Part shown: one piece after another, positions 1 through 64,000 of the stretch
Numbering within the stretch: the first letter of the stretch is position 1
How the letters are laid out: every line of letters begins with the position of its first letter
DNA from: Candidatus Aenigmatarchaeota archaeon
Lineage (GTDB): Archaea > Aenigmatarchaeota > Aenigmatarchaeia > PWEA01 > JACQIF01
DNA: 64,000 bases
Direction: 5' to 3'
Assembly: GCA_016432325.1 (NCBI GenBank)
Contig: CP066684.1
Span: 393,018-457,017, forward strand
Translations under genes and position numbers: made by a program
The notes under the pieces: generated by a model
Seen by the model: only the letters and a program-made list of their open reading frames with translations
What the model was told of the DNA's origin: nothing
Databases searched by the model: none

Positions 1-687
1 CTTGTACAGTATCTTGCCTGCCAGCTTCTTCTTGTTCGCCTGCACGCGCGCCTCGCAGGTGTCGCTCACGGCGCGCATGGACTCCTCCAGGGTCAGCCCG
101 AGAATCTGCGCCAGGGCCGCGAGTTCACGGGGATCGCGCAACCCCCACGCGTCCTTTGCGCCTGAAGTGACCACGATGGGCGTGCCGAACTCCTTGCAGA
201 GCATCACGTTGCGTTCCATGTGGTTCAGGACGTGCGTGCGGACGCGCTTGTATGTCGTCAGAAGCTCCCCCATATTCAATTCGAGCGCAACGCCGTTCTG
301 GGCCGCGCTCTGCGTGACCACGTGGTCTATGCCAGAGTCTACGCGCTTGAACTCGGGATGCGCTATGACGTCGACGCGGCCGTCTTCGGCCGCGGCCCTG
401 TTTATCGCGTAGTCCCCGCCTGAAACAAGCACGAGCTCTGCGATTTCCCTGTACTTCGCAAGGGCGCGCTTCAGGGTCTTTATCGAATCGGCCTGTATTT
501 CCACGGCACCGACAAGCTCGAGGCCGCTTTTCTGCGAGGCGTCGCGCAGACGTTTCCTGAGCTCCCTGAAAGCGTCGAATTTCTGGTGGTATTCGACGAC
601 AGCGAGTCCTGAGAATCCGAGTGTCGCGGCTACCTCGACCGTCTTTTCCAGATCCTGCGCGTGAACGTGCAAGTCATAGAATTTCAT
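1..687 (-). CDS. rnp3: RNase P protein component 3 (Rpp30), 3' end outside window
   Basis: Protein subunit of archaeal RNase P, which trims 5' leaders from pre-tRNA. The frame is open from ATG at 687 to the window edge (229 codons), so the C-terminus is missing. The translation begins MKFYDLHVH, as in the PHP-like TIM barrel of Rpp30. It then shows the family blocks INRAAAEDGRVDVIAHPE and RVDSGIDHV, followed by ALELNM. The catalytic PHP histidines are not complete, as is usual for Rpp30. A GAGGG ribosome-binding site precedes the ATG by about 10 nt. L15e lies on the same strand upstream; L15e and RNase P genes are commonly neighbours in archaea. Here pdaD is inserted between them on the opposite strand. 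Family assignment is by motif recall and is firm. Confidence 0.9.
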   Translation of the reverse strand, partial: MKFYDLHVHAQDLEKTVEVAATLGFSGLAVVEYHQKFDAFRELRKRLRDASQKSGLELVGAVEIQADSIKTLKRALAKYREIAELVLVSGGDYAINRAAAEDGRVDVIAHPEFKRVDSGIDHVVTQSAAQNGVALELNMGELLTTYKRVRTHVLNHMERNVMLCKEFGTPIVVTSGAKDAWGLRDPRELAALAQILGLTLEESMRAVSDTCEARVQANKKKLAGKILYK

Positions 688-716
688 TCTATGTTTCCCT
701 CACAGAGTTCGTGAAC

Positions 717-726
717 TCATAAATTT
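717..726 (-). promoter_or_regulatory. TATA box of rpp30
   Basis: AAATTTATG on the minus strand lies about 30 nt from the rpp30 start. A hairpin with 6-nt arms GAGTTC/GAACTC (705-718) sits directly between this TATA and the start codon. Confidence 0.5.
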
Positions 727-810
727 GCATACGTGCGGCTACCCCACAGATTGTTAATGTGAAGAGCCTCTTAAATAACCAAAAATCTGCCGGGAAACCT
801 GTCCGATATC

Positions 811-820
811 TTTTTATACT
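811..820 (+). promoter_or_regulatory. TATA box for small ORF 879-998 and pdaD
   Basis: TTTTTATACT is a good archaeal TATA element, and similar ones precede other genes in this window (for example 11194-11203). Transcription should begin near 840-845. The leader then contains a hairpin with arms CGCTT/AAGCG (849-863). The stretch 688-878 otherwise holds only this promoter and that of rpp30. Confidence 0.55.
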
Positions 821-878
821 CGGATTGCAACGCATATAATTCTCAAACGCTTCGCGCAAGCGAGGAGAAAAAAAGGAA

Positions 879-998
879 ATGTCAGAAGAAGGCAATTCCA
901 CAGCGGAAGATTTTCGAACATCCTCGAGTGTTCGAAATACTTCGAACCGCCGGTTCGAAGAGCACTGTAGTTTCATTCTAGAGCTCGGCATTTATTAA
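879..998 (+). CDS. Small ORF (39 aa) carrying two perfect hairpins, upstream of pdaD
   Basis: The ATG at 879 follows GGAG with about 11 nt spacing. The frame runs to TAA at 996-998, and pdaD starts 12 nt later behind its own GGTG site. The product begins MSEEGNSTAEDF and resembles no family I know. Its middle is encoded by two back-to-back inverted repeats (912-937 and 940-960). Translation is therefore uncertain: it may be a real small protein, a leader peptide, or an untranslated structured leader that happens to be open. No codon-bias argument is possible at this length. Confidence 0.35.
   Translation: MSEEGNSTAEDFRTSSSVRNTSNRRFEEHCSFILELGIY
912..960 (+). repeat. Two tandem hairpins
   Basis: Hairpin 1 has 9-nt arms TTTCGAACA/TGTTCGAAA around an 8-nt loop (912-937). 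Hairpin 2 has 9-nt arms CTTCGAACC/GGTTCGAAG around the loop GCC (940-960). Only two bases separate them, and both contain TTCGAA. They lie 50 nt upstream of the pdaD start codon. Confidence 0.85.
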
Positions 999-1010
999 AG
1001 GTGAATTCTC

Positions 1011-1604
1011 ATGGTCAAACATCTCAAACTTGCTTCTCGACTCCAAGGTGCGTGGGAAACCGGACTGACCGGAGAAAAAATATCCATAGGCTGCCGCGTT
1101 CCCAAGGAATTCTTCGTCACGAGCGGCGCGGGAGAGAGCGACATAACGATACACGCGGGCTCTTTCGACGAGGCGATGCGCGACGCGGGAATAGAGAACT
1201 ACAACCTGATGCACTACTCCTCCATAATGCCCGCGGGCGCGGTCGAAGTCGAGCGCCCGGAAGGCGCTGTGCACGGCTCCGTTCTGGAGACGATAATGGC
1301 CGTCTCCAACAGCGAGACAGGCGTGCGCGCCACGGCCGGCGTCGTGATGGGTTGGGTCTACGACAAGCGCACAGGCAAGAAGATCGGAGGGCTCGTCGCG
1401 GAACACAACAGCCACGAAGACGAGGAGCACGCCGTGCGGATGCTGCGCGCGAGCGTAGAGAACATGTTCAAGAACAGATACGGCAACGAAGCGGAATTGC
1501 GAGACGTGCGCATCGTGACAAAGAGCATTGTGCCTGAAAAGCGCTATGGCACGGCCATGGTAGTCGTCGGTTTCACCAGTTATGAAGTGCCTGTCCTGAA
1601 TTAG
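1011..1604 (+). CDS. pdaD: Pyruvoyl-dependent arginine decarboxylase
   Basis: Converts arginine to agmatine, the first step of archaeal polyamine (and agmatidine) synthesis. The proenzyme self-cleaves at a Ser-Ser pair to make a beta chain and a pyruvoyl-bearing alpha chain. Here the site is Ser70-Ser71 in HYSSIMPAGAVEV. It is preceded by FFVTSGAGESD and a DAGIENYNL segment, and followed by GLVAEH, all as in known PvlArgDC proteins. At 197 aa it is about 30 residues longer at the N-terminus than the Methanocaldococcus enzyme. The ATG has GGTG 7 nt upstream. It is probably co-transcribed with the 39-aa ORF before it and converges with the minus-strand gene that ends at 1601. Confidence 0.92.
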   Translation: MVKHLKLASRLQGAWETGLTGEKISIGCRVPKEFFVTSGAGESDITIHAGSFDEAMRDAGIENYNLMHYSSIMPAGAVEVERPEGAVHGSVLETIMAVSNSETGVRATAGVVMGWVYDKRTGKKIGGLVAEHNSHEDEEHAVRMLRASVENMFKNRYGNEAELRDVRIVTKSIVPEKRYGTAMVVVGFTSYEVPVLN

Positions 1605-1882
1605 TACCAGTCGACTTCGGGGCCTTTAACGTGTCTCTCCTGTTCGTGGGGCTGACAAGCCTTCTGGAGCTGGACCAGACTGACGTGATGCATGGCCATA
1701 GCATAGGAGAACGCATCTATCTGTTTTAGCATCTCGGCAACCCGATATCCCAGATCTTCCATTTCCCCACTGGACACCGATGCGCGAGGACCATAGATAA
1801 ACATGACTACGTCGCTAGCCGTAGTGCCTGTTTTGAGATTTTCGAAACCACAGTTTCGAATACTCAGAATCGGCGCATTCAT
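1601..1882 (-). CDS. Conserved-looking small protein downstream of L15e, unknown function
   Basis: 93 aa whose ATG overlaps the L15e stop codon as ATGA, so translation is probably coupled. The body after about residue 25 ([10 protein letters not shown]...) looks like a compact alpha/beta domain, ending [10 protein letters not shown]. The first 20 residues are encoded by a hairpin (1841-1860) and by one arm of a larger inverted repeat shared with the L15e 3' end (1863-1901). They may therefore be a late addition; the Met before FIYGP could be the ancestral start. I do not recognise the family. Its position between L15e and rpp30 suggests a role in translation or RNA processing, but that is inference only. 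Confidence 0.6.
1841..1860 (-). repeat. Hairpin in the 5' coding region of the 1601-1882 gene
   Basis: Arms TTCGAAAC/GTTTCGAA (8 bp) around the loop CACA. It is translated within residues 8-14 of the gene. Confidence 0.8.
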
Positions 1883-1901
1883 CCATAGTGCCGATTCTGA
1901 G
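1863..1901 (-). repeat. Inverted repeat spanning the L15e stop and the next start codon
   Basis: 12-nt arms CTCAGAATCGGC and GCCGATTCTGAG are separated by 15 nt that contain the ATGA overlap. One arm encodes the last residues of L15e and the other encodes residues 3-7 of the following gene. Confidence 0.8.
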
Positions 1902-2448
1902 ACGGGCGCACTTTCTCCGCGCCTTTGCCGACGCTTCTCATGCCGCGCGACTTCCTTCCCGCAGACGTCAAGCCACGGAATACGCGCCCCCTATTGGCTC
2001 CGTCAACGACCCACGAGACGTCACGGTCGCTGCGCACCGCCGGATGCGAATAGTCGACGAGAACAATCTCATACCACTCGCTCTTGCCGTCGCGGCCGAC
2101 CCAGTATGAATTCAGGACTTCCAGATTGACAAACTTCTTCGCGGCGCGCTCTTCGGCAATCCACTGGTGCGACTTCTTCGGAGTTGCCCAGCGGCCCATG
2201 CTCCTCGGTTTGCGACCGCCCGACCAAGAGGGCTTCTTGCGGCCGCCGACATCGACGCGCACGCGCGCCATGACAAAGCCGGACTTCGCCTTGTAGCCCA
2301 GCGCACGCGCGCGGTCTATCCGGGTGGGACGTTCGATGCGCGTAACTGTGTTTTCGGAACGCCATTTGATAAGTCTCTGTTTCCAAAGCTCTCCGAGCGC
2401 TTCTTGCGGCTTGTTCCATTTCTCTGCCACATACTTGTAGAATCCCAT
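1879..2448 (-). CDS. rpl15e: 50S ribosomal protein L15e
   Basis: Large-subunit ribosomal protein of archaea and eukaryotes. The translation starts [14 protein letters not shown], close to the family start MGxYKYI. It contains the basic R-rich N-terminal half, the [17 protein letters not shown] block, the [19 protein letters not shown] core and the C-terminal [13 protein letters not shown] block, all standard for L15e. About 189 aa, full length. I chose ATG at 2448 because GAGGTG lies 6 nt upstream; the GTG three codons earlier is part of that ribosome-binding site. It overlaps the following small gene by ATGA. Confidence 0.95.
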
Positions 2449-2529
2449 CGTATACACCTCTTTTGGTTTGCGACCAATCCTTCAGGCGTGCACGCCCACA
2501 TCGGAGGTTTAGTGTAGTGAAAACCCAAG

Positions 2530-2539
2530 CTTTATATAG
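2530..2539. promoter_or_regulatory. Near-symmetric TATA element between L15e and 2617
   Basis: CTTTATATAG reads as a TATA box on both strands. It lies 82 nt from the L15e start and 78 nt from the plus-strand membrane-protein start, so both transcripts would carry leaders, which agrees with the good ribosome-binding sites of both genes. Confidence 0.5.
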
Positions 2540-2560
2540 ACGGCGGGACGTAGCAAAAAC

Positions 2561-2600
2561 CATGGGAGCCGCATGAAACTGAAGTTTCAAAGCTCCCATG
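2561..2600 (+). repeat. Nested hairpin with copies of the 2617 gene start
   Basis: Outer arms CATGGGAGC/GCTCCCATG (9 bp) enclose an inner hairpin GAAACT/AGTTTC. The 5' arm plus the next bases, ATGGGAGCCGC at 2562-2572, is repeated exactly at 2617-2627, where it is the start of the downstream gene. Confidence 0.85.
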
Positions 2601-2616
2601 AAGAATTGGTGATGTC

Positions 2617-2832
2617 ATGGGAGCCGCGCTGAAGTTCGTGTTCGGGCTTGTCTTGCTTCTTGTGGGACTCTACCTGATCGCGCCGATCGAGATACTCTCC
2701 AAACCTGCGCTGTTCGACTGGTACGGACCGTTCGTGGCTTTGGCCAAGGGCGCGATACCTCCTTTCCTCATACTGCTCGGCACGCTCATCGTGTGGATTG
2801 AAGGCGAAGAGCTGAAGAGCGGGAAGAAGTAA
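2617..2832 (+). CDS. Small two-TM membrane protein
   Basis: 71 aa with a hydrophobic helix at about residues 5-25 (LKFVFGLVLLLVGLYLIAP) and a second at about 42-61 (AIPPFLILLGTLIVWIEG), ending in a charged tail EELKSGKK. No catalytic motif. The ATG has GGTGAT just upstream. It lies 40 nt before purM in the same direction, but purM has its own TATA. Its first 11 nt are duplicated upstream with a hairpin between the copies. Function unknown. Confidence 0.7.
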   Translation: MGAALKFVFGLVLLLVGLYLIAPIEILSKPALFDWYGPFVALAKGAIPPFLILLGTLIVWIEGEELKSGKK

Positions 2833-2834
2833 GA

Positions 2835-2843
2835 GGTATAAAT
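2835..2843 (+). promoter_or_regulatory. TATA box of purM
   Basis: GGTATAAAT lies about 33 nt before the purM ATG, giving a very short leader. It starts right after the stop of the preceding gene. Confidence 0.5.
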
Positions 2844-2871
2844 CCTTTATTGTCGTATTCTCCGTGTAACC

Positions 2872-3990
2872 ATGATATATGCAGATTCTGGAGTTGACAT
2901 CGAACTCGGGGACGACGTGTCGAAGGTTCTTTACGAGGCGGCAAAGCATACATGGAACAACCGCAAGGGCCGTCTTGGAGAAGTCGTGGAACTTTTCGAA
3001 GATTTCTCGGGCCTAAGAGCCGTCAACGTAGGCGGTCTTCCAGCAGACGCGTACATGAGCCTGGGATTCGATGGTGTCGGAACCAAGATGGAAATCGGCG
3101 AGAGGATATCAAAGCACGATACGGTCGCCTATGACCTGTTCGCGATGGTGTGCGACGACGCCGTCGTGCGCGGTGCCGAGCCAGTTCTTATCGGCTCCAT
3201 TCTCGATGTCCGCAGCCTCGGGGAAGAAGACAATTCTTACATGAAGTTTGTCAAGCAGCTCGCCACTGGATACATAGGCGCCGCCAAGGAGGCCAACGTC
3301 GCCGTAGTCAATGGAGAAGTCGCCGAGCTCGGCGCGCGCGTCAGCGGTTACGGGTCTTTCAACTACAACTGGGGAGCCGGCGTCGCCTGGTTCGCCAGAA
3401 GGAACCGAATGTTCACGGGCCGTGAAATAGTGGAAGGCGACTATCTCGTCGGCCTCCGTGAAGAAGGATTCAGGTCCAACGGACTGTCGCTCGTAAGGAG
3501 GATTATGAAAAAGGCGCACGGCGATGACTGGCACGAGGAGAAGCACAACGGCAAGAATTTGGCCGAACTCGCCCTTCATCCCTCCCGCATTTACACTGGC
3601 GCGGCCGTCGAAATGTTTGGAGGATTTGACTGGAAACCTCGAGCGTCCGTCCACGGAATCGCGCATATAACAGGTGGCGGTGTCCCTGGCAAACTCGGAA
3701 GGGTTCTAAAGCCCAGAGGCTTGGGCGCGAACATAACAGACCCGTTTGAGCCGGCGGACCTAATGCTCCACTGCCAGGAGATTGGAGATGTAACGGACGC
3801 AGAAGCCTACAGAACCTGGAATATGGGACAGGGCATGATAGTCATAACAGACGAACCAGAAGACGTCGAACGTGTTGCCAAGAAGCGCCGGATAAACGCT
3901 AGGCGCATAGGCAGAGTATCCGCACGACCGGGCATACAGATAGCGAGCAAGGGACTAAACGCGAAAAAAGACGGCGTACTCTCGTTCTGA
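2872..3990 (+). CDS. purM: Phosphoribosylformylglycinamidine cyclo-ligase (AIR synthase)
   Basis: ATP-dependent ring closure of FGAM to AIR, step five of purine biosynthesis. The sequence opens with YADSGVDIELGDD. It contains MSLGFDGVGTK and LFAMVCDDAVVRGAEP in the N-terminal half. HGIAHITGGGVPGKLGR and YRTWNMGQGMIVI in the C-terminal half are hallmark PurM segments. 372 aa is normal to slightly long. A complete PurM implies purine synthesis, which is worth noting because many small archaeal genomes lack it; no other pur gene is in the window. Confidence 0.95.
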   Translation: MIYADSGVDIELGDDVSKVLYEAAKHTWNNRKGRLGEVVELFEDFSGLRAVNVGGLPADAYMSLGFDGVGTKMEIGERISKHDTVAYDLFAMVCDDAVVRGAEPVLIGSILDVRSLGEEDNSYMKFVKQLATGYIGAAKEANVAVVNGEVAELGARVSGYGSFNYNWGAGVAWFARRNRMFTGREIVEGDYLVGLREEGFRSNGLSLVRRIMKKAHGDDWHEEKHNGKNLAELALHPSRIYTGAAVEMFGGFDWKPRASVHGIAHITGGGVPGKLGRVLKPRGLGANITDPFEPADLMLHCQEIGDVTDAEAYRTWNMGQGMIVITDEPEDVERVAKKRRINARRIGRVSARPGIQIASKGLNAKKDGVLSF

Positions 3991-4046
3991 CGGAATAGCG
4001 GCACGCCACACGTTCGGCTTATTATCTTTCTCTGCATAATGTTTCT

Positions 4047-5336
4047 ATGAAAGTCATTCCCGCGTCCCTGTGCGTCCGCTGCAAAGGCGGCAAGAATCTA
4101 TGCGGTCTCGGTTACTGCCCCCTTCTCTCGCGCGTCCGGCTGAAGCCCACGTTCGACGCAACGCTCAAGGAGGAGTTCTTCGGTCCCAGCACGAACGTCT
4201 TTGTCGGGAGGTACGGCTACCCGCGCGTCAACGTCGGGCCTCTCAGCGTCATACAGATGGGCGATACCGACATGGACGTGATAGATGACCCTTCCAAATG
4301 GTTCGGGATGCCTTATCAGAAAATAATAGAGATGCGCTCCCTGATGATGCGTTCTGAGAAAAGAAACGAAGTCCGCGCGCGTACGCGCTACGTGGAGGAA
4401 AACCAGTTGCTCGCTCTCGCGCAGAAGCCCGTGGACGTCGAACTCCATTTCAAGAAGAAACCCGTCTACAAGATGGACTTCTCCGACGTACACCAGCCGA
4501 TGGGCCCGAGCGCGCGGCTGCAGGAGATGAAGATTGCCGGAAACGTAAGCGTGTCTCGCGCCGTCGAAGGCGTAACGAACGACGAGTTGAAGGCGCGCGA
4601 AGCGATGGTAACGCTTTACCAGAAGGACGAGAGCGTCTACAAGATAATGGCCGTGCTTTCCTCAGGCGCGCTGGGCGTGCGCGACAAGAAGCTCGTGCCG
4701 ACGAGGTGGTCCATAACGGCGGTCGACGACACGCTGTCGAAGCACCTGCTCCAAAGCGTGCGGACGTACGCGCCGATAAACGAGTATCGCGTTTACGAGT
4801 CAGAATTCCTTTACAACCGTTTGTGCGTGCTCCTCGCGCCGGGCTCGTGGGAGTACGAAGCGTTCGAATCGTGGGCGCCTGGCTCGATGTGGGCGCGTTT
4901 CGCCAAGGAGTACTACATCATAGAGGAGTACGAATCGCATGAGGGTCGCAGCGACTACGCGGACGAGATGGGAGGATGCTACTATTCGACTCGGCTGGCC
5001 GTGGCCGAAGCGCTCGCCGCGGAACGCCGACAGGCCCGTTGCATAGCCTTCCGCGAGGTGGACGACGGTTACATAATTCCGGTTGGGGTGTGGCAGGTCC
5101 GCGAGAACGTAAGAAACGCGATGCGCTCGGCGCCGCGGCGCTTCGCCACTCTCGAAGAAGCGTTAACGTACATACAAACCAGGATGAAGATTCCTATGGA
5201 CGCGTACAAGAAGCGGTCGCGCATTCTTGTGCAAAAGAGGCTGTCGGACTTCACGAGCAAAAGAGTGAAGCCCGAAACGGCAACTTGGGAGGATTCCGTA
5301 TCAATTGCACGAAGCGAACCGAGAAGCCTTAAATAA
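4047..5336 (+). CDS. Nre family DNA repair protein
   Basis: Archaeal Nre proteins take part in the response to DNA damage together with PCNA and UvrABC-like functions. The N-terminus carries the family's C4 zinc-binding motif: Cys9, Cys12, Cys19, Cys24 in CVRCKGGKNLCGLGYCPL. It is followed by the STNVFVGRYGYPRVNVGPL core, PSKWFGMPYQKIIEMRS, and a C-terminal half with ESWAPGSMWARFAKEY and GGCYYSTRLAVAEAL. 429 aa is typical. The C-terminus (IARSEPRSLK) does not show the PIP-box ending found in haloarchaeal NreA. A TATA-like CTTATTATC lies about 30 nt before the start. Confidence 0.88.
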   Translation: MKVIPASLCVRCKGGKNLCGLGYCPLLSRVRLKPTFDATLKEEFFGPSTNVFVGRYGYPRVNVGPLSVIQMGDTDMDVIDDPSKWFGMPYQKIIEMRSLMMRSEKRNEVRARTRYVEENQLLALAQKPVDVELHFKKKPVYKMDFSDVHQPMGPSARLQEMKIAGNVSVSRAVEGVTNDELKAREAMVTLYQKDESVYKIMAVLSSGALGVRDKKLVPTRWSITAVDDTLSKHLLQSVRTYAPINEYRVYESEFLYNRLCVLLAPGSWEYEAFESWAPGSMWARFAKEYYIIEEYESHEGRSDYADEMGGCYYSTRLAVAEALAAERRQARCIAFREVDDGYIIPVGVWQVRENVRNAMRSAPRRFATLEEALTYIQTRMKIPMDAYKKRSRILVQKRLSDFTSKRVKPETATWEDSVSIARSEPRSLK

Positions 5337-5337
5337 G
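5328..5337 (+). promoter_or_regulatory. TATA box of the HAD-like gene, overlapping the Nre stop codon
   Basis: CTTAAATAAG is centred about 25 nt before ATG 5357, consistent with a leaderless transcript; the Nre stop TAA is inside the element. Confidence 0.5.
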
Positions 5338-5356
5338 TTCCCTCGCATTCACACTC

Positions 5357-6307
5357 ATGGAGTTCTTCGCCGACAAGTCATACGTGAGCCGTCTCCTGAC
5401 AAACGCCGACAGGCCCGCATACGCCGTTGACGTGAACGGCCTGCTGGCGCCCCAGGGAAAAATGGCCGAACGCACGACTCTGTTGGCGTATTATAAAAAG
5501 ATCGGCAGGAGCACGCTGGACGACGCCGTGATGAAGTTCCCGAGGAGTATGCTCATACGGGCTGGTCTTGTCAAGCCTTCGAGGGAAGAGCTGGAGATAC
5601 TCGACCTCTACTACAAGAAGAGCGGCGTCTCCAAGAAGCGGGCCGTGTATGGCGACGCGCTCGACCCTACTCTCCAGTTGATGGGAGACGCGGCGCTGTT
5701 TCTCAGAGGCGAGCCCGCCGAACTGCTCGAAAGGGACATCAACGTGGGTTTCGTGATGAGCGCCATGTACGAAGAATCCAAGCCGTTCATAGAGGAGATA
5801 AGAAGCATCCCGCGAACGCGAGCCATGTTCGTCTCAGGAGGCACCCCCGGCCAGATAGTCCGGAGGATGGCAGAGGCGTGGCGTTACGACGACTATATCG
5901 CACCCGCACTGGAGATTAAGAACGGCAGGTTCACAGGACGATTCGAAGGCAGCTACCAGGATGCAATAAACCTGAGACTCTCACGCGCCCTCTGGGAAGA
6001 CGAGCAGCTGAGAGGAAAGGTCGAAGAAGTCCATCCTGACATGCTCGTCCTGTGGGGCCACGACGAGGAGGATGTGGAGAAAAGAGCCTTCCTTGACAAG
6101 CTGAACGAACCGAACAACTACGTTCTTTTCGGCGTCAGGCCCTATGCCAAAGGCGTTCCGAGAAAGATTCTCAAGAAAGAGGAAGAGGCATTTGACAGGA
6201 TTGCCGGCGGATTCGACGTGGTTTTCGACGACCTTCCCGAAGCGACGAGCTTTCTGCACGAAATACGCATGGAGATACACAAGAAGGACGCGGCCGTAAA
6301 GCACTGA
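5357..6307 (+). CDS. HAD-superfamily hydrolase-like protein
   Basis: 316 aa with the layout of a phosphoserine-phosphatase-like HAD protein. Motif I is AYAVDVNG (Asp25; the usual second Asp is Asn27). Motif II is MFVSGGTPG (Ser160). The ALEIKNGRFTGRFEG segment resembles HAD IB proteins. Motif IV is approximated by VLWGHDEEDVEKRAF. The DxN in place of DxD removes the general acid/base of HAD phosphatases, so activity as a phosphatase is doubtful; a binding role or altered chemistry is possible. The substrate cannot be read from the sequence. It converges with the GTPase gene with no base between the stop codons. Confidence 0.65.
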   Translation: MEFFADKSYVSRLLTNADRPAYAVDVNGLLAPQGKMAERTTLLAYYKKIGRSTLDDAVMKFPRSMLIRAGLVKPSREELEILDLYYKKSGVSKKRAVYGDALDPTLQLMGDAALFLRGEPAELLERDINVGFVMSAMYEESKPFIEEIRSIPRTRAMFVSGGTPGQIVRRMAEAWRYDDYIAPALEIKNGRFTGRFEGSYQDAINLRLSRALWEDEQLRGKVEEVHPDMLVLWGHDEEDVEKRAFLDKLNEPNNYVLFGVRPYAKGVPRKILKKEEEAFDRIAGGFDVVFDDLPEATSFLHEIRMEIHKKDAAVKH

Positions 6308-7495
6308 TCACTTCGCCGCCGAAATTATCTCCACCACGTCCCCGTGCTTCAGCGCGTGCTCGCGACCGATGCGCTGGCGCGTGCGCACGTCCATCGCGTA
6401 CAGGAAGTTCTTGGCGAAGTCCGTGTGTATGCGCGCGGCGAAATCATAAGCCGTCGTGCCGGGCGGCATCAGGAAACAGTCCGGCATCACTCGTCCTTCC
6501 GAATCCTCCAGCTTCCCGATGCCCCCGGGGAATATCGCGATATACTTCAGGAAATCGAAGACCGCGCGGTCGAGAACGTCCTGAACGCCTGTGGAACCGA
6601 AGCGGGCGAGCAGACTTTGTATCTTGTCAAGAGCCTCTTTCTGTTTCGTGTTGAGCTGCTTCTTTGTTTCGAACTTCCCCTCTCCCGGGTGGTATTCGAC
6701 CAGCTCTCTCTTCGCCGCCTCGCGCAGCGCGAGTTCGGCGTCCGCGGCGCACGCTATTATCGTGTACGACGGGAACGCGTCGCGAAGGCGTTCAAGATTC
6801 TTCTCCGAGTCCGGCATGTCCATCTTGTTCGCGGCAATGAGAATCGGCTTCGTCTTCTTGCGCAGCTCTGTGGCGACGGTCTTCAGCTCCTCTTCTGTCC
6901 ACTTGTCTATAGTCTTCTCGTGCAGGCGTGTTTTGTGCATGACGTCCTTGACGTGCTCGTCTGTGACGCGGAACGCGCCCATCTGTTTGACGAGCGTAGC
7001 CTCTGTCTTCTCTTTCGTCTGCACCGCGGTGCGCGCGAGCTTGTCCCAGCCTTTCTTCAGGATGCCGAGATACCAGAGGTCTATTTCCTCTTCGAGGAAG
7101 CGCACGTCGTTGACAGGATCGTATCCCGTCGTCGCCTCGCCACGTTCATTCGTCATGCCGGAGGCATCGACGATATGCACCAGAACGTCGGCCTGGTTCA
7201 AATCGTTCAAAAACTGGTTCCCCAGTCCTTTCCCTTCGTGCGCGCCTGGCACGAGCCCTGCGACGTCTAGTAGTTCCACAGGCACGTACCGCGTGCCGTC
7301 CTTGCAGTAACCGAAACGCGGGTTGCACTGCACTCCGAGGTCGCGGTCCGAGCACTTGACGCGCACGTAGCCGACGCCGCGGTTGGGTTTTATCGTGGTG
7401 AACGAGTAAGATGCGATCGCCACGTCTGCAAGCGTGACGGCCTTGAAGAACGTGCTCTTGCCGCACGAAGGCTTTCCTACGATACCGATGAGCAT
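6308..7495 (-). CDS. YchF/OLA1-type GTPase with C-terminal TGS domain
   Basis: Obg-related translation-associated GTPase. The P-loop GKPSCGKST is at residues 7-15. The G3 region is VELLDVAGLVPGAHEGKGLG and G4 is ANKMDMP. The C-terminal TGS domain runs from about residue 315, with KYIAIFPGGIGKLEDSEG and MPPGTTAYDFAARIHTDF, and ends HALKHGDVVEII. This is the archaeal ribosome-binding GTPase form of about 395 aa. A hairpin (arms CGACGT/ACGTCG, 7498-7513) lies between its TATA and start codon. It shares one TATA with divergent trmI. Confidence 0.92.
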   Translation of the reverse strand: MLIGIVGKPSCGKSTFFKAVTLADVAIASYSFTTIKPNRGVGYVRVKCSDRDLGVQCNPRFGYCKDGTRYVPVELLDVAGLVPGAHEGKGLGNQFLNDLNQADVLVHIVDASGMTNERGEATTGYDPVNDVRFLEEEIDLWYLGILKKGWDKLARTAVQTKEKTEATLVKQMGAFRVTDEHVKDVMHKTRLHEKTIDKWTEEELKTVATELRKKTKPILIAANKMDMPDSEKNLERLRDAFPSYTIIACAADAELALREAAKRELVEYHPGEGKFETKKQLNTKQKEALDKIQSLLARFGSTGVQDVLDRAVFDFLKYIAIFPGGIGKLEDSEGRVMPDCFLMPPGTTAYDFAARIHTDFAKNFLYAMDVRTRQRIGREHALKHGDVVEIISAAK

Positions 7496-7514
7496 ACACG
7501 ACGTTCTGACGTCG

Positions 7515-7524
7515 ATTATTTAAG
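7515..7524. promoter_or_regulatory. Shared bidirectional TATA for the GTPase gene and trmI
   Basis: ATTATTTAAG is centred 25 nt from the minus-strand ATG (7495) and 27 nt from the plus-strand ATG (7547). Both genes would be leaderless. Confidence 0.6.
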
Positions 7525-7546
7525 CGATTGTTGAACAAGCATACGC

Positions 7547-8122
7547 ATGTGGCTAGTCGACGTCTTCCACAAGATGCGGCGCGGACCTCAGATTCTGACG
7601 CAGAAGGACATAGGACTCATACTCGGGATGACAGGCGTGTCGAGCCCGTGGCGCGTGGTCGAGGCCGGCTCAGGCTCAGGCGCGCTCACGATGTTTCTGG
7701 CGAATGCAGTGCAGCCCAAAGGTCGCGTCTACTCATACGACTGGCGCAGCGAACACCAGGAGATCGCCAAGGAGAACGTCAAACGCGCCGGGCTCACGAA
7801 ATACGTGGAGTTCATTCACGGCGACATCGCCGCAGGAATCGAACAAAAGGACGTTGACATGGTTGTTCTGGATTTGGCAGAACCTTGGCTGGTAGTGCCG
7901 CATGCCGAACGCGCACTGAAGGAAGGGAGCTTCTTCGTGTCTTACGTGCCGACGTTCGAGCAGATGAAGGAAACAGTGACGACGCTCAGAGGCCACAGGT
8001 TCACGCGAGCGAAGGCGTACGACTATTCGATGCGCGAGTATCAAGTGGAAGAGAACGCCACGCGGCCCGAGAACATGGGCCTCGTGCACACAGGATTCCT
8101 TATATTCGCACGAAGAATCTAG
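7547..8122 (+). CDS. trmI: tRNA (adenine-N1)-methyltransferase TrmI-like
   Basis: SAM-dependent methylation of A57/A58 in the tRNA T-loop, which stabilises archaeal tRNA. SAM motif I is VVEAGSGSGALT (residues 38-48). VYSYDWRSEHQEIAKENVKRAG is the acidic SAM-binding loop and motif II. VVLDLAEPW (107-114) is the variant of the family's DxPEPW catalytic block. At 191 aa it lacks the roughly 60-residue N-terminal beta-domain of typical TrmI (about 250 aa), so tRNA binding may differ. Overlaps the convergent TS-like gene by 4 nt. Confidence 0.85.
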   Translation: MWLVDVFHKMRRGPQILTQKDIGLILGMTGVSSPWRVVEAGSGSGALTMFLANAVQPKGRVYSYDWRSEHQEIAKENVKRAGLTKYVEFIHGDIAAGIEQKDVDMVVLDLAEPWLVVPHAERALKEGSFFVSYVPTFEQMKETVTTLRGHRFTRAKAYDYSMREYQVEENATRPENMGLVHTGFLIFARRI

Positions 8123-8808
8123 CCGGCCGCGTCGCCGCTTTTCATCCGCTTTCCGAGGATTTTCTTTATGTGGGGCAGCGTATCGTCGTACACGTGCGCG
8201 CTGGTGGAGAACGTTGAAATGGCGCCGAGACGCGCTCCGAGCTTGCCCGCGACGTACTTCTGCAGGACGTACGTCTGATAGATATTCGCGGGCCAGCCGA
8301 AGAACATGTCGTTGCTTCTTATGAACGCAGTCGCGTTCAGGGCTCCTTCGCGCAGCTTGAAGTCGAAGGCTACTATGCCCGGCATCTCCCGCCCGCTTGC
8401 CTGCGAATCATGCCGCGTGTCCCACGTCAGCAGAACGGCTCGTCCCGTCTCCGGACGATTCTTGAGCAACGGTATCAGAAAGTCGTCCACCTGGTTTTTG
8501 CTGTCAACGTTGAAGAGTCTGGGGCCGTATGTGTAAATGTAGTTCCTAGTTTTGCCCGTGGGCATGACGCACTCCTCTATCTCCTCCAGCGAAGGATACA
8601 CCCACCTTCCCAGCGAGTTTAGGGCGGTTATCGGTTCCTCTATCCTCTTTGCAACCTGAAGGACTGTCACGAGCAGATTGAGGCAGTCTATCGAATCCCT
8701 TTGCCTGTGGTGCACCGGTTTGCCGTGCTGCATCACGTACGCGAGCACGCTCTTCCACGCCTTCAATGCGTCTTGTGATATGATCTCCAATGGAAACGCC
8801 TCACGCAA
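8119..8808 (-). CDS. Thymidylate synthase-like protein lacking the catalytic cysteine
   Basis: Shows the thymidylate synthase fold: N-terminal DALKAWKSVLAYVMQHG, then the phosphate-binding FIRSNDMFFGWPANIY (Arg164, Ser165, Asp167, Asn175) and SAHVYD (His205, Tyr207). The position of the nucleophile, normally PCx, reads MPGIVAFDF with Gly144, and no other cysteine is nearby. It therefore should not make dTMP by the usual mechanism, although nucleotide-binding residues remain. The start is TTG at 8808, overlapping the stop of the upstream gene by 8 nt, so the two are one operon. It may bind dUMP-like ligands or be a regulatory subunit; that is inference. Confidence 0.7.
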   Translation of the reverse strand: MREAFPLEIISQDALKAWKSVLAYVMQHGKPVHHRQRDSIDCLNLLVTVLQVAKRIEEPITALNSLGRWVYPSLEEIEECVMPTGKTRNYIYTYGPRLFNVDSKNQVDDFLIPLLKNRPETGRAVLLTWDTRHDSQASGREMPGIVAFDFKLREGALNATAFIRSNDMFFGWPANIYQTYVLQKYVAGKLGARLGAISTFSTSAHVYDDTLPHIKKILGKRMKSGDAAG

Positions 8809-10402
8809 ACGTCTGCAGATTCTTCAGTTCGCCTTTGGGCGCGTCGGCCTCGTATGCGAAGAAAGGCAGCCTGTAAGTACTCAGCAGTATGTTCACTTCT
8901 CTAAGCGCCTCCTCTGGATTTGACTCGCCTTTCTTATGCAGAGTCATCTGGAAGCCGCCGCCTAACATGTCCGACAGCAGTTCTTTCGAGCGCACGTTCT
9001 CCCGGAAGCCGTCGGAATGGAAGTCTCTGAGAGACGAAATCTCGAGACGGTCGCGGTTCAACGGAGTTGAGAAGAGACCTGCCGGCGTCGACGGGTTAAC
9101 CATCGAGAAAACGGCCTGGAAGCGTGTTGGCATGCCGCACGACACGTAAATGTCCTCTTGGCTCGTGCAGAACGCGCGCGTACGCTTGCGCATTATCCTG
9201 AAGACGCCCTCCATCACGCCCGAGTCGTACGCAGTCCGCAAGAAATCGTAGTTCCAGAAGCGTATGTAGTCCCTTGCTATCATAAGAGCGTCCCTGCCGC
9301 CTGAGAGGTTGAGCAGGTGCTTGAAGCACGCGTCTGTCCTGCGCGCCTGCATCGAACTGGCGGAGAAGAGCGTTTTGAGAGTTCTGTGCATCAGGTCTTC
9401 AAACGCGTTGAATGAAAACTCCGCAGACTCGCAGAACTTCTTTATGTCCACCATGAGAGTCGTCTGGGCCGCGACCAGCGCCTTCGGCTGTTTGTCCAAT
9501 GCCAGCCATTCCGCGTCGTCGAACGTGTAAGGCCCCGCCTTGCCCATCAAATATGGGGATTTCACAATATCCTTGTTCTTGAAGAAGACCTTCCTGGCCT
9601 TGTAGACGTTGAAGACCTCCTCGAAAAATTCGTAGTTGCCCTGAAGTTCTTTCGTGCTGGTTTCAAAGATGAACTTCACCGTGTGTTCAGCCGGAGCGTT
9701 CATCTTGAGCATCTGCAAAAGCCTCTGCCTGCCCTGCGGGCTGAGCTGCGACGGATCGACGATTACACTGAACCGGCGGTCGAAGTCCTTGCAGTCCACA
9801 AGCATCCGCTTGCAGAACTCGACCAGCTTTTCCGCCGAGTTCGCGTTGACGTGATTGGTGAAGTTGTTGACCGCGATGACGTCGTTTATCTCCGAGTAGA
9901 GGGGAGCCGCGGCCCTGTAGAGGGAAGAGAGGTCCTCCATGTCAAGCACGACGGCGTTTGCGCTGTCAAGCCAAGCCTCGCCCCCGAAACGGACGGCTAT
10001 CTTCTTTTCCTCAAACGCCCCCGTGGGAAGGTTTGCGACGCGCGGCTTAGACAAAACGAGACGCCTCTTCCTATAGTCTCCGAAGACTATCTCCTCGTCC
10101 CCGTCGATGTCAAGCGCGTAGTATTTCTCGCCGCTCGTGTCCGTCCGCGTAACGCGCACCAGCTCTTTCTCGATAAGCCTGTTCAGATGGTAGAGGACGC
10201 GCCTGTGAAGCTGGGCCTTCATGCCCTTGGCCCTCCTGACTTCCTGAGGTGGCACGTATTGGCTTGTCAGGACCTTGTCTATCCTGGAGAATTCGTCTGC
10301 GTAAACGACGGAAGCAACATCCGACGTGGACATCCCTTCCTGCCTTCCCCTGAAAGCCAGCAGGACGTCTTGAGAACGCTTTTCCTTCACGATCCCCACC
10401 AA
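8801..10402 (-). CDS. Large protein with N-terminal winged helix, unknown function
   Basis: 533 aa. Residues about 15-105 look like a winged-helix domain: LLAFRGRQEGMSTSDVASVV, then HRRVLYHLNRLIEKELVRVTRT with a beta-wing EKYYALD. The remaining roughly 420 residues look globular and include SNFxNH-like and FIFETSTKELQG segments, but match no family I can name. It is translationally coupled to the TS-like gene and faces a TrmB regulator across a 176-nt region rich in CTGACAC motifs. The pairing suggests a regulated nucleotide- or DNA-related function, but nothing in the sequence proves it. A TATA at 10428-10436 puts the ATG close to the transcript start. Confidence 0.65.
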   Translation of the reverse strand: MVGIVKEKRSQDVLLAFRGRQEGMSTSDVASVVYADEFSRIDKVLTSQYVPPQEVRRAKGMKAQLHRRVLYHLNRLIEKELVRVTRTDTSGEKYYALDIDGDEEIVFGDYRKRRLVLSKPRVANLPTGAFEEKKIAVRFGGEAWLDSANAVVLDMEDLSSLYRAAAPLYSEINDVIAVNNFTNHVNANSAEKLVEFCKRMLVDCKDFDRRFSVIVDPSQLSPQGRQRLLQMLKMNAPAEHTVKFIFETSTKELQGNYEFFEEVFNVYKARKVFFKNKDIVKSPYLMGKAGPYTFDDAEWLALDKQPKALVAAQTTLMVDIKKFCESAEFSFNAFEDLMHRTLKTLFSASSMQARRTDACFKHLLNLSGGRDALMIARDYIRFWNYDFLRTAYDSGVMEGVFRIMRKRTRAFCTSQEDIYVSCGMPTRFQAVFSMVNPSTPAGLFSTPLNRDRLEISSLRDFHSDGFRENVRSKELLSDMLGGGFQMTLHKKGESNPEEALREVNILLSTYRLPFFAYEADAPKGELKNLQTFA

Positions 10403-10427
10403 CGTTGCTTTCTGTATAACCCTGAAG

Positions 10428-10436
10428 CTATTTAAT
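10428..10436 (-). promoter_or_regulatory. TATA box of the wHTH/TS-like operon
   Basis: ATTAAATAG on the minus strand lies about 30 nt from ATG 10402. The palindrome at 10444-10458 lies directly upstream of it. Confidence 0.55.
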
Positions 10437-10443
10437 CCCCGTT

Positions 10444-10531
10444 TCAGGATAATCCTGACACAGTTGTACTTTATTCTGACACGCTGAAAACAGAAGCGCT
10501 CCGTTCAGGGTTTCGTAGTATCGTGTCAGGA
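10444..10531. promoter_or_regulatory. Putative operators between the wHTH gene and TrmB regulator
   Basis: A perfect palindrome TCAGGATAATCCTGA (10444-10458) overlaps the first of three copies of CTGACAC: direct at 10455-10461 and 10476-10482, inverted (GTGTCAG) at 10523-10529. TCCTGAC/GTCAGGA pairs are plausible binding sites for the adjacent TrmB-type regulator. Binding is inference. Confidence 0.5.
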
Positions 10532-10578
10532 TAGCTCTTGCGGCGGGCATTAAGTGCGTCCCTGATGCAGAAGGAGGC

Positions 10579-11193
10579 GTGCCAGCCGTATCAGAATCGT
10601 TTGATGCAATCGGCCTCTCCGAATACGAAGGGCGGGCATATGCTGCTCTTTTGAGGGTTCCCGAAGCCACGGGCCCGTGGGTGGCTCGCTCCTCGGGAGT
10701 GCCCCTTTCCAAAATCTACGAAGTCATGGCCCGCCTTGCAGAGAAAGGATTTGCCCTCTGCGGGCCTGACGCCAAGCCGAGAAAATACAAGGCAGTAGAT
10801 CCTTCGATATCAATTGAGGCATTTGTAGAGGCCAGGAAATCGCGTCTCGAGAATGCGAAGACCCTTCTTCTCGCAAGGCTCTCCACGAAGATGTCCAGCG
10901 AGCAGGACAGGAGCATCTGGATTGTGAAGGGCCAGTACGCTGTTGAAACTCTCATGACATCGCTCATAAGGAAAGCCTCGAATAGCGTCGTCTACAGGCA
11001 TTCCTCGGACAGGAACAAATTCGTTCGCGCCAGACTCGAGGAGGTCGCTGCAAAAGGCATTGCCGTGGATTCCAAGCCGAGCGAGACGACGGCTAACCTT
11101 CTGAACGTGGACGGCCGCGAGTTGCTCGTGTACGCAAGCAAAGGCGAAGTGCTCTGGATACGCGATCCGCGCTACCTCAGGCGAGGCGAATAG
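10579..11193 (+). CDS. TrmB-family transcriptional regulator
   Basis: 204 aa. The N-terminal winged helix has the TrmB signature: IGLSEYEGRAYAALLRVPEATGPWVARSSGVPLSKIYEVMARLAEKG spans about residues 11-57, followed by a coiled segment and a C-terminal domain of about 110 aa. The C-terminal part (DRNKFVRARLEEVAAKGI, then GRELLVYASKGEVLWIRDPR) is the short TrmB effector-like domain, without an obvious sugar-binding extension. The start is GTG at 10579; GGAGG lies immediately before it, so the true start could be a little downstream. It probably controls itself and the divergent operon ending at 10402. Confidence 0.8.
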   Translation: MPAVSESFDAIGLSEYEGRAYAALLRVPEATGPWVARSSGVPLSKIYEVMARLAEKGFALCGPDAKPRKYKAVDPSISIEAFVEARKSRLENAKTLLLARLSTKMSSEQDRSIWIVKGQYAVETLMTSLIRKASNSVVYRHSSDRNKFVRARLEEVAAKGIAVDSKPSETTANLLNVDGRELLVYASKGEVLWIRDPRYLRRGE

Positions 11194-11203
11194 GTTTTTA
11201 TAC
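11194..11203 (+). promoter_or_regulatory. TATA box of the proline-rich gene
   Basis: TTTTTATACT lies about 27 nt before ATG 11225. Confidence 0.5.
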
Positions 11204-11224
11204 TGCGGCAACCAAACCGCTCTC

Positions 11225-11896
11225 ATGGTCTTTGGAACGCTCAAGAAACTGGTCGGGGGCAAGAAGGAACCGCAGGGCCCGCCTGTCAGGCCTATCCTCG
11301 AATCCAGACCGAGACATCTTCCCCCCGAAGCCGCGCGCATACCCACGCTCGAAGACATTCCCGGCATGCAAGGCCCTCCTGAAATTCCTGAGCCTCCTCT
11401 GACGCCTTCCATGCAAGGACGGTTTGGAACAACAGTTCCAGAGCCTCCCATGGCTCCTACAATGCAGGGATTGCGTGGAACGCTTGGCTCGGAATCCCAA
11501 ATGGCGCCGCAGTCCTCTCCTTTCGAAACGTCTTCTGCAGAACCTCCTTTGCCACCGCAGATGGAGGAACGCAGGAAGCAGAGAATCGAAACGTTCAGGC
11601 GTTCGCGCGAACCGCTTCAATGGCCGCCTCCCCCGGAAGGGAGGTTCGGAACAGCTGTTCCGATGGTCGCGTCAGCGCCTTCATCGGAATGGGCTCCGAC
11701 TCCTTCTCCTGTCACACCACCACAGCAGTGGCCTGCCCCGCAGCAACAGGCTCCGCCCGAACGTCTGCAAAGACGACCGCAAACGGTCGAAGGAGGCCTC
11801 GCAACAGTCATAGACCATCTCGATCGCATCGAGCAGAGGATAATCGATCTGGACAGGCGGCTCGCGATGTTGGAGAGCGCGGCAAGGATACGCTAG
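11225..11896 (+). CDS. Proline-rich, low-complexity protein with C-terminal coiled coil
   Basis: 223 aa. The N-terminus (MVFGTLKKLVGGKK) is amphipathic and basic. Residues about 35-180 are disordered and Pro/Gln/Met-rich, with repeats of the type EPPLTPSMQGRFGT, EPPMAPTMQGLRGT and RFGTAVP. The last 35 residues (TVIDHLDRIEQRIIDLDRRLAMLESAARIR) form a short coiled coil with heptad spacing. No signal peptide or membrane segment. It could be an adaptor that oligomerises through its coiled coil. It overlaps the convergent gene by 4 nt at its stop. Function unknown. Confidence 0.65.
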   Translation: MVFGTLKKLVGGKKEPQGPPVRPILESRPRHLPPEAARIPTLEDIPGMQGPPEIPEPPLTPSMQGRFGTTVPEPPMAPTMQGLRGTLGSESQMAPQSSPFETSSAEPPLPPQMEERRKQRIETFRRSREPLQWPPPPEGRFGTAVPMVASAPSSEWAPTPSPVTPPQQWPAPQQQAPPERLQRRPQTVEGGLATVIDHLDRIEQRIIDLDRRLAMLESAARIR

Positions 11897-12099
11897 CGTC
11901 TGGCCGTCCTGCGGACGATGATTGAAAACACCGCGCCCAGAGGAGGCACGAGAATGGCCTGCATCCCGACCCACGCCAGATATTGGTCCCACGTTGTCTT
12001 TACTACGAACAACATGTAAGGTGGCAGCATGACTGTCCAGTAGACGAAGGACATGAGCGCGTCCTTGGCAAACTGCTTCGCGAATTCCTTCCGAATCAT
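11893..12099 (-). CDS. Small two-TM membrane protein
   Basis: 68 aa: an amphipathic, charged N-terminus (MIRKEFAKQFAKDALMS), then two hydrophobic helices (about 17-33 and 41-60) and a basic C-terminus VRRTARR. The start overlaps the stop of the upstream KH gene as ATGA, so it is in the same operon. Similar small membrane proteins without enzymatic motifs are common in archaea; no function can be assigned. Confidence 0.65.
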   Translation of the reverse strand: MIRKEFAKQFAKDALMSFVYWTVMLPPYMLFVVKTTWDQYLAWVGMQAILVPPLGAVFSIIVRRTARR

Positions 12100-12596
12100 T
12101 CGAAGACGACCTCCGCCTTCTTTCCCGTGACCGCGCGGACTATCGCTTCCACTTCTTCCTTGCGCAATTGCGGAGGGGCGCTCCTGCGCTTCACGCGGAG
12201 TTTGTAACGTTCACCGTCTGCGCCAAATACCTTGTTTATTCCAACCAACGTGGTTTTTCCCAGAAGTTCCTTCGCAACGTCCTCCACGGTTCCTTCTTCC
12301 ACTATCTTGATGCGCTTGCCGAGCCTTTCCTGCAGCGTCGTTATAATCGTGCCTCCCTTGCCTATCATCTTTCCCGCGACTCCCTTCGGCACAATGAGCA
12401 GGATTATGTTATCCACTTCGCGCGCAGACTTGAACCCTCCGGCTTCTATGGACTTGAACTTGTCTTTTAGCGAGTACAGGATACGCGATATCTCAATCTC
12501 CGTGTGCGTTATCTCGCCAGTATCAAGCTTGCGCTGGCAACCCGCGCAGAGTATGTCCTCGTTTTTCAAACAGACTTCGCAGAGGGGTGATTTCAT
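12096..12596 (-). CDS. KH-domain RNA-binding protein with N-terminal zinc ribbon
   Basis: 166 aa. A C4 zinc-binding motif at the N-terminus (Cys6, Cys9, Cys17, Cys20 in CEVCLKNEDILCAGC) is followed by an alpha/beta segment and a KH domain with the signature GKMIGKGG at residues 75-82. A second KH-like part, VEDVAKELLG to VFGADGERYKLRV, follows. This arrangement resembles archaeal NusA-related transcription/RNA factors, but only one clear GxxG loop is visible. The start is 25 nt from the TATA it shares with the DUF357 gene. Confidence 0.75.
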   Translation of the reverse strand: MKSPLCEVCLKNEDILCAGCQRKLDTGEITHTEIEISRILYSLKDKFKSIEAGGFKSAREVDNIILLIVPKGVAGKMIGKGGTIITTLQERLGKRIKIVEEGTVEDVAKELLGKTTLVGINKVFGADGERYKLRVKRRSAPPQLRKEEVEAIVRAVTGKKAEVVFE

Positions 12597-12616
12597 GCCT
12601 GATGTGAGCGAACAAC

Positions 12617-12624
12617 GTTTATAT
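12617..12624. promoter_or_regulatory. Shared bidirectional TATA for the KH gene and DUF357 gene
   Basis: GTTTATAT is centred 25 nt from ATG 12596 (minus) and 26 nt from ATG 12647 (plus). Start-to-start distance is 51 nt. Confidence 0.65.
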
Positions 12625-12646
12625 GCGTTTGCGCGAGCGTCTTCTC

Positions 12647-12895
12647 ATGCCCTCCACAGAAGAACAACTTAAAACGGAAATCAAGAAATGGACTGCGCGT
12701 CTCGACGACTCCCTGATGAACACGCGCGGGACGACTCAAAAAGGAGTTGAATTTCTCACGAACGTCAAGGCGTACCAAGAAGACTCCCTTCATTTCATGG
12801 AACGCGGCGACCTCGTCCGCGCGTTCGAGGCGCTGCTGTGGGCATGGGCCTATCTGTCCATAGCGAAGGAACTAGAGATGGTGATGGAGAAGTAG
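12647..12895 (+). CDS. DUF357 family protein
   Basis: Small all-helical archaeal protein, about 82 aa from the leaderless start MPSTEEQLKTEI. The second half, AYQEDSLHFMERGDLVRAFEALLWAWAYL, carries the DUF357 hallmark (D..xF...GDLVRAFEA..YAW). I took ATG 12647 because the upstream in-frame codons fall inside the TATA box. The biochemical role of the family is not known to me. A hairpin (12903-12923) follows the stop. Confidence 0.8.
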   Translation: MPSTEEQLKTEIKKWTARLDDSLMNTRGTTQKGVEFLTNVKAYQEDSLHFMERGDLVRAFEALLWAWAYLSIAKELEMVMEK

Positions 12896-12902
12896 TTGTG
12901 AA

Positions 12903-12923
12903 GCAGGGCTTCGCGCCCTGCTC
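12903..12923. terminator. Hairpin between convergent genes
   Basis: Arms AGCAGGGC/GCCCTGCT (8 bp) around a 5-nt loop lie between the DUF357 stop and the archease stop. This is a plausible bidirectional end-of-transcript structure. Confidence 0.5.
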
Positions 12924-12940
12924 CGTTTCTTATGCGGCGT

Positions 12941-13369
12941 TTAAACGTCCAGAACCACGAAAGCCTGCCAGCCTTCGCGCGTTCGTTCGACACGGAACAT
13001 GTGGTATGTGATTGCCTTCACGTCCACAGAAAGGTCGTGTCTCTTCGAATCCAGCTTTTCTCCGTAGAGCGTGGCTTTGCATGCGATTTCGCTTATCTCG
13101 TCTATCTTAATCTTGCCGAACAGTAGGCGCTCCGCGTCTTTGAGGAACACGAACTCCTGCAGGAAGTTGAACATCAGGTTCTCGACGTCAGAACCCTCGA
13201 CGTCTACGGTCTTCGTGACCTTCGTGTGCACGCTCGCGAGGTTGCGGACCATCGTATTCGTCACGGCCAAACCCGCGGATTCAAAAAGTTCCTTCAGGTC
13301 TTTTCCCGAAGCTTCGAATGCAACGTCGGCGAGCGAGACGTCTTCTACGAAATGATATGACATGGTCAT
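12941..13369 (-). CDS. Archease
   Basis: Activates the RNA ligase RtcB by promoting its guanylylation and altering its nucleotide use. 142 aa, full length. It shows the N-terminal YHFVEDVSLADVAFEASG (family FLEHTADvgi region, with key acidic residues), LMFNFLQEFVFLKDAE, KATLYGEKLD and the C-terminal VFVVLDV-like end (FVVLDV). The start overlaps the rtcB stop as ATGA, giving a two-gene rtcB-archease operon, which fits their joint action. Confidence 0.92.
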   Translation of the reverse strand: MTMSYHFVEDVSLADVAFEASGKDLKELFESAGLAVTNTMVRNLASVHTKVTKTVDVEGSDVENLMFNFLQEFVFLKDAERLLFGKIKIDEISEIACKATLYGEKLDSKRHDLSVDVKAITYHMFRVERTREGWQAFVVLDV

Positions 13370-14919
13370 CCCTTCACGTTGCCCACAGGGATGAGACGCA
13401 CCACAGGCTTCGAAATGTCTGCCTTTGCCGTGGCGTCGATGACCTCATCGATGTCCTTGTAAGCGAATCCGGCCTCCTCGGCGAGGCCCGAGTATGACAC
13501 GGACTTCACGTAGATTCCTTTCTTTATCATCGGATTTATGACCAGTTCTTCCACTTTTCTTCTCTCTATTGCTCGGGCCTTGTCTCTCGGCATGTCTCTG
13601 GTGTTTCCCACAATCTCGCGTATGGCGCGCGTGCGGGACATCGTGCGCCCCGCGCCGTGGGCCGTCGAACCAAACGTCTGTTCTTCGGCGCCCTTGGTTC
13701 CGACAAGCAGGTACGAACCGGTTTCCATGGACCCGCCGATTATAACGGGCTGGCCTATGTCGCGGTACGCTTTCGGAATATTAGGGTTTCCCGGGCCGAG
13801 AGAACGCGTCGCGCCCTTTCGGTGTATCAGAAGCTTCTTTTTCTTGCCGTCGACCTCGTACTCCTCCAGCTTCGCCGTGTTGTGAGCCACGTCGTATATC
13901 TGTCTCATGCCAAGCGCCTCGGCGTCCTTTCCGAAGATTTGAGCGAAGGCCTCGCGAATCCTGTGCGCTATCATCTGGCGGTTCGCAAAGCTGAAGTTGA
14001 TGCCGCACTTCATGGCGGCGAAGTAGTCCTGTCCCTCTTTCGACGTGAAAGGCGCGCAAGCCAGTTCGCGGTCAAGAATCTTGATGCCGTACTTGCTCTC
14101 CATCACGCTCAGGAAGAGCTGCAGGTAGTCCGTAGCCACCTGATGGCCGAAACCGCGCGAACCGCAGTGGAACATCACGACCACTTGTCCGGGGAATATT
14201 CCGAGTTTCTTCGCGTACTCCTCGTCGAAGATGTTCTCCTTCTTCACGACCTGTATCTCAAGATAGTGGTTGCCGGAGCCGAGCGTTCCGACCTGACCGA
14301 GCCCGCGCTTAACGGCTTTGTCGCTGACACGCGACTCGTCGGCTCCCTCGGCATTGCCTTCCTCCTCTGTGACGGCTAGGTCTTCCTTCCAGCCGTATCC
14401 CTTCTCGACGCACCATTCCGCGCCGCTGCTTATCATCTCCCTGAACTGACCGTGGCTCAGCTTGGCAAACCCCGCCGCGTCGTCAAAGGCCGCGGAGCCG
14501 ACTCCCGCAGGCACGCGGTCATAGAGGAGATTCACGAGCTGCTTCAGCTTGGGCTCGACGTCTTTCCATGTCAAGTCCGTCCTGAGAAGACGCATGCCGC
14601 AGTTGATGTCGAATCCTATTCCTCCGGGAGAGATGACGCCGCCGTTTTCAATATCCATCGCGGCGACGCCTCCTATAGGGAAGCCGTACCCGGAGTGGCC
14701 GTCGGGCATGCACATAGCGGCGCGCACAATTCCGGGAAGAGTGGCGACGTTCGTTATCTGATCAAAGACATGGGCGTCCATCTCACCGAGAAGTTTTTTT
14801 GTGGTAAACACCTGCGCAGGCACGCGCATGCCCTGCTTGAAGGACGTGGGCACCTCCCAAATCACATCGCTTATGCGATTGAAATCCGGCTTCTTGAACT
14901 CCCTGTCGTGGAAAGACAT
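13366..14919 (-). CDS. rtcB: tRNA-splicing ligase RtcB
   Basis: Joins RNA ends with 2',3'-cyclic phosphate to 5'-OH ends, using GTP and Mn2+, in tRNA splicing. 517 aa. Diagnostic segments: MCMPDGHSGYGFPIGGVAA, GGIGFDINCGMRLLRT, LGSGNHYLEIQ (Mn-binding His), HCGSRGFGHQ, and STAHGAGRTMSR containing the histidine that is guanylylated. No intein interrupts it. I placed the start at ATG 14919 (MSFHDREF), not at upstream in-frame codons, because those extend past the promoter and into the divergent gene. Archease follows with an ATGA overlap. Confidence 0.95.
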   Translation of the reverse strand: MSFHDREFKKPDFNRISDVIWEVPTSFKQGMRVPAQVFTTKKLLGEMDAHVFDQITNVATLPGIVRAAMCMPDGHSGYGFPIGGVAAMDIENGGVISPGGIGFDINCGMRLLRTDLTWKDVEPKLKQLVNLLYDRVPAGVGSAAFDDAAGFAKLSHGQFREMISSGAEWCVEKGYGWKEDLAVTEEEGNAEGADESRVSDKAVKRGLGQVGTLGSGNHYLEIQVVKKENIFDEEYAKKLGIFPGQVVVMFHCGSRGFGHQVATDYLQLFLSVMESKYGIKILDRELACAPFTSKEGQDYFAAMKCGINFSFANRQMIAHRIREAFAQIFGKDAEALGMRQIYDVAHNTAKLEEYEVDGKKKKLLIHRKGATRSLGPGNPNIPKAYRDIGQPVIIGGSMETGSYLLVGTKGAEEQTFGSTAHGAGRTMSRTRAIREIVGNTRDMPRDKARAIERRKVEELVINPMIKKGIYVKSVSYSGLAEEAGFAYKDIDEVIDATAKADISKPVVRLIPVGNVKG

Positions 14920-14947
14920 TTTATCCCTTTCGATATTCGATGACATG

Positions 14948-14955
14948 CTTAAATA
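14948..14955. promoter_or_regulatory. Shared bidirectional TATA for rtcB and the DUF218 gene
   Basis: CTTAAATA lies about 32 nt from ATG 14919 (minus) and 27 nt from ATG 14979 (plus). Confidence 0.55.
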
Positions 14956-14978
14956 CGCGGGTGGAGTCTCCGTTTCAC

Positions 14979-15626
14979 ATGGGCTCCAAAGCAGACGCCA
15001 TTGTAGTTCTTGGCGGCGGTTTGACATCCGACGGCGGCCTCCCCAAGTGGACAGTTGCCCGTCTGGAAGAGGCGCTGAAGCTCTACACCGGACAATACGT
15101 CGTCGTTCTGGGAGGCATGAGCGTACATGTCCCGGCCGTATTGGACGCCGACAAATTTCCCGTATTCGAAGCATTCGTCGAGGCCGATTATCTCACGCGT
15201 CGAGGTGTGGATCCGCTGCGCGTGTTAAAACAGTGGGCTTCCTTCGATACCATAGGAGAGGCATTCTTCACCCGCGTAATGCACACAGACCCTCTTAACA
15301 TCAGGAGGCTTATTGTGATAACATCCGAATTCCACATGCCGCGCACGCGAGAGCTTTTCACATGGATTTTCGGACTCGACGGCCCCAGGCCTCCTTACGA
15401 ACTGGAGTTCGTCGCAACACCCAACGAGGGAATGGACGCCGATATCTTGGCTATCCGGCTCGCGAAAGAAGACAAGGCGCTGGAAGAGATGCGGCCTATC
15501 ATGAAAAGCGTCCGGAGCATGGAAGAGTTTCACCGCTATCTGTTCTCGCGGCATGGTGCTTATGCCGTGGCGAAGAAAGTCAGCCGCGAGAGCGGGGATA
15601 TTCTTAAAACATATAGGAGCGGCTGA
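14979..15626 (+). CDS. DUF218 / YdcF-SanA-like protein
   Basis: 215 aa from the leaderless ATG. The N-terminus ADAIVVLGGGLTSDGG is the family's nucleotide-binding-like first strand and loop. It continues with YVVVLGGMS, EADYLTRRGVDPLRVL and, later, LIVITSEFHMPRTRELFTWIFG, matching the S-x-H-x-x-R block of DUF218 proteins. There is no membrane anchor here, unlike bacterial SanA/YdcF relatives involved in envelope integrity. Substrate unknown. Confidence 0.78.
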   Translation: MGSKADAIVVLGGGLTSDGGLPKWTVARLEEALKLYTGQYVVVLGGMSVHVPAVLDADKFPVFEAFVEADYLTRRGVDPLRVLKQWASFDTIGEAFFTRVMHTDPLNIRRLIVITSEFHMPRTRELFTWIFGLDGPRPPYELEFVATPNEGMDADILAIRLAKEDKALEEMRPIMKSVRSMEEFHRYLFSRHGAYAVAKKVSRESGDILKTYRSG

Positions 15627-15662
15627 AGGGGTTTAATAGCAACGACGCCCATACAACCTAAT

Positions 15663-16601
15663 ATGAAGTTCCGCGCTCTGGGCTCTACGGGTTTGAGCGT
15701 CAGCGAGATAGGAATGGGCTGCTGGGCCATAGGAGGCGACCAGTTCGGCAACTCGTACGGGCCCACGGACGACGACGTTTCGCTGGCCGCGATAAGGAAG
15801 GCCGTGGACATGGGAGTCGCGTTTTTCGACACAGCGGACGTGTACGGCCACGGACACAGCGAGGAGCTTCTCGGAAAGGCTCTCGCGAACGTGCGCGACC
15901 GCGTGTTCATAGCGACGAAGGTCGGCTACGATTTCTACCAGAAACGCGGCAAGGTTTTCGATGAAGAATACGTCCGCTTTGCTCTCGAACAGTCCCTCAA
16001 AAGGCTCGGCACGAACTACATCGACCTCTACCAGATGCACAACCCTTCGCTCGCAGAGGCGCAAAGCGAAAACGTCTGTGCGGTCTTCAGGGAGCTCAAG
16101 AAAGAAGGGCTGATACGCCACTGGGGCATTTCGATACACGACCCGAAAGAGGGCGTGATTGCAATCAAGACGACCAAGCCCGAAACGATTCAGGTCGCCT
16201 ATAATATATTCAACCAGTCCGCGGCACAAGAGCTTTTCGCGGTTGCGAAAGAGAACGGGGTGGGAATCATAGCACGCGAGCCGCTGGCCAACGGCTTCCT
16301 GTCAGGCAAGTACGACGAGACGTCGACGTTCCAGCCCGGGGACGTGAGGAACGACGCGATTGCCAAAGACACGATCGTCACGTACGTGCGCATGGCCCGC
16401 CGCGTCCATGAACTGCTCAACGAACGCAAAGAAACTCTTGCGCAGCTCGCGCTGAAGTTCGTACTGCAACACGACGCAGTTTCCGTGGCGATTCCTGGAG
16501 CGAAGACGCCAGAACAGGCCGAGGAAAATGCGATGGCCAGCGACGTAATGCCGCTGCAAACCGGCGAGCTGGCGCGGTTGCGTGGTCTCTATGCGGCGTA
16601 G
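15663..16601 (+). CDS. Aldo/keto reductase
   Basis: NAD(P)H-dependent oxidoreductase, 312 aa, TIM barrel. The catalytic tetrad is in place: Asp56 and Tyr61 in FFDTADVYG, Lys86 in ATKVGY and His126 in LYQMHNPS. The C-terminal NADP-binding part includes SVAIPGAKTPEQAEENA. The general YajO/IolS-like subgroup is suggested by LGSTGLSVSEIGMGCWAIGG. A TATA-like TTTAATAG lies about 29 nt before the start. The next gene overlaps its end. The physiological substrate cannot be inferred. Confidence 0.9.
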   Translation: MKFRALGSTGLSVSEIGMGCWAIGGDQFGNSYGPTDDDVSLAAIRKAVDMGVAFFDTADVYGHGHSEELLGKALANVRDRVFIATKVGYDFYQKRGKVFDEEYVRFALEQSLKRLGTNYIDLYQMHNPSLAEAQSENVCAVFRELKKEGLIRHWGISIHDPKEGVIAIKTTKPETIQVAYNIFNQSAAQELFAVAKENGVGIIAREPLANGFLSGKYDETSTFQPGDVRNDAIAKDTIVTYVRMARRVHELLNERKETLAQLALKFVLQHDAVSVAIPGAKTPEQAEENAMASDVMPLQTGELARLRGLYAA

Positions 16602-17097
16602 TTACGCGGGTTCATACAGGGACAAAATTGCCGTGTTAGAGAAACTGCTGGACGGCTTTGAAGGCAAGCGCGTGTTGGAGATAGGTTGCGGAGGAGGCGA
16701 AGTCGTGCGCGCTCTGGAAGATACGGGCGCGATAGCAAGCTGCGCGGACGTTGAAAACAGACACGCAAGCGCTTCTCATGTCAACTGTTCCGCGACAGAG
16801 ATATCGCAGATGTTCGAAGGCGAGAGTTTCGACTGCGTTCTCGCGCTTGCCCTGTTCGGTTCGCCGCTCGCGCAGTGGTGCATGGAGAACGGCACGAACC
16901 TGCGGGAAACTGAAATGACGATACTCGGGCAGGCTCGCGCTGTTCTGAAACCCGGAGGCCTCTTCATCGTCTACAACGCCGACTCCTGGCTTCCGCACCT
17001 CACAGAGCTGAAAACGAGAGACTTCGAGGCTACGGGCTTCTCGTTGGAAGCCGCGACAGGGAACGACACGCTGATTCTCAGGGCGGAAAAGCCATAA
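16591..17097 (+). CDS. Class I SAM-dependent methyltransferase
   Basis: About 168 aa. Motif I is VLEIGCGGGEVVRAL. An acidic residue after the second strand (CADVEN) would bind SAM ribose, and LKPGGLFIVYN is the post-III motif. The gene starts inside the end of the aldo/keto reductase; ATG 16591 is chosen, although a GTG at 16582 is also in frame. The substrate is not evident. A short hairpin (TGCCCG/CGGGCA) follows the stop, near 17102-17124. Confidence 0.75.
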   Translation: MRRSYAGSYRDKIAVLEKLLDGFEGKRVLEIGCGGGEVVRALEDTGAIASCADVENRHASASHVNCSATEISQMFEGESFDCVLALALFGSPLAQWCMENGTNLRETEMTILGQARAVLKPGGLFIVYNADSWLPHLTELKTRDFEATGFSLEAATGNDTLILRAEKP

Positions 17098-17127
17098 GCG
17101 TTGCCCGTGGTCGCGCGTCGGGCATCC

Positions 17128-17136
17128 CTATATAAA
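17128..17136 (+). promoter_or_regulatory. TATA box of S26e gene
   Basis: CTATATAAA, followed by a leader of about 45 nt and a GAGGTG ribosome-binding site before ATG 17205. Confidence 0.55.
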
Positions 17137-17204
17137 CCCCGCGCGCCATCTTTTCGCAGGCATTTTTATGCCTTTCCGAGCGAGATTGCAGAGGTGTTCG
17201 TAAG

Positions 17205-17483
17205 ATGCCCGAATTCAAGTCCCCATACACGCGCGGTTACCACCACACGAAGAGCCGCGGGGCCGAGTCCAACGTGATATGCAGCTTCTGCGGCCGCACA
17301 GTGCCGCGCTACAAGACGATAACGCAGTCGCGGGGCTTCCGCCTCAACGACCCCGCCATAATGCAGGCGATGGACGACCGCCGCTTCATCCACACATTCG
17401 CGCGCAAGGAGTACGCCTGCCCGTCCTGCGCGCGCGGCATGAAAATCGTGAAGAAGAGGGACTACGGGAATCAGAGACGATAA
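17205..17483 (+). CDS. rps26e: 30S ribosomal protein S26e
   Basis: Archaeal/eukaryotic small-subunit protein. 92 aa, basic, with a zinc site built from Cys26 and Cys29 (ICSFCGRTVPRYK) and Cys72 and Cys75 (YACPSCARGMKIVKKR). The spacing and the VPxxK / CxxCA...V(K/R)xR blocks match S26e. The N-terminus is somewhat unlike the usual KRRNxGRxK start (here PYTRGYHHTKSRG) but has the same charge. S26e is patchily distributed in archaea. Confidence 0.85.
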   Translation: MPEFKSPYTRGYHHTKSRGAESNVICSFCGRTVPRYKTITQSRGFRLNDPAIMQAMDDRRFIHTFARKEYACPSCARGMKIVKKRDYGNQRR

Positions 17484-17486
17484 CCC

Positions 17487-17495
17487 TTTTTATAG
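17487..17495 (+). promoter_or_regulatory. TATA box of the 17516 gene
   Basis: TTTTTATAG lies directly after the S26e stop and about 26 nt before ATG 17516. Confidence 0.5.
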
Positions 17496-17515
17496 ATATG
17501 CCGTGTTTATGGTAC

Positions 17516-18115
17516 ATGGTATTTACCGTAAGCGTCCGGGATACGAGAATTCTTGACGAATCTCTCAGGGCGCGTCGGCCAGTCACTCTGCCCGACGAAT
17601 GCACGCACAACAGCCATGTTGTAAGACACCTGCTTTCTTTCGCACCGCGAGTACTGCCTGCGTTCGGAAACCTTGACGAAGAGGACGTGAAGCGCGTCGC
17701 GGACTCTGTCGCCTACCTAATGAGACCCGACTTGATAATTCACGGCATGATTGGTATGGGCCCGCGGCCTGTGGTAACCAAGACGCTTCCTGTCATTCAT
17801 GGGGAAGACGGGGTGCACGTCCACCTGAGAAACGACCCGAAGGTTCTGTCTCCTGACTGGAAGCTGGGGAAGAAAAACGAGTATCTGTGGAATACGGGCG
17901 CCGAACTTTTCAGATGTTATTCGGGGACTCTGAGCGAGATGCCGTACGCCCTTAAGGAACTGGGAGTCGGCACAGACTACATGAAACCGGCGTTCGGGCT
18001 GGCAGACCTGACCGCGTTCCTTCTGGACCCTAGGGACTTGACGGATTACGACTATACGCCTGAGGAGATAGGCCGCTTCACCCGCACGCTGGTCAAAGAG
18101 ATGCGTGAGGTATAA
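17516..18115 (+). CDS. Hypothetical protein, possible metal-binding
   Basis: 199 aa, leaderless by TATA spacing. It begins MVFTVSVRDTRILDESLRAR. His-rich stretches (CTHNSHVVRHLL; DLIIHGMIGMGP; PVIHGEDGVHVHLRND) alternate with predicted helices; an EDGVHVH element could form a metal site. No family recognised. It stands alone between S26e and the secretion ATPase, whose own TATA follows the stop, so it may not belong to the pilus locus. Confidence 0.55.
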   Translation: MVFTVSVRDTRILDESLRARRPVTLPDECTHNSHVVRHLLSFAPRVLPAFGNLDEEDVKRVADSVAYLMRPDLIIHGMIGMGPRPVVTKTLPVIHGEDGVHVHLRNDPKVLSPDWKLGKKNEYLWNTGAELFRCYSGTLSEMPYALKELGVGTDYMKPAFGLADLTAFLLDPRDLTDYDYTPEEIGRFTRTLVKEMREV

Positions 18116-18147
18116 CCCTTTTTATTCCATCGGAACGTAACTTATAC

Positions 18148-20019
18148 ATGGCTCTGGACATTCTCGGAAAGATACGCAACCTCAGAGGCGCGCTCAGGCC
18201 AATCGCGCCGAAGAAGGCGCCCACATACCAGTTCGTCCTCAGCGAGGCAGGCGGCCTTGTCATCCTTCCTGAAGAAAAAGACACCAAGAAAATCAGCTTC
18301 ACGTACGATCTCATACCTCCTTATTCGCGCGCCCAAATCCGGTGGAGCGACAGCGACCGTTCGCTCGTATATCGCCTCAGCGAGCCTACGCTGGACGACG
18401 CCGAACAGAAGGCCTATAACCTGATAACAACCTCTCTCGTAGAGCTTGTGGACGTCCAGCTGTCGACGATAAAGAACCAGAAGGAAGCGATGAACTATCT
18501 CGAGCAGAAGGTCCGCCAAATCGTTGAAGAACTTGAAATCGTGCTTGACAAGGCTTCCTACAACAAAGTGATGTATTACATCTACAGGAACTTCGTCGGT
18601 CTCAACAAGATAGAGGCTCTGATGCACGACCCTTACATAGAGGACGTCGGCTGCGTCGGCTACCACACGCCGATATACGTCGTCCACAAGCGTTACGGCT
18701 CCATGCCTACGAACGTAATATACGACAACGAGGACGAGCTCAAGGAGTTCGTCATCAAGCTCGCGGAGAGGTGCGGCCGCTACGTCTCGTACGCGGAGCC
18801 CCTTCTGGACGGGTCGCTGCCGGACGGCTCGCGCGTCCAGGCGTCCTTGGCAGAGGACGTCACGACCAAAGGTCCCACGTTCTCTCTGAGAAAGTTCACG
18901 AAAGAGCCTATATCGCCCATCGAAATAATAGACCTCAAGACTGCTTCGCCGGAAGTGATGGGCTATCTATGGCTGATAATCGAGCAGGGCGTTTCGATGC
19001 TGATATGCGGCGGAACGGCCACAGGAAAGACGACTCTGCTCAACGCCATAAGCATGTTCATCCCGTCCGAGGAAAAGGTCGTGTCCATAGAGGATACGCG
19101 CGAGTTGCAACTGCCGCACAAGAACTGGATACCGGCAGTCGCGCGCACGGGCTTCGGCGTTCCGGAAGCCGGGGGCGAGCGTTACGGGGAGATAGACATG
19201 TTCGACCTTCTGAAGGAGTCGTTCAGGCAGAACCCGGACTACGTCATAGTCGGCGAGATACGAGGCAAGGAAGCGTACGTCATGTTCCAGGGCATGGCGT
19301 CCGGCCACCCGTCAATAGGAACGATGCACGCGGCAGGCGTGGAGACCGTGGTAAAGAGGCTCATGTCTCCGCCCATCGAACTGTCGCCGAGCCTCGTCGA
19401 GATTCTTGACGTCGTCATCACGCTCGTGTTCGCGCAAGAGAAAGGCAAGTCCTCTAGGCGCGTAAAGAACGTCACGGAGATACAATCCGTGGAACAGACA
19501 GGCAACGCGCGCACAGGAACGGCCTACAGGTGGATACCGGCGAACGACACGTTCGAACCCGGAGAAGGAACGTACGTGCTGAGCAAGCTCGCGACGATAA
19601 AGGGGATACAGCTCGCCGATATGAAGCGCGAAGTCGCGGCGCGCGCAGCCGTGCTCGAGTGGATGTACGAGAACCGTGTGTTGGGCTGGAGAGATGTCGT
19701 CGCGATAATAGACCGCTACCACCAAGACCCGAACGGCGTTCTGGCCGAGCTCGGCTTGGCCCAGAAGGGCCTGCGTTCGACCATAGGCAGGCGCGCCGCT
19801 GCGAAGTCCATGGCCATACCAGAAGAGCCGCAGAAACCAGCGGAGGTCGAAGAAGAGCCTGCGCCGCCCAAGCCCGAAGCCTTTGAGATACCGGCTGTGA
19901 TAAGACCGACGTTCGAGGAGACGCCGGTCGCCGAAACAATCGCAAAACCTTTGAAGAAGGAGGGCGCCAAGAAGCCGCCGGCGTCCAGAGCCAAGAAGAG
20001 GCCCAAGAAGAACTCCTGA
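18148..20019 (+). CDS. Type II/IV secretion (FlaI/TadA-like) ATPase, pilus locus 1
   Basis: Cytoplasmic hexameric ATPase that powers pilus assembly. 623 aa. N-terminal domain about 1-200, with the NFVGLNKIEALMHDPYIEDV segment typical of archaeal FlaI/VirB11 proteins. Walker A is GGTATGKTT (residues 288-296), the Asp box is SIEDTRELQLPH, and Walker B is VIVGEIRG (366-373). GHPSIGTMHAA is the His box. After about residue 540 there is an unusual 80-residue Pro/Glu then Lys-rich tail (EEPQKPAEVEEEPAPPKPEA; SRAKKRPKKNS) that is probably disordered. It is followed by the KaiC-like gene and two TadC genes. A TATA about 25 nt upstream predicts a leaderless mRNA. Confidence 0.92.
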   Translation: MALDILGKIRNLRGALRPIAPKKAPTYQFVLSEAGGLVILPEEKDTKKISFTYDLIPPYSRAQIRWSDSDRSLVYRLSEPTLDDAEQKAYNLITTSLVELVDVQLSTIKNQKEAMNYLEQKVRQIVEELEIVLDKASYNKVMYYIYRNFVGLNKIEALMHDPYIEDVGCVGYHTPIYVVHKRYGSMPTNVIYDNEDELKEFVIKLAERCGRYVSYAEPLLDGSLPDGSRVQASLAEDVTTKGPTFSLRKFTKEPISPIEIIDLKTASPEVMGYLWLIIEQGVSMLICGGTATGKTTLLNAISMFIPSEEKVVSIEDTRELQLPHKNWIPAVARTGFGVPEAGGERYGEIDMFDLLKESFRQNPDYVIVGEIRGKEAYVMFQGMASGHPSIGTMHAAGVETVVKRLMSPPIELSPSLVEILDVVITLVFAQEKGKSSRRVKNVTEIQSVEQTGNARTGTAYRWIPANDTFEPGEGTYVLSKLATIKGIQLADMKREVAARAAVLEWMYENRVLGWRDVVAIIDRYHQDPNGVLAELGLAQKGLRSTIGRRAAAKSMAIPEEPQKPAEVEEEPAPPKPEAFEIPAVIRPTFEETPVAETIAKPLKKEGAKKPPASRAKKRPKKNS

Positions 20020-20072
20020 CCTCCTTTCGTCTATTTTATAAACGGACTTGACATAATAGATTTGGTGTTTGG

Positions 20073-20102
20073 TTGGCAGACAGAGTAAAAACAGCGGTTT
20101 TT
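20073..20102 (+). repeat. Partial copy of the KaiC-like gene start plus hairpin
   Basis: 20073-20097 repeats the first 23 nt of the gene at 20132 with small differences: ADRVK is preserved, AGA replaces CGA, TTG stands where ATG would be, and one extra C-A pair is present. The copy runs into a hairpin with arms AAAAAC/GTTTTT around AGCG (20087-20102). Confidence 0.8.
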
Positions 20103-20131
20103 AAAGTCCGCCATGCAGAGGTTGGTGAATC

Positions 20132-20836
20132 ATGGCAGACCGAGTAAAAAGCGGCATCCCGGGCCTCGACGACGTCATAGGCGGCGGCTTCGTCCGCGGC
20201 TCGCTGATTCTCCTCACGGGCACGACAGGAACGGGCAAGACCGTGATGGCGTCGCAGTACATATACAACGCGCTGGCCCGCTACAAGGAGAACTGCGTCT
20301 ACATCTCGTTCGAGGAGCGCGCCGAGGACATTAAGAGGAACATGGCCAACTTCGGCTGGAACTTCGAAGAGTACGAGCGCAACGGGAACCTGATATTCGT
20401 CAAGTACGACCCGTTCCACATGGAGGACATCTACGGGCTCATCGAAAACCACATAAGGGACGTCGGCGCCACGCGAGTCGTCCTGGACTCGATAACGGGT
20501 CTTGGCCTGAACGTGCGCGACCCGTCCGACCTGAGAACGGCCATATTCAACATCGGCCGCATATTGAAGAAACTCGGCTGCACGTCCCTGCTGACGTCAG
20601 AAACGCCGTCGGACAATCATCTGGTGCTGAGCCGCTACGGCGTCGAGGAGTATGTGGCCGACGATGTCATCGTGCTCTATTACATTCCCGTAGATACGGA
20701 GTTCAGGCGCGCCATGACCGTATGGAAGATGCGCGGTTCCGAGCATTCGAAAAAGATACATCCTTTCCGCATCACGGAGAAGGGAATCACGATATACCCG
20801 CACGAGGAGACCGCCCTCAAACTCGAGAGGGGCTGA
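20132..20836 (+). CDS. KaiC-like RecA-superfamily ATPase (FlaH-like position)
   Basis: 234 aa, a single KaiC domain. KSGIPGLDDVIGGGFVRG is the KaiC entry motif. Walker A is GTTGTGKT (30-37). A catalytic Glu pair lies in ISFEERAEDIKRN, and Walker B is VVLDSITGLG (Asp119). In archaella the analogous FlaH ring binds ATP and works with FlaI. Here the gene lies between the ATPase and TadC genes, so it probably regulates or templates assembly of pilus machine 1; this is inference. The second locus has no such gene. Co-directional spacing to tadC is 4 nt. Confidence 0.88.
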   Translation: MADRVKSGIPGLDDVIGGGFVRGSLILLTGTTGTGKTVMASQYIYNALARYKENCVYISFEERAEDIKRNMANFGWNFEEYERNGNLIFVKYDPFHMEDIYGLIENHIRDVGATRVVLDSITGLGLNVRDPSDLRTAIFNIGRILKKLGCTSLLTSETPSDNHLVLSRYGVEEYVADDVIVLYYIPVDTEFRRAMTVWKMRGSEHSKKIHPFRITEKGITIYPHEETALKLERG

Positions 20837-20840
20837 GACA

Positions 20841-21719
20841 GTGCTGGAAGAGTTCAAAATATTGGCGGTGCGGCTGTTCGGCAGGTGGGCCGACCGCTAC
20901 GCCGCGAGCTTCGAGGGCATCAGAAAGCCCCTGTCAGAGAGCGGCCTCAAAATACTCTTCCGCACCTACGTGTGCATGGTATTTTTGTCCGCGTTTCTGG
21001 CGTTCGCCGTTTCGCTGCCCGTCTCCCTTGCACTGTCGGCGTTCGCCGTAAAGGACGGGGTGCTGACGCCTGTCGTTGCCGTCGTGTTCTCAGTCTTTGC
21101 CGGCTCGCTTGGGTTCATCATAGCATACTACTATCCATCGTCGCGCGCAAGCGACCGCAAGAGGAACATCGCCGCGAACCTGCCCTTCGCCGTGAACCAC
21201 ATGGCCGCAATAGCCGCGTCAGGCGTACCGCCTAACGTCATATTCAAGCTTTTGGCCGAGTTCGGGGAGTACGAGGAGATAAGCAGGGAGTGCGCGAAGG
21301 TCGTGCGCGGCGTGGAGTCTTTCGGCCAAGACATCACCACGTCCATATCGCAGGTCGCGGCTGACGTGCCGTCGAACGAATTCCGAGAACTGCTCTACGG
21401 AATGCTGTCGATAATCAAGACCGGCGGCAACCTCAAGCTCTACCTGCAGAACCAAGCCAAGGAGGCGCTCTTCTACTACCGCATCCGCAGGCAGGAGTAT
21501 CTCGAGGCCCTATCGACATATGCGGACTTCTACACCGCCGTTCTCATCGCGGCTCCGCTGTTCCTCGTCTCGATACTCGCGGTGATAAACATAATCGGCG
21601 GCAAGCTCGGCGGCCAGAGCATAGACACGATAATGACGCTGGGCATCTTCATCGGCATCCCGGCGATAAACACCATATTCCTCGGCTTCATCCACGCGAC
21701 ACAACCGGAGCAGGCGTAA
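20841..21719 (+). CDS. TadC/FlaJ-like pilus platform membrane protein 1
   Basis: Integral membrane platform protein (type II secretion F domain), 292 aa. Hydrophobic helices lie at about 35-60 and 68-95 (LSAFLAFAVSLPVSLALSAF; VLTPVVAVVFSVFAGSLGF) and two at about 225-250 and 255-285 near the C-terminus. The central cytoplasmic domain has the family pattern NLPFAVNHMAAIAASGVPP and FGQDITTSISQVAADVPSNEF. GTG start at 20841 with GAGGGG-like sequence just upstream. Forms a pair with the next gene, as FlaJ domains in archaeal pili often do. Confidence 0.85.
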   Translation: MLEEFKILAVRLFGRWADRYAASFEGIRKPLSESGLKILFRTYVCMVFLSAFLAFAVSLPVSLALSAFAVKDGVLTPVVAVVFSVFAGSLGFIIAYYYPSSRASDRKRNIAANLPFAVNHMAAIAASGVPPNVIFKLLAEFGEYEEISRECAKVVRGVESFGQDITTSISQVAADVPSNEFRELLYGMLSIIKTGGNLKLYLQNQAKEALFYYRIRRQEYLEALSTYADFYTAVLIAAPLFLVSILAVINIIGGKLGGQSIDTIMTLGIFIGIPAINTIFLGFIHATQPEQA

Positions 21720-21721
21720 GC

Positions 21722-22648
21722 ATGTTGATAGAACTGGTTCAGAAACTGAAGGACGTGCTCGGCATCAGGCAAACGAAGGGCAAGAACCGCGGCTACAGCA
21801 CGCGCTTCGAGAAATGGGCGGGCAAGAGTTCCCAGAGGCAGATACTGGTTTACGGCTCTCTGTTCGCAGGCGCGGCTCTCGTCACGATAAGCTTCTTTTT
21901 CTTCCAAGGCTCGAGGCAGGCCTTTGCGATACTCAACCTTCTCGGCGCGTCGATAGCGATTGGCCCTTCGATGATCATAAGGTACAACGAGTACCGCACG
22001 CTCAAGAGGATAGAGTCCACGTTCCCGCAGTTCCTCAACGACATCGTCGAGTCCACGAACGCCGGCCAGACGCTTCCGCAGGCTATAAAGTCGGCGTCAC
22101 GCAACGAGTACGGACCGCTGTCCCCGTATGTCAAAAAGATAGCGGCGCAGATAGACTGGGGCATACCCTTCGACAAGATACTCGAAAACATGGCGTCGAG
22201 CCTGAACAGCAAACTGCTGCGCCGAACGGTTTCAACGATAATAGAGACCCACCGTTCCGGCGGCAACATCTCGGACGTTCTTCGTGCGGTGAGCGAGTCC
22301 GTAACGGAGATAGACCGCATACGCGAAGAGCGCAAGGCGCACGTCTACTCGCAGATGATTACGGGATACACGATATTCTTCGTCTTTTTGGGCGTCATCG
22401 TGGGCATGCAGAAGTTTTTGATACCGACTCTCCTGATAACAGGCGAGGGCGCCGCAGGCATCGGCCTTTCAGGCACCGCAGGCCTCGTGACGCGCTACCA
22501 GTTCCTCTTCCAGGCGCTGATTGTGATACAGGCCATATTCTCCGGGTTTGCGATAGGCAAAATGTCAGAGGGATCGATGGTCGCCGGCGTCAAGCACGTT
22601 ATCGTGCTCTTCTCGGTCGGAATGATGGCGATAGTGCTGATATTATAA
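21722..22648 (+). CDS. TadC/FlaJ-like pilus platform membrane protein 2
   Basis: 308 aa, second half of a two-gene platform. Transmembrane pairs lie at about 40-80 (QILVYGSLFAGAALVTISFF) and 215-300. The cytoplasmic domain shows FPQFLNDIVESTNAGQTLPQAIKSA, LLRRTVSTIIETHRSGGNISDVLRAV and an EIDRIREERKAHVYSQMITGY helix, all T2SF features. It starts 2 nt after the previous stop. Together with the upstream ATPase and KaiC-like gene it completes a minimal archaeal type IV pilus motor; the prepilin peptidase is not in the window. Confidence 0.87.
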   Translation: MLIELVQKLKDVLGIRQTKGKNRGYSTRFEKWAGKSSQRQILVYGSLFAGAALVTISFFFFQGSRQAFAILNLLGASIAIGPSMIIRYNEYRTLKRIESTFPQFLNDIVESTNAGQTLPQAIKSASRNEYGPLSPYVKKIAAQIDWGIPFDKILENMASSLNSKLLRRTVSTIIETHRSGGNISDVLRAVSESVTEIDRIREERKAHVYSQMITGYTIFFVFLGVIVGMQKFLIPTLLITGEGAAGIGLSGTAGLVTRYQFLFQALIVIQAIFSGFAIGKMSEGSMVAGVKHVIVLFSVGMMAIVLIL

Positions 22649-22650
22649 CG

Positions 22651-22881
22651 TCAACCGCTGCCGGTTTCTATAGAGTCAAGTATTCTCTCGGCCTCCACAA
22701 ACTCGATTGCCGCAGCCCCTCCAGAGGCTATACCAACCGCGTACGTTGGCACGTAGATGAGTGCCGAAGCCGGGCCCGTTGTGCTCAGTGTCAGTCCTAT
22801 GCCAACCAACCCGAGGCATATACTAACGAAGACGGAGAAGAATGTCAGTTTTCTTGTATGGAGGGCATCGAGGTATGGCAT
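22651..22881 (-). CDS. Small two-TM protein, pilus locus 1
   Basis: 76 aa (MPYLDALHTRKLTFF...). Two hydrophobic helices, about 13-34 and 37-59 (SVFVSICLGLVGIGLTLS; SALIYVPTYAVGIASGGAAA), then an acidic tail EFVEAERILDSIETGSG. An excellent GGAGGTG site 6 nt upstream sits inside the end of the preceding gene, indicating a two-gene operon with 22887-23087. Function unknown. These genes are antisense to the flanking pilus genes. Confidence 0.65.
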   Translation of the reverse strand: MPYLDALHTRKLTFFSVFVSICLGLVGIGLTLSTTGPASALIYVPTYAVGIASGGAAAIEFVEAERILDSIETGSG

Positions 22882-22886
22882 GTCGT

Positions 22887-23087
22887 TCACCTCCAAGCTC
22901 TCCGCATTCCAGAGAGACCCAACGCTATAAGAGCCACGCCAGCTATCAGTCCGACAGCGGACGTGACGGTGTTCACGGGTGCCGTACCTATCGCGGCTTG
23001 GAAAAAGAAAGACATTGACACTATTAGAAGCAGGACTCCTGCGAGCAGTATGAAGAGGGATATCGTTCCGTCGTCCCATTTTACCAT
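22887..23087 (-). CDS. Small two-TM protein, pilus locus 1
   Basis: 66 aa (MVKWDDGTISLFILLAG...). Two hydrophobic helices, about 9-30 and 36-58, with a short basic end RRAWR. GGAG is 5 nt upstream of the ATG. The leader contains a hairpin at 23127-23147. Paired with the next gene. Function unknown; both could be accessory membrane proteins of the secretion system, but only location suggests it. Confidence 0.65.
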   Translation of the reverse strand: MVKWDDGTISLFILLAGVLLLIVSMSFFFQAAIGTAPVNTVTSAVGLIAGVALIALGLSGMRRAWR

Positions 23088-23126
23088 GGTTCTCCTTCGG
23101 AACGCCCGTATTAAAACATATCTGTC

Positions 23127-23147
23127 ATCACCACCGCCGGTGGTGAT
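23127..23147 (-). repeat. Hairpin in the leader of the 22887-23087 gene
   Basis: 9-nt arms ATCACCACC/GGTGGTGAT around the loop GCC. This is the same arm length and loop as the hairpin at 940-960 but with unrelated arm sequence. Confidence 0.85.
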
Positions 23148-23230
23148 ATTTTGGAAAGAAGCCCGTCGAGGAGCTTTAACGCCCATTTAACGTTTTTATT
23201 CGGGGTTTCGTTACGTACTTCGTGGGTTTG

Positions 23231-26200
23231 ATGGGTATTGGCACACGCGTTGCGACAGCTCTGATACTCGTTCTCGTAATAACGCCGTCGCTCGTGCTGG
23301 CCGCCGACACGAACAGCGGGCCTTTCAGGGGGGACGCGTTCCTGAAGATATCGGAGGACCTGACGCCGACGGACGCGGTCTTCTACAAACTGACCACCGA
23401 CCTTACAGAAGGTGCCGCCGCCGACCCCGAAAACAACGACTGGGACTTCAACGCCGCCGTGAACGTAACGGTTCACTTCCTCAACGCAACCTCTGGCACG
23501 CCTCCTCCTATACCCAACGGCGGCGCCACCGACATTTTCAGGATAGAACTCTACTACGACAACACGACAACGGCCGATCCAGTTGCTTTCCTGTACAACG
23601 CACTGGTTCCGCCAGTCAACGACACGAACTTCACGTTCATGGTGTACGCCCGCGGAGCCAACATCTCAGGCACCACGGCCAACACTCCATTCGCCCTCGT
23701 GGCGCCCAATGATACCACTCTGTACGCCAGCTTTCAAAAAAATGGCCCTTCGGTCGCCAAGAGCACGGACAGCGGGACGACGTGGACTGTAGATCAGGTC
23801 AACAAAAGAGGCAACACTGGCATAACACAGATCCGGTTGGATGCCGTCAACACGACTCTCGTCTACATCGCTTACGACGATAATCCCAACAAGTCTGTCG
23901 AGGTGGCGAAGACGACGGACGGCGGGACGACGTGGGCCATAACTAACAACAGCAACCCCGTTGCGACGAGCGGCACCACGACAACAAGGCTGTCCATGGA
24001 CGCCTTCAACGACACCGTGGTCTATCTGTCGTACAAAGACGGAACGGACAACGATCTGAGAGTGATGAAGACGACGGACGGCGGGACGACGTGGGCCACG
24101 ACCAACGGTAGTAGCCCAGTAGATTCTGCAGGGGATGTCGGTTCGGACAGTTCCATCATCGCAATCGATGCAAACACAGTATACGTGGCGTATCGATATA
24201 CGACAGAGGCAGATCTAAAAGTGGCGAAGACGACGGACGGCGGGACGACGTGGACGATAGCGAACAACAGCTTCCCTGTCGATCAGATCGGCGGCCAAGA
24301 GACTTCAATCTCCGCGCTGGATGCCAACACGGTATTTGTAGCTTATCAGAGAGGGAATCCGCGCGGCTTCGGAGTGGCTAAGACGACGGACGGCGGGACG
24401 AATTGGACCATCCTGAACGGCACAAATTCAATAGACCCCCTCGTTACCGTGCGCTGGACATCCATCCAAGCGATAAGCAACGACACGCTCTACGTAGCGT
24501 ACCAGGACAACACGCATGAAATCGTCAAGGTGGCGAAGACGACGGACGGCGGGACGAATTGGACACTGACGACCGTAGACTCTTCGTCTGCCATGGGGAG
24601 AGGCGTAGGCCTCGTCGCGAAAGACGCTAACAACCTCTATCTGGGCTACCGCGACTTCAACAACAGCCTGGCCAGATTCTCCAAGACCACGGACGGCGGC
24701 GAAGGATGGAGCGGGTACGGGTCCGGTGTCTTCCGTCTCAAGATGCGCGTCCGTTCGGTGACTGGCGCGACCACGGACTACGACGCCGACACAGAAGCGG
24801 GGATAACCGATGCGACACAGCAGGTAACATACGACTCCACGCGTGCACAGGGCTTTGTTCGCGTAAACACGGGAGTCACGAAGTTCACCTCATACAAAGA
24901 TATCAACTACACGCAGAACGAAACGCGCTTCATGCGCGGCGAAACCGTATACATGAAGGTCAATACTAACGCGGCCGCGTGGAACGAGACCGGTGCCGAA
25001 AGCATGCGGCTTACGCTGACAGGTCCCACAACGACCCTTGTGAGTTTCCCTTTCAACCTCACGCGAAACGACAACGCCTATAGATTTAATTGGACAATGC
25101 AGTCAGGCGTTGACCTTAATGACTACGATGTCGTGCTGAACGTTACGGGCAACACGAGCGCATTCACATCTGGCGACCTATGGACGCAATTCAACTCCTC
25201 AAGCGTCGGCTTCGTCAACGCAAACAAAACGAACTTCTCCACGACGCTCATGACAGATCCAGACGGCGTGCTCAGCGATACGAACGCCTCCTTCTGGGTG
25301 GAGGATGGGCTGCGCGTCGCTCAAGACTATGGCCCGCGCCTGAACGGCTCGAACTCGTCTACGATAAACGCGTACGTCCAGCGCGGTGAGGTAGTCAACG
25401 TCTCGTTCATTGTTCTCGACGAGTGGAACCGCACGTTCGCAAACCGCGAGATATTCTGGAACGCGAACACGAGCGGATATGAACCCGCGATTGCCCGCGT
25501 GAACACGAGCCGCGCCGCGTACGTGGCGTGCGACGGCTACGATACGTCCTTGTCTGTCGTAAACACCACGACCGTTTACGTGGCCCACAGGAACAGGTGC
25601 TCGCTGGGCGTCAAGTTCACCAAGACGACAAACGGCGGCCAGTCGTGGAGCGGCGTGAACGTCTCCACTCTCGGAATTGCGCCGTCGCTGGAGGCGTTTA
25701 ACTCCACGCTGATATACGTGAGCTACACAGACGACGAGGATGCCGACAAGTACAAATTCAACGTCTCCAAGAGCACGGACGGCGGGACGACGTGGACCGT
25801 GACGAACAACAGCAACCCCGTAGCCGGACCGGCGAGGCTCGTTGGCCGCTATGGAGACATGGATGTGGTGGATGCGGATACTGTGTACGTCGTCTACGCC
25901 GACAGCGCACAGAACCTCACTGTCGCAAAGACTACCAACGGCGGAACGTCTTGGACGATAACGAACAACAGCAACCCTGTAGCCGGGGATGCCCGCTCAC
26001 CAACATTAAGAAATTCTATTGCGGCAGTCAACTCCACGCTGGTTTATGTGGCATACTACGCCAGTGGCAACGATCTCGCCATTGCGAAGACAGCCAACGG
26101 AGGCACATCATGGAACGTGACGACCGTGGACTCGGCAGGCGATGTCGGAGACAATCCGTCCATCGATGTTGTGGACGCCAACACGCTATACGTCAGCTAC

Positions 26201-27397
26201 TACGACAATACCAACGATGACCTGAAGTTCGCGAAGACCACGAACGGAGGGATTACGTGGTCTGTGCAGACATTGGACTCCGCGGGTAGTGTCGGCCAGT
26301 ACTCGTCTCTCGACGCGCTGGACGCGAACACGATATACATAGCGTATTACGACGGCGACAACGCGGACCTGAAGGTGATAAGGAGCGTCGACGCGGGCCA
26401 GACGTGGAACATATTCCCAGACGGGACAACCGTGGACGCCGAGGCAGGCAACATACAGGTCGGTCCTGAACCATCCATCATTCTCGCCTCTGACAGGGCC
26501 GCGTGGATAAGCTATAACCGCTTCGATCCCGCGGGCTCTGCCGGGGAATATCTAAAGGTCGCGCGTCTCAACCTCACGCGGTTGCGCGTCACTGACGCCA
26601 ACGGTCGCGTAACCGACAACATCACTGTCGAATCCAACTGGACAGACACGTATGCGTCGACGACGCCCGGACAGACGGAAACGCGAGACTACGCGGTCCA
26701 CGCTCACTTCCCCTACAACATCACGTCCGCCGCGCAGGGCGCGTACGGCGAGAACGCGTCGCAGGCGTACGCGTTCGACGTCGATTCGCAGTACTACGTC
26801 GACACCCACGTGCAGAACACGACGACGCTGAGCAAGGACAATCTCAACGACGACAACGAGCAAACGAGCTATGCGGTAGGCACCGATACCGTATACGTCT
26901 GGGTCCACGCGCGCAACGTGCGCAGCGAGGAGGCGAGCGGGAAAAGCGCGACGACGTACGTATACGCATCCGGCGGCAGCCGCGGCGGCGCAGACGCCAC
27001 GTATACCGGAACGACAGGCTCGGACGGCTGGACAGCCCAATTGGGCAGTTTCGCGGCCGTGTCTCCCTCAGGCACGTGGTACTTCGATTCGGACGTAACG
27101 GGCGACAACAACACGGGAACAGACGCTGAAGCGGTGACGTTCACGATAGGCGCTTTCAGCGTGTCGGGCAAGGTCTTCCACTGGGCGAACGGCACTGCTG
27201 TGAACAGCGTCACTGTTACGGCAGTGCTCATAGATGCAGGCGTTTCCATAGAGACCAAGACCGACACGACAGACACGAACGGCGCTTTCGACGTCGCCTT
27301 CGGCACCACGCCGACAGCTGATAAAGAGTACACAATAAACATCACAGTCGCCAAAGGCTCTCTCGTGTCGTATCTAATCCAGAGGGTGAGAGCGTGA
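23231..27397 (+). CDS. Giant secreted surface protein with two blocks of Asp-box repeats
   Basis: 1,388 aa. Signal peptide with cleavage near LVLAA|DTN. It begins with an N-terminal domain shared with the 32997 protein (GPFRGDAFLKISEDL...), then a first block of seven Asp-box repeats (about residues 178-497; consensus TTDGGTTW). A shared beta-rich region follows (FMRGETVYMKV..., WVEDGLRVAQDYGPRLN, VVNVSFIVLDEWNRTFANRE). A second block of six Asp-boxes (about 777-1067) comes next. It ends in YVDTHVQNTTTLSKDN... and a C-terminal carboxypeptidase-regulatory-like domain (SGKVFHWANGTAVNSV). Asp-boxes form beta-propellers, as in sialidase-like and sortilin folds. Many N-x-T/S sites suggest glycosylation. 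No C-terminal anchor seen. ATG 23231 is preferred over GTG 23222. Confidence 0.85.
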   Translation: MGIGTRVATALILVLVITPSLVLAADTNSGPFRGDAFLKISEDLTPTDAVFYKLTTDLTEGAAADPENNDWDFNAAVNVTVHFLNATSGTPPPIPNGGATDIFRIELYYDNTTTADPVAFLYNALVPPVNDTNFTFMVYARGANISGTTANTPFALVAPNDTTLYASFQKNGPSVAKSTDSGTTWTVDQVNKRGNTGITQIRLDAVNTTLVYIAYDDNPNKSVEVAKTTDGGTTWAITNNSNPVATSGTTTTRLSMDAFNDTVVYLSYKDGTDNDLRVMKTTDGGTTWATTNGSSPVDSAGDVGSDSSIIAIDANTVYVAYRYTTEADLKVAKTTDGGTTWTIANNSFPVDQIGGQETSISALDANTVFVAYQRGNPRGFGVAKTTDGGTNWTILNGTNSIDPLVTVRWTSIQAISNDTLYVAYQDNTHEIVKVAKTTDGGTNWTLTTVDSSSAMGRGVGLVAKDANNLYLGYRDFNNSLARFSKTTDGGEGWSGYGSGVFRLKMRVRSVTGATTDYDADTEAGITDATQQVTYDSTRAQGFVRVNTGVTKFTSYKDINYTQNETRFMRGETVYMKVNTNAAAWNETGAESMRLTLTGPTTTLVSFPFNLTRNDNAYRFNWTMQSGVDLNDYDVVLNVTGNTSAFTSGDLWTQFNSSSVGFVNANKTNFSTTLMTDPDGVLSDTNASFWVEDGLRVAQDYGPRLNGSNSSTINAYVQRGEVVNVSFIVLDEWNRTFANREIFWNANTSGYEPAIARVNTSRAAYVACDGYDTSLSVVNTTTVYVAHRNRCSLGVKFTKTTNGGQSWSGVNVSTLGIAPSLEAFNSTLIYVSYTDDEDADKYKFNVSKSTDGGTTWTVTNNSNPVAGPARLVGRYGDMDVVDADTVYVVYADSAQNLTVAKTTNGGTSWTITNNSNPVAGDARSPTLRNSIAAVNSTLVYVAYYASGNDLAIAKTANGGTSWNVTTVDSAGDVGDNPSIDVVDANTLYVSYYDNTNDDLKFAKTTNGGITWSVQTLDSAGSVGQYSSLDALDANTIYIAYYDGDNADLKVIRSVDAGQTWNIFPDGTTVDAEAGNIQVGPEPSIILASDRAAWISYNRFDPAGSAGEYLKVARLNLTRLRVTDANGRVTDNITVESNWTDTYASTTPGQTETRDYAVHAHFPYNITSAAQGAYGENASQAYAFDVDSQYYVDTHVQNTTTLSKDNLNDDNEQTSYAVGTDTVYVWVHARNVRSEEASGKSATTYVYASGGSRGGADATYTGTTGSDGWTAQLGSFAAVSPSGTWYFDSDVTGDNNTGTDAEAVTFTIGAFSVSGKVFHWANGTAVNSVTVTAVLIDAGVSIETKTDTTDTNGAFDVAFGTTPTADKEYTINITVAKGSLVSYLIQRVRA
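23903..24253 (+). repeat. Long identical nucleotide repeats encoding Asp-boxes
   Basis: A 33-nt sequence encoding VAKTTDGGTTW is identical at 23903-23935 and 24221-24253. Shorter versions recur near 24065, 24377, 24531 and 25772. Codons, not only residues, are conserved. Confidence 0.85.
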
Positions 27398-28020
27398 GGG
27401 CGGCAGCCGGACTTTTCATAGACGTTTTTGCGCGGAAGAGCGCAAAAAGGTCTGAGCACGTGAACTCCAAAGGGTTGTCGATGATAATATCGCATGTGCT
27501 GGGACTGGCCCTCATGATAGCCGCCTTTGCCGTCGTGTCCGTCGGAATGCTGGGGTATTTCACCACCGTCTCCCATGAAACGCAGGAAGCTCAGGCGTCG
27601 CTAGTGGCTCGCGCCGTCGCAGAAGAGATAGTCAAGATGGAGACGCTCTACAGAGATTCCGACACTCGACCCACTCAGAACAATACGAACGTGACTCTCG
27701 CGGACGTTTACATGGACGTCCCTCTGAGAATAAGTGGTCACGCGTACTCGATAGAGTTCTTTCCAAGATCAGACCTATGGGTGGTGAGCAACGCAACAAT
27801 AAACGGATTGGTGGAGACGCCGCTGAGCGAGGACAGGCCGTACAGCAAGATGCGCATACAAACCGAAGGGTCGGCGGCGATAACCCTCGACTACGACATC
27901 TACAACATTTTCGCCAAGACCGAAGGTTCTGCAGGGCATACGGACCGCATAAGGCTGCGTTACACGCGCTCGCTCCTGCAAGGCGCGCTGACGGACAGCA
28001 TAATATTATCGGGTGCATGA
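27394..28020 (+). CDS. Pilin-like protein with class III-type signal, hairpin in N-region
   Basis: 208 aa from GTG 27394, which overlaps the previous stop as GTGA. The N-terminal region is long. The hydrophobic core SMIISHVLGLALMIAAFAVVSVGML follows VNSKG, so prepilin peptidase cleavage after KG is expected at about residue 26. A GTG at 27460, three codons before KG, is an alternative start with the short N-region seen in most neighbours. Between the two starts lies a 9-bp hairpin (27425-27448). The rest is a Cys-free, Thr/Asn-containing extracellular domain. Function: minor pilin or secreted pseudopilin of locus 1. Confidence 0.72.
   Translation: MRAAAGLFIDVFARKSAKRSEHVNSKGLSMIISHVLGLALMIAAFAVVSVGMLGYFTTVSHETQEAQASLVARAVAEEIVKMETLYRDSDTRPTQNNTNVTLADVYMDVPLRISGHAYSIEFFPRSDLWVVSNATINGLVETPLSEDRPYSKMRIQTEGSAAITLDYDIYNIFAKTEGSAGHTDRIRLRYTRSLLQGALTDSIILSGA
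27425..27448 (+). repeat. Hairpin near the start of the 27394 gene
   Basis: 9-nt arms TTTTTGCGC/GCGCAAAAA with a 6-nt loop. It is translated if GTG 27394 is used, and is a 5' leader if GTG 27460 is used. Confidence 0.85.
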
Positions 28021-28021
28021 C

Positions 28022-28846
28022 ATGCTAAGTAAGAAAGGGTTCAACCAGGTTGATTTGGCAGTAGGCCTGTCTCTGATGCTGGCCGTGATGACCTTCGCGA
28101 TAATCTACACGAATACTGCTATCGCGCCTCAGGTTAGCAGCGTGCAGTCCTTCGAGCTGCGGGCCACGGCAAAGGCCCTCGGGGACATGATATTCGAAGA
28201 CCGAGGCGTCCCGACAGACTGGCCCTATCAGGAGCCCGTTCGGCCGTCGCTCATGGAGTACATCTACGCTGTCCCGCTCTCCGTGCGCGAAACGAACGGC
28301 ACCGGATTGTCCAACGGAGTAATCAGCGTAAACCTGACGACGGGCGAACGCGCGTACAACGGCAGCATAAAGGTCTACGACGGGAACACGAGCCTCGCCA
28401 CGAACGTTGTGGCCAGCGGCGATACGGACAGCGACGGCCTGCTCGAATGGGCCAACATTTCGTTCAGGTTCAGCATAGGCCCGCGGGAGAAGAAGCTGCT
28501 CAACGTTTATTACTCCGCGGACAACACGACCGCGGCAGCGTACACGTCACTCACGCAGACCGCGAACACGACGTTCAACGTCACGATATTCGGCGAGCAG
28601 AGCCTCAAGGGGCTGACGCCGCTGAAGCTCGGACGGATAAACAACAAAACGTCAGCCTACCTGCGCCCCCTCTTCGGCATCAAGCGCGACTTCAGGATAG
28701 AGATCGCAAACGTCACAGGCACCGCGTACGCCGCCGGCGACGACCTTCCGAAGACCACCAACGTCGTTGTCAACGAACGTCTCATTCCTTCCCAGAACAG
28801 GACTGCTCACATAAATCTGGTAAAAGCAACTCTGTGGATATGGTGA
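28022..28846 (+). CDS. Pilin-like secreted protein
   Basis: 274 aa. Type IV pilin-like N-terminus MLSKKGFNQVDLAVGL: KKG before a hydrophobic helix (LAVGLSLMLAVMTFAIIYTNTA), with cleavage expected after KKG. The long ectodomain has a beta-rich middle (ISFRFSIGPREKKLLNVYYSADN, a DUF2341-like tail motif) and many Asn-x-Thr sites. It starts 1 nt after the previous stop. Probably a minor pilin or a pilin-anchored adhesin of locus 1. Confidence 0.75.
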   Translation: MLSKKGFNQVDLAVGLSLMLAVMTFAIIYTNTAIAPQVSSVQSFELRATAKALGDMIFEDRGVPTDWPYQEPVRPSLMEYIYAVPLSVRETNGTGLSNGVISVNLTTGERAYNGSIKVYDGNTSLATNVVASGDTDSDGLLEWANISFRFSIGPREKKLLNVYYSADNTTAAAYTSLTQTANTTFNVTIFGEQSLKGLTPLKLGRINNKTSAYLRPLFGIKRDFRIEIANVTGTAYAAGDDLPKTTNVVVNERLIPSQNRTAHINLVKATLWIW

Positions 28847-28850
28847 TTCA

Positions 28851-28940
28851 ATGAATTTACCGCTCAGAAGGCCAAGAGGCGCACGAAAAGATTCGCTTTT
28901 CGGCGCACCGAAAACCGACGTTTTCGGAGGTGACCAGTAA
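28851..28940 (+). CDS. 29-codon upstream ORF containing two hairpins
   Basis: ATG 28851 to TAA 28938-28940, directly abutting the next pilin-like ATG (28941). The product would be very basic (MNLPLRRPRGARKDSLFGA...). The only clear ribosome-binding site for the next gene, GGAGGTGA, lies within the last codons of this ORF, and the two hairpins occupy its second half. It could couple translation or modulate access to that site. Translation is not proven. Confidence 0.35.
   Translation: MNLPLRRPRGARKDSLFGAPKTDVFGGDQ
28884..28927 (+). repeat. Two tandem hairpins upstream of the 28941 pilin-like gene
   Basis: Arms CGAAAAG/CTTTTCG with loop ATTCG (28884-28902), then CCGAAAAC/GTTTTCGG with loop CGAC (28908-28927). 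Each is preceded by GGCGCA. Confidence 0.85.
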
Positions 28941-29336
28941 ATGTACGGGAAAGGACTGACTTACACGCTCGAAGCAGTCATAGCGCTCTCGCTCGTCGCG
29001 GTTTCCATGATAGCGGTCTTCAACGGACTGACCGTTCCGCAGGGAGCCCAGTTGCGTTTCGGTGAAGAGAACGCCTTCTCGTGCCTTAAGAGCCTGGACA
29101 GCGACGGCAAGCTGCGGGCCGACGCGGTGGCGCGCAACGCAGGGGCGATATCCAACAACCTGATAGGGTGCATTCGCGGCTCGTTCAATCATACTGTGCA
29201 GGTCTGCCAGGGCACGTGCACAAGCGTGACTCTTGACAGGGACGAGGACGTCGCATCAGTGGAGTATTACATCGCCGGGCACAACACGACAAACCCGACG
29301 CTTGTGGTGGTATACGCATGGTCTTCCCTAACGTGA
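28941..29336 (+). CDS. Pilin-like protein
   Basis: 131 aa. Short N-region MYGKG, then LTYTLEAVIALSLVAVSMIAVF, with a Glu at the position expected for a pilin (LTYTLE) and cleavage expected after KG. The ectodomain has four cysteines (SCLKSL, IGCIRG, VCQGTC) that could form disulfides. It has an 8-nt GGAGGTGA ribosome-binding site. Overlaps the next gene by 19 nt. Role: structural or minor pilin of locus 1. Confidence 0.75.
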   Translation: MYGKGLTYTLEAVIALSLVAVSMIAVFNGLTVPQGAQLRFGEENAFSCLKSLDSDGKLRADAVARNAGAISNNLIGCIRGSFNHTVQVCQGTCTSVTLDRDEDVASVEYYIAGHNTTNPTLVVVYAWSSLT

Positions 29337-30061
29337 AAGGACAGATGATGCTGATGATGGCAATCATCATAGTGCTCGTCGTCATAGCCATACGCATCGA
29401 GGCGGACAGCGTCTCAACCATCGAGAGCTTCGACTTCCAGAGGGGAGGCGAACACGAAGCCTTCGACAACGTGCTGCGCGAGTTGGCGACCAGCGGCCGT
29501 CTCGCGTTCACTGAGAATCCGGACGGCGCCTACGTGGACGCGCGCCTGTCGAACTTCACGGCCTTCGTCAGAAAGAAGAAAGACGTTTCCGTAATCTACG
29601 CCGTCGTCTCCTACAAGCCATCGAACAGGTTCAACGTCACCGTGCGCAACTACCTCGGCGACGAGATGGTCGGCGTGCTAGTTGAGCACAACGTCTCCGG
29701 TTCCGCGACGTCAGCGTCCCTCGGAAGCCTCGCAATCGGCGCTTTCAACAACACGACCGCGACCAGCGCCGTCGCGTCAGAAAGACCTGTGGAAGTGAAC
29801 GTCTCTTACACGACGCGCGGCAGCGGGGAGAATTTCAAGCACACGTTCACGGCCATAGTGGGCCCAGCCTACAACTACACGACTGTCTACGCCCAGATGA
29901 CGCTCAAGAGCGGCGATTCATCCCTATCTGACGCGTTCGCATACACGCTCGTCGCGAACTCGAGCTCGGCTGCCGCTTACGCGACGCCCTACGGAACGCC
30001 TTACGCGTATCCCTATCCGGACCCGATTCCGTACTTGACGCCTTACGGGTCGCCTGCATAG
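29318..30061 (+). CDS. Pilin-like protein with Tyr/Pro-rich C-terminus
   Basis: 247 aa. N-terminus MVFPNVKGQMMLMMAIIIVLVVIAI: KGQ before the hydrophobic helix is a class III-like processing site. The ectodomain is glycosylation-rich (several N-x-S/T). The last 30 residues are an unusual repeat of TPYGTPYAYPYPDPIPYLTPYGSPA type, exposed and extended, suggestive of a spacer or binding surface. Starts inside the preceding gene (19 nt overlap), indicating coupled expression. Confidence 0.72.
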   Translation: MVFPNVKGQMMLMMAIIIVLVVIAIRIEADSVSTIESFDFQRGGEHEAFDNVLRELATSGRLAFTENPDGAYVDARLSNFTAFVRKKKDVSVIYAVVSYKPSNRFNVTVRNYLGDEMVGVLVEHNVSGSATSASLGSLAIGAFNNTTATSAVASERPVEVNVSYTTRGSGENFKHTFTAIVGPAYNYTTVYAQMTLKSGDSSLSDAFAYTLVANSSSAAAYATPYGTPYAYPYPDPIPYLTPYGSPA

Positions 30062-30108
30062 TCCCTGATAGCGTCACTAGTGCCCGCGGGCTGCCTACTC
30101 GGATAGAA

Positions 30109-30573
30109 TCAGCAGACGTAGCCGCCGCCGGAAAGCGCGCAGGTGTAGATGGCTTCGCGTGGGCACGTCTTGCTCTGTATCTGCACGCGGGAAGGCTGTG
30201 TCGTTATGCCTGTGACCGCAAAGGTCTGCAGGTCTCCTGAACCCATGGCGACATTCGAGTTTGGAGGAGTGCTTTCCAAAAAGTCGACCTCGCTCGTGAA
30301 TGTGACTATCCTGAAGTTGGTCAGGTTCTGCGTGCCCCTGTTGCGCGCCAGAACTGAAATCTTGCCTGCCGACGCGTCGTAGGTGGCTGCCGTGATCTCC
30401 AGTATCGCGCGCTGGCAGCCGCTGCTGAACTCTTCCGCCGCCTGTCCGGATTCGGTTATCTGTTCGCTCGTGAACGTGCGCGCGAAGACTGCGATGAAGG
30501 TCGCGACAGTTATCGTGAAGGCGATGAGCAAGACGGTTGCGATAAGAGGGCTGAGACCCTTCACGTTCCTCAT
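30109..30573 (-). CDS. Archaeal pilin (GLSPLIATVLL type)
   Basis: 154 aa. N-terminus MRNVKGLSPLIATVLLIAFTITVATF matches archaeal type IV pilins and archaellin-like proteins, with cleavage after KG. Four cysteines in the mature protein (GCQRAI, KTCPRE, YTCALS, YVC) could pair. Divergent from the 30624 pilin, with one palindromic TATA between them; both appear leaderless. Likely a major-pilin-type subunit. Confidence 0.85.
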   Translation of the reverse strand: MRNVKGLSPLIATVLLIAFTITVATFIAVFARTFTSEQITESGQAAEEFSSGCQRAILEITAATYDASAGKISVLARNRGTQNLTNFRIVTFTSEVDFLESTPPNSNVAMGSGDLQTFAVTGITTQPSRVQIQSKTCPREAIYTCALSGGGYVC

Positions 30574-30593
30574 GCGGTTAATGCATTTCCTTG

Positions 30594-30603
30594 ATTTATA
30601 AAT
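30594..30603. promoter_or_regulatory. Shared palindromic TATA for two divergent pilin genes
   Basis: ATTTATAAAT is a perfect 10-nt palindrome centred 25.5 nt from both start codons (30573 and 30624). It is the clearest symmetrical promoter in the window. Confidence 0.7.
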
Positions 30604-30623
30604 GCCGTGCGCGTACTAGGCCC

Positions 30624-31097
30624 ATGCGGCCCCAGAAGGGAATATCCCCGATTATAGCCGTGGTTCTGCTCATCGGCCTCACTGTGGCCTCCGCGGCCGT
30701 GCTGGTCAATTTCTACGCGCCCTTCCAGCAGGCCCGGCAGTCGGAGATAGAGCAGAAGGGTTCAACAGAAGCGGAATGCGCGTTCGCCTCCATAGAGTTC
30801 ACGGACGACGACGTCGCGTCCAACCTCACGGCAAGCACGGACACCGTAAACGTCACCGTCGACAACACTGGAAGCGTGGACCTATACGACTTCCAGATAA
30901 CGGTAACGATAAGCAATATAGCCTACAGTTACGAACCCGACAACGTGACCAAGAGGACGGCCGCTGTGCCCATGAAACCGGGGGACAAGGTTGTGTTCGT
31001 GACTAACGTAACGGACAACCTGTCCGGAACGATAACGTCCGTGGAGGTCGTTGGCCGCAACTGCCCCAGAGCGGCGAGAAAGAAGGTTGACTTATGA
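30624..31097 (+). CDS. Archaeal pilin (GISPIIAVVLL type)
   Basis: 157 aa from the leaderless ATG 30624. N-terminus MRPQKGISPIIAVVLLIGLTVASAAV, cleavage after KG. The ectodomain has an Ig-like appearance (VNVTVDNTGSVDLYDFQITVT) and two cysteines (ECAFASIE, RNCPRA). Its stop overlaps the next pilin start as ATGA. First gene of a plus-strand pilin series reaching 32390. Confidence 0.85.
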   Translation: MRPQKGISPIIAVVLLIGLTVASAAVLVNFYAPFQQARQSEIEQKGSTEAECAFASIEFTDDDVASNLTASTDTVNVTVDNTGSVDLYDFQITVTISNIAYSYEPDNVTKRTAAVPMKPGDKVVFVTNVTDNLSGTITSVEVVGRNCPRAARKKVDL

Positions 31098-31651
31098 GCA
31101 TGTACGAAATATGCGATTTCGACATTTTCAAATGTCGTTTGAAAAGTTCGTACGGCGGGCGTACGAACATACCGAAAGGCCGCGGCCTTTCGTGCAAAGG
31201 AGTGAGCCCGCTGATCGCGACCGTACTGCTGATAGCGTTCGCCATAGCCGCGGCCGGCATACTCGCCAACTTCGTCCTGCCGTTCACGCAGTCCACTGTG
31301 TCAGAAAGCACTTCGCGGGGCAGCAGCGACATCAGCTGTTCGTACGCCAACATCATCATAGACGAGGCCTCATGGAACTCCACTTCGAACACGCTCTCTC
31401 TTACAATCGAAAACAACGGCCGTGAAACCCTGAAGAACTTCAAAGCCTCCATCGTCAGAACGAACAACACCGTATCGACCCTGATACTCGCGCCGACAGG
31501 CGCGGAGATGCAGCCCGGAGACATAGAGACGTTCACAAACGCGACAAACGTGGCGCCCTGCAGCGACATCAGCTCGGTCACGGTGCGTTCGGACACGTGC
31601 CCGACAGACGCCCGCCACGAAATACAGAAGGCATCCATAACAAGCTGTTAG
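31094..31651 (+). CDS. Archaeal pilin with hairpin-encoded N-terminal extension
   Basis: 185 aa. The pilin signal CKGVSPLIATVLLIAFAIAAAGI begins only at about residue 35, whereas sister pilins have 4-6 residues before KG. The extra stretch is encoded by four hairpins placed head to tail (31105-31192). A second, imperfect KG-LS motif (PKGRGLS) is encoded by the last hairpin. The mature part is pilin-like with an Ig-like domain (SLTIENNGRETLKNFKA) and cysteine pairs. Overlaps the upstream gene as ATGA. If the ATG is used, the prepilin leader would be exceptionally long; no internal ATG or GTG just before KG gives a normal leader. Confidence 0.8.
   Translation: MSMYEICDFDIFKCRLKSSYGGRTNIPKGRGLSCKGVSPLIATVLLIAFAIAAAGILANFVLPFTQSTVSESTSRGSSDISCSYANIIIDEASWNSTSNTLSLTIENNGRETLKNFKASIVRTNNTVSTLILAPTGAEMQPGDIETFTNATNVAPCSDISSVTVRSDTCPTDARHEIQKASITSC
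31105..31192 (+). repeat. Four-hairpin array inside a pilin reading frame
   Basis: H1 CGAAAT/ATTTCG, loop ATGCG (31105-31121). H2 CGACATTT/AAATGTCG (31120-31137). H3 GTTCGTACG/CGTACGAAC, loop GCGGG (31146-31168). H4 CGAAAGGC/GCCTTTCG, loop CGCG (31173-31192). Confidence 0.9.
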
Positions 31652-31658
31652 TGATAAG

Positions 31659-32390
31659 ATGAAAGGACTCTCCCCTGTCATAGCCGCGGTCTTCGTACTG
31701 GCCATTTCGCTCGCCGCGATAGTCATAGTCCTCAAGGTCGGCATCCCCTCCTTCACCGAGGCCCGCGAGTTTGCGACCCTTACGGAAGCTAAAGGGGTCC
31801 TGCTTGCCATAGACAGCGCGATACGGGAGGTCGCTTCAGAAGGGGAGGGCAGCACGCGGCGCCTGCAGCTGCGCATCACCGACGGGACGTACGTGATAGA
31901 CAACAAGAGCCAAGAGGTGCGTTTCGAGCTGCAAACGGAGTCTGAAATCGTCGCGCCCTGCGTCGGCGTCCGCGAGGGCCCGATACTGATTAATTCCGGC
32001 GGCGACGTCACCGGCGCCGAACGGGACGAGAACAACGACGGCATCACCGATCTCATTCTGGAGAACTCCAAGATGATGCTGGTGATAAACAAGACAGGCA
32101 CGTCCGCCAGCCTCGCCGCGGTCGACACAGGCAAATTGATTTTGAAGATGTGGATAAAGGGCCCCAACGTCAACGTCACGCCGAGCGACTCCACGATACG
32201 GCTCGATAACGTAGCCAACTCCAACCGCGGTTCGGGATACACGGAACTTCTCGACTCCGGAACGAAGATGGGACGCGGCCGCATACGCGCGCATCTCGAG
32301 AACGCGGGCGGCATAGACTACGACGTAATCTACAACCTGTTTTGCGGCGACTACGTGCGCATAGACGTGCAGAACGCGGTCTACAGGTGA
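31659..32390 (+). CDS. Archaeal pilin-like protein
   Basis: 243 aa. N-terminus MKGLSPVIAAVFVLAISLAAIVIVLKVG with a two-residue leader before G-L, the shortest in the set. The larger ectodomain contains a helix after the hydrophobic core and then a beta-rich part (LQLRITDGTYVIDNKS; two cysteines). Probably a minor pilin. Starts 7 nt after the previous stop, in the same transcript. Confidence 0.8.
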   Translation: MKGLSPVIAAVFVLAISLAAIVIVLKVGIPSFTEAREFATLTEAKGVLLAIDSAIREVASEGEGSTRRLQLRITDGTYVIDNKSQEVRFELQTESEIVAPCVGVREGPILINSGGDVTGAERDENNDGITDLILENSKMMLVINKTGTSASLAAVDTGKLILKMWIKGPNVNVTPSDSTIRLDNVANSNRGSGYTELLDSGTKMGRGRIRAHLENAGGIDYDVIYNLFCGDYVRIDVQNAVYR

Positions 32391-32394
32391 TTGC

Positions 32395-32985
32395 GTGCGC
32401 GCCCTCTTCTTCGCCGCGCTTGTCCTGTGTCTAATTGCCCTGCTTCCGGCGCAAGCCTTGGCAGGAGGGGTATTCCAGACAAAGCTCGTCCTGAACTACA
32501 GTATAAGCGTGAACGACACCGTATACATCGGAGAGAACCGAAGCCCGGCCACGAACGTCTGGTATCCGAACAACCTGACCAAACGGTTCGCGTGCACGCA
32601 GAACGCCACCATAGCATCGAGCCCGGTTGCAGTCGTGCTCGCTTCAGGAGGTGGCTTCCGCAACCTCAACTACACGAACAGCACGCACAACCGCACCGTC
32701 GAAATAACCCAAGACTACGGCTCGCCGTTCTACATCTTCGCGGCTGACACGAACTGCACGCGCATCATCAAGAACTACCCGGCGATAGAGGATGGCCGCG
32801 TGGCTGTCATGGGCAGCGTGCCTGACGTGTCAACCACGGGCATCGTTGCGTGGATTCCGTACGCGCGCATCAACATCACCCTGCCGCTCAGCATGCCAAA
32901 AGGCACGTGGGACCTCATTGTGCAGAACAACGGAACGGCGCGCAACATCAGCAGCGTATGGTTCAGGCTGCTGGGACATGAGTAG
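32395..32985 (+). CDS. Secreted protein homologous to the C-terminal domain of the 32997 protein
   Basis: 196 aa from GTG 32395, with a Sec-type signal peptide (LFFAALVLCLIALLPAQALAG). The mature domain (LVLNYSISVNDTVYI... RFACTQNATIASSP... VEITQDYGSPFYIFAADTNC... RINITLPLSMPKGTWDLIVQ) follows the same order of blocks as the last 160 residues of the next protein (RLNFSVGAINN... RWSCVQDT... NITQKVAESTYLAYANGTC...). It looks like a stand-alone version of that module. Two to three conserved Cys. Function unknown; probably a cell-surface or pilus-associated domain. Confidence 0.7.
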   Translation: MRALFFAALVLCLIALLPAQALAGGVFQTKLVLNYSISVNDTVYIGENRSPATNVWYPNNLTKRFACTQNATIASSPVAVVLASGGGFRNLNYTNSTHNRTVEITQDYGSPFYIFAADTNCTRIIKNYPAIEDGRVAVMGSVPDVSTTGIVAWIPYARINITLPLSMPKGTWDLIVQNNGTARNISSVWFRLLGHE

Positions 32986-32996
32986 GAGGCGTGAAG

Positions 32997-35900
32997 ATGC
33001 GGTTTAAGCTGATCGCCATGTTTCTCGTTCTCCTGATAGCGCCGTCGCTCGTGCTGGCGGCCAACACGGCATCCGGCCCGTACAAGGGGGACGTCTATCT
33101 GAAGATATCGAAGGACGTGGGCGGTGATTCCCTGACGTACAAGCTCACGACCTCGTCCACGGAAGGCGCGGCCGCGAGCCCGCAGAACAACCCGTGGGAA
33201 CTGGAAGCCGGCGGGAACATCACGTTCAGGCTGCTCACGGCCACGGCAGGAACCGTCCCTACGTGCAACAACGTCGGCCCGGACAACCCTTGCGTATACT
33301 CGATAGTCATGTACTATGACAACGCCACGAGCGACAACAACATCATACGTGTCATCAGCAACAGCACGTCGGCGTTCGCCAACAACACTCTGATTAACGT
33401 CTACGCCACGAGCGACGGCACGTCAACCGGCGCGCCCCGTGCCGGAGTGTTTCGCCTGCGCATGCGCGCCAAGTCCGTTGCGGACACTGAAGTTACGGAC
33501 TACGACGCGTCGTCGGACGTGGGAATAACAGACACGACGCAACAGCTCACCTACGATGCGGCGTTCGCGAAGGGCTTCGCCCGCGCGCGTTTCAACGTGA
33601 CGAACTTCACCGCTTACAAGGACTCGGCGTACGCAACAAACGACACGCGCTTCATGCGCGGGGAAACGGTCTATTTGGAATTCAAGACGGATGCGTCAGC
33701 ATGGAACACCACAGGCGTGGAGACCGTAGTTCTGACCATCGAGGGAACCGGTTCTACGCTGGCGTCGTTCGCGTCGAACGCAACGTACGCGAACAACACG
33801 TACCGCGCGACATGGGCGATGCCTGTGGACGCCGACCTGAACCAGTACAGGACGACGCTGAGTATAACAGGGACATCCAAAGCATTCGTGGGCACGTACA
33901 CGGACCAGTTCTCCGGGCAGACCGAGGATCTGGTGCTGAACAACGGCTCTACGGTGACGCTTAGCGGAACTCTAACGTACAGAGAGATAGTGATAAGCAA
34001 CGGCAAGATAGCGGTTGACGGTTCCCTGACGCTCCGCGCGGACAAAGGAATCATCGTTCAGGCAGGCACATTCATCAACGCCACAGGACGCGGGGATTCT
34101 GGCGGAGTGGGCGGGGTTGGCAGCGAGGACTGCGCTCTCGGAAACCACGCAGATGACGGCGTAGGAGACGGTAAGGGAACGGCAGGCGTTTCGACTCCTA
34201 GCGCGCAGGGCGGAGCTGCGGGAGGTGCAGGAGGTCACGGAGGAGCTGGGTCAGGCGGCATATCGGTTCCCGCCACGGCAGGAACCGGCGGCGGAACGCA
34301 TGGCAGCCAAACAGACAGAACCAGCAAGAAGGGGTCAGGAGGAGGAGGAGGAGATTATGGATGCAGCGTGGAGTCGCCGGGCGTGGGTACGTCTGTCGTC
34401 AGTGGGGGAAATGGGGGGGGAGGTGGAGGCATAGTCGTTCTTGAAGCCGACGACAACATTACAATATCAGGAACCGTGGAAGCTAACGGCGGCGCAGGCC
34501 AAGCAGGTAATGTAAGACTCGTCAGTCCTACCCCTGCAGCAGGAGGCGGAGGAGGTGGTGGAGCCGGAGGCACGATAATACTCAATTCTTCCAAGATAAT
34601 AATCAACAGCGGGGGAATTGTCACAGCCACGGGAGGCGATGGAGGCCAAGGCAAGAGATTCCAGAATTCACCAGGAAACCCCGACATCATAACAGATTGC
34701 TCTGGCAGCGGTGGAGGCGGAGGCGGAGGAAGGATAAAGATATTCGCCGTTGAACTGACCAACGGAGGAAGCGTACTCGTTACACAGGGATTTATGTTAA
34801 ATACAGAATGCGGCTTCAATAGCGCCGACGGCGTGACGGGCACAAAATACACCGAAGCCGGCGAGCAGTGGACCAACTTCAGCGCCAAGAGCTTCGGACG
34901 TTCGACAGACACTCTTTCAGATTTCTCCGTCAACAACATGACAGATCCTGACGCGTTCGCGACGACGGCGAACGCATCCTTCTGGGTTGAAGAAGAACTC
35001 CGCGTAACGCACGACTACGGGCCGCGCCTGAACTTCTCGAACAGCTCTGCGATAAACGCGTACGTCCAGCGCGGCGAGAACCTCAACTATTCGTTTGTCG
35101 TTCTCGACGAATGGAACCGGACGTTCGCGTCGCGCGAAATCAACGTCAGCGTCAACGCCACGGCCTTCGAGAGGAACTTCTCCACGGCGACCACGAGCGC
35201 CGCCGCACGCGTGACGAGCAACATCACTGTCGGCACGGACTGGCTCGATTCGTACACGAACACGACGCCCGGCGCGCTCGAGAACAGGAACTACACGTTC
35301 CGCGTGCGCTACCCGTCGAACGTCACGTCGGACGCTCAAGGTTCCGTTGGTTTCAATACGTCGCAGGACTACATGTTCGATGTGGATGACGAGCTGTACG
35401 TCGACACCCACGTGCAGAACACGACGACGCTGAGCAAGGATCCTCTGGACGACGGCACGGAACAGAGTTCATATGGCGTCGCGAAAGAAACCGCCTACGT
35501 ATGGGTTCACGTCTGGAACGTGCGCAGCGAGGAGCAAAATGACAAGAACGTCACGACATGGGTATACCACAACAGCAAGAGTCGCAGCGACCCAACGTCC
35601 ACGTTCACAGGCACGACAGGTTCGGATGGCTGGACCGCACAGCTAGGAAGCGTTGCGGCGCAGGTGCCGACAGGCGTCTGGTACTTCGACTCTGATGTAG
35701 GCGCGGACGCATACAACAATTCCGGCACGGACAATGAAGGCGTCTCGTTCTTCTCGGTGCCGCCGGTGAACGTGACGTTCCGCCTCAATTTCAGCGTGGG
35801 CGCGATAAACAACGGGAACCTTGCGAACCGGTGGTCGTGCGTGCAGGACACGGGCAACAGAACGTTCGTGGCGTTCGTCTTTGCCGGCGGCGAACCCCTC

Positions 35901-36230
35901 GCGACCGGACAGTACAACACCACCCCGACGGGCTGGAACGTAAACATCACGCAGAAAGTGGCCGAATCCACGTATCTCGCGTACGCCAACGGCACGTGCA
36001 CGAACGTGCAAAACAACGAGGAGGATATTAGCAAAGGTCTGTTCAAGAACAGGAACTTCCCCGCGTTCGCGACAGGCGACATCGCGCGCTACACGGTAAA
36101 GCTCGCGCTCGAATACGCCAACGTCCGTTTCAACAACAATTTGACGTGGGCGGAGGGTTCGCACAGGATTATACTCACCAACAACAAGACCACGTCCACT
36201 ACCGTCAACATCACGTCTAGCCGCCAGTGA
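32997..36230 (+). CDS. Giant secreted surface protein with glycine-rich insert
   Basis: 1,077 aa, paralogue of the 23231 protein. Signal peptide (LIAMFLVLLIAPSLVLA|A). Shared N-terminal domain, FMRGETVYLEFKT block, DYGPRLNFSNSSAINAYVQRGE, DEWNRTFASREI and YVDTHVQNTTTLSKDP blocks. Where the other protein has Asp-box propellers, this one has a long Gly-rich region (about residues 355-600, runs such as GGGGGDY and AAGGGGGGGAGGTIIL) alternating with short beta-like strands, suggestive of a beta-solenoid. It ends in a domain also found alone in 32395-32985. ATG 32997 has GGAGG 7 nt upstream. Rich in N-glycosylation sites. Confidence 0.85.
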   Translation: MRFKLIAMFLVLLIAPSLVLAANTASGPYKGDVYLKISKDVGGDSLTYKLTTSSTEGAAASPQNNPWELEAGGNITFRLLTATAGTVPTCNNVGPDNPCVYSIVMYYDNATSDNNIIRVISNSTSAFANNTLINVYATSDGTSTGAPRAGVFRLRMRAKSVADTEVTDYDASSDVGITDTTQQLTYDAAFAKGFARARFNVTNFTAYKDSAYATNDTRFMRGETVYLEFKTDASAWNTTGVETVVLTIEGTGSTLASFASNATYANNTYRATWAMPVDADLNQYRTTLSITGTSKAFVGTYTDQFSGQTEDLVLNNGSTVTLSGTLTYREIVISNGKIAVDGSLTLRADKGIIVQAGTFINATGRGDSGGVGGVGSEDCALGNHADDGVGDGKGTAGVSTPSAQGGAAGGAGGHGGAGSGGISVPATAGTGGGTHGSQTDRTSKKGSGGGGGDYGCSVESPGVGTSVVSGGNGGGGGGIVVLEADDNITISGTVEANGGAGQAGNVRLVSPTPAAGGGGGGGAGGTIILNSSKIIINSGGIVTATGGDGGQGKRFQNSPGNPDIITDCSGSGGGGGGGRIKIFAVELTNGGSVLVTQGFMLNTECGFNSADGVTGTKYTEAGEQWTNFSAKSFGRSTDTLSDFSVNNMTDPDAFATTANASFWVEEELRVTHDYGPRLNFSNSSAINAYVQRGENLNYSFVVLDEWNRTFASREINVSVNATAFERNFSTATTSAAARVTSNITVGTDWLDSYTNTTPGALENRNYTFRVRYPSNVTSDAQGSVGFNTSQDYMFDVDDELYVDTHVQNTTTLSKDPLDDGTEQSSYGVAKETAYVWVHVWNVRSEEQNDKNVTTWVYHNSKSRSDPTSTFTGTTGSDGWTAQLGSVAAQVPTGVWYFDSDVGADAYNNSGTDNEGVSFFSVPPVNVTFRLNFSVGAINNGNLANRWSCVQDTGNRTFVAFVFAGGEPLATGQYNTTPTGWNVNITQKVAESTYLAYANGTCTNVQNNEEDISKGLFKNRNFPAFATGDIARYTVKLALEYANVRFNNNLTWAEGSHRIILTNNKTTSTTVNITSSRQ

Positions 36231-36285
36231 GAGCCTAAAAGGAGCCTCGTCAAGGTTTATCAAGCCGTTCCTGTTAAAGGTCACT

Positions 36286-37638
36286 ATGTACTCGCAGCGT
36301 CTGCTCAAGATTTTCGGGGGCGCGGGCATAAAGATAGGCGACCGCATACGCGTTACGCGGGGGGGTCGTATATACGAAGGTCTGCTGATGCCCAGACCGG
36401 GCGCCGGCTCTCCGGATTGCATTATTCTGAAACTCGACAGCGGCTACAACGTCGGTCTGGCCTACGAAACCGGCGCAAATCTAACGAAGTCGGCAACGGC
36501 GGAGCCAAAAGCCGTGGAACGTGAAGCGAAATACGAACTTGGAAAGGGGAGTCATAGGGACGCATTCAATTTTGACTCTTCCAAACCCCCCGTGTCTTTC
36601 ATAACCACAGGAGGCACGATATCTTCAAAGGTTGACTACCGCACAGGCGGCGTCACAGCGCTGGTCGAACCGAAAGAACTGCTCCATCTCGCGCCCGAAA
36701 TGTCCAAGTTCGTCAACGTACGCACTTTCGCGAGCCCGTTCACGCGCATGAGCGAGAACATGGGCTTCGACGATTACGCGGCTCTCGCTTCCGCTGTGTT
36801 CAAGGCGATGAAAAAGGACGAAGGCGTCATAGTAACGCATGGAACCGATACTCTGCACTACACTGCCGCGGCCCTCTCGTTCGCGATTCGGGACCCCGCC
36901 AAACCCGTGGTGCTCACGGGCTCGCAACGTTCGTCAGACCGCGGCTCCACAGACGCTTCGATGAACCTTTTATGCTCGGCCATCGCAGCGGCATCGGATA
37001 TGGCAGAAGTGGGCGTCTGCATGCACGGCACGAGCGACGACGCGTACGCGCTGTTCAACCGCGGCACGAAGGTGCGCAAGCTCCACGCGTCAAGGCGCGA
37101 CGCGTTTCGTCCTGTGAACGCGCTGCCTCTGGCGCGCGTCTATCCGGACGGTAAAATCGAGCGTCTTTCCCCGTACAGAAAACGCGGGGAGGGTGTCACG
37201 CGTTTGGATGCGGAATTTTACCCAAAGGTCGCGCTGCTCAAGGCGTATCCGGGCTGCAAGCCGGACATCGTAGACTACTACGTTTCCAAGGGCTACAAGG
37301 GAATCGTTGTCGAGGCTCTGGGTCTCGGCCAGGTTCCGACAGAAACAGGCCGCTCGTGGCTCAACGCGATTCGCAAAGCGATAGACGGCGGCGTCACGGT
37401 CGTCTTCGCGCCGCAGACTATATACGGCCGCCTGAATCCGTACGTTTATGCGGAGGCGCGTCTCGCACACGACGCAGGCGTCGTATACGCTGAAGACATG
37501 CTGCCGGAGGTTGCGTACGTGAAGCTCGCATGGGTTCTGGGCCACACAAAAATAGCAGAACGCGTGCGCGAGATGTTCCTGACGAATATCGCGGGAGAGA
37601 TGTCGTCGCGCACGACGCCTGAGACGTTCCTCTATTAG
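36286..37638 (+). CDS. gatD: Glu-tRNA(Gln) amidotransferase subunit D
   Basis: Asparaginase-type subunit that releases ammonia for conversion of Glu-tRNA(Gln) to Gln-tRNA(Gln) in archaea. 450 aa. An N-terminal SH3-like domain (about 1-90: GDRIRVTRGGRIYEGLLMPRPG) is followed by the asparaginase domain with VSFITTGGTISSKVDYRTGGV (catalytic Thr) and GVIVTHGTDTLHYTAAAL. GatD-specific KGIVVEALGLGQVP follows. A TATA-like TTTATC lies about 30 nt upstream. gatE follows after 9 nt in an operon. Confidence 0.95.
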   Translation: MYSQRLLKIFGGAGIKIGDRIRVTRGGRIYEGLLMPRPGAGSPDCIILKLDSGYNVGLAYETGANLTKSATAEPKAVEREAKYELGKGSHRDAFNFDSSKPPVSFITTGGTISSKVDYRTGGVTALVEPKELLHLAPEMSKFVNVRTFASPFTRMSENMGFDDYAALASAVFKAMKKDEGVIVTHGTDTLHYTAAALSFAIRDPAKPVVLTGSQRSSDRGSTDASMNLLCSAIAAASDMAEVGVCMHGTSDDAYALFNRGTKVRKLHASRRDAFRPVNALPLARVYPDGKIERLSPYRKRGEGVTRLDAEFYPKVALLKAYPGCKPDIVDYYVSKGYKGIVVEALGLGQVPTETGRSWLNAIRKAIDGGVTVVFAPQTIYGRLNPYVYAEARLAHDAGVVYAEDMLPEVAYVKLAWVLGHTKIAERVREMFLTNIAGEMSSRTTPETFLY

Positions 37639-37647
37639 GTGCATTTG

Positions 37648-39489
37648 ATGGACGCATACGATTACGAGAAACTCGGCCTCAAGGTCGGCATAGAGATACA
37701 CCAGCGCCTGCGGACGCGCAAGCTGTTCTGCGATTGCACACCAACAAATGGCGAACCGTTGGCGAATATACACAGAAAACTGCGCGCCTCGGCCGGCGAG
37801 TTGGGAATGATAGACCCGGCGGCGCTATATGAACAGATGCGCGGACGCGAGTTTAACTATTCTACGTACAAGGACGCGTCGTGTCTGGTCGAGATGGACG
37901 AGGAGCCGCCGCATGCCGTGAACGCGGACGCGCTGCGCGCGGCCCTGCAGGTCGCGAAGATGCTCGCGTGCGAAATCCCGGACGAACTGCACGTCATGCG
38001 CAAGACCGTGGTGGACGGTTCAAACACATCCGGCTTCCAGAGGACGATGGTCGTCGGCCTCGGCGGTTCCTTAAAGACGTCGTTTGGAGACGTGCGCATA
38101 GAAGGCCTTTCGCTGGAAGAAGAGTCGTCCCAGATACTGGAACGCACAGAACGCGGAGTAAAATACGGGCTGGACAGGCTCGGCATCCCGCTCGTAGAGA
38201 TAGGCACCGCGCCTGACGCGCACACGCCCGCGCAGGCAAAGGAGGTTGCGGAAGCGCTGGGCATGCTTTTGAGAAGCACGGGACTCGTGCAGAGGGGTAT
38301 CGGAACGATACGGCAAGACGTGAACGTATCAATACGCGGAGGGGCGCGCGTGGAGATAAAGGGCTTCCAGGATTTGTCTATGCTTGACGCGCTCGTACGA
38401 AACGAGGCTGAGCGCCAGTACTCGCTTCTTGGCATGGCCGAAGACCTGCGCAACAGAGCCGCCAGCGCTTCGTCAGCCAAGGACGTCACGCGCGTCTTCT
38501 CGGCCACTCAGAACAGGATAATATCGCAAGCCGTTGCGAACAACAAGCGCGTCTATGCGTTTGTGCTCAAAGGATTCGGCGGCCTTCTGAAGCGCAAGAT
38601 ATCGTGGGACCGAACATTCGGACGGGAGCTGGCGTCGTATGCCATGGTGCAAGGCGTCAAAGGAATGATACACACGGACGAGGACATGGAAGGCTACGGC
38701 CTTACGCGGGAGTTCGGCGCGCTGCGCAACGAGCTGGGCGCGTCAGAGAAAGACGCCATATGCATAATCGCAGAAGACGATGAAACCGCAAAGCGCGCGT
38801 GCGCAGCTGTCATAGAAAGGGCGCTGTTCGCGCTGAGCGGCGTGCCGGAGGAGACCCGCGCGCCCAACGCGGACGCCACGTCGTCCTACGCGCGACCGCT
38901 TCCCGGAGGCGCGCGGCTGTATCCCGAAACCGACGTGCCGCCGATAGTCGTGGACAGGAAGGCTCTGAAAGCGATGGAGATGCCCGAAAGCCTAGACGCC
39001 AAACAGAAGCGGCTCGTGAAGATGGGCGTCCCCGAACAGGCGGCCCGGGAACTCGTGCGGTCGGAAATGATATCCATATTCGAGGAGGCCGGCAAGATAA
39101 ACGCCAAGAGGGCAGCCGAACTCCTAACGTCCACAATCACGTCCCTGAGGAGGGAAGGAGTCAGAGTAGACCGCATAGCGAGCGCGGATATGGTGAAGCT
39201 TCTGCGTGAGCTGGAAGGAATCCCAAAGGAGGCCGTTCTGGACGGTTTGAAGGCTCTGGCAGAAGGCAAGCCATACGCGACGGCCATGAAAACGGCCCGA
39301 ATGAGCGCCCAGGAGCTGGCCGACGCCGTAGACGAGGTAATACGTACGGACATCGAACTTGTCAACAGGGAAGGAGAGGCCGCATTCAAGAAGCTTATGG
39401 GCCCCCTGATGGATCGCGTGCGCGGACGCGTTCCAGGCGAGGCCGCGGCCGAAGCTCTGAAGAGGCGGCTGAAGAGTTTTCTGAAGTGA
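37648..39489 (+). CDS. gatE: Glu-tRNA(Gln) amidotransferase subunit E
   Basis: Kinase/tRNA-binding subunit of the archaeal GatDE complex, 613 aa. It starts YDYEKLGLKVGIEIHQRL, with the GatB/E cradle: DGSNTSGFQRTMVVGLGG, LEEESSQILER, GIPLVEIGTAPD, GTIRQDVNVSIRGGARVEIKG. A GatE-specific AspRS-like insert (about 270-400; SWDRTFGRELASYAMVQGVKG) is present. The C-terminal YqeY-like tail helix region ends RLKSFLK. The family start favours ATG 37648 with GGTG upstream. Confidence 0.95.
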   Translation: MDAYDYEKLGLKVGIEIHQRLRTRKLFCDCTPTNGEPLANIHRKLRASAGELGMIDPAALYEQMRGREFNYSTYKDASCLVEMDEEPPHAVNADALRAALQVAKMLACEIPDELHVMRKTVVDGSNTSGFQRTMVVGLGGSLKTSFGDVRIEGLSLEEESSQILERTERGVKYGLDRLGIPLVEIGTAPDAHTPAQAKEVAEALGMLLRSTGLVQRGIGTIRQDVNVSIRGGARVEIKGFQDLSMLDALVRNEAERQYSLLGMAEDLRNRAASASSAKDVTRVFSATQNRIISQAVANNKRVYAFVLKGFGGLLKRKISWDRTFGRELASYAMVQGVKGMIHTDEDMEGYGLTREFGALRNELGASEKDAICIIAEDDETAKRACAAVIERALFALSGVPEETRAPNADATSSYARPLPGGARLYPETDVPPIVVDRKALKAMEMPESLDAKQKRLVKMGVPEQAARELVRSEMISIFEEAGKINAKRAAELLTSTITSLRREGVRVDRIASADMVKLLRELEGIPKEAVLDGLKALAEGKPYATAMKTARMSAQELADAVDEVIRTDIELVNREGEAAFKKLMGPLMDRVRGRVPGEAAAEALKRRLKSFLK

Positions 39490-39580
39490 GACACGCAGTG
39501 CGACAAACGCACGACCCCTTATTAGAGACTCTGTTTTAAATACAGACTTTGCCAACTTTGAGTGAGACATAGTGCGACAA
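39485..39580 (+). promoter_or_regulatory. Direct repeats flanking the TATA of the AAA+ gene
   Basis: AGTGAGACA + 3 nt + AGTGCGACAA at 39485-39506 recurs as AGTGAGACA + 1 nt + AGTGCGACAA at 39561-39580. The TATA TTTTAAATA (39534-39542) lies between. The second copy sits near the expected transcription start, so these may be operators for an autoregulated gene. A 7-nt AGTGACA follows at 39582-39588. Confidence 0.5.
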
Positions 39581-39590
39581 GAGTGACATT

Positions 39591-40694
39591 ATGAGCGAGG
39601 CCTGGTTTTCGCAGTTCGGATGGAACGAGAATCCATTTAAAATACAGCCCGATCCTGAGCATGTCGTTGGTTTCGTCGACCTGCGCGCGCGAATAATGGC
39701 TTACGTCGAGTCTCATGACCCGTTCCTCATAGTAGGCCCCACAGGCGCCGGCAAAACGACGCTCCTGTTATGGACGGCCACGCAGACAAACGCGCGATAC
39801 GTATACCACAACTTCCTCGACGAGCGCAGCGACGCGTCCTTGAGACGCAAGGTACGCGGCGGGTTGCTGGGATTCTTCGACCGACGCCCTATCATAGCAC
39901 TTCTGGACGAAGTACAGGAGATGGCGCCCGAAACAGCACGCTACCTTAGAGGTATCTTCGACCAACACGGCATACAGTCAGTGGTAATGGCCGCGATGAC
40001 AGACAAGCTCCCCAACCTTGAAGAACCTTTACTCTCGCGCATAGGCGAGAGGAAAATATACGTGCGCAACGTGGATGAGCGCGAGTCCATGCAGATTATC
40101 AGGCAACGCGTCTTCGCGAAGGGCAAGGACAATCCGTTTGACGAGGATGCGCTGCGCATCGCGTTCGCATACGCGGAGTATTCTCCCAGAAAGATACTGG
40201 AGACCTGCGAAAAGCTATGCATCGACGGCGCGTCGAAGGGAAAGACCCGCATAGACGCGGACTTCGCGTCGCTCGTCCTGAAACCGAAGGAGCCGACGCT
40301 CGCCGCGGTCAAGAACGCCATCGTGACTCCTCCCTCCGGCGAGATAAAGCGTCTCGTGCGCGAGAAGCTCAGGAAGATAATGGAGTCCGATGCCGGAACG
40401 GAGATAAGGAAGACACCTCCCGCAACGCCGATAGTCCAGACCGTCAAGCCTGCGACCGTCGTGGACGCCCTTTCGCCGACACAAAGAAAAATATACGAGG
40501 CGTTGCGCGCCAAGGACATGACGACCGATGAACTGGCCCGCGCCGTAGGCATCACGCGCGCCTCGGCTGCCAAGCAGTTGTCGCGTCTCGCCCTGAACAC
40601 GGATGCAGAGCTTCTGACGTCCAGGGGAATAACAAAACCTCTGGTGGTCCAGAAAGGCAGCGGCCGCCCTGTCGTTTACGGAGTGAACAGCTAA
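39591..40694 (+). CDS. AAA+ ATPase with C-terminal winged helix
   Basis: 367 aa. The AWFSQFGWNENPFKIQPDPEHVVGF opening resembles ExeA/Orc1-type ATPases. Walker A is GPTGAGKTT (49-57), Walker B is ALLDEVQEM (103-111), and a sensor-like region with SRIGERKIYV lies before a helical lid. After a linker (about 245-290) the C-terminal wHTH (SPTQRKIYEALRAKDMTTDELARAVGITRASAAKQLSRL) would bind DNA. It resembles Cdc6-like proteins but lacks clear Cdc6 initiator-specific motifs. It is more likely a DNA-binding regulatory ATPase, possibly autoregulated via the direct repeats upstream. Overlaps the convergent CBS gene at the stop. Confidence 0.75.
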   Translation: MSEAWFSQFGWNENPFKIQPDPEHVVGFVDLRARIMAYVESHDPFLIVGPTGAGKTTLLLWTATQTNARYVYHNFLDERSDASLRRKVRGGLLGFFDRRPIIALLDEVQEMAPETARYLRGIFDQHGIQSVVMAAMTDKLPNLEEPLLSRIGERKIYVRNVDERESMQIIRQRVFAKGKDNPFDEDALRIAFAYAEYSPRKILETCEKLCIDGASKGKTRIDADFASLVLKPKEPTLAAVKNAIVTPPSGEIKRLVREKLRKIMESDAGTEIRKTPPATPIVQTVKPATVVDALSPTQRKIYEALRAKDMTTDELARAVGITRASAAKQLSRLALNTDAELLTSRGITKPLVVQKGSGRPVVYGVNS

Positions 40695-41215
40695 ACAAGC
40701 GACTTGAGTATGACCTTCAGGATGGCCGAGTCGCTGATGACCCCAAGAACACGTCCCGCCTCGTCTATGACAGCAACTATCTCCACGTTGTTCTCATCCA
40801 TGACCGTCATCGTGTCGAACAGGCTCGTGTGGGGGAACGCCGCCGCTTTCTTGCGCATTATCTCCGCGATTCTCTTGTTTCCCAGAGAGAGGAACTCTTT
40901 CTCGTAACTGACGGCGCCATGACGGTGCTGGCTCAATTCGAGAGATTTTTCCTCGAACGCCTTAAGCATGTCGTGGTGGGTGACGACTCCTTTGAGAATT
41001 CCCTCCTGCGCCACAGGAGCCCCTTCTATCCCCTTTTCCACGAAAATGTTGGCGGCTTCGCGGATCGTCGCCTGCGGGCTAAGCACAACAAAACGCTTCT
41101 CCATGATGTCGCGCGCTGTCAGGGTTTCGAGCGCGTGAAGGGCCTCCGGCCTGGGTCCGGCTCCCATGGCGCCGAAGATGCTTTCCATGACTTCCTTTGA
41201 CGAACGGACTGACAT
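40691..41215 (-). CDS. CBS-domain protein
   Basis: 174 aa with two CBS repeats: TARDIMEKRFVVLSPQATIREAANIFVEKGIEGAPVA (about 34-90) and IAEIMRKKAAAFPHTSLFDTMTVMDENNVEIVAVID (about 116-170). CBS pairs bind adenosine nucleotides or SAM and act as sensors. No effector domain is attached; the first 30 residues could form a helix. Convergent with the AAA+ gene. Partner unknown. Confidence 0.85.
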   Translation of the reverse strand: MSVRSSKEVMESIFGAMGAGPRPEALHALETLTARDIMEKRFVVLSPQATIREAANIFVEKGIEGAPVAQEGILKGVVTHHDMLKAFEEKSLELSQHRHGAVSYEKEFLSLGNKRIAEIMRKKAAAFPHTSLFDTMTVMDENNVEIVAVIDEAGRVLGVISDSAILKVILKSLV

Positions 41216-41257
41216 CGTTAATCCACAGAGAGCTTAGTCGGGCCTCTTATAAAAGGC

Positions 41258-44200
41258 TTACCCATCGGCGAGGGGGATGTCGCCTGTACGGGCCCGGCGG
41301 CCGGAGCCTATGCGCAGCGTGTGCGGCACCGAACCGCCGGCTTCCACGCCCACATTGCGGAAGCTGAACACCTCGAAAACGGCCTGAGCCGTGTCTGTCA
41401 GGGCATCCGTCGAGTTCACGAAGACGTCCATTATCCAGTCGCCTTCGTCAGGACCTTCGGGTATCGTGTAGTTGTATTCGTACAGATAGCCATCTTCTCC
41501 TGACACGCTCACCTGCGAAATGTTCGTCATCTGGGATATGTTAACGAACTTCGTGCCGTTCACGGACGTTATGTTCAGGAACGCGCGGTCGATGAGGTTG
41601 CGCGTCGACGAATGCGTTATCTGGCTGCGTATCGTCACGACCTCCTGCTCTTCGAAGCTGACCTGGCCGACGAGCTGGTCGTTGTAGGTGTTCAGCGACT
41701 GGATGGTCAGCGTTACAGAGACGGCGCCCACAGTGAATGTTACTGTCGCGTTGCCTGAATTGCCGTCAAACGTAACCGTTGCGTTGGTTCTCCACGTTCC
41801 CGTGTCCGTCGTATCTGTGAAACGGAAGTCCGTCTCGTTGAAATAGCCTGTTGAGTTAGTGGTCGTGAAGACATGGTCGTGTTTGACGTACGAAGGCGTG
41901 GCGTTCTGCAGGCTCAACGTGATGTTGCGCGTTGAATTCTCCGCCTGCTCTGCGCCCAGAGCGAACGTCGGATCAGGGAACGTGTACGAACGCACGACGT
42001 AATCGTCGACCCATCCGTTGTAGAAGTTCGTGCCTGCGGCGCTGCCTATCGTGCGGTACTCTATCTTGTTCCAGGCATTCTCTATGTCGCTGGCTGTCGC
42101 GCCCACAGAGGCGTTCTTCGTCGCCAGAAGGTCTCCCGTGTCGTTGTAGACGTAGAGCATTACATGCGTGGCGTTGAGCGAGGCTTCCAGATAGCCCTGG
42201 AAAGGCGAGTCGCGCGTGTCCGTCCCTGACACGGCTGACGCGCCCACGACGTCGTCATCATCCACCCTGCCTTCTACGTCGACATCAAGCGCGGCCTGCC
42301 TGCCCGTCGCGTGCGCGCGCAGCTTGTCCGGTACCGCATCCACGGACTCGACGAGACCGAAGAACGCTTCAATGTCCGCTGGAGTGAGGCCGCCGTTCGT
42401 TATGGTGCCGTTGAAGTGGAATCTTGTCGAGTTGCCGCTTACCGACGAGGACAGCGTCTGCTCGCGCACGAGCGGGGTCGCGACAGGACATTCGTTTCCG
42501 GTCTGATTGAACTCTATCCGTTTGTCTGTGGAATTCCACCTTATGTACGAGTTGGTCGGGCTGCACGTGGCGGCCGGCGTCGCCAGCGAAGGGTCTGCGT
42601 CGTACGCGTCGTAGAACGCGAAGACGTTCGTGCCGTTGCTCTTCGATTCGGCGGCCGGATAACCGTAGTACATCGTCATCACGCGCGTAGAGGACGCGGG
42701 TATCGTAGGCATCTTGACCCAGATTTTCGTCGTCGTGCGGTTGGTCGTCGTTTCTATCCAGTACGACAGCTCTGCGCCGTCGGCATCCACGAACCTGACG
42801 TCAGAAGCGTTCGCGTTGAGCTTTCCGGCGCTCGTCAAACTCTGTGTGTTTATCGTCAGCTGTACGGGATGGTTCGTGCGCGCGACGGTGCTCCGGGCGT
42901 TCGATACGGTGATGTTTTGCCTGTACTCGAAACTGTGGTTCCACCAGAATGGGAACGTGAGGCTCGAAGCCGACGTGCCGTTGGCGAAGCGGACGCGAAC
43001 GTCCATGCTTGTATTGGAAGGTACGCTGTATGGATCCACGTTGTTTGATATCGTTATCGTCAGTTCGTCCGTATACTTGAACGCGTTAGACGTCGTTTCG
43101 TCGAACGTGTTGCCTCCTGACCCCGTGGAGTTGATGGCCACGGTGCTCCAGTTGCCAAGCTGGTCGTCTGCGGCGAGAGTGTACGACGTATGGTTCAGCC
43201 ATCCGTTGTTGAACCCGACGAGCAGGTCGCTCTTCACTGTCGCCGAGGGGTCGCGTATGCGCACGCGGCCCGTTCCGGCGTTCACGTACTGTCCCCGGCC
43301 GCCTGTCAGGCGGTAGTCTATCTGCGGACTGGGGCCGCCGCGATTGAAGACGTCCACGGGTATCGTGGTCGCGTTGACATAGTACTGGCTGTCGATGTCC
43401 AGCACGTTCGTGGCGTTCGCGTCGTTGCCGTTCACGGCGCTGCTCGTGGTGCCTCCGTCATAGAAACGCGCGTCATACTGCCAGCTCTCGTTCAGGCCTG
43501 GCGTGTTGTTCGTGTATGTGTCGTTCGGGGCGCTTCCTGTGTTCACGTTCATAACGGCGCTGAAGCGGCCTGTCGTGGCGCTGACAGAAGAAGTGTTCTC
43601 GAAGGCGCCGTTGCCGTAAGTGAAATTGAACAGCTGCACCGTCAGCGTTCTGGACGCATCGCCCGTCGGACTCTTGATTCTGTAGGTCCCGCCGTCCGAA
43701 TGGAAGAGGATTGCCGTGATGTTTATGGTCTCGTTCTTGTTGTATATTTTCAGCGGCGTCCCGGTGGTCTCGCCGTAGATGTTGTTCTCCACGTTGGACG
43801 TGGCATTAAGGATTATCGTGTTGTTGACGACGAAGGTGGAGCCCGTCGCCTCTGCCATTGTATTGTTGAAATTGAAGGTCAGGTTTGCCGCTACCACGAT
43901 GTGCTTGGCGGTCCATGTGCCCACGGCGTCTCCGTTGGGCGTTGTCCTGTCCCAGTTGATTGTCACGCCCGTATCGTTTCCCGTCGTCAGGTTCGTATTG
44001 TATTGCTCGGCGTTTGAAGGGTCATAGAGACGGACTGTCACGGAGGCGTTGATGCGCGGGGCATCATTGCGCGCGCCGACTATCGTGGCGTTGATGCGAT
44101 TGATGTCGCCCCTCATCACATCGCCAAAGAGCCTCGCGTCCGTGGAGTAGTACAGGGTGCTGTCGACGTCTACGTACGTGAATGATGTCTGGTTTTCAAT

Positions 44201-45679
44201 GTAGGCCCCCAACGCAGGATCCGTGGTGGTGTTCGGATAGTGTATGTGGAAAGCGTACTCTTTGCTCTCGTCCGTTCCGGGCGATGCGCTTGCGTACGAA
44301 TCCCCGCAGTCGTTTGCGATGCGGTCCGACCTGACGCCTGTGCCGCCGCTCGAGTTCAGGGCGACCGACGCGTTCAGCGTGCAGTGGCTCGTTGTAGTGT
44401 TCATCTCAACGCGCACGCTCCGCGCGCCAAGGCCCCTTCCCCAGGCGTCGCCGAGAATGAAGCTGTATTCCAGCGGCTCTCCCCTGTTGAGGGTCTTGTT
44501 GAGAACCGTAACCACATTTCTTGCCCTCGGCATTCCGGCGTCCATCACGAGCGTCAGGGTCTTCTCTACCCAGAAAGCGGCGGCCCTGACAGGCGAGCCG
44601 CCGGGCGCCAGGTCGGTCTGTATCGGCACCTCGCTCGCCGTCTGATTGACGAATCCCACGCCTGTGGAGGAGAAGTTCGTCCACGACTCCCCGAGAAGCC
44701 TCGAGTTCGTCGAAAGATTCAGCGTCACGTTGTAGTCCTGCAGCGCCGCCGATTCAGGCATCGCCCAGAACACGCGGAACGACTTGTTCGTGGAGTTTAC
44801 GGCCAACGGCGACCTGAAGACCTCATGACTCGTCCTGTTGTAAACCAGAAGCGTCATGTTGGCCGGCGCGGCGGACCAGTTGGCGTTGCCTGTCGGAATG
44901 CTCGCGTTGGCGCTCAGGTTGAACTCCATATACACCCTGTCGCCGAGGACGAACTTCTTTTCCGCGGCCAGAAACGTGCTGTTGGCTGTCAGCAATGACG
45001 TCACATTGGCCCTTGCCTTTATCCAACCGACCGTCTGTTTGGACTTCTCAAACTGGCAGTCCGCACCCGGCACCAGACCGAACGACGTGTCTGTCTGGTC
45101 CGAATCGCCGTGCCAGTCTTCGGCTTCTATGGCGCCGCTGGTGGAGACGACCATCACTGCCATGCGGAACGTGCCCGTATGGTTCAGGCCCGTTATCCAC
45201 GCGCTTGTGGAACCCGTCCTGTTCCATGCGTTTATTTTGCCGAGGTCCGCCGTCCCGCTCACAAAATCCGTTCCCGTCCCGACAGTAATCTGGGTCCTGT
45301 TGTACGCGTAGAAGGTGCCTGTCTTGGGGACTCGCCACCACGTACCGACCGTATCCTTCCACTGACTGCTCATGTTTACGTCGTCCCACAGGAGGGCAGA
45401 CGTCACGTAAAGGTTTCTCGTCGTCGCGGACTGTTCAATGTTGTAGGACAGGTTGAAATCCGGATTGTCGTTAGCGTTCCAGTCGCTCTGTCCGTCGTCC
45501 TGTATGAACCTTACCTGAGCCTCGAAACCGCAGGCTGCCAGTATGTTCGAGACGTTCGCTGTCGCGTTCGCGGGCACCGCCGTGACTCCGTTATACGTAG
45601 CGGCCGACACGTCATGCGCAAGCATGATAAAAACGAAAGAAACGACGACGACCGCCAAGATAGAACGTCCGGAACCCAT
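41258..45679 (-). CDS. Giant secreted surface protein with DUF2341 domain
   Basis: 1,473 aa. Sec signal peptide (ILAVVVVSFVFIMLAHDVSA|A). Tandem beta-sandwich-like domains, Asn/Thr/Ser-rich with dozens of N-glycosylation sites. It shares blocks with the two locus-1 giants (FWVEKTLTLVMDAGMPRARN, LNRGEPLEYSFILGDAWGR, DIDSQYYVNATT). A DUF2341-type domain starts at about residue 905 (FPFWWNHSFEYRQNITVSN; LSYWIETT...KIWVKMPTIP; MTMYYGYPAAESKSNGTNVF), a lectin-like module found in archaeal surface proteins. It ends with a basic tail and no obvious anchor. ATG 45679 follows GGTG. Its TATA is at about 45713-45722. Confidence 0.85.
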   Translation of the reverse strand: MGSGRSILAVVVVSFVFIMLAHDVSAATYNGVTAVPANATANVSNILAACGFEAQVRFIQDDGQSDWNANDNPDFNLSYNIEQSATTRNLYVTSALLWDDVNMSSQWKDTVGTWWRVPKTGTFYAYNRTQITVGTGTDFVSGTADLGKINAWNRTGSTSAWITGLNHTGTFRMAVMVVSTSGAIEAEDWHGDSDQTDTSFGLVPGADCQFEKSKQTVGWIKARANVTSLLTANSTFLAAEKKFVLGDRVYMEFNLSANASIPTGNANWSAAPANMTLLVYNRTSHEVFRSPLAVNSTNKSFRVFWAMPESAALQDYNVTLNLSTNSRLLGESWTNFSSTGVGFVNQTASEVPIQTDLAPGGSPVRAAAFWVEKTLTLVMDAGMPRARNVVTVLNKTLNRGEPLEYSFILGDAWGRGLGARSVRVEMNTTTSHCTLNASVALNSSGGTGVRSDRIANDCGDSYASASPGTDESKEYAFHIHYPNTTTDPALGAYIENQTSFTYVDVDSTLYYSTDARLFGDVMRGDINRINATIVGARNDAPRINASVTVRLYDPSNAEQYNTNLTTGNDTGVTINWDRTTPNGDAVGTWTAKHIVVAANLTFNFNNTMAEATGSTFVVNNTIILNATSNVENNIYGETTGTPLKIYNKNETINITAILFHSDGGTYRIKSPTGDASRTLTVQLFNFTYGNGAFENTSSVSATTGRFSAVMNVNTGSAPNDTYTNNTPGLNESWQYDARFYDGGTTSSAVNGNDANATNVLDIDSQYYVNATTIPVDVFNRGGPSPQIDYRLTGGRGQYVNAGTGRVRIRDPSATVKSDLLVGFNNGWLNHTSYTLAADDQLGNWSTVAINSTGSGGNTFDETTSNAFKYTDELTITISNNVDPYSVPSNTSMDVRVRFANGTSASSLTFPFWWNHSFEYRQNITVSNARSTVARTNHPVQLTINTQSLTSAGKLNANASDVRFVDADGAELSYWIETTTNRTTTKIWVKMPTIPASSTRVMTMYYGYPAAESKSNGTNVFAFYDAYDADPSLATPAATCSPTNSYIRWNSTDKRIEFNQTGNECPVATPLVREQTLSSSVSGNSTRFHFNGTITNGGLTPADIEAFFGLVESVDAVPDKLRAHATGRQAALDVDVEGRVDDDDVVGASAVSGTDTRDSPFQGYLEASLNATHVMLYVYNDTGDLLATKNASVGATASDIENAWNKIEYRTIGSAAGTNFYNGWVDDYVVRSYTFPDPTFALGAEQAENSTRNITLSLQNATPSYVKHDHVFTTTNSTGYFNETDFRFTDTTDTGTWRTNATVTFDGNSGNATVTFTVGAVSVTLTIQSLNTYNDQLVGQVSFEEQEVVTIRSQITHSSTRNLIDRAFLNITSVNGTKFVNISQMTNISQVSVSGEDGYLYEYNYTIPEGPDEGDWIMDVFVNSTDALTDTAQAVFEVFSFRNVGVEAGGSVPHTLRIGSGRRARTGDIPLADG

Positions 45680-45770
45680 TTCCACACCGCTAGAAAACGG
45701 ATAGGGAGAGACCCATTATTAAACGCGTCAAACAGCGAAATGTTTTATACTGAAACCAAGCACTTCTCGT

Positions 45771-46256
45771 ATGCTCGGCTTCGTGGAACGATATCTTGGA
45801 TTCAGGGTAAACTGGACGAGGGTGGCGTTCCTCGCGGCGGCCGTTGTCGCGATAGCCGTCGCCGTTCTCGGCCTGCTTCCCGCGTCTCCTGCAGGCATTC
45901 CATTTGCGCCAAGCCAGACGGAATTCCAACGCCAGGAACAGCAGTTTCTGGAAAAGGTGGAGAGCGGCGAAGTGGAACCTGTTCTCACGCAGGAGGTCCG
46001 CGTGACGAGCGCCGGCTTTGACCCGCAGTTCGCACTGATAGAGTTCGTGCAGGCAACGCAACCCGGAGAGCGCGGGGTCGCGCGGGTGCTGATAAGGAAC
46101 GCGGACTCGCGCGTACGGACTATCGTATTGGGACAGAACGACGTTCGCACGCTCACGCCTGGATATCAATTCACGTTAACGTTCAACGCACCGACAGAAA
46201 TCGAGATATGGGACAAGGACGCGCCTTCTGTAAGAGGAAAGATTTTCGTCAGATAG
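45771..46256 (+). CDS. Single-TM membrane protein with extracytoplasmic beta domain
   Basis: 161 aa. N-terminal helix after a short basic stretch (NWTRVAFLAAAVVAIAVAVLGLL, about 14-36), a coiled linker (FQRQEQQFLEKVESGEVEP) and a small beta domain (ALIEFVQATQPGERGVARVLIRNADSRVRTIVLGQNDVRTL; FTLTFNAPTEIEIWD). The topology suggests a signal-anchored external domain. TATA TTTTATACT (45743-45751) gives a leaderless start. Divergent from the giant DUF2341 protein and facing the pilin series; the role is unknown. Confidence 0.65.
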   Translation: MLGFVERYLGFRVNWTRVAFLAAAVVAIAVAVLGLLPASPAGIPFAPSQTEFQRQEQQFLEKVESGEVEPVLTQEVRVTSAGFDPQFALIEFVQATQPGERGVARVLIRNADSRVRTIVLGQNDVRTLTPGYQFTLTFNAPTEIEIWDKDAPSVRGKIFVR

Positions 46257-46306
46257 GCCGACGAAAACCCGAGAGGCATCTCAAGATCTTTGTAAGGCGA
46301 GCGGGC

Positions 46307-47116
46307 TCAGCTCTTGGGAATATCCTTGGTCTTCGCCATGACGGTCGTGTTCACCCAGATTTTCTCCACGGGGTCCACGCGCAGCGACGAATTGAAGCCG
46401 AAGACGCGGCCAACCGTTATGTTCACCGTGTTAGCCGAGCCTGTGAAGTTTATCATGTAGACGCTCGTTCCGGTGCGGGAAACGGAGCTTGTGAATGTGC
46501 GGTTCAGGACCGATATGTGCAGGGTCATGTTTCCGGACGTTTCGGATATCGTGGATATGTTGGCCGCGGAAACGCCTGACGTGAGCGGCACCACAAAGAC
46601 CTCATAACGGGTGATGAAGTTCGCGCTCGTATCCTTCTGGAGAACGCTTATGTTGTTCTTCGCAAAGTCCGAATAGTTGTAGGCGGCGTTCATGCCTGTT
46701 ATCGTGAAAAACGACTGGTTGGCCGGAACGCTCGCATTGAAATCCAGCGCGTATGAAAGGTTCATCTGGTCGGCCAGGAAATCGCGGTAGGCCTTGAACG
46801 ACACGTTATAAGGCTGGACGCGCGGCGCCTTGTCGGTGAAGTTCACGAACGTATGGGTTCGATTGGCCGTGACGCGAACGCCGACATCCGCGAGCTTTTG
46901 CACGTGCGAGCCCGCGTAGAGGAACGCCTGCGGGATGCCGATGTCCTCGCTTGTGGCGAGTTCGAGGTCGCTGGCAAAGACCCTGTAGTTGGTCAGAAGC
47001 GAAACAAGCGAGACGGCTATGAGGACGGACATCAATGTGAAAACGATTCCCTTTGCGACGTTTTCAGTCTTCCCTCTTCTTCGGGAAGGCGTAAAGACTA
47101 TTCCGCGCCGGCTCAC
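46307..47116 (-). CDS. Pilin-like protein with duplicated signal motif, locus 2
   Basis: 269 aa. The N-terminus reads MSRRGIVFTPSRRRGKTENVAKGIVFTLMSVLIAVS: the processing motif (R/K)G-IVFT occurs twice, at residues 4-9 and 22-27, and only the second is followed by the hydrophobic core. The DNA between holds an inverted repeat (47065-47098). The ectodomain is Thr/Asn-rich with coiled, beta-rich parts and no obvious cysteines. Starts with an ATGA overlap after the 47113 gene. Same N-terminal layout as that neighbour, so the two arose by duplication. Confidence 0.75.
   Translation of the reverse strand: MSRRGIVFTPSRRRGKTENVAKGIVFTLMSVLIAVSLVSLLTNYRVFASDLELATSEDIGIPQAFLYAGSHVQKLADVGVRVTANRTHTFVNFTDKAPRVQPYNVSFKAYRDFLADQMNLSYALDFNASVPANQSFFTITGMNAAYNYSDFAKNNISVLQKDTSANFITRYEVFVVPLTSGVSAANISTISETSGNMTLHISVLNRTFTSSVSRTGTSVYMINFTGSANTVNITVGRVFGFNSSLRVDPVEKIWVNTTVMAKTKDIPKS
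47065..47098 (-). repeat. Inverted repeat between duplicated signal motifs
   Basis: CTTCCC/GGGAAG arms (47068-47073 and 47082-47087), extended by AGTCTT/AAGACT at 47065-47070 and 47093-47098. Confidence 0.65.
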
Positions 47117-47604
47117 AAGGACACCCCGAGACGGACCTTGGCTATGGCCGTCATGTTCTTCACCTGCGACGACGCGGATTCGTTGACCATTATGGGAACG
47201 GGCCTGGACGCGTATACCGCGTCCCTTTCCTCCGGTATCATATTGACCGTCAACGTGCGGTCGAACGTGAGCCCGCCGGTGGGCGTTACGTTGAAATAGT
47301 CCACGATGAACGCATAGCGGACAAACGACGGCAGCGTCTGGTTCACAGTGGCGTTTATCGCGTCCGCGTTCCTCGAGTCGAACGCGCCTCTCTCCTCCAT
47401 CACGGCCAGCGTGTCGATGGACATGCGTTCGAGGACGGCCTCGCTTCTCGACGGCTGTTCGACGGTGAAGGAGAACGACAGGATTGCAAAGGCTATTATG
47501 GCCGCGCCGATGAGCGAATCGACTGTGAAGACAAAGCCCTTTGTGCTGTTTTCAAGCTTCCCGCGCTGCGCTTGTGAAGCAGTAAAAACAAAGTTTTTGT
47601 CCAT
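47113..47604 (-). CDS. Pilin-like protein with duplicated signal motif, locus 2
   Basis: 163 aa. N-terminus MDKNFVFTASQAQRGKLENSTKGFVFTVDSLIGAAII: FVFT occurs at residues 5-8 and 24-27, and the second copy, after KG, leads the hydrophobic core. The codons of the two copies differ (TTTGTTTTTACT against TTTGTCTTCACA), so the duplication is not recent or was re-coded. Hairpin AAAAAC/GTTTTT (47584-47598) overlaps the first copy. The ectodomain is short, cysteine-free and Val/Arg/Asn-containing. Starts 1 nt after the 47606 gene ends. Confidence 0.75.
   Translation of the reverse strand: MDKNFVFTASQAQRGKLENSTKGFVFTVDSLIGAAIIAFAILSFSFTVEQPSRSEAVLERMSIDTLAVMEERGAFDSRNADAINATVNQTLPSFVRYAFIVDYFNVTPTGGLTFDRTLTVNMIPEERDAVYASRPVPIMVNESASSQVKNMTAIAKVRLGVSL
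47584..47598 (-). repeat. Hairpin at the start of the 47113-47604 gene
   Basis: Arms AAAAAC/GTTTTT (6 bp) around AAA, the same arms as at 20087-20102 but with a different loop. It covers codons 3-7. Confidence 0.7.
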
Positions 47605-47605
47605 G

Positions 47606-48232
47606 TCATGGCCTCCACAGCGTCACGCGCAGAGTGCAGTTGCGCGAATTCTCCGTCATCACGTAGCGGTCTATTGAAATCTGTTCCTTGGCGCCCGCCG
47701 GCTGGGCGCCTACTGTCAGGTTCGTGGACTGGACCGTGCAGTTGGAGCCGCCGCTTGTCAGCAGCTGCACGTAAAGGCTGTTTGGTCCTGTCGAGAGGTT
47801 GCCGCGCAGGTCTTTGGCCGTCATCCGCGTCAGCGCGATGAGCTTGTCATCCGCAAGGCGATGGTCTCCGTATGCCAATCCCACGCTCTTGATATTCGTC
47901 GAGTTGTACCAGCCGTCGGGCTCTCCTGACGTAAGAACGAGCTGGTCGCTAAGCCCGATGAGCCTGTCCTGCGTTCTCCTGAACTCCTCGGAGTCTGCCA
48001 CGGAATGGGATATGGAAGACTCCGCGTGCAGGACGCCCGCTATCGATATCGTGAATATGACAAGCGCCAACACGACGTCCAGAGAGACGGCCTGTCCCTT
48101 TCCCGACAGAAGGAGGGAAAACTGAAACCGCGTTTCAGATTTTCCTGCCCCAAGGGCGGGAAAATCGTTCGCACGCGGCGAGGCCGCGGCCCCGCCGTCT
48201 TCAGCACGTCTGCACATTCGTACCGTCCGCAT
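47606..48232 (-). CDS. Pilin-like protein with hairpin-encoded N-terminal extension, locus 2
   Basis: 208 aa. The class III-like site GKGQAVSLDVVLALVIFTISIAGVL occurs only at about residue 44. The preceding residues, from MRTVRMCRRAEDGG to FQFSLLLS, are encoded by four consecutive hairpins (48099-48197). The start overlaps the end of the 48201 gene by 32 nt; a second ATG five codons later is equally possible. The ectodomain has a helix, then a beta domain with two Cys (SNCTVQ, RNCTLRV). An Asp at +6 of the mature protein replaces the usual Glu. Confidence 0.75.
   Translation of the reverse strand: MRTVRMCRRAEDGGAAASPRANDFPALGAGKSETRFQFSLLLSGKGQAVSLDVVLALVIFTISIAGVLHAESSISHSVADSEEFRRTQDRLIGLSDQLVLTSGEPDGWYNSTNIKSVGLAYGDHRLADDKLIALTRMTAKDLRGNLSTGPNSLYVQLLTSGGSNCTVQSTNLTVGAQPAGAKEQISIDRYVMTENSRNCTLRVTLWRP
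48099..48197 (-). repeat. Four-hairpin array inside a pilin-like reading frame
   Basis: TTTCCC/GGGAAA, 10-nt loop (48099-48120). CTGAAAC/GTTTCAG, 3-nt loop (48122-48138). ATTTTCC-T-GCCC paired with GGGC-G-GGAAAAT, loop CAA (48139-48165). CGGCG-A-GGCC paired with GGCC-C-CGCCG (48176-48197). Confidence 0.85.
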
Positions 48233-48779
48233 TCCAGCACTTCACCTCTATATTGTCACCCGTGTTGTTGACGTTCACGAGCGCCGTTCTCAGATCCGCG
48301 TCCTTTACCTTCGCCGTTATCAGTCTCGCCGATATTATAAGGGTCTCGTTCCTCGGCCCCGGCCACGTCATCTCCACCTTGCGATATTTGCCGAGAACCT
48401 TGAACGTGGTCGCGTTCTGCACTCCCGCCCGGGCGGCTACCGTGATGTTCGTCTGGAAGCCCTTGCCGCCTATGGCCGCGGCGTCGATGGCGCCGGACAC
48501 CTTCTCCACCTCGCGCTGCGCCGCAAACTGCTGGCGCGCCTTTTCGACGTTCAGGTTGCGTTCGTTGAGGGAAAATAATATGATTGAAGCGAGAACAAGG
48601 ACGATGCCTGCCACGACCATGAACTCGATCCCTGTTTGCGCCTTTCCCGTGCACGAGAAGCTTCGCTTCTCGGCATGTTCGGCCTTCGGGCCGAACTTTT
48701 CGGACCGAGTCCGAAAATGTCGGGACCTGTGGGTCCCGTACACCCGCAGGAGGGAAACCGTTTTCACATTCAATACCAT
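48201..48779 (-). CDS. Pilin-like protein with hairpin-encoded N-terminal extension, locus 2
   Basis: 192 aa from ATG 48779, 4 nt after the preceding stop. The class III motif KAQTGIEFMVVAGIVLVLASIILF has Glu at +5 and cleavage expected after KA at about residue 44. The 43-residue leader is largely encoded by four perfect hairpins (48654-48738). The mature domain (NVEKARQQFAAQREVEKVSGAI helix, then beta strands) is typical of the QAxIEY-type archaeal pilins. C-terminus CWNADGTNVQTC with two Cys. Confidence 0.8.
   Translation of the reverse strand: MVLNVKTVSLLRVYGTHRSRHFRTRSEKFGPKAEHAEKRSFSCTGKAQTGIEFMVVAGIVLVLASIILFSLNERNLNVEKARQQFAAQREVEKVSGAIDAAAIGGKGFQTNITVAARAGVQNATTFKVLGKYRKVEMTWPGPRNETLIISARLITAKVKDADLRTALVNVNNTGDNIEVKCWNADGTNVQTC
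48654..48738 (-). repeat. Four-hairpin array, nearly contiguous
   Basis: CGAGAAG/CTTCTCG, loop CTTCG (48654-48672). GTTCGGCC/GGCCGAAC, loop TTCG (48677-48696). TTTTCGGAC/GTCCGAAAA, loop CGA (48697-48717). CGGGACC/GGTCCCG, loop TGTG (48721-48738). Gaps between them are 4, 0 and 3 nt. Confidence 0.92.
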
Positions 48780-48783
48780 TAAA

Positions 48784-49245
48784 TTACCCCGCAGACGGCC
48801 TGAGGCTCTGCACCTCAAGCGTATAGTTCATGGCAACAGAGCCTCCCGAACCGCCCTGGCTGACTCCCCTGAAAACGTACGTGCCTGCCGCGCCGGGCAG
48901 CGTCCCCGTAACGTTGCAGGCAGTCGTCGCCGTCACCGCGCTTTCCGCGTCCTTCGACGTCAGTATCAGCTTTATCGTCCTGTTGCCTATAGAGCTGGCC
49001 ATCAGGTTAACCTCCCGCGGAATGTAGACGTCCCTGCGCGACGTCGTGTTTTTCGGCGCCGTGCACAGGAAATTCGCCATGTCCGCAAGCTCGTTCGCGG
49101 CCACGCGCGCCTCTGCGACGCGCAGCGAGGCTGTCTGGTTCGCGAATAGGTTCAGGGAAGTCGCGAGCACCACGACCAGCGCCGCCGTCAGGAAGACCGC
49201 TAGCATCATATACTCTACGGACGTCTGGCCGGCGCGCGACTCCAT
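48784..49245 (-). CDS. Pilin (QTSVEYMML type), locus 2
   Basis: 153 aa. N-terminus MESRAGQTSVEYMMLAVFLTAALVVVL: a class III signal with cleavage after AG and Glu at +5. Mature helix (ASLRVAEARVAANELADMANFLC), then a beta domain with paired cysteines (LCTAPKN, ACNVTGT) and the ending SLRPSAG. TATA TTTTATATG (49265-49274) places the ATG at the transcript start. A normal short leader, unlike its neighbour 48201. Confidence 0.85.
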   Translation of the reverse strand: MESRAGQTSVEYMMLAVFLTAALVVVLATSLNLFANQTASLRVAEARVAANELADMANFLCTAPKNTTSRRDVYIPREVNLMASSIGNRTIKLILTSKDAESAVTATTACNVTGTLPGAAGTYVFRGVSQGGSGGSVAMNYTLEVQSLRPSAG

Positions 49246-49283
49246 GTGCTAGATTGGAGGGCCTCATATAAAACCGCCCGGCC

Positions 49284-49694
49284 TCATTTGGCCGTTATGT
49301 TCACGGCCGTCGCTTCACGTTCGACCTCGAACGCGTAAGTACCGCCTACCGACGGCAGGCTGCCGTTGAGTTCGCATCTCGACGTGGCCGACACGAACTC
49401 GAGCCTGTCCTTGTAGCGCAGGGCGAACGCGACTGTCCTGTTGGCGACGGAACTGTTCATTGGGTCAATGTGAAGCGGTACGGGAAGCAGTACCTCTGTC
49501 TTCGAACCTTGCGGCTGAAGGCATATCTCGTTGGCCGCGTCAGTGAGCGACGTAACGGTAAGCCGGGCCTGGCTCAGCGAGCCCTCAAAGGAGCGGCCGC
49601 CCATGAAGTCTGCGGATATGAAGAACAGCACCGTGAAGAGCAGCGCGCCGATGAGGGAGATGGAAATATATTCTATCGCGGCTTGCGCTTTCAT
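49284..49694 (-). CDS. Pilin (QAAIEYISI type), locus 2
   Basis: 136 aa from ATG 49694. N-terminus MKAQAAIEYISISLIGALLFTVLFF; cleavage after KA, Glu at +5. The mature part parallels the 48784 pilin: helix SQARLTVTSLTDAANEICLQP, then VLLPVPLHIDPMNSSVANRTV, CELNGSLPSVGGTYAFEVE. The two are paralogues. Own TATA at about 49716-49723, hence leaderless. Confidence 0.85.
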   Translation of the reverse strand: MKAQAAIEYISISLIGALLFTVLFFISADFMGGRSFEGSLSQARLTVTSLTDAANEICLQPQGSKTEVLLPVPLHIDPMNSSVANRTVAFALRYKDRLEFVSATSRCELNGSLPSVGGTYAFEVEREATAVNITAK

Positions 49695-49733
49695 GACCAA
49701 TCTAAGGCCGTCCCCGTATAAAACGGCCCGTCA

Positions 49734-50354
49734 TCAGTCCGTCTGGGCTCTGGCCTTGAGTGTCGTCGACGGCGCATAGATGACGTTCGTCTCGGTATCG
49801 GTGTAGTTGAATGTCAGCTTTACGGAGTAGATGCCTCCTATGCTCTTGGTTATGCCGTGAAGCGTCGTGTTTATGGGCAGGACCCGCGTCGCCGTCTCTC
49901 CGGGGAACAGTGTTGCAGGCGTAACGTTCGTCACCAGTTGCGTCAGCGTGGACTTGTCTATTTCTGTTACGTTAATCGAATTGAGCGTTATCTTGTTGGC
50001 GCCGTTGTTTTGGACCACCACGGTGAACGTATCGTTGACGTTGTCCCCGCCCGTAACGCCCCATTTGTGGCCGATGACTGCCAGCTGTTCGAACTGTTGC
50101 GAAAGCGACGAACCCGAGCTTGACAAGGAGAATCCTATATCGCCTATGTTGAGGCTGAAGATGGCCACGCCCACGATAACCACTATGGCGATGGCCCACG
50201 CGTAGTTCATGAGATACTCGATGGCGGCCTGTCCGCGCCTGTTCCCCGACGGTATCTCAACACCACGCCTGCTGGCGCGGTTCATTAGATACTCGATGGC
50301 GGCCTGTCCGCGCCTTTGCATTTGCCGTATTGGTTTTCCTGCCGTCCTTTTCAT
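49734..50354 (-). CDS. Pilin with tandemly duplicated class III signal
   Basis: 206 aa from ATG 50354 (a second ATG lies at 50369). The segment RRGQAAIEYLMN occurs twice, 25 residues apart, separated by RASRRGVEIPSGN. The second copy continues into the hydrophobic core NYAWAIAIVVIVGVAIFSLNIG. The DNA is a 36-bp direct repeat with one mismatch (50205-50240 and 50280-50315). Prepilin peptidase would have two possible sites. The ectodomain is a classic Ig-like archaeal pilin domain (TFTVVVQNNGANKITLNSINV). Own TATA at about 50382-50392. Confidence 0.85.
   Translation of the reverse strand: MKRTAGKPIRQMQRRGQAAIEYLMNRASRRGVEIPSGNRRGQAAIEYLMNYAWAIAIVVIVGVAIFSLNIGDIGFSLSSSGSSLSQQFEQLAVIGHKWGVTGGDNVNDTFTVVVQNNGANKITLNSINVTEIDKSTLTQLVTNVTPATLFPGETATRVLPINTTLHGITKSIGGIYSVKLTFNYTDTETNVIYAPSTTLKARAQTD
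50205..50315 (-). repeat. 36-bp direct repeat of a pilin signal with hairpin spacer
   Basis: Copies at 50205-50240 and 50280-50315 differ at one base and are 75 nt (25 codons) apart, keeping the frame. The 39-nt spacer, with the edge of copy 2, can fold with outer arms GTATCT/AGATAC (50252-50257, 50287-50292) and an inner CGCC/GGCG stem. Confidence 0.9.
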
Positions 50355-50395
50355 AGTAGCCGTCAACATTTCAGAAGAACAGAATAAAAAGACGC

Positions 50396-50926
50396 TCAGC
50401 CTGCCTGCACCGTGCCCGTGAAGTTCCTCGAAGGTTTGAATGTCAGGCCGCTCACGTCGTCTATGTACGATACGGTTACTTGTATCTCGTACGACTGGCC
50501 TACGTTTCCGCATCTGATGCCCCTGCCGCCTGTGGACGTGTTCCTGCATATCTGAGTCTGCCCTGGGAATATGTCAGGCGTACCTGTGCAGTCCGTGAGG
50601 ACCGTCGAGCTCTCGTTGCTGGCGTTAAGGTAGATGTCCTTTATCTGCCCGGCGCCGTTGTTCTGCACGGAAACGGAGAAACGACCTTCGCTGTCGCACA
50701 GGTAGCCCACGACCGCGAGCTGTTCGCCTGCCTGCGTTATCTGGGAAGACTGCGACGTCAGGGAGTTGCGGATGCCTCCTATATTGAGCTGGAAGATGGC
50801 GATGCCGACGATGATTATGAGAGCTATGGCCCACGCGTAGTTCATTAGGTATTCGATGGCAGACTGTCCCTTCGGGGAGGGACGCCTGTTGTCGTGGGGT
50901 TTGTTGGCAGAACGCATACTCTTCAT
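50396..50926 (-). CDS. Pilin (QSAIEYLMN type), locus 2
   Basis: 176 aa. N-terminus MKSMRSANKPHDNRRPSPKGQSAIEYLMNYAWAIALIIIVG: leader of 19 residues, cleavage after KG, Glu at +5. Close paralogue of the 49734 pilin with the same NNGAGQIKDIYLNA Ig-like domain, plus cysteines (YLCDSEG, TDCTGT, QICRN, IRCGNV). Leaderless from the TATA shared with the divergent membrane operon. Probably a major pilin of machine 2. Confidence 0.87.
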   Translation of the reverse strand: MKSMRSANKPHDNRRPSPKGQSAIEYLMNYAWAIALIIIVGIAIFQLNIGGIRNSLTSQSSQITQAGEQLAVVGYLCDSEGRFSVSVQNNGAGQIKDIYLNASNESSTVLTDCTGTPDIFPGQTQICRNTSTGGRGIRCGNVGQSYEIQVTVSYIDDVSGLTFKPSRNFTGTVQAG

Positions 50927-50945
50927 GCCTTAAAGTAAGGGCTCT

Positions 50946-50954
50946 GTATATAAA
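50946..50954. promoter_or_regulatory. Shared bidirectional TATA for pilin 50926 and membrane operon 50978
   Basis: GTATATAAA is centred 25 nt from ATG 50926 (minus) and 27 nt from ATG 50978 (plus). Start-to-start distance 52 nt. Confidence 0.65.
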
Positions 50955-50977
50955 TGTGGATGAGTCCTAGGGAACTT

Positions 50978-51319
50978 ATGCCCCCGTACGTGACTGCCGC
51001 ATTCGCCATCCTTCTGGGCTTCGAGATTCTGGCCGCGTACGCAACTGCCGCTACCGCGCTGCGTGCTGGAGGCGTCTACGGCAGGAGTCTCCAGTCTATT
51101 CTGGCCGCCGTTCTGTTCCTCGCCTGCGCGACTGCCGTGCGTCTGGGCTTTTACACCGGAATCCTGCCCCGCGCAGACGCGCTGGCCGTGGAGTCCTGCT
51201 TCTACACCTTCGCGTTCCTGAACTTCCTGCCCGCGACGCTGATGTGGAGAGGACTTGGAAGGGAGCGCGTCTCGTCCATCTCGGCCAACATAAAGGAGTT
51301 CTACGGTGAGATTACATGA
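50978..51319 (+). CDS. Three-TM membrane protein, first gene of a membrane operon
   Basis: 113 aa from the leaderless ATG 50978 (an in-frame ATG lies at 50954, inside the promoter). Hydrophobic helices at about 4-24, 38-58 and 70-88. It ends with a charged tail SSISANIKEFYGEIT. The stop overlaps the next start as ATGA. Looks like a partial membrane sensor module. Function unknown; location in pilus locus 2 suggests a link to pilus control. Confidence 0.65.
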   Translation: MPPYVTAAFAILLGFEILAAYATAATALRAGGVYGRSLQSILAAVLFLACATAVRLGFYTGILPRADALAVESCFYTFAFLNFLPATLMWRGLGRERVSSISANIKEFYGEIT

Positions 51320-51990
51320 CGTTCACTGAAATCCTGTATACGGGAAAGGCCGTCCCCATGTTCGCCTATGTGACGCTGACGCTCCTCGCGTTTTTCGTCC
51401 TTATGCGCAATCCGCGGGCGCCTCTCAACCGCATCTTCTTCTTTCTGGCGATGGTCTCCTCGTTCTGGAACGTGGCGATGTTTCTAGTTCTCGGCTCGCA
51501 GACGCCTGAAGAGGCCGCGACGAACTGGAAGCTGTACGAACTGGCCGTCCTGCTGCTCGTTCCAACGTGGGTCAGTTTCGCCCTGCGTTTTGCCGGCAAG
51601 AGCGTCGCGCCGTCTCTCGTGTACGCGCCCAGCATGGCATTCGTTCCGCTGCTTTTTTTCACGGACCTGCTCTTCAAGGGAGTGACGCACGACGGCGCGT
51701 TCTACTATGAAGTGAACGGAGGAACGATGTTCGCCGTGTACAGCCTGTATATCCTCTCGTACATCCTTTACGGCCTCTACAAGTTGGTCGGCGCATACTT
51801 CTATTCCGCGGCAGAGGACAGGATGCGCATAAAGTGGGTGACCGGAGGGATAGGTGTCGTCGTTCTGACAGGCTCCATCGATACGCTGCTCTCGTTGAGC
51901 GGCGCGACCGTACTGCCCATCGCCCCTGCAACCTCATTGATCGCCGTGGCGGCGATTGCCTATTCGTTCACTGTGGGTGAAAGCGCATGA
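51316..51990 (+). CDS. Seven-TM protein resembling the sensor half of archaeal histidine kinases
   Basis: 224 aa with about six to seven hydrophobic helices: FAYVTLTLLAFFVLMRNPRAPLN, FFLAMVSSFWNVAMFLVLG, ELAVLLLVPTWVSFALRFAGK, LVYAPSMAFVPLLFFTDLL, and three more towards the C-terminus. The PRAPLNR...FxxxxxxxxFWNxxxF and WxxFALxFxG patterns resemble the N-terminal 7TM sensory module that precedes histidine kinase domains. No kinase, PAS or receiver follows; the next ATGA-coupled gene is another short membrane protein. Likely a receptor or scaffold without output domain. Confidence 0.6.
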   Translation: MTFTEILYTGKAVPMFAYVTLTLLAFFVLMRNPRAPLNRIFFFLAMVSSFWNVAMFLVLGSQTPEEAATNWKLYELAVLLLVPTWVSFALRFAGKSVAPSLVYAPSMAFVPLLFFTDLLFKGVTHDGAFYYEVNGGTMFAVYSLYILSYILYGLYKLVGAYFYSAAEDRMRIKWVTGGIGVVVLTGSIDTLLSLSGATVLPIAPATSLIAVAAIAYSFTVGESA

Positions 51991-52265
51991 GCGACATCGG
52001 CCTGCTTCTGGGTCTTTTCGGGATTGCCGTGGGCCTCGGAGCCATAGCGGTGCTTTTCTTCAACGCCGACCGTGCCCTGCCCGCGTACAGGAGGATTAAC
52101 GAACTGTTTTCCATCGTACTTCTGTCGATGCTTGTTGGCGCGTCTAGCCTTCTCCTTGGATTCCTGCTCTCTATTGAAACCTACCCGGATGCGATAGCCG
52201 TCGTCTCGCAGATGGCCGGCGCTGCCGTCATCATATACGCCGTCAGGAACGCGGAGGCGCGCTAA
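51987..52265 (+). CDS. Three-TM membrane protein, last gene of a membrane operon
   Basis: 92 aa with hydrophobic helices at about 4-25, 39-62 and 69-88. It overlaps the previous stop as ATGA and ends against the convergent TadC gene. Together 50978-52265 encode about 13 transmembrane helices in three proteins that probably form one complex. Function unknown. Confidence 0.6.
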   Translation: MSDIGLLLGLFGIAVGLGAIAVLFFNADRALPAYRRINELFSIVLLSMLVGASSLLLGFLLSIETYPDAIAVVSQMAGAAVIIYAVRNAEAR

Positions 52266-53206
52266 GCGCTGAGTCCAACCAGCCCGGCGATGAGGCCTTT
52301 CGCCACGAAAAAGACCGCGAAAGACGTGGCCAGGAAAAAGGGCACGAACTTCAGCCCGACGCGCATGCTGCCGTCCTTGACTATCCCTATTCCGAGAGAC
52401 GTGAAGAAGCTCGTTATCGCTATGGCGGCGAGGAAGAAGTTTCTGAGCATATCTGCCGGAGGAACCGATGTGGAAAAAGACAGCAGGCCGAGAGGCGAGC
52501 CCCCTGTTCCCTGCGCAGAGGCGACGGCGAATATCTCGCCGCTTGCCTCGACAAGATAAGACGAAAGAGCGAACAGCAGAGGAGACGCCACGAGAGCCGC
52601 GAAGCCCAGGAAAAGCGTGTATGTTGTTGTCGATGCGCGTATGTCGCGCGTTATGTTCCGCATGTCGTTGATGTTGCGCGCCATTGCCGTGCATACTGTG
52701 TCGACGTTGACCCCGCTTTCGACGCTGCGGCACAGCGTTTCGATCGTCTTCGCATAGAGCTGCGATTCCACACGCGCGCGCGTGGCGCGCAACGCGTCCA
52801 CCATCGAGACGCCGGTGTTCATCTCTATGACGGCCGTCGACATCTCGACACCGAGCTGCCCGAACTCGTCTGTCATCAGGAGCTGCATGGAGTCTTTTAT
52901 CGGCAGTCCGGCCTTCACGTTGGACGCCAGCAGTTCGAGCGCGTCTGTCAGCGAATCCTCTACCTCCCGCGCCTTTGCGTAAGCCATGTAATCGAGAGCG
53001 AACACCGTGCCAACGAATATTATCACAAACGCCAAAACGGCGCCCGCGGCTGTCACCAGCACGCTCTGCGTTATGAAGAACAGCGACAGCGCCGCGGCGG
53101 CGCTCAGGGGCAGGGCCATCTTGACCTGCAGTTTCATCCACTCCGCGGGCTTAATGCGGAGAGACGTCTTCTCCAGCCTGCTCCTGACATAACTCTCGTA
53201 ACTCAA
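52262..53206 (-). CDS. TadC/FlaJ-like pilus platform protein, locus 2
   Basis: 314 aa. Two N-terminal helices (about 31-75), then a cytoplasmic T2SF domain (EVEDSLTDALELLASNVKAGLPIKDSMQLL; TAVIEMNTGVSMVDALRAT; TIETLCRSVESGVNVDTVCTAMARNINDMRNI) and C-terminal helices at about 190-215, 255-275 and 285-312. Three nt downstream of the other TadC gene, as a pair. Powers assembly of the locus-2 pilins together with the ATPase. Confidence 0.85.
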   Translation of the reverse strand: MSYESYVRSRLEKTSLRIKPAEWMKLQVKMALPLSAAAALSLFFITQSVLVTAAGAVLAFVIIFVGTVFALDYMAYAKAREVEDSLTDALELLASNVKAGLPIKDSMQLLMTDEFGQLGVEMSTAVIEMNTGVSMVDALRATRARVESQLYAKTIETLCRSVESGVNVDTVCTAMARNINDMRNITRDIRASTTTYTLFLGFAALVASPLLFALSSYLVEASGEIFAVASAQGTGGSPLGLLSFSTSVPPADMLRNFFLAAIAITSFFTSLGIGIVKDGSMRVGLKFVPFFLATSFAVFFVAKGLIAGLVGLSA

Positions 53207-53209
53207 GCG

Positions 53210-54082
53210 CTACACCTCCACAAGCGGCCTCCTGCTCCTCAGGAAGCCGATGGCCGACGCGTGGAACATCAGAAGGAAGAACGTCAGCATGTAGACGAGC
53301 GACTCCGTTATCGCCAGCCCTGTGAAAGTGGACAGCATGACCATGAGCGTCAGCCCCATCGAAGGAAGAACGATTCCCACCATCAGGTAGAGCGTGGCCC
53401 AGAGATTTATCTCCTGGCCGTACGCCTTTACCTGGGCCTTCGTCTCTTCTGTCAGGTTCTCTATGACGACGGAGAGAAGCGTCGGTATGTCAGCGCCGCT
53501 CCTTATTCCGTTGAAGATTCTCAGCATCGCCGACTTGTATAGCTTGCTCGTGTTCTTGCGCATGCTGCGTTCCATGGCGTCCTCCAGCGGCGTGCCGATT
53601 CTTATGTCCTTGACGATTTCATTCATCTCTTCAGAAAGGTGGCCGTAGCCTTCCGTGAGGAGATCGAGGGAGTCGACGAACGACATTCCCGCGTCGAGTT
53701 CGACCGATATGTCGCGAAGCGCGAAGAGCAGTTCGCGGTCGATGAGTTGCGCGCGCTTGTGCGCCTGTACCTTCGGGAAGCTCATCCAGTACAGCAGCGT
53801 CACCGCGCCCATCGACAGGCCTGCGATGAGGGAGAACCCGAAAAACTGCAGGGCCTGGCCGGCAAAAATGGCCAGGGAAAATACGGTCAGGAACGCCAGG
53901 GAGCCCATAAGGACCGCGTTGGCCAGTCCCAGCGTCGCATACTCATCGGCCGTTTCTTCGGCGTGTATCGCGTCGAGATAATATTTCAGGGAGGGGCTGA
54001 GCTGAACCATCGCCGCCGCAGGTCCCCTGAAAAACCGCCGTGTGAACGGCAGCGTCTTGCGTATCGGAAACGGAGGGATCAT
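53210..54082 (-). CDS. TadC/FlaJ-like pilus platform protein, locus 2
   Basis: 290 aa. Transmembrane pairs near 55-105 and 230-280. Cytoplasmic T2SF blocks: LLFALRDISVELDAGMSFVDSLDLL, EIVKDIRIGTPLEDAMERSMRK and SAMLRIFNGIRSGADIPTLLSVV, then the helix ETKAQVKAYGQEINLWATLYLMVG. The ATPase gene ends 47 nt upstream. Order ATPase-TadC-TadC matches locus 1 except that the KaiC-like gene is missing. Confidence 0.85.
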   Translation of the reverse strand: MIPPFPIRKTLPFTRRFFRGPAAAMVQLSPSLKYYLDAIHAEETADEYATLGLANAVLMGSLAFLTVFSLAIFAGQALQFFGFSLIAGLSMGAVTLLYWMSFPKVQAHKRAQLIDRELLFALRDISVELDAGMSFVDSLDLLTEGYGHLSEEMNEIVKDIRIGTPLEDAMERSMRKNTSKLYKSAMLRIFNGIRSGADIPTLLSVVIENLTEETKAQVKAYGQEINLWATLYLMVGIVLPSMGLTLMVMLSTFTGLAITESLVYMLTFFLLMFHASAIGFLRSRRPLVEV

Positions 54083-54128
54083 TTACCAACCTCGTTCAAA
54101 ACAAGTAAAATTGCCGCGCGTTTTCATG

Positions 54129-55727
54129 TCAGACACCTTCAGCGCCGCGGTCTCCTTCAGGAGGCTTGCCCCTGCTCATCGCCCCGAGCAGGTCCTCCTT
54201 GTCCGTGTAGTACGCGTTTATGACCTTCGACACCTCTTCGATGCTCCTGACATTCTCCGCGAGCATCCAGTTGAGTATGCGCGTCTTCTCTTCAAGGTCC
54301 TGATCCATCTCCTGCCTGGTCATGCCGCTGAAGAAGAGCAGCTCTTCGACGAGGCGGGCGCTCTCTCCCACCCGTTCAAGAGCGTCCTTGCGCGCGTTCC
54401 ACCTGAAGAGGGTGTTTGCCTTGACGTCGACGCGTTCAAACGAGTCGCCGGTGGATGTGATCTCGGCCACCTCAAGGGTGCGCCTGAAGCCCAGCCGCTT
54501 CTGCCTGTACTGGACGAGCGCCAGATGCATGGAAGCCATCATCGTCTTCGGCACGTTGATTGGCGGGTTCAGGAGACGGCGGAAGATGCCGTCGATGCGC
54601 GTGGCGTGGAGCGTTGAGTACGTCGAATGTCCTGTGTCCGAAGCCTCGAACAGGGTCTGCGCCTCCTGCGAGGTGCGGACTTCTCCCAGAACGATGCGAT
54701 CCGGGCGCATGCGCATGGCGCTCAGCATCAGGTCGAGCACGGTTATCTGGTCCGCCTTTTCCCCGACCGACGCGCGCGTCGTAAGCGGTATCCAGTGCAG
54801 CGTCTCCGGAAGGTTCAATTCGCGCGCGTCCTCTATGGATATTATCCGCTGCTCCGGAGGGACGAACAGGAGAACGGCGTTGAGAAGCGACGTCTTCCCC
54901 GAGGCCGTGCCGCCTGCTATGAGCATGTTGAGCTCGTACTGCACAGACGTCCACAGAAGCGCGGCCACCTCGGGCGAGAGCGTCTTTATGTCCGGCGATA
55001 TGAAGTCCACGATGGTCCACGGGTTTCGCCTGAACTTGCGTATGGTAAGCGTGTTGCCTTTGGTCGATATGGGATAGAGCGTCGCAGTGACGCGGTCTCC
55101 TGTGACGAGCATGGCGTCGTCCAGAAGGGGCCGCGCGATGTTTATCTCCTTGCCGAACCGGCTGGCTATCTTCTCGGCCAAATCGTCTATCGCCTTTTCC
55201 GTGGCTATCACTACGTTCGTAGTCAGCCAGCCGTACTTCCTGTGGTAAACCATCGCAGGCACGCCCGAAGAGTTCACGCAGATTTCCTCAAGGCTGTCGT
55301 CGTGCAGGAGCGGTTCCAGTTTGTCGAGCCCTATCATCTCCATGAGCAGCCGCACCGCGAGCATCTTCTTCTCGCGCGCGCCGAGATTGGGCATCATAGT
55401 TTCGAGGATGTCGTAGGTCGTCGATTCGAAGCGCTCTTCCACGTTCCTGTATTCGTCTACGGTCGTGAACTTCAGGCTCGTGGGCTTGAACCTCTTTATG
55501 AGCTGGGAGCGTATCTCGGCCTCTGTTCCGGGTCCCGTAGGCGTCAACGCCGGGTACTTCAGGATGTAGGAAGGGGTTGCGCGCCCCTCCGTGCGGCTTA
55601 TCTCGATTTCCATCGGCACGCCGCGAACGGCTATTGTATAGTTCTCGAAGACCTTTCCCGCGTGCGTCGTCCGTTCGTGCACGTCTTCAAGCAGCCTGCC
55701 GATGATTTCCTGAGGAGCCTCGACCAT
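54129..55727 (-). CDS. Type II/IV secretion (TadA/VirB11-like) ATPase, locus 2
   Basis: 532 aa from ATG 55727 (leaderless from the TATA AATATAAAG). N-terminal domain with the LEPLLHDDSLEEICVNSSGVP segment. Walker A is GGTASGKTS (about 272-280), the Asp box is SIEDARELNLPE, Walker B is IVLGEVRTSQEA, and the His box is GHSTYSTLHA. Clearly distinct from the locus-1 ATPase; lacks its Lys/Pro tail. Ends EGDRGAEGV. Engine for assembly of the pilins encoded from 46307 to 50926. Confidence 0.92.
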   Translation of the reverse strand: MVEAPQEIIGRLLEDVHERTTHAGKVFENYTIAVRGVPMEIEISRTEGRATPSYILKYPALTPTGPGTEAEIRSQLIKRFKPTSLKFTTVDEYRNVEERFESTTYDILETMMPNLGAREKKMLAVRLLMEMIGLDKLEPLLHDDSLEEICVNSSGVPAMVYHRKYGWLTTNVVIATEKAIDDLAEKIASRFGKEINIARPLLDDAMLVTGDRVTATLYPISTKGNTLTIRKFRRNPWTIVDFISPDIKTLSPEVAALLWTSVQYELNMLIAGGTASGKTSLLNAVLLFVPPEQRIISIEDARELNLPETLHWIPLTTRASVGEKADQITVLDLMLSAMRMRPDRIVLGEVRTSQEAQTLFEASDTGHSTYSTLHATRIDGIFRRLLNPPINVPKTMMASMHLALVQYRQKRLGFRRTLEVAEITSTGDSFERVDVKANTLFRWNARKDALERVGESARLVEELLFFSGMTRQEMDQDLEEKTRILNWMLAENVRSIEEVSKVINAYYTDKEDLLGAMSRGKPPEGDRGAEGV

Positions 55728-55742
55728 AAGGGACCAAAAACA

Positions 55743-55766
55743 CTTTATATTGGGCATTATATAAAA
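55743..55766. promoter_or_regulatory. Back-to-back TATA elements between locus-2 ATPase and the 55879 gene
   Basis: CTTTATATT (minus-strand use, about 20 nt from ATG 55727) and TATATAAAA (plus-strand use). The plus transcript would begin near 55785, inside a three-hairpin array. Confidence 0.5.
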
Positions 55767-55771
55767 CTACT

Positions 55772-55836
55772 TGAAACAGCGGTTTTAGAGTTCTTACGAA
55801 CAGCGGTTCGTAAGTTTGCGAATGCACGTTCGCAAA
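55772..55836 (+). repeat. Three-hairpin array in the leader of the 55879 gene
   Basis: TGAAAC/GTTTTA, loop AGCG (55772-55787, one G-T pair). CTTACGAAC/GTTCGTAAG, loop AGCG (55793-55814). TTTGCGAA/TTCGCAAA, loop TGCACG (55815-55836). The AGCG loop is shared with the hairpin at 20087-20102. Confidence 0.9.
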
Positions 55837-55878
55837 TACCTCGTCCGCTCGTTAACTAGTAAGGACACGGTGATCACG

Positions 55879-56499
55879 ATGGTATTGGGGTCTCAGAGTC
55901 TCGAACCGGAGAGTCGCTTCAGGCTGGCCCTGAAAAGGCTCATTGGGGCCACGACAGAAGAGGAGACCAAAGAGGCCATCATGGACCTCGAGGAGTCGCT
56001 GCGGCTGATTCTGGAGAAACGGGACCGCGAGTGGAGCGCTCTTCTGCAGGAGAAGGGCGCCGGGGCGCCGTCGTACCCGCAAGACATGAAAGGGTTCGCT
56101 GCCGAGCTGGCCCGCGAGGCGGCGGCCGCCGTCGAGGCCAAGATAGACTCCAAGATATCTCAGATACGACTGCCTGCGACTGAGGGACCTCCGCAGATAA
56201 TCCCCTCTTCTTCAGAAAGCGGTCAAAGACTTGACACGATCGAAGAAAAGATAGAACACTTGCGCGAAATCGTCAAGGGCGAACTGCAACCAGAAACCAA
56301 GGAGACGCTGAAGAAAGAGATCCGCACAAGCATCGAGGGCCACATGTCCGCGGACGACGAGCTCGCACGCATGATAGCGGAACTTGTCCAAGAGCTGCGC
56401 GGCCAACTGCTCGCCGAGCTGAAGACCGAGCTTACCGAAGAGGTCAAGGCCGCAATAAAGGACGAGATAAAAAACGAGTTGCGAAAGGAACTTCTGTGA
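55879..56499 (+). CDS. Coiled-coil protein
   Basis: 206 aa from ATG 55879, which has GGTGATCACG upstream. N-terminus MVLGSQSLEPESRFRLALKRLIGATTEEETKEAIMDLE, then long helical, Glu/Lys/Leu-rich stretches with heptads: EEKIEHLREIVKGEL, LKKEIRTSIEG, LVQELRGQLLAELKTELTEEVKAAIKDEIKNELRKELL. No membrane segment or enzyme motif. Probably a structural or adaptor protein. A three-hairpin array occupies its leader. Faces dph6 convergently. Confidence 0.68.
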   Translation: MVLGSQSLEPESRFRLALKRLIGATTEEETKEAIMDLEESLRLILEKRDREWSALLQEKGAGAPSYPQDMKGFAAELAREAAAAVEAKIDSKISQIRLPATEGPPQIIPSSSESGQRLDTIEEKIEHLREIVKGELQPETKETLKKEIRTSIEGHMSADDELARMIAELVQELRGQLLAELKTELTEEVKAAIKDEIKNELRKELL

Positions 56500-56514
56500 C
56501 GTCTTGGACGTTTC

Positions 56515-57189
56515 CTAGACCCACTCCATTCTTCTTATTTCGTATACGCCCGAATCGCCGAACCATTTCTTTTCCGCTTCGAGCACGCGTATTCTCTTCC
56601 CGTTGTATAGAGGGCATGCTATCACAAGCGACTCGGCTTCCCCTCCTTCGAACCCCATATGTATGCCTGTTCGTTCCTTTATCGCTTTCAACTCTTCCAC
56701 CGCGCGCCCGTCCACGACGCGCCCGAGCCACTTCTGCGTAAGGCCTTCGGCCGCGACAGCCGTGACCATCACCTCGAAGCCGTCCCTGAGCAGCAGCGGC
56801 CAGTACTCTTTCTCGTCGACCTTCCACAACGGGTTGTAGCCCTTGAGTCCCAGACGCCCGCAGATTTCCACTATGCGCGTATATTGGTAGTTGGACGCCA
56901 ACGCGCCCGTGACGATGCCGTCAACCTTGCCTGCCACGCGCTTGAGAAGCTCCTCCAAATCCGCGAGCTCCTCTTCCTTGACGCCCTTCGTGTGCGCCAC
57001 CAGAATCGGAATCCCAAGAACTTTCGCGATCTCCTCTGTTATCCAGACGTTGACGTGCTGGAACATGTAGCTGTGCTCGTTCGCCGAACGCACGTTCAGC
57101 AGATAGTCTATCGTATGCCCCTCCTTCTTGGCGAGATATGCCGCATACATCGAATCTTTTCCGCCTGAGACGAGAGCCGCGAGACGCAT
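56515..57189 (-). CDS. dph6: Diphthine--ammonia ligase (Dph6-type ATP pyrophosphatase)
   Basis: Last step of diphthamide synthesis on elongation factor 2. 224 aa. PP-loop LVSGGKDSMYAAYLA at the N-terminus, then LLNVRSANEHSYMFQHVNV, VTGALASNYQYTRIVEICGRLGLKGYNPLW, EVMVTAVAAEGLTQKWLGR and GFEGGEAESLVIACPLY, which are the hallmark blocks of archaeal Dph6/MJ0570-type proteins. I use ATG 57189 by TATA distance; ATG 57198 is three codons earlier. Confidence 0.92.
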   Translation of the reverse strand: MRLAALVSGGKDSMYAAYLAKKEGHTIDYLLNVRSANEHSYMFQHVNVWITEEIAKVLGIPILVAHTKGVKEEELADLEELLKRVAGKVDGIVTGALASNYQYTRIVEICGRLGLKGYNPLWKVDEKEYWPLLLRDGFEVMVTAVAAEGLTQKWLGRVVDGRAVEELKAIKERTGIHMGFEGGEAESLVIACPLYNGKRIRVLEAEKKWFGDSGVYEIRRMEWV

Positions 57190-57254
57190 GCCCCACATAA
57201 CGCAGAAAGGCATAAAAACGTACGGCCGTCGATGTTTACGCGCGCCGCTGTGCA

Positions 57255-57468
57255 AAGGTTTTTATCTTTATGCGTGTATAGCACTGTGTGGAGTGTGTGG
57301 AATGAACCATCCCGCAGGGGATGATGCAGTCCCAATACATCATTGGATACGTGTTCTGCAGACCGGCGAGCGTTAGCTTTCGGGCCGGCTTTCCGGCGAG
57401 AGTTAACCCACCGATTTGCGCTGTAAGAGCGGGATGCAGTCGTACGAAGAATGTGGGGGTGTATCAGT
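57255..57468 (+). promoter_or_regulatory. Promoter and long structured leader of the 57469 gene
   Basis: The TATA GTTTTTATC (57258-57266) is followed by about 185 nt before ATG 57469. The leader holds a 24-codon ORF (57302-57376), a hairpin CATCCC/GGGATG (57308-57323) and two mutually exclusive stems. CCGGC (57363-57367) pairs with GCCGG (57384-57388), or GCCGG pairs with CCGGC (57393-57397). A direct repeat CCGGCGAGNGTTA occurs at 57363-57375 and 57393-57405. It looks like a switch or attenuator; no known riboswitch recognised. Confidence 0.45.
57302..57376 (+). CDS. 24-codon leader ORF
   Basis: ATG 57302, preceded by GGAGTGTGTGG, to TAG/TGA-type stop at 57374-57376. Product MNHPAGDDAVPIHHWIRVL... 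Its end overlaps the first arm of the alternative hairpin pair described for this leader, so its translation could influence folding. Existence as a protein is unproven. Confidence 0.3.
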   Translation: MNHPAGDDAVPIHHWIRVLQTGER

Positions 57469-58374
57469 ATGGTATTGATGGCAGTGCCATTTAGCTGGGA
57501 CGAGGACGAGAGCGGAGAAAACGGACCGCCTGCCGGTCCTTATGTTGGGCCTTTCCAACTTAGGGAACAGATCCTGCGCGAGAAGAAGATGGAAGACGCG
57601 CACAGGCTGCATTTCGCGATACAGAATATCCGCGCGTCGCCCGGCTACAAGTTGTTGGACGACCAGTACGACGGCTTTAAGTGGCGTCTCGATAGCGCAT
57701 CGCAGTCATACGGCCATGTAGAACTCGAACAGTGGCTCGAACCGACTCTGGACGTCGTGCAGGACGGCTTCAAACGGCTCAAGGAACGCGGCGTCGACCC
57801 TGTGGCAGGCCTGAACATGATGGGCGTCGATCCTGACACGCTCAGGGAACTCGAGGAGCTGATGCGCAGGCACGACAAGAAAATCGAGAGAGTGGTCACG
57901 CGGAAGAGCGAGGAACTCATGGAAGAGATTGACGAACTGAAGGAGTACGAGGAACGGCGCGACGCAACTGCCCGCGACGACGGGCTTAACGCAGCCATTC
58001 TCGGCGGTTGGGGACTCGCGGGCACGACCCTCGCAGTGCTGGGCGGCCAGATAGCCGAAAAGATAGCCGGTATCGGCGAAGGCGTGAACTCCAATACCCT
58101 CAGAGCCATAGGCTACGGCATGACAGGCAGCTCGGCCGCGACGCTGCTTGCGCTGGCCGCGTACGAATGGAAGAAGAATGAGATAGACGCGGGCATAGAG
58201 GATACCAAAGAACTCATGATCGACGGCGCCGCTTATGCGGCAGACGGGTTCCGCGCCGCCCGAAAGAAGGTTGCCGGCGCGTTCGCAACGCCTCCGGGCG
58301 TTCTCGACTGGTTCATAGGCTCGCCGTCAGGCGAAAGAAGAAAGCACGGCAAGAACGGCCGCGGCTCGGACTGA
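57469..58374 (+). CDS. Coiled-coil protein with central hydrophobic segments
   Basis: 301 aa from ATG 57469 (MVLMAVPFSWDEDESGE), with GGGGTG about 8 nt upstream. Residues about 30-160 are helical and charged (LREQILREKKMEDAHRLH; KSEELMEEIDELKEYEERRD, a strong coiled coil). Residues about 170-220 hold two Gly/Ala-rich hydrophobic stretches (AAILGGWGLAGTTLAVLGGQIA; IGYGMTGSSAATLLALAAYEW) that could be a membrane hairpin. The C-terminal part is basic (ERRKHGKNGRGSD). No family recognised. Its unusually long structured leader suggests regulated expression. Confidence 0.6.
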   Translation: MVLMAVPFSWDEDESGENGPPAGPYVGPFQLREQILREKKMEDAHRLHFAIQNIRASPGYKLLDDQYDGFKWRLDSASQSYGHVELEQWLEPTLDVVQDGFKRLKERGVDPVAGLNMMGVDPDTLRELEELMRRHDKKIERVVTRKSEELMEEIDELKEYEERRDATARDDGLNAAILGGWGLAGTTLAVLGGQIAEKIAGIGEGVNSNTLRAIGYGMTGSSAATLLALAAYEWKKNEIDAGIEDTKELMIDGAAYAADGFRAARKKVAGAFATPPGVLDWFIGSPSGERRKHGKNGRGSD

Positions 58375-58436
58375 AACGGGAAACGTCGCAACCCCATAAA
58401 CCCTGTAAACAAATGTTATACGGCGATTGGCGATGG

Positions 58437-58560
58437 GGTATATAAATAGGCGTAGTCCGCTTTGGGTGGTTAAAACCGACGATAGCTTTATATACCACCC
58501 GTGGCAATATAATCCCAGCGTATAGGGGTGTCACTATCCATCGATGGTGATGCTTCAAGG
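58437..58560 (+). promoter_or_regulatory. Promoter region of the 58571-TFB operon
   Basis: GGTATATAAATA (58437-58448) and CTTTATATA (58488-58496) are two TATA candidates. The inverted repeat GGGTGGT/ACCACCC (58464-58470 and 58494-58500) spans the second one. A palindrome CCATCGATGG (58537-58546) lies in the leader. Confidence 0.45.
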
Positions 58561-58570
58561 GGTGTGTGAT

Positions 58571-58771
58571 ATGGCGAATAAACCGATGATGGCAAGGCTG
58601 AAGGCCGACGTCAAGGACGGCAAGGGCGGGTTCATACCTTTCGAGGCTCTGGACTCCGGCATGGTAGTCTTCCTCAAGAGGAACAACTACGCGATACAGG
58701 CCGTGCGCGAACAGAACACGTACTGGTACAAACCAAACCGTCCGAGAGGCCTGCGCGCGGCGGCGTCCTAG
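58571..58771 (+). CDS. Small basic protein preceding TFB
   Basis: 66 aa (MANKPMMARLKADVKDGKGGFIPFEALDSGMVVFLKRNNYAIQAVREQ...NRPRGLRAAAS), GGGGTG 6-7 nt upstream. It could be a small beta-barrel/alpha fold. No motif recognised. TFB starts 2 nt after its stop, so they are co-transcribed. Function unknown; the operon suggests a transcription-related role. Confidence 0.6.
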   Translation: MANKPMMARLKADVKDGKGGFIPFEALDSGMVVFLKRNNYAIQAVREQNTYWYKPNRPRGLRAAAS

Positions 58772-58773
58772 TT

Positions 58774-59790
58774 ATGGTCAAACGTTCACAGAGGCCGAAA
58801 ACCGTGAAAGTCAAGGAGAAGGCGAATCAGATGGTTGGCCGCGCCAAGACTGCCTCGAAAGTGATGCACGGCAAGTTCAAGTGCCCGGACTGCGGCTCTT
58901 CTCACATGCTCGAAGACTCAAGCCGCGGCGAGGTTTCTTGCGGCAACTGCGGACTGATTCTCGAAGAGAACATAATCGATCTCACCCAGGAATGGCGCGC
59001 GTTCGACCAGGAGCAGCGCTCCAAGCGCGCGCGCACGGGCGCCCCGCTGACGCACACGAAGCACGACAAAGGCATGATAACCGAGATAGGCCGAGGCTCT
59101 GGAGAGCTTTTCAAGGTCTCCGCACGCAAACGCGCGCAATATTACAGGCTCCGCAAGTGGCAGAAGCGTCTCATCGAAAGCAAAGACCGCAACCTGTCGT
59201 TCGCTCTCTCAGAACTGCAGCGTCTCGTTTCGTTCCTCGGACTGCCGAAGAACGTCCACGAGGAAGTTGCAAAACAGTACGAGAAGGCCGTTGACAAGGG
59301 GCTCGTGCGCGGCCGCTCGATGGAGAGCGTCGTCGCGGCTCTCCTATACGCGATATGCCGCGAGTACAAGACGCCCCGAACGCTGGACGAAATCACGGAT
59401 GCTTCTGGCGTGGACAAGCGCGAGATCGGGCGCACGTACCGTTATGTGTGCAGAGAGCTTGAGATACGCATACTTCCCTCGCAGCCCGAAGACTACATAC
59501 CGCGCTTCGCCACGATGCTCGGCTTGTCTGACAAGGTGCAGGCCGGCGCGATGGAAGTTCTCAGGAAGGCGAAGAAATACGATCTCGCCTCTGGTAAGGG
59601 TCCGACCGGCGTGGCCGCGGCCGCTTTGTACATCGCCGCCGTGCTCGCAGACGAGAAGCGCACGCAACGCGAGGTCGCCGACGTCGTCGGCGTCACAGAA
59701 GTCACGATACGCAACCGCTACAAGGAGATAGTGGACAAGCTCGGCATCGAAGAGGAGGTCGAGAAAAAAATCAAAGAGGATGAAGATTGA
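58774..59790 (+). CDS. tfb: Transcription initiation factor IIB (TFB)
   Basis: General factor that recruits RNA polymerase to TBP-bound promoters. 338 aa. A basic N-terminal extension (about 34 residues) precedes the zinc ribbon (Cys37, Cys40, Cys56, Cys59 in CPDCGSSHMLEDSSRGEVSCGNCG). B-reader/linker follows: NIIDLTQEWRAFDQEQRSKRARTGAPLTHTKHDKGMITEIG. Two cyclin repeats: SFALSELQRLVSFLGLP...VVAALLYAICR and FATMLGLSDKVQ...GVAAAALYIAAV. The C-terminal helix-turn-helix TQREVADVVGVTEVTIRNRYKEI contacts the BRE. Its last nine residues, EKKIKEDED, are echoed by a short copy downstream. Confidence 0.96.
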   Translation: MVKRSQRPKTVKVKEKANQMVGRAKTASKVMHGKFKCPDCGSSHMLEDSSRGEVSCGNCGLILEENIIDLTQEWRAFDQEQRSKRARTGAPLTHTKHDKGMITEIGRGSGELFKVSARKRAQYYRLRKWQKRLIESKDRNLSFALSELQRLVSFLGLPKNVHEEVAKQYEKAVDKGLVRGRSMESVVAALLYAICREYKTPRTLDEITDASGVDKREIGRTYRYVCRELEIRILPSQPEDYIPRFATMLGLSDKVQAGAMEVLRKAKKYDLASGKGPTGVAAAALYIAAVLADEKRTQREVADVVGVTEVTIRNRYKEIVDKLGIEEEVEKKIKEDED

Positions 59791-59798
59791 TTTTTTTC
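59791..59798 (+). terminator. Poly-T tract after TFB
   Basis: Seven T residues immediately after the TFB stop codon, typical of archaeal intrinsic termination sites. Confidence 0.45.
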
Positions 59799-59810
59799 AC
59801 ATTTTCCGCC

Positions 59811-59852
59811 ATGCGTAAAATCGAGAAGAAGATTAAGGAAGATGAAGATTAG
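59811..59852 (+). repeat. Duplicate of the TFB C-terminal tail
   Basis: 59811-59852 reads ATG CGT AAA ATC and then encodes EKKIKEDED plus stop, the same nine residues and stop position as the TFB 3' end (59761-59790). Six of the 27 coding bases differ, all synonymous or in the stop codon. Not translated detectably otherwise; it overlaps the start of the 59842 gene. Confidence 0.75.
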
Positions 59853-60066
59853 GAAGGAGTTTCCATCCGTGGGGATAAACATGACTGGACATGTCTTTAA
59901 TCTGGACGAGGAAGTGAAAATCGCCAAGAAGGTCGGACTTGGAGAACTAGAAGGTATGATTCAATCGATGATAAATGACAATACAGTCGAAGCGGCATGG
60001 GACCTATACAGGGCGCGCAGTATCGCTTTCCAAGAACTTTCTGGCAAGGCTTACGTTCCTCAGTGA
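59842..60066 (+). CDS. Small hypothetical protein downstream of TFB
   Basis: 74 aa, ATG 59842 (MKIRKEFPSVGINMTGHVF) inside the TFB-tail copy; a second ATG at codon 14 is possible. Mostly helical, amphipathic (NLDEEVKIAKKVGLGELEGMIQSMINDN; AAWDLYRARSIAFQELSG). No family recognised. More A/T than the surrounding genes, which might reflect recent acquisition or weak selection. Confidence is limited by length. Confidence 0.45.
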   Translation: MKIRKEFPSVGINMTGHVFNLDEEVKIAKKVGLGELEGMIQSMINDNTVEAAWDLYRARSIAFQELSGKAYVPQ

Positions 60067-60107
60067 ATCAGTTACGTCTCCATAACAAGAAGAAGGTGGG
60101 TAATCGA

Positions 60108-60359
60108 ATGACGCGCTCTGACTTTGAAGGATTGGGTCCCGAAGAGATAAAGAAATTCGACGCCGTTCTTGACAGACATCGAATACCAGAAGACTGGGGC
60201 AATCCATTCGTCGTACACAAGATAGGAGAAGACGTCTACCTCGTAGGCAAACTTTCTTACTACGCAGGAAGCGGGCCCTCTACGTGCAGAGGCATCGACA
60301 AAGCGATAGACACATTGGATAGCATAGCCGCGCCCGTCGGAACTAAACAGAAAGCTTAA
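60108..60359 (+). CDS. Small hypothetical protein
   Basis: 83 aa from ATG 60108 (AAGGTGGG upstream). MTRSDFEGLGPEEIKKFDAVLDRHRIPEDWGNPFVVHKIGEDVYLVGKLSYYAGSGPSTCRG... looks like a small alpha/beta domain ending in a short charged tail. No recognised family. Overlaps trm1 by 17 nt at the 3' ends. Shares the A/T-richer composition of the gene before it. Confidence 0.5.
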   Translation: MTRSDFEGLGPEEIKKFDAVLDRHRIPEDWGNPFVVHKIGEDVYLVGKLSYYAGSGPSTCRGIDKAIDTLDSIAAPVGTKQKA

Positions 60360-61455
60360 CCGCCTTCACGACCTCGTCGAAAGGCGCGTTCGTCTTTATC
60401 GCGGTTCTCAGGAAGTGAGTGCTGCCGCACTTGTAGCCTTCTTCAGCGAGCGCGCTGCAGACGGCCTCGATGGAAGGCGCTGATATTTTGAATTTTTCTG
60501 AGATGTAGTGCGTGTCGTAGTAGAACGGGAACTGCGGCTCGTGGCCCGTTTCCGTGACGAAGTGAGCCTCGTTCGAAAAGCCGCGCTTCCAAAGCTCGTC
60601 GGCCGCGAGCGTGCAGAACTCCTGCGCGTGCAGATCGCCGAGATATATCTCGCCGATGAATTCTGTCTTGCTTTTGCAGGCCTCGCACGCCGTGTGCAGC
60701 CCAAGACTTCTCCACCCGCACGCGAAGCAGTGGCTCACGTAACCGAAGTCGCGAAGCGCGGCGTTCACGTTCTTGTTGCCGTAGCGCACCTTCGAGTAGA
60801 CGCGGAAATAATGCCGCCGCGCGTACGCGAACAGCGGAACGATCGTCTTCTCCGCCTCGAAAAACTTGCGCATGACAGCCGTTATCAGTATCCGTAAACC
60901 AAGCTCGCGATTGTAATCGGTATAAAGCGAACGCAGACCGTACCGGCGTCTGCACACGTCCGGATAGCTGCCTACAAGAGGTCCCAGATCCGTGGCCGTG
61001 AACGCCAGAAAGCCGCGGAAAGAGAACGAACGCACGGCGTTGCTTACGAATTCGATCGGCGAGCCGAAGGGATCGATGTCTATGAAATCGAAATGCTCCT
61101 TGGCGAGCAAAAGCTTTCCGTCCGTGTTCGTCACGTTAAGCGCGACGCCGTTCTGCTTGGCGTTTTCGCGCATGACGGCGGCGGCCTTTTCGTGTGAGTC
61201 GTTGGCCGTTACGTCAGCGAATCCCGATTCTTTCGCATAGCGCAACGCCCGCACGCCCGTGGCCGCGAGCAGGTCGCACACGCGCATCTTGCTCTTGGGC
61301 AGCTCGGTGAACGCGTCCGCCACGGACGCAGCCGCGACTGAAATGTTGCGGTCGAAAGCCATCTCCGGGTTGTAGAAGACTTCCCCTTCTTCAGGTCTGG
61401 CCACTTTCGGAGTTAGTATGTTTACGGAACCTTCCTGAATGTGTGTGTAAGGCAT
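60343..61455 (-). CDS. trm1: tRNA (guanine26-N2)-dimethyltransferase Trm1
   Basis: Makes m2,2G at position 26 of archaeal tRNA. 370 aa, full length. N-terminal substrate segment (HIQEGSVNILTP...PEEGEVFYNPEMAFDRNISV), SAM motif DLLAATGVRALRYAKE, catalytic DIDPFGSP (126-133), AFTATDLGPLVGSYPDVCRRRYG, then a zinc site CFACGWRSLG...CEACKSK and the C-terminal FPFYYDTHYISEKF domain. Leaderless from a TATA at about 61480. Confidence 0.95.
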   Translation of the reverse strand: MPYTHIQEGSVNILTPKVARPEEGEVFYNPEMAFDRNISVAAASVADAFTELPKSKMRVCDLLAATGVRALRYAKESGFADVTANDSHEKAAAVMRENAKQNGVALNVTNTDGKLLLAKEHFDFIDIDPFGSPIEFVSNAVRSFSFRGFLAFTATDLGPLVGSYPDVCRRRYGLRSLYTDYNRELGLRILITAVMRKFFEAEKTIVPLFAYARRHYFRVYSKVRYGNKNVNAALRDFGYVSHCFACGWRSLGLHTACEACKSKTEFIGEIYLGDLHAQEFCTLAADELWKRGFSNEAHFVTETGHEPQFPFYYDTHYISEKFKISAPSIEAVCSALAEEGYKCGSTHFLRTAIKTNAPFDEVVKAVKLSV

Positions 61456-61484
61456 GCAATAAAGTTCGGAGCCTAGAATAAAAG

Positions 61485-62897
61485 CTATCGCGCGCTCGTG
61501 TGCTCCTTGACTTCTTCCTTCTTGATTTCCTTGTCCTTGGACTGTCCGGCAGCGGCCAGCTTGCGCTGCATCTCTTCCTCCTCTTCCTTGTCGCCTTTCT
61601 TGGCCGAGGCCTTGTAGGCGAGCGCCTCCTTCTTCTCGGCTATCTTCACGTTCACGTCGGGGACCTGCTCCTGGTCCACGCGCTTCGTGGCTTCCTCGAA
61701 GTTCACGCCGAGGTCGTTGTACAGCCTGCGGACCTCGCCCACGAAGCGTCGCACGTATTCTGTCGTAAGCGCGATGTAACGTTCGGAGACGTCCTCGACC
61801 TTCTTCTCGTTCATCTTCTGCCTCATGAACAGCACGCCGTCCAGAACGTCCTCGTAGAACGGGTTCACGAGCTTCGGCTCGGTGAGATGCTTCTTGAACG
61901 CGCGCGGCAGTTCCTTCGGATCCTGCGGCAGCTTGTTCACGGCCTTCAAAGCCGCGACAGAGGCCTTTATCATCACTTCATATGCGCGCTGGATGTCCGA
62001 ACGCTTCCTGCGCACCTCGAGTTCGCGGAGTATCTTCTCCATCTCCGCGACGAACGCCTCCGCCTTCTCTATGTAAGGATCGATCTTCGAACTCTCGACG
62101 TCCTTTATCTCGCGGTGCTCCACGGCCTTGCGGAACTTCACGACGTCGTCGAGATAGTCAGCGTACTTGGAGTCTATCAGGCCCGGCTCGACCAGATATT
62201 TCTTCATGTCGCCTGCCGCATGCATCGGGTGCGGAATGTCGCGACCCATGTACATCAGAACGGCCTCTTCCGCGCCTATCATGGCGAGATACAAATCTTC
62301 CGCGATGAGCCACAGTTTGGCGCTCTTGGCGCGCGAGATGCGCCTCGGAACGTCGCCCCATCTCCTCTGCGAGGCTTCGGGCGTGGCCGCTATCTCTCCC
62401 ATCTCGAGAAGGCGCTTGTGCGTGAGGAAGAAGCCCGTATCGTACGTCGGCATGCCGTCCTTCATGAGCTCGTAAGCGAGAGGCGTGAACGCGCGGACCA
62501 TCTTGACGAACTCCGTTATGGTCCACACGGGCTGCGACGCGATGCGCTCGTCCAGCTTGCGGCCCGTGTCGTATATCCAGTCGTCCATCTCCACGCGCTG
62601 CGCGTCCGTGAGCTTGTCGCGCGTGTCGTCGACGAGTATGACGAAGTCGAGATCGCTCTTCTTCTTGAACTCCCCGCGGACCGTCGAGCCCCAGACGATG
62701 ACGGACTTTATCCACGGACCGTACTTGTCGAGAATCTTCTTGGTGAACTTCTTTGCCAGTTCGATGCGCTCCTGTCGCTGCCTCTCAAATTCGCGCTCGG
62801 CCTTGGTCATCTTCTTCTTGGCCTTGCCGCTCTCCGGAGATATGGGTTTCAGAGTCTCCTTCTTTGCGGACCGTTTAGAACCCTTCTTTGCCACCAT
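61485..62897 (-). CDS. Nucleotidyltransferase-domain protein
   Basis: 470 aa from ATG 62897, with GGTGATT upstream. A lysine-rich, disordered N-terminus (about 1-50) leads to a Pol beta-type nucleotidyltransferase fold: SVIVWGSTVRGEFKKKSDLDFVILVDD, with the GS...SDxD catalytic motif at 70-84. After about residue 110 follows a helical region (YELMKDGMPTYDTGFFLTHKRLLE; AKSAKLWLIAEDLYLAMIGAEEAVLMYMGR), HEPN-like in appearance, and a charged C-terminal tail (EEEEEMQRKLAAAGQSKDKE). Could modify proteins or nucleic acids as minimal nucleotidyltransferases do. Substrate unknown. Confidence 0.75.
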   Translation of the reverse strand: MVAKKGSKRSAKKETLKPISPESGKAKKKMTKAEREFERQRQERIELAKKFTKKILDKYGPWIKSVIVWGSTVRGEFKKKSDLDFVILVDDTRDKLTDAQRVEMDDWIYDTGRKLDERIASQPVWTITEFVKMVRAFTPLAYELMKDGMPTYDTGFFLTHKRLLEMGEIAATPEASQRRWGDVPRRISRAKSAKLWLIAEDLYLAMIGAEEAVLMYMGRDIPHPMHAAGDMKKYLVEPGLIDSKYADYLDDVVKFRKAVEHREIKDVESSKIDPYIEKAEAFVAEMEKILRELEVRRKRSDIQRAYEVMIKASVAALKAVNKLPQDPKELPRAFKKHLTEPKLVNPFYEDVLDGVLFMRQKMNEKKVEDVSERYIALTTEYVRRFVGEVRRLYNDLGVNFEEATKRVDQEQVPDVNVKIAEKKEALAYKASAKKGDKEEEEEMQRKLAAAGQSKDKEIKKEEVKEHTSAR

Positions 62898-62961
62898 AAT
62901 CACCGTGTCCTGCCTATCGTCAGAACGGTATCTATAAAAAGACCACTTCTGCGCGCCCAAC

Positions 62962-64000
62962 TTATCTAAATTCCTCTCTGGCCCACGTCTCAAGCTTCCT
63001 GGGACTCTTCTTCACCAGTTCGCCGGACATCCAGCCGTGCGCCAGTTCAGGGAACTCGAGAGTGCCCTCTATCGGCTTGAACATGTTCCTCTCCATTATT
63101 CTCTTTTCCAGCTCGACCTCTGCGGGACCGAGGCCGAAAAACTCCGGAGGCAGTTCCTCGGGCGGTATCCTGGCGTCGAGCATCTTGGCCATCGATTTGA
63201 GGGCTATGATAGTTTCTCCCCACCGCTGTTCCGGAGCGCGGCCGCCGCCCCACTCGTATGTCAGGTATCCTTTCTTGAAGCCGCGCTTGCGGAGCTCCCA
63301 CAGAAGCTTGTACAGGTTCACGTCTCCCCGTTCGACAGGATGCATCAGGTGATTGACTCCGGGATGCGAATTGACGTCCGTGTTCACCACGAACTCTCCT
63401 ATATCCAGAGGGAAGCTCTTGGCTTCGTCCCAGGGATCGTAGCCGTGCATGGCTATGTGCTCCCAGTCGATGGAAAGCCGTATGTTCGGGTGGCCTATTA
63501 CCTTTATCACGTGGTAGATGTGCGTCGGGCGCATGAGCCTGAACCTTCTCTGCCCCCTTCCTTCGCCCCCGCGGGCGTCAGGATTTTCAAAGAGAATCAT
63601 CACGCCTTCGCTGGAGAGCTTGTTCAGATACTTCTCGAAGTGGCCGCGTATGTAGGCGCCTGCGACAGCGTCCACCATTTTAATCTGGTCGTCGCGGTGG
63701 CCTTCAATCAGCTTGTCCGGACTTGCGCTTCCGCATATCGTAGTCCACATCGGGTCCCCGCGGTCATACAGCCACCACGCCACTATGCAATAGGCCATCC
63801 ATTCGGTGATGTCTTCGTTGAAGTGGCCCTCTTCCAAGAGTTCGCCGTGCAGAAGCTCGTGGAACTTCTTGCGTATCTCTTCCTTGTCGTCCTTCTCGAG
63901 CCCTATCTTCTTCATCACGGCCTCGAGCGTGGGCTCCTTGTTCCCCGCGTACTGCAGTTCCCTTTGCGCCCTTCCGGAGAGCGTGCGCCACATGTCTTCA
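62962..64000 (-). CDS. Xylose isomerase-like TIM-barrel protein, N-terminus outside window
   Basis: The frame is open past the window end (codons for Glu-Asp precede the first Met), so the start is missing. At least 346 aa. Segments typical of sugar-phosphate isomerase/epimerase barrels: EGVMILFENPDARGG (metal-binding Glu), NIRLSIDWEHIAMHGYDP (His), EFVVNTDVNSHPGVNHLMHPVERGDVNLY, GFKKGYLTYEWGGGRAPEQRW (Glu). Metal-binding residues are mostly present. The substrate cannot be inferred. Confidence 0.65.
   Translation of the reverse strand, partial: EDMWRTLSGRAQRELQYAGNKEPTLEAVMKKIGLEKDDKEEIRKKFHELLHGELLEEGHFNEDITEWMAYCIVAWWLYDRGDPMWTTICGSASPDKLIEGHRDDQIKMVDAVAGAYIRGHFEKYLNKLSSEGVMILFENPDARGGEGRGQRRFRLMRPTHIYHVIKVIGHPNIRLSIDWEHIAMHGYDPWDEAKSFPLDIGEFVVNTDVNSHPGVNHLMHPVERGDVNLYKLLWELRKRGFKKGYLTYEWGGGRAPEQRWGETIIALKSMAKMLDARIPPEELPPEFFGLGPAEVELEKRIMERNMFKPIEGTLEFPELAHGWMSGELVKKSPRKLETWAREEFR

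Follow-up and report, generated by a model that had tools for sequence, protein, structure and literature searches.

Between the ATG of an archaeal type IV pilin-like gene and its class III signal, KG-VSPLIATVLL, lies an extension encoded by four near-contiguous hairpins (31105-31192), which raises the question of whether this array belongs to the pilin or came from elsewhere. We analyzed a stretch of 64,000 nucleotides (the window), part of a single 874,769-bp contig of the source genome (G000), together with one comparison genome within the family, G001, which belongs to the same genus. The gene and the parts of its array are listed here, with scores from the covariance model R2 described below.

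31094-31651, plus strand: type IV pilin-like gene, with the class III signal KG/VSPLIATVLL after a 34-residue extension
31103-31192, plus strand: 90-nt composite insertion of 30 codons, in which one 45-nt double-hairpin module is nested in another; not present in the G001 orthologue
31105-31121, no strand: outer hairpin 1, CGAAAT-5-ATTTCG, outer module, type C
31124-31168, minus strand: inner 45-nt double-hairpin module, type A core (R2 45.0 bits, E=7.1e-8)
31125-31145, no strand: core hairpin TTTTCAAA-5-TTTGAAAA, part of the inner module
31146-31168, no strand: core hairpin GTTCGTACG-5-CGTACGAAC, part of the inner module
31173-31192, no strand: outer hairpin 2, CGAAAGGCCG/CGGCCTTTCG, outer module

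The match of the gene to Pilin_N is marginal but above threshold (25.6 bits against the Pfam cut-off of 25.2), and its ATG at 31094 overlaps the stop of the upstream pilin (30624-31097) as ATGA. A sequence-only reading of this DNA had described four in-frame hairpins ahead of the class III signal and short leaders in the sister pilins at 30624 and 31659; we confirm both and find the pilin reading frame open across all four hairpins (MSMYEICDFDIFKCRLKSSYGGRTNIPKGRGLSC-KGVSPLIATVLL). The second hairpin has an alternative pairing, CGACATTT/AAATGTCG at 31120-31137, and comparison with the family described below favors 31125-31145 as the probable one. The same reading had proposed folding the 5' region as a check, and the start region is indeed predicted to fold far better than its dinucleotide shuffles (z = -3.6 and -4.3), none of 200 being as good. 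Phage records held no match to the pilin region. Scanned against Rfam, the window, hairpin array included, had no match, and a single tRNA was all that turned up when seven sample stretches were added.

The array had been thought to be added, structure-bearing DNA rather than protein-driven sequence, with alignment of orthologues as the test. We found that G001 retains the pilin at 65% identity and in preserved gene order, while its orthologue has neither the array nor the residues that the array encodes (ATGAAAAGCGTGAAAGGC; MKSV-KGISPLI). The G001 gene starts ATG AAA AGC GTG AAA GGC ATC AGC CCG (M K S V K G I S P), and the G000 gene starts ATG AGC ATG, followed by 90 nt and then TGC AAA GGA GTG AGC CCG, with the edges of the insertion set by this comparison and possibly off by a few bases. 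The added-DNA reading thus holds at this site, and it is also backed by the occurrence of the same structure, with different arms, in unrelated genes.

Arrays of at least two hairpins are common in G000, with 21 observed in 284 kb (the window plus eleven 20-kb stretches spread over the genome, 220 kb) compared to 0.33 in first-order shuffles; 4-kb stretches round model matches were also examined. Most of these arrays hold a unit of ~45 nt made of two adjacent hairpins, which in gene sense reads ATTT..AAA then CTT..AAG, or GTT..AAC in composites. The unit ends are ATTT...AAG or AAC, followed by A, and the length ranges over ~42-51 nt, with only composites reaching ~90 nt. When the pilin array was used in a DNA search of G000, it recovered only its own locus, its palindrome on the opposite strand, and a single match that was short and weak; simple similarity searching therefore does not pick up the family. 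We built a covariance model (R1) from fifteen copies, three of them from the window, and a second model (R2) from the 54 matches of R1 outside the window, some sites being counted on both strands; the R2 alignment contains no window sequence, but the R1 model that gathered its copies used three window members. At E<1e-6, R2 found three window elements besides the inner module of the pilin array. Across the 54-row alignment, 97.3% of cells form standard pairs over fifteen pairs, and 12 of the 15 have changes in both partners, values far beyond those of shuffled or slid alignments, although these statistics describe the family and are not proof of fold selection, since copies were recruited for forming hairpins. 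The arms differ in most copies, so the usual sign of activity, recent identical copies, is seldom seen. The earlier description of the four pilin hairpins as each of unrelated sequence was only half right: their arms share a YTT..TTCG/CGAA..AAR grammar with copies elsewhere. No clear target-site duplication of the sort expected for a MITE was found, with at most a single A common to both ends.

Beyond the pilin array, the window holds the following elements.

48654-48738, minus strand: second composite, laid out as the pilin's, in the N-terminal leader of ORF 48201-48779, which has a class III-signal-like GKAQTGIEFMVVAG
48677-48718: core of the second composite (R2 E=2.4e-7)
28884-28927, no strand: core-less hairpin pair similar to the outer module, 14 nt before the pilin-like ORF 28941-29336
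55793-55837, plus strand: intergenic double-hairpin element of the subfamily with CTTACGAAC/GTTCGTAAG (R2 E=1.4e-9)
910-960, minus strand: double-hairpin element with a TA spacer between its hairpins (R2 E=5.8e-7)
1839-1901, minus strand: weak, possibly degenerate double-hairpin element (R2 E=0.0012)

The composites suggest how a 45-nt unit may become a 90-nt array. The pilin array, 48654-48738, and L018:3689-3767 have one order in common: outer hairpin, linker, core, AT(G/A)(C/T), outer hairpin, where the linker is a short AC(AT) or GC(AT), the core is two hairpins, and the flanks are such as GTGTA/TACAC. When the core is excised from 48677 or from L109:1994, GC or AC remains beside ATGC, and the core-less element L022:9506-9553 has exactly such a GCATGC center. 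Since the excised composites match this core-less element, we read the pilin array as one 45-nt unit split by a second 45-nt unit. A five-hairpin composite was also seen (L103:1958-2062), in which two cores adjoin in opposite orientation beside an outer hairpin. The element at 55793-55837, which overlaps the predicted 5' end of ORF 55822-56499, belongs to a near-identical intergenic subfamily, ATTTGCGAAC...GTTCGTAAG, with further members at L020:13227-13271, L016:13833-13878, L023:7634-7679, and L104:2026-2071. Its members have flanks in common, followed by AACTTTAAAACG-like sequence resembling a TATA box, and they may be a larger composite that was copied recently, or else an operator linked to a promoter.

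Units of this family also lie inside genes that have nothing to do with pili, and in four of these, described first, alignment with orthologues shows an exact in-frame insertion. In CysRS, a 15-aa insert, ISDNWSETSKARPLK, coincides with the unit directly before KMAKSKGN (the KMSKS motif) and is missing from all aligned orthologues (~22 order and class genomes). L7Ae carries a 16-aa insert near its start (MAEDLSK-insert-KALEA, compared to MVDDLSKKALEA in G001) that is missing from the G001 orthologue and others, and a metallophosphoesterase carries a 15-aa insert that its nearest same-order orthologues are without. The reverse case is L37Ae, where G001 has a unit near the C-terminus and G000 does not. 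Units are also present in the tails of Rpb7-like and ScpA-like proteins, the ScpA C-terminus being too diverged from its sister for the insertion to be placed, and near the start of a DUF1405 protein. The insert peptides in genes are 14-17 residues long and mostly hydrophilic, and protein ends and loops dominate, which is expected if inserts are translated and tolerated in some places only. In the G001 LeuRS on C25 (L090:2734-5010), a double-hairpin unit, MFEPRGSNASNAGRSK, follows the catalytic domain; an empty-site comparison was set aside here, as the G000 match is apparently a different LeuRS type that matches mainly at the C-terminus.

Together, these findings make it probable that a short palindromic mobile element, non-autonomous and translated where tolerated, gave rise to the pilin array as a composite copy. 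The basic unit would be the ~45-nt ATTT-hairpin with its adjacent YTT-hairpin, ending AAG or AAC before A. One such double hairpin would have entered the pilin gene just behind its start, and a second would have entered between the hairpins of the first to give 90 nt, the order of insertions being our reconstruction from the layout. Each unit has a length divisible by three and an open frame, so translation would still run on into the pilin. Class III signals are cleaved by prepilin peptidase, which is the basis for expecting removal of the leader. The extra 30 residues precede this cleavage site and would be removed with it, so the mature pilin should be unchanged.

Alternatively, the palindromes may arise in place, by template-switching or tandem duplication at local quasi-palindromes, without movement between sites. 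Such an origin would account for arms that vary among copies yet pair perfectly, and host sequence is echoed in some inserts (L111:2030-2098 and L019:11296-11340): EDLSK occurs twice in L7Ae, as a repeat across the insert, CysRS has a VSD/ISD repeat, and TTTCCGAC recurs just upstream of the CysRS element. These echoes may hint at local templating of arms. We nevertheless consider an in-place origin unlikely, as it does not predict that dozens of unrelated sites in two species would have a 45-nt layout and fixed ends in common and be gathered by one covariance model. An in-place process may still keep the arms of a mobile element perfect after insertion.

The hairpins could also be a regulatory RNA leader that evolved for pilin expression, either an attenuator or a site of ribosome pausing that tunes pilin stoichiometry in the operon. 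The predicted fold across the pilin start is stable, and the sequence-only reading had noted recurrence at other pilin genes, while offering a regulatory or recombination role only tentatively. That recurrence stands for the composite in the second class III-signal-like leader (48654-48738) and for the hairpin pair upstream of another pilin-like ORF (28884-28927), but the family recurs genome-wide and has no link to pilins. CysRS, L7Ae, a metallophosphoesterase, LeuRS, and L37Ae all carry such units, often distant from the start codon, and the sister pilin operon is without the array, and tolerance predicts placement in cleaved leaders equally well. Since the pilin array is one copy of a dispersed family, a pilin-specific regulatory role is disfavored and in our view quite improbable as its origin, although a mobile element at this site could possibly have been co-opted for regulation later.

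ATTT comes first in sense in 12 of 13 in-gene calls. The thirteenth (L083) lies in an ORF of 41 aa with a low score, which we discounted as spurious once the result had been seen, so that all 12 accepted copies share one orientation (P=0.0005). Intergenic copies between co-directional genes (n=18) are split 10:8. Stop codons are ruled out as the source of this bias, both orientations being about equally open; a purine-rich site preference (AAG/A) or selection for the more hydrophilic reading is possible. Length is divisible by three for 11 of 12 in-gene copies, compared to 21 of 37 others, a modest difference (Fisher P=0.037) in which the in-gene class is partly circular because gene calls need an open frame. 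Since gene calling favors open frames, the cases based on orthologues carry the argument. Frame 0 is used by eight of the 12 in-gene copies, whose peptides have a loose I.....KTSN...SK pattern in common, and the other four are read in other frames.

These constraints bear on a further alternative, that RNA splicing or ribosomal bypass takes the units out ahead of translation or in its course, so that they never appear in proteins. Yeast mitochondria have hairpin inserts that ribosomes bypass, and one copy here adjoins the catalytic KMSKS of CysRS, where harm might be expected. On the other hand, lengths in multiples of three, open frames, and a placement mostly at protein ends would be needless if units were removed, no bulge-helix-bulge layout was evident on inspection by eye, and the double hairpins of fungal mitochondria are retained in transcripts (PMC2800124), so we regard removal as very unlikely. 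A last possibility, that codon choice in a genuine protein extension produced the inverted repeats incidentally or that they are due to chance, agrees with the frame being open throughout but has practically no standing, being refuted by the sister orthologue, which is without the residues, and by copies of the structure in intergenic, non-coding DNA, and facing both the excess of arrays (21 compared to 0.33 expected) and a fold z of about -4.

To place the family in its phylum, we searched 156 genomes with R2 at E<=1e-4, counting both strands. G000 has 34 matches and G001 has 27 (~29 and ~22 distinct sites), seven same-order genomes in a few genera have 1-3 weak matches each, and the other 147 of the 156 have no R2 match at this threshold. 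Among the same-order matches that we inspected are real double hairpins that have the CTT/TTT junction too. When adjacent hairpin pairs were counted without bias in sampled relatives, the numbers were zero or near zero, except in G000. The family is thus expanded in the genus of G000 and G001, with rare relatives in the order, and the two species differ in site presence at the pilin, L7Ae, and L37Ae. In a genome of the same class but another family (G016), we observed three adjacent hairpin pairs in 25.5 kb, at L241:1390-1436, L241:12510-12556, and L242:7744-7788, which are of a different sequence type (ACGAAAATC/GATTTTCGT with TAGGAAAC/GTTTCCTA) and are possibly an independent double-hairpin family.

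The copies would have spread by transposition, and their movement may use a folded single strand. A Y1/RAYT transposase (PF01797), the only transposase type sought, was not found in G000 or G001, both incomplete genomes, and we set it aside as the mover on that basis. A bolder proposal, which we hold to be doubtful, is that a folded single strand, either RNA or ssDNA, is the form in which the elements spread, with a heredity of structure rather than sequence. The arms would then be rewritten in step while the two-hairpin fold, the multiple-of-three length, and the sense orientation in genes were kept, giving a minimal coding-compatible mobile element without an enzyme of its own.

So far, in-frame coding palindromes have been viewed as something peculiar to Rickettsia, the literature citing a single archaeal report. 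A unit of only ~45 nt that enters essential archaeal genes beside catalytic motifs, in one orientation, supplies a clean natural collection of linker insertions 15 residues long, and its differing sites in two congeneric species make movement, translation, and tolerance testable. There is a caution here too: an N-terminal extension or an indel in one of these archaeal proteins may come from an element rather than serve a function.

Judged by analogy, the closest functional parallel is the Rickettsia palindromic elements (RPE; Wolbachia has WPE). RPEs are 100-150 bp long and lie in frame in conserved genes (PMC10969869, PMC3767692, PMC2229807), as solvent-exposed inserts (PMC3767692) that encode conserved peptides (PMC10969869). 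Both systems consist of dispersed palindromes in a small genome, in frame in unrelated conserved genes that include some tRNA synthetases and that are left unbroken; the archaeal inserts are likewise in frame in CysRS, L7Ae, metallophosphoesterase, L37Ae, and the pilin. The peptide that recurs in RPEs may have a loose counterpart in the pattern common to eight of the 12 archaeal in-gene copies. Compared by description rather than sequence, the unit found here differs from the 100-150-bp elements of Rickettsiales in having an archaeal host, being ~45 nt long, consisting of two adjacent hairpins, and nesting, and in arms that change from copy to copy without losing their pairing. The coding palindromes of M. 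jannaschii genes (Suyama 2005, as cited in PMC2229807) are, as far as that citation describes them, likewise archaeal, palindromic, and fused into protein genes, but in a different lineage.

In form, the unit resembles the double-hairpin elements of Allomyces mtDNA, which have no flanking duplications and are retained in transcripts (PMC2800124). Both have a unit of two adjacent hairpins that occurs in genes, an insertion load that differs among related species, and no clear flanking duplications, but the Allomyces elements are mitochondrial, with no recurrent in-frame coding unit reported (PMC2800124), whereas the host here is an archaeal genome with archaeal ribosomal proteins and pilins, not organelle DNA, and the units lie in its cellular genes. 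The GC clusters of yeast mitochondria, such as GC42, are ~42-nt mobile palindromes that merge and have AG target nucleotides (PMC4478555), and they share with the archaeal unit a short palindromic mobile form under structural constraint and the merging of copies. The GC clusters are mitochondrial and their stems mostly conserved in sequence, whereas the archaeal arms diverge between copies. REP/BIME with RAYT are also short chromosomal palindromes that occur in pairs, but they are mainly extragenic and carry a GTAG or CGTC tag (PMC3733652), while the archaeal units have no such foot tag, ending instead ATTT...AAG/AAC then A, and have no Y1/RAYT counterpart in the two incomplete genomes searched. 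Altogether, on the open-access literature we judge the kind of element to be known and the variant seen here to be new: a small double hairpin whose arms vary, which nests, and which keeps to one sense orientation in genes.
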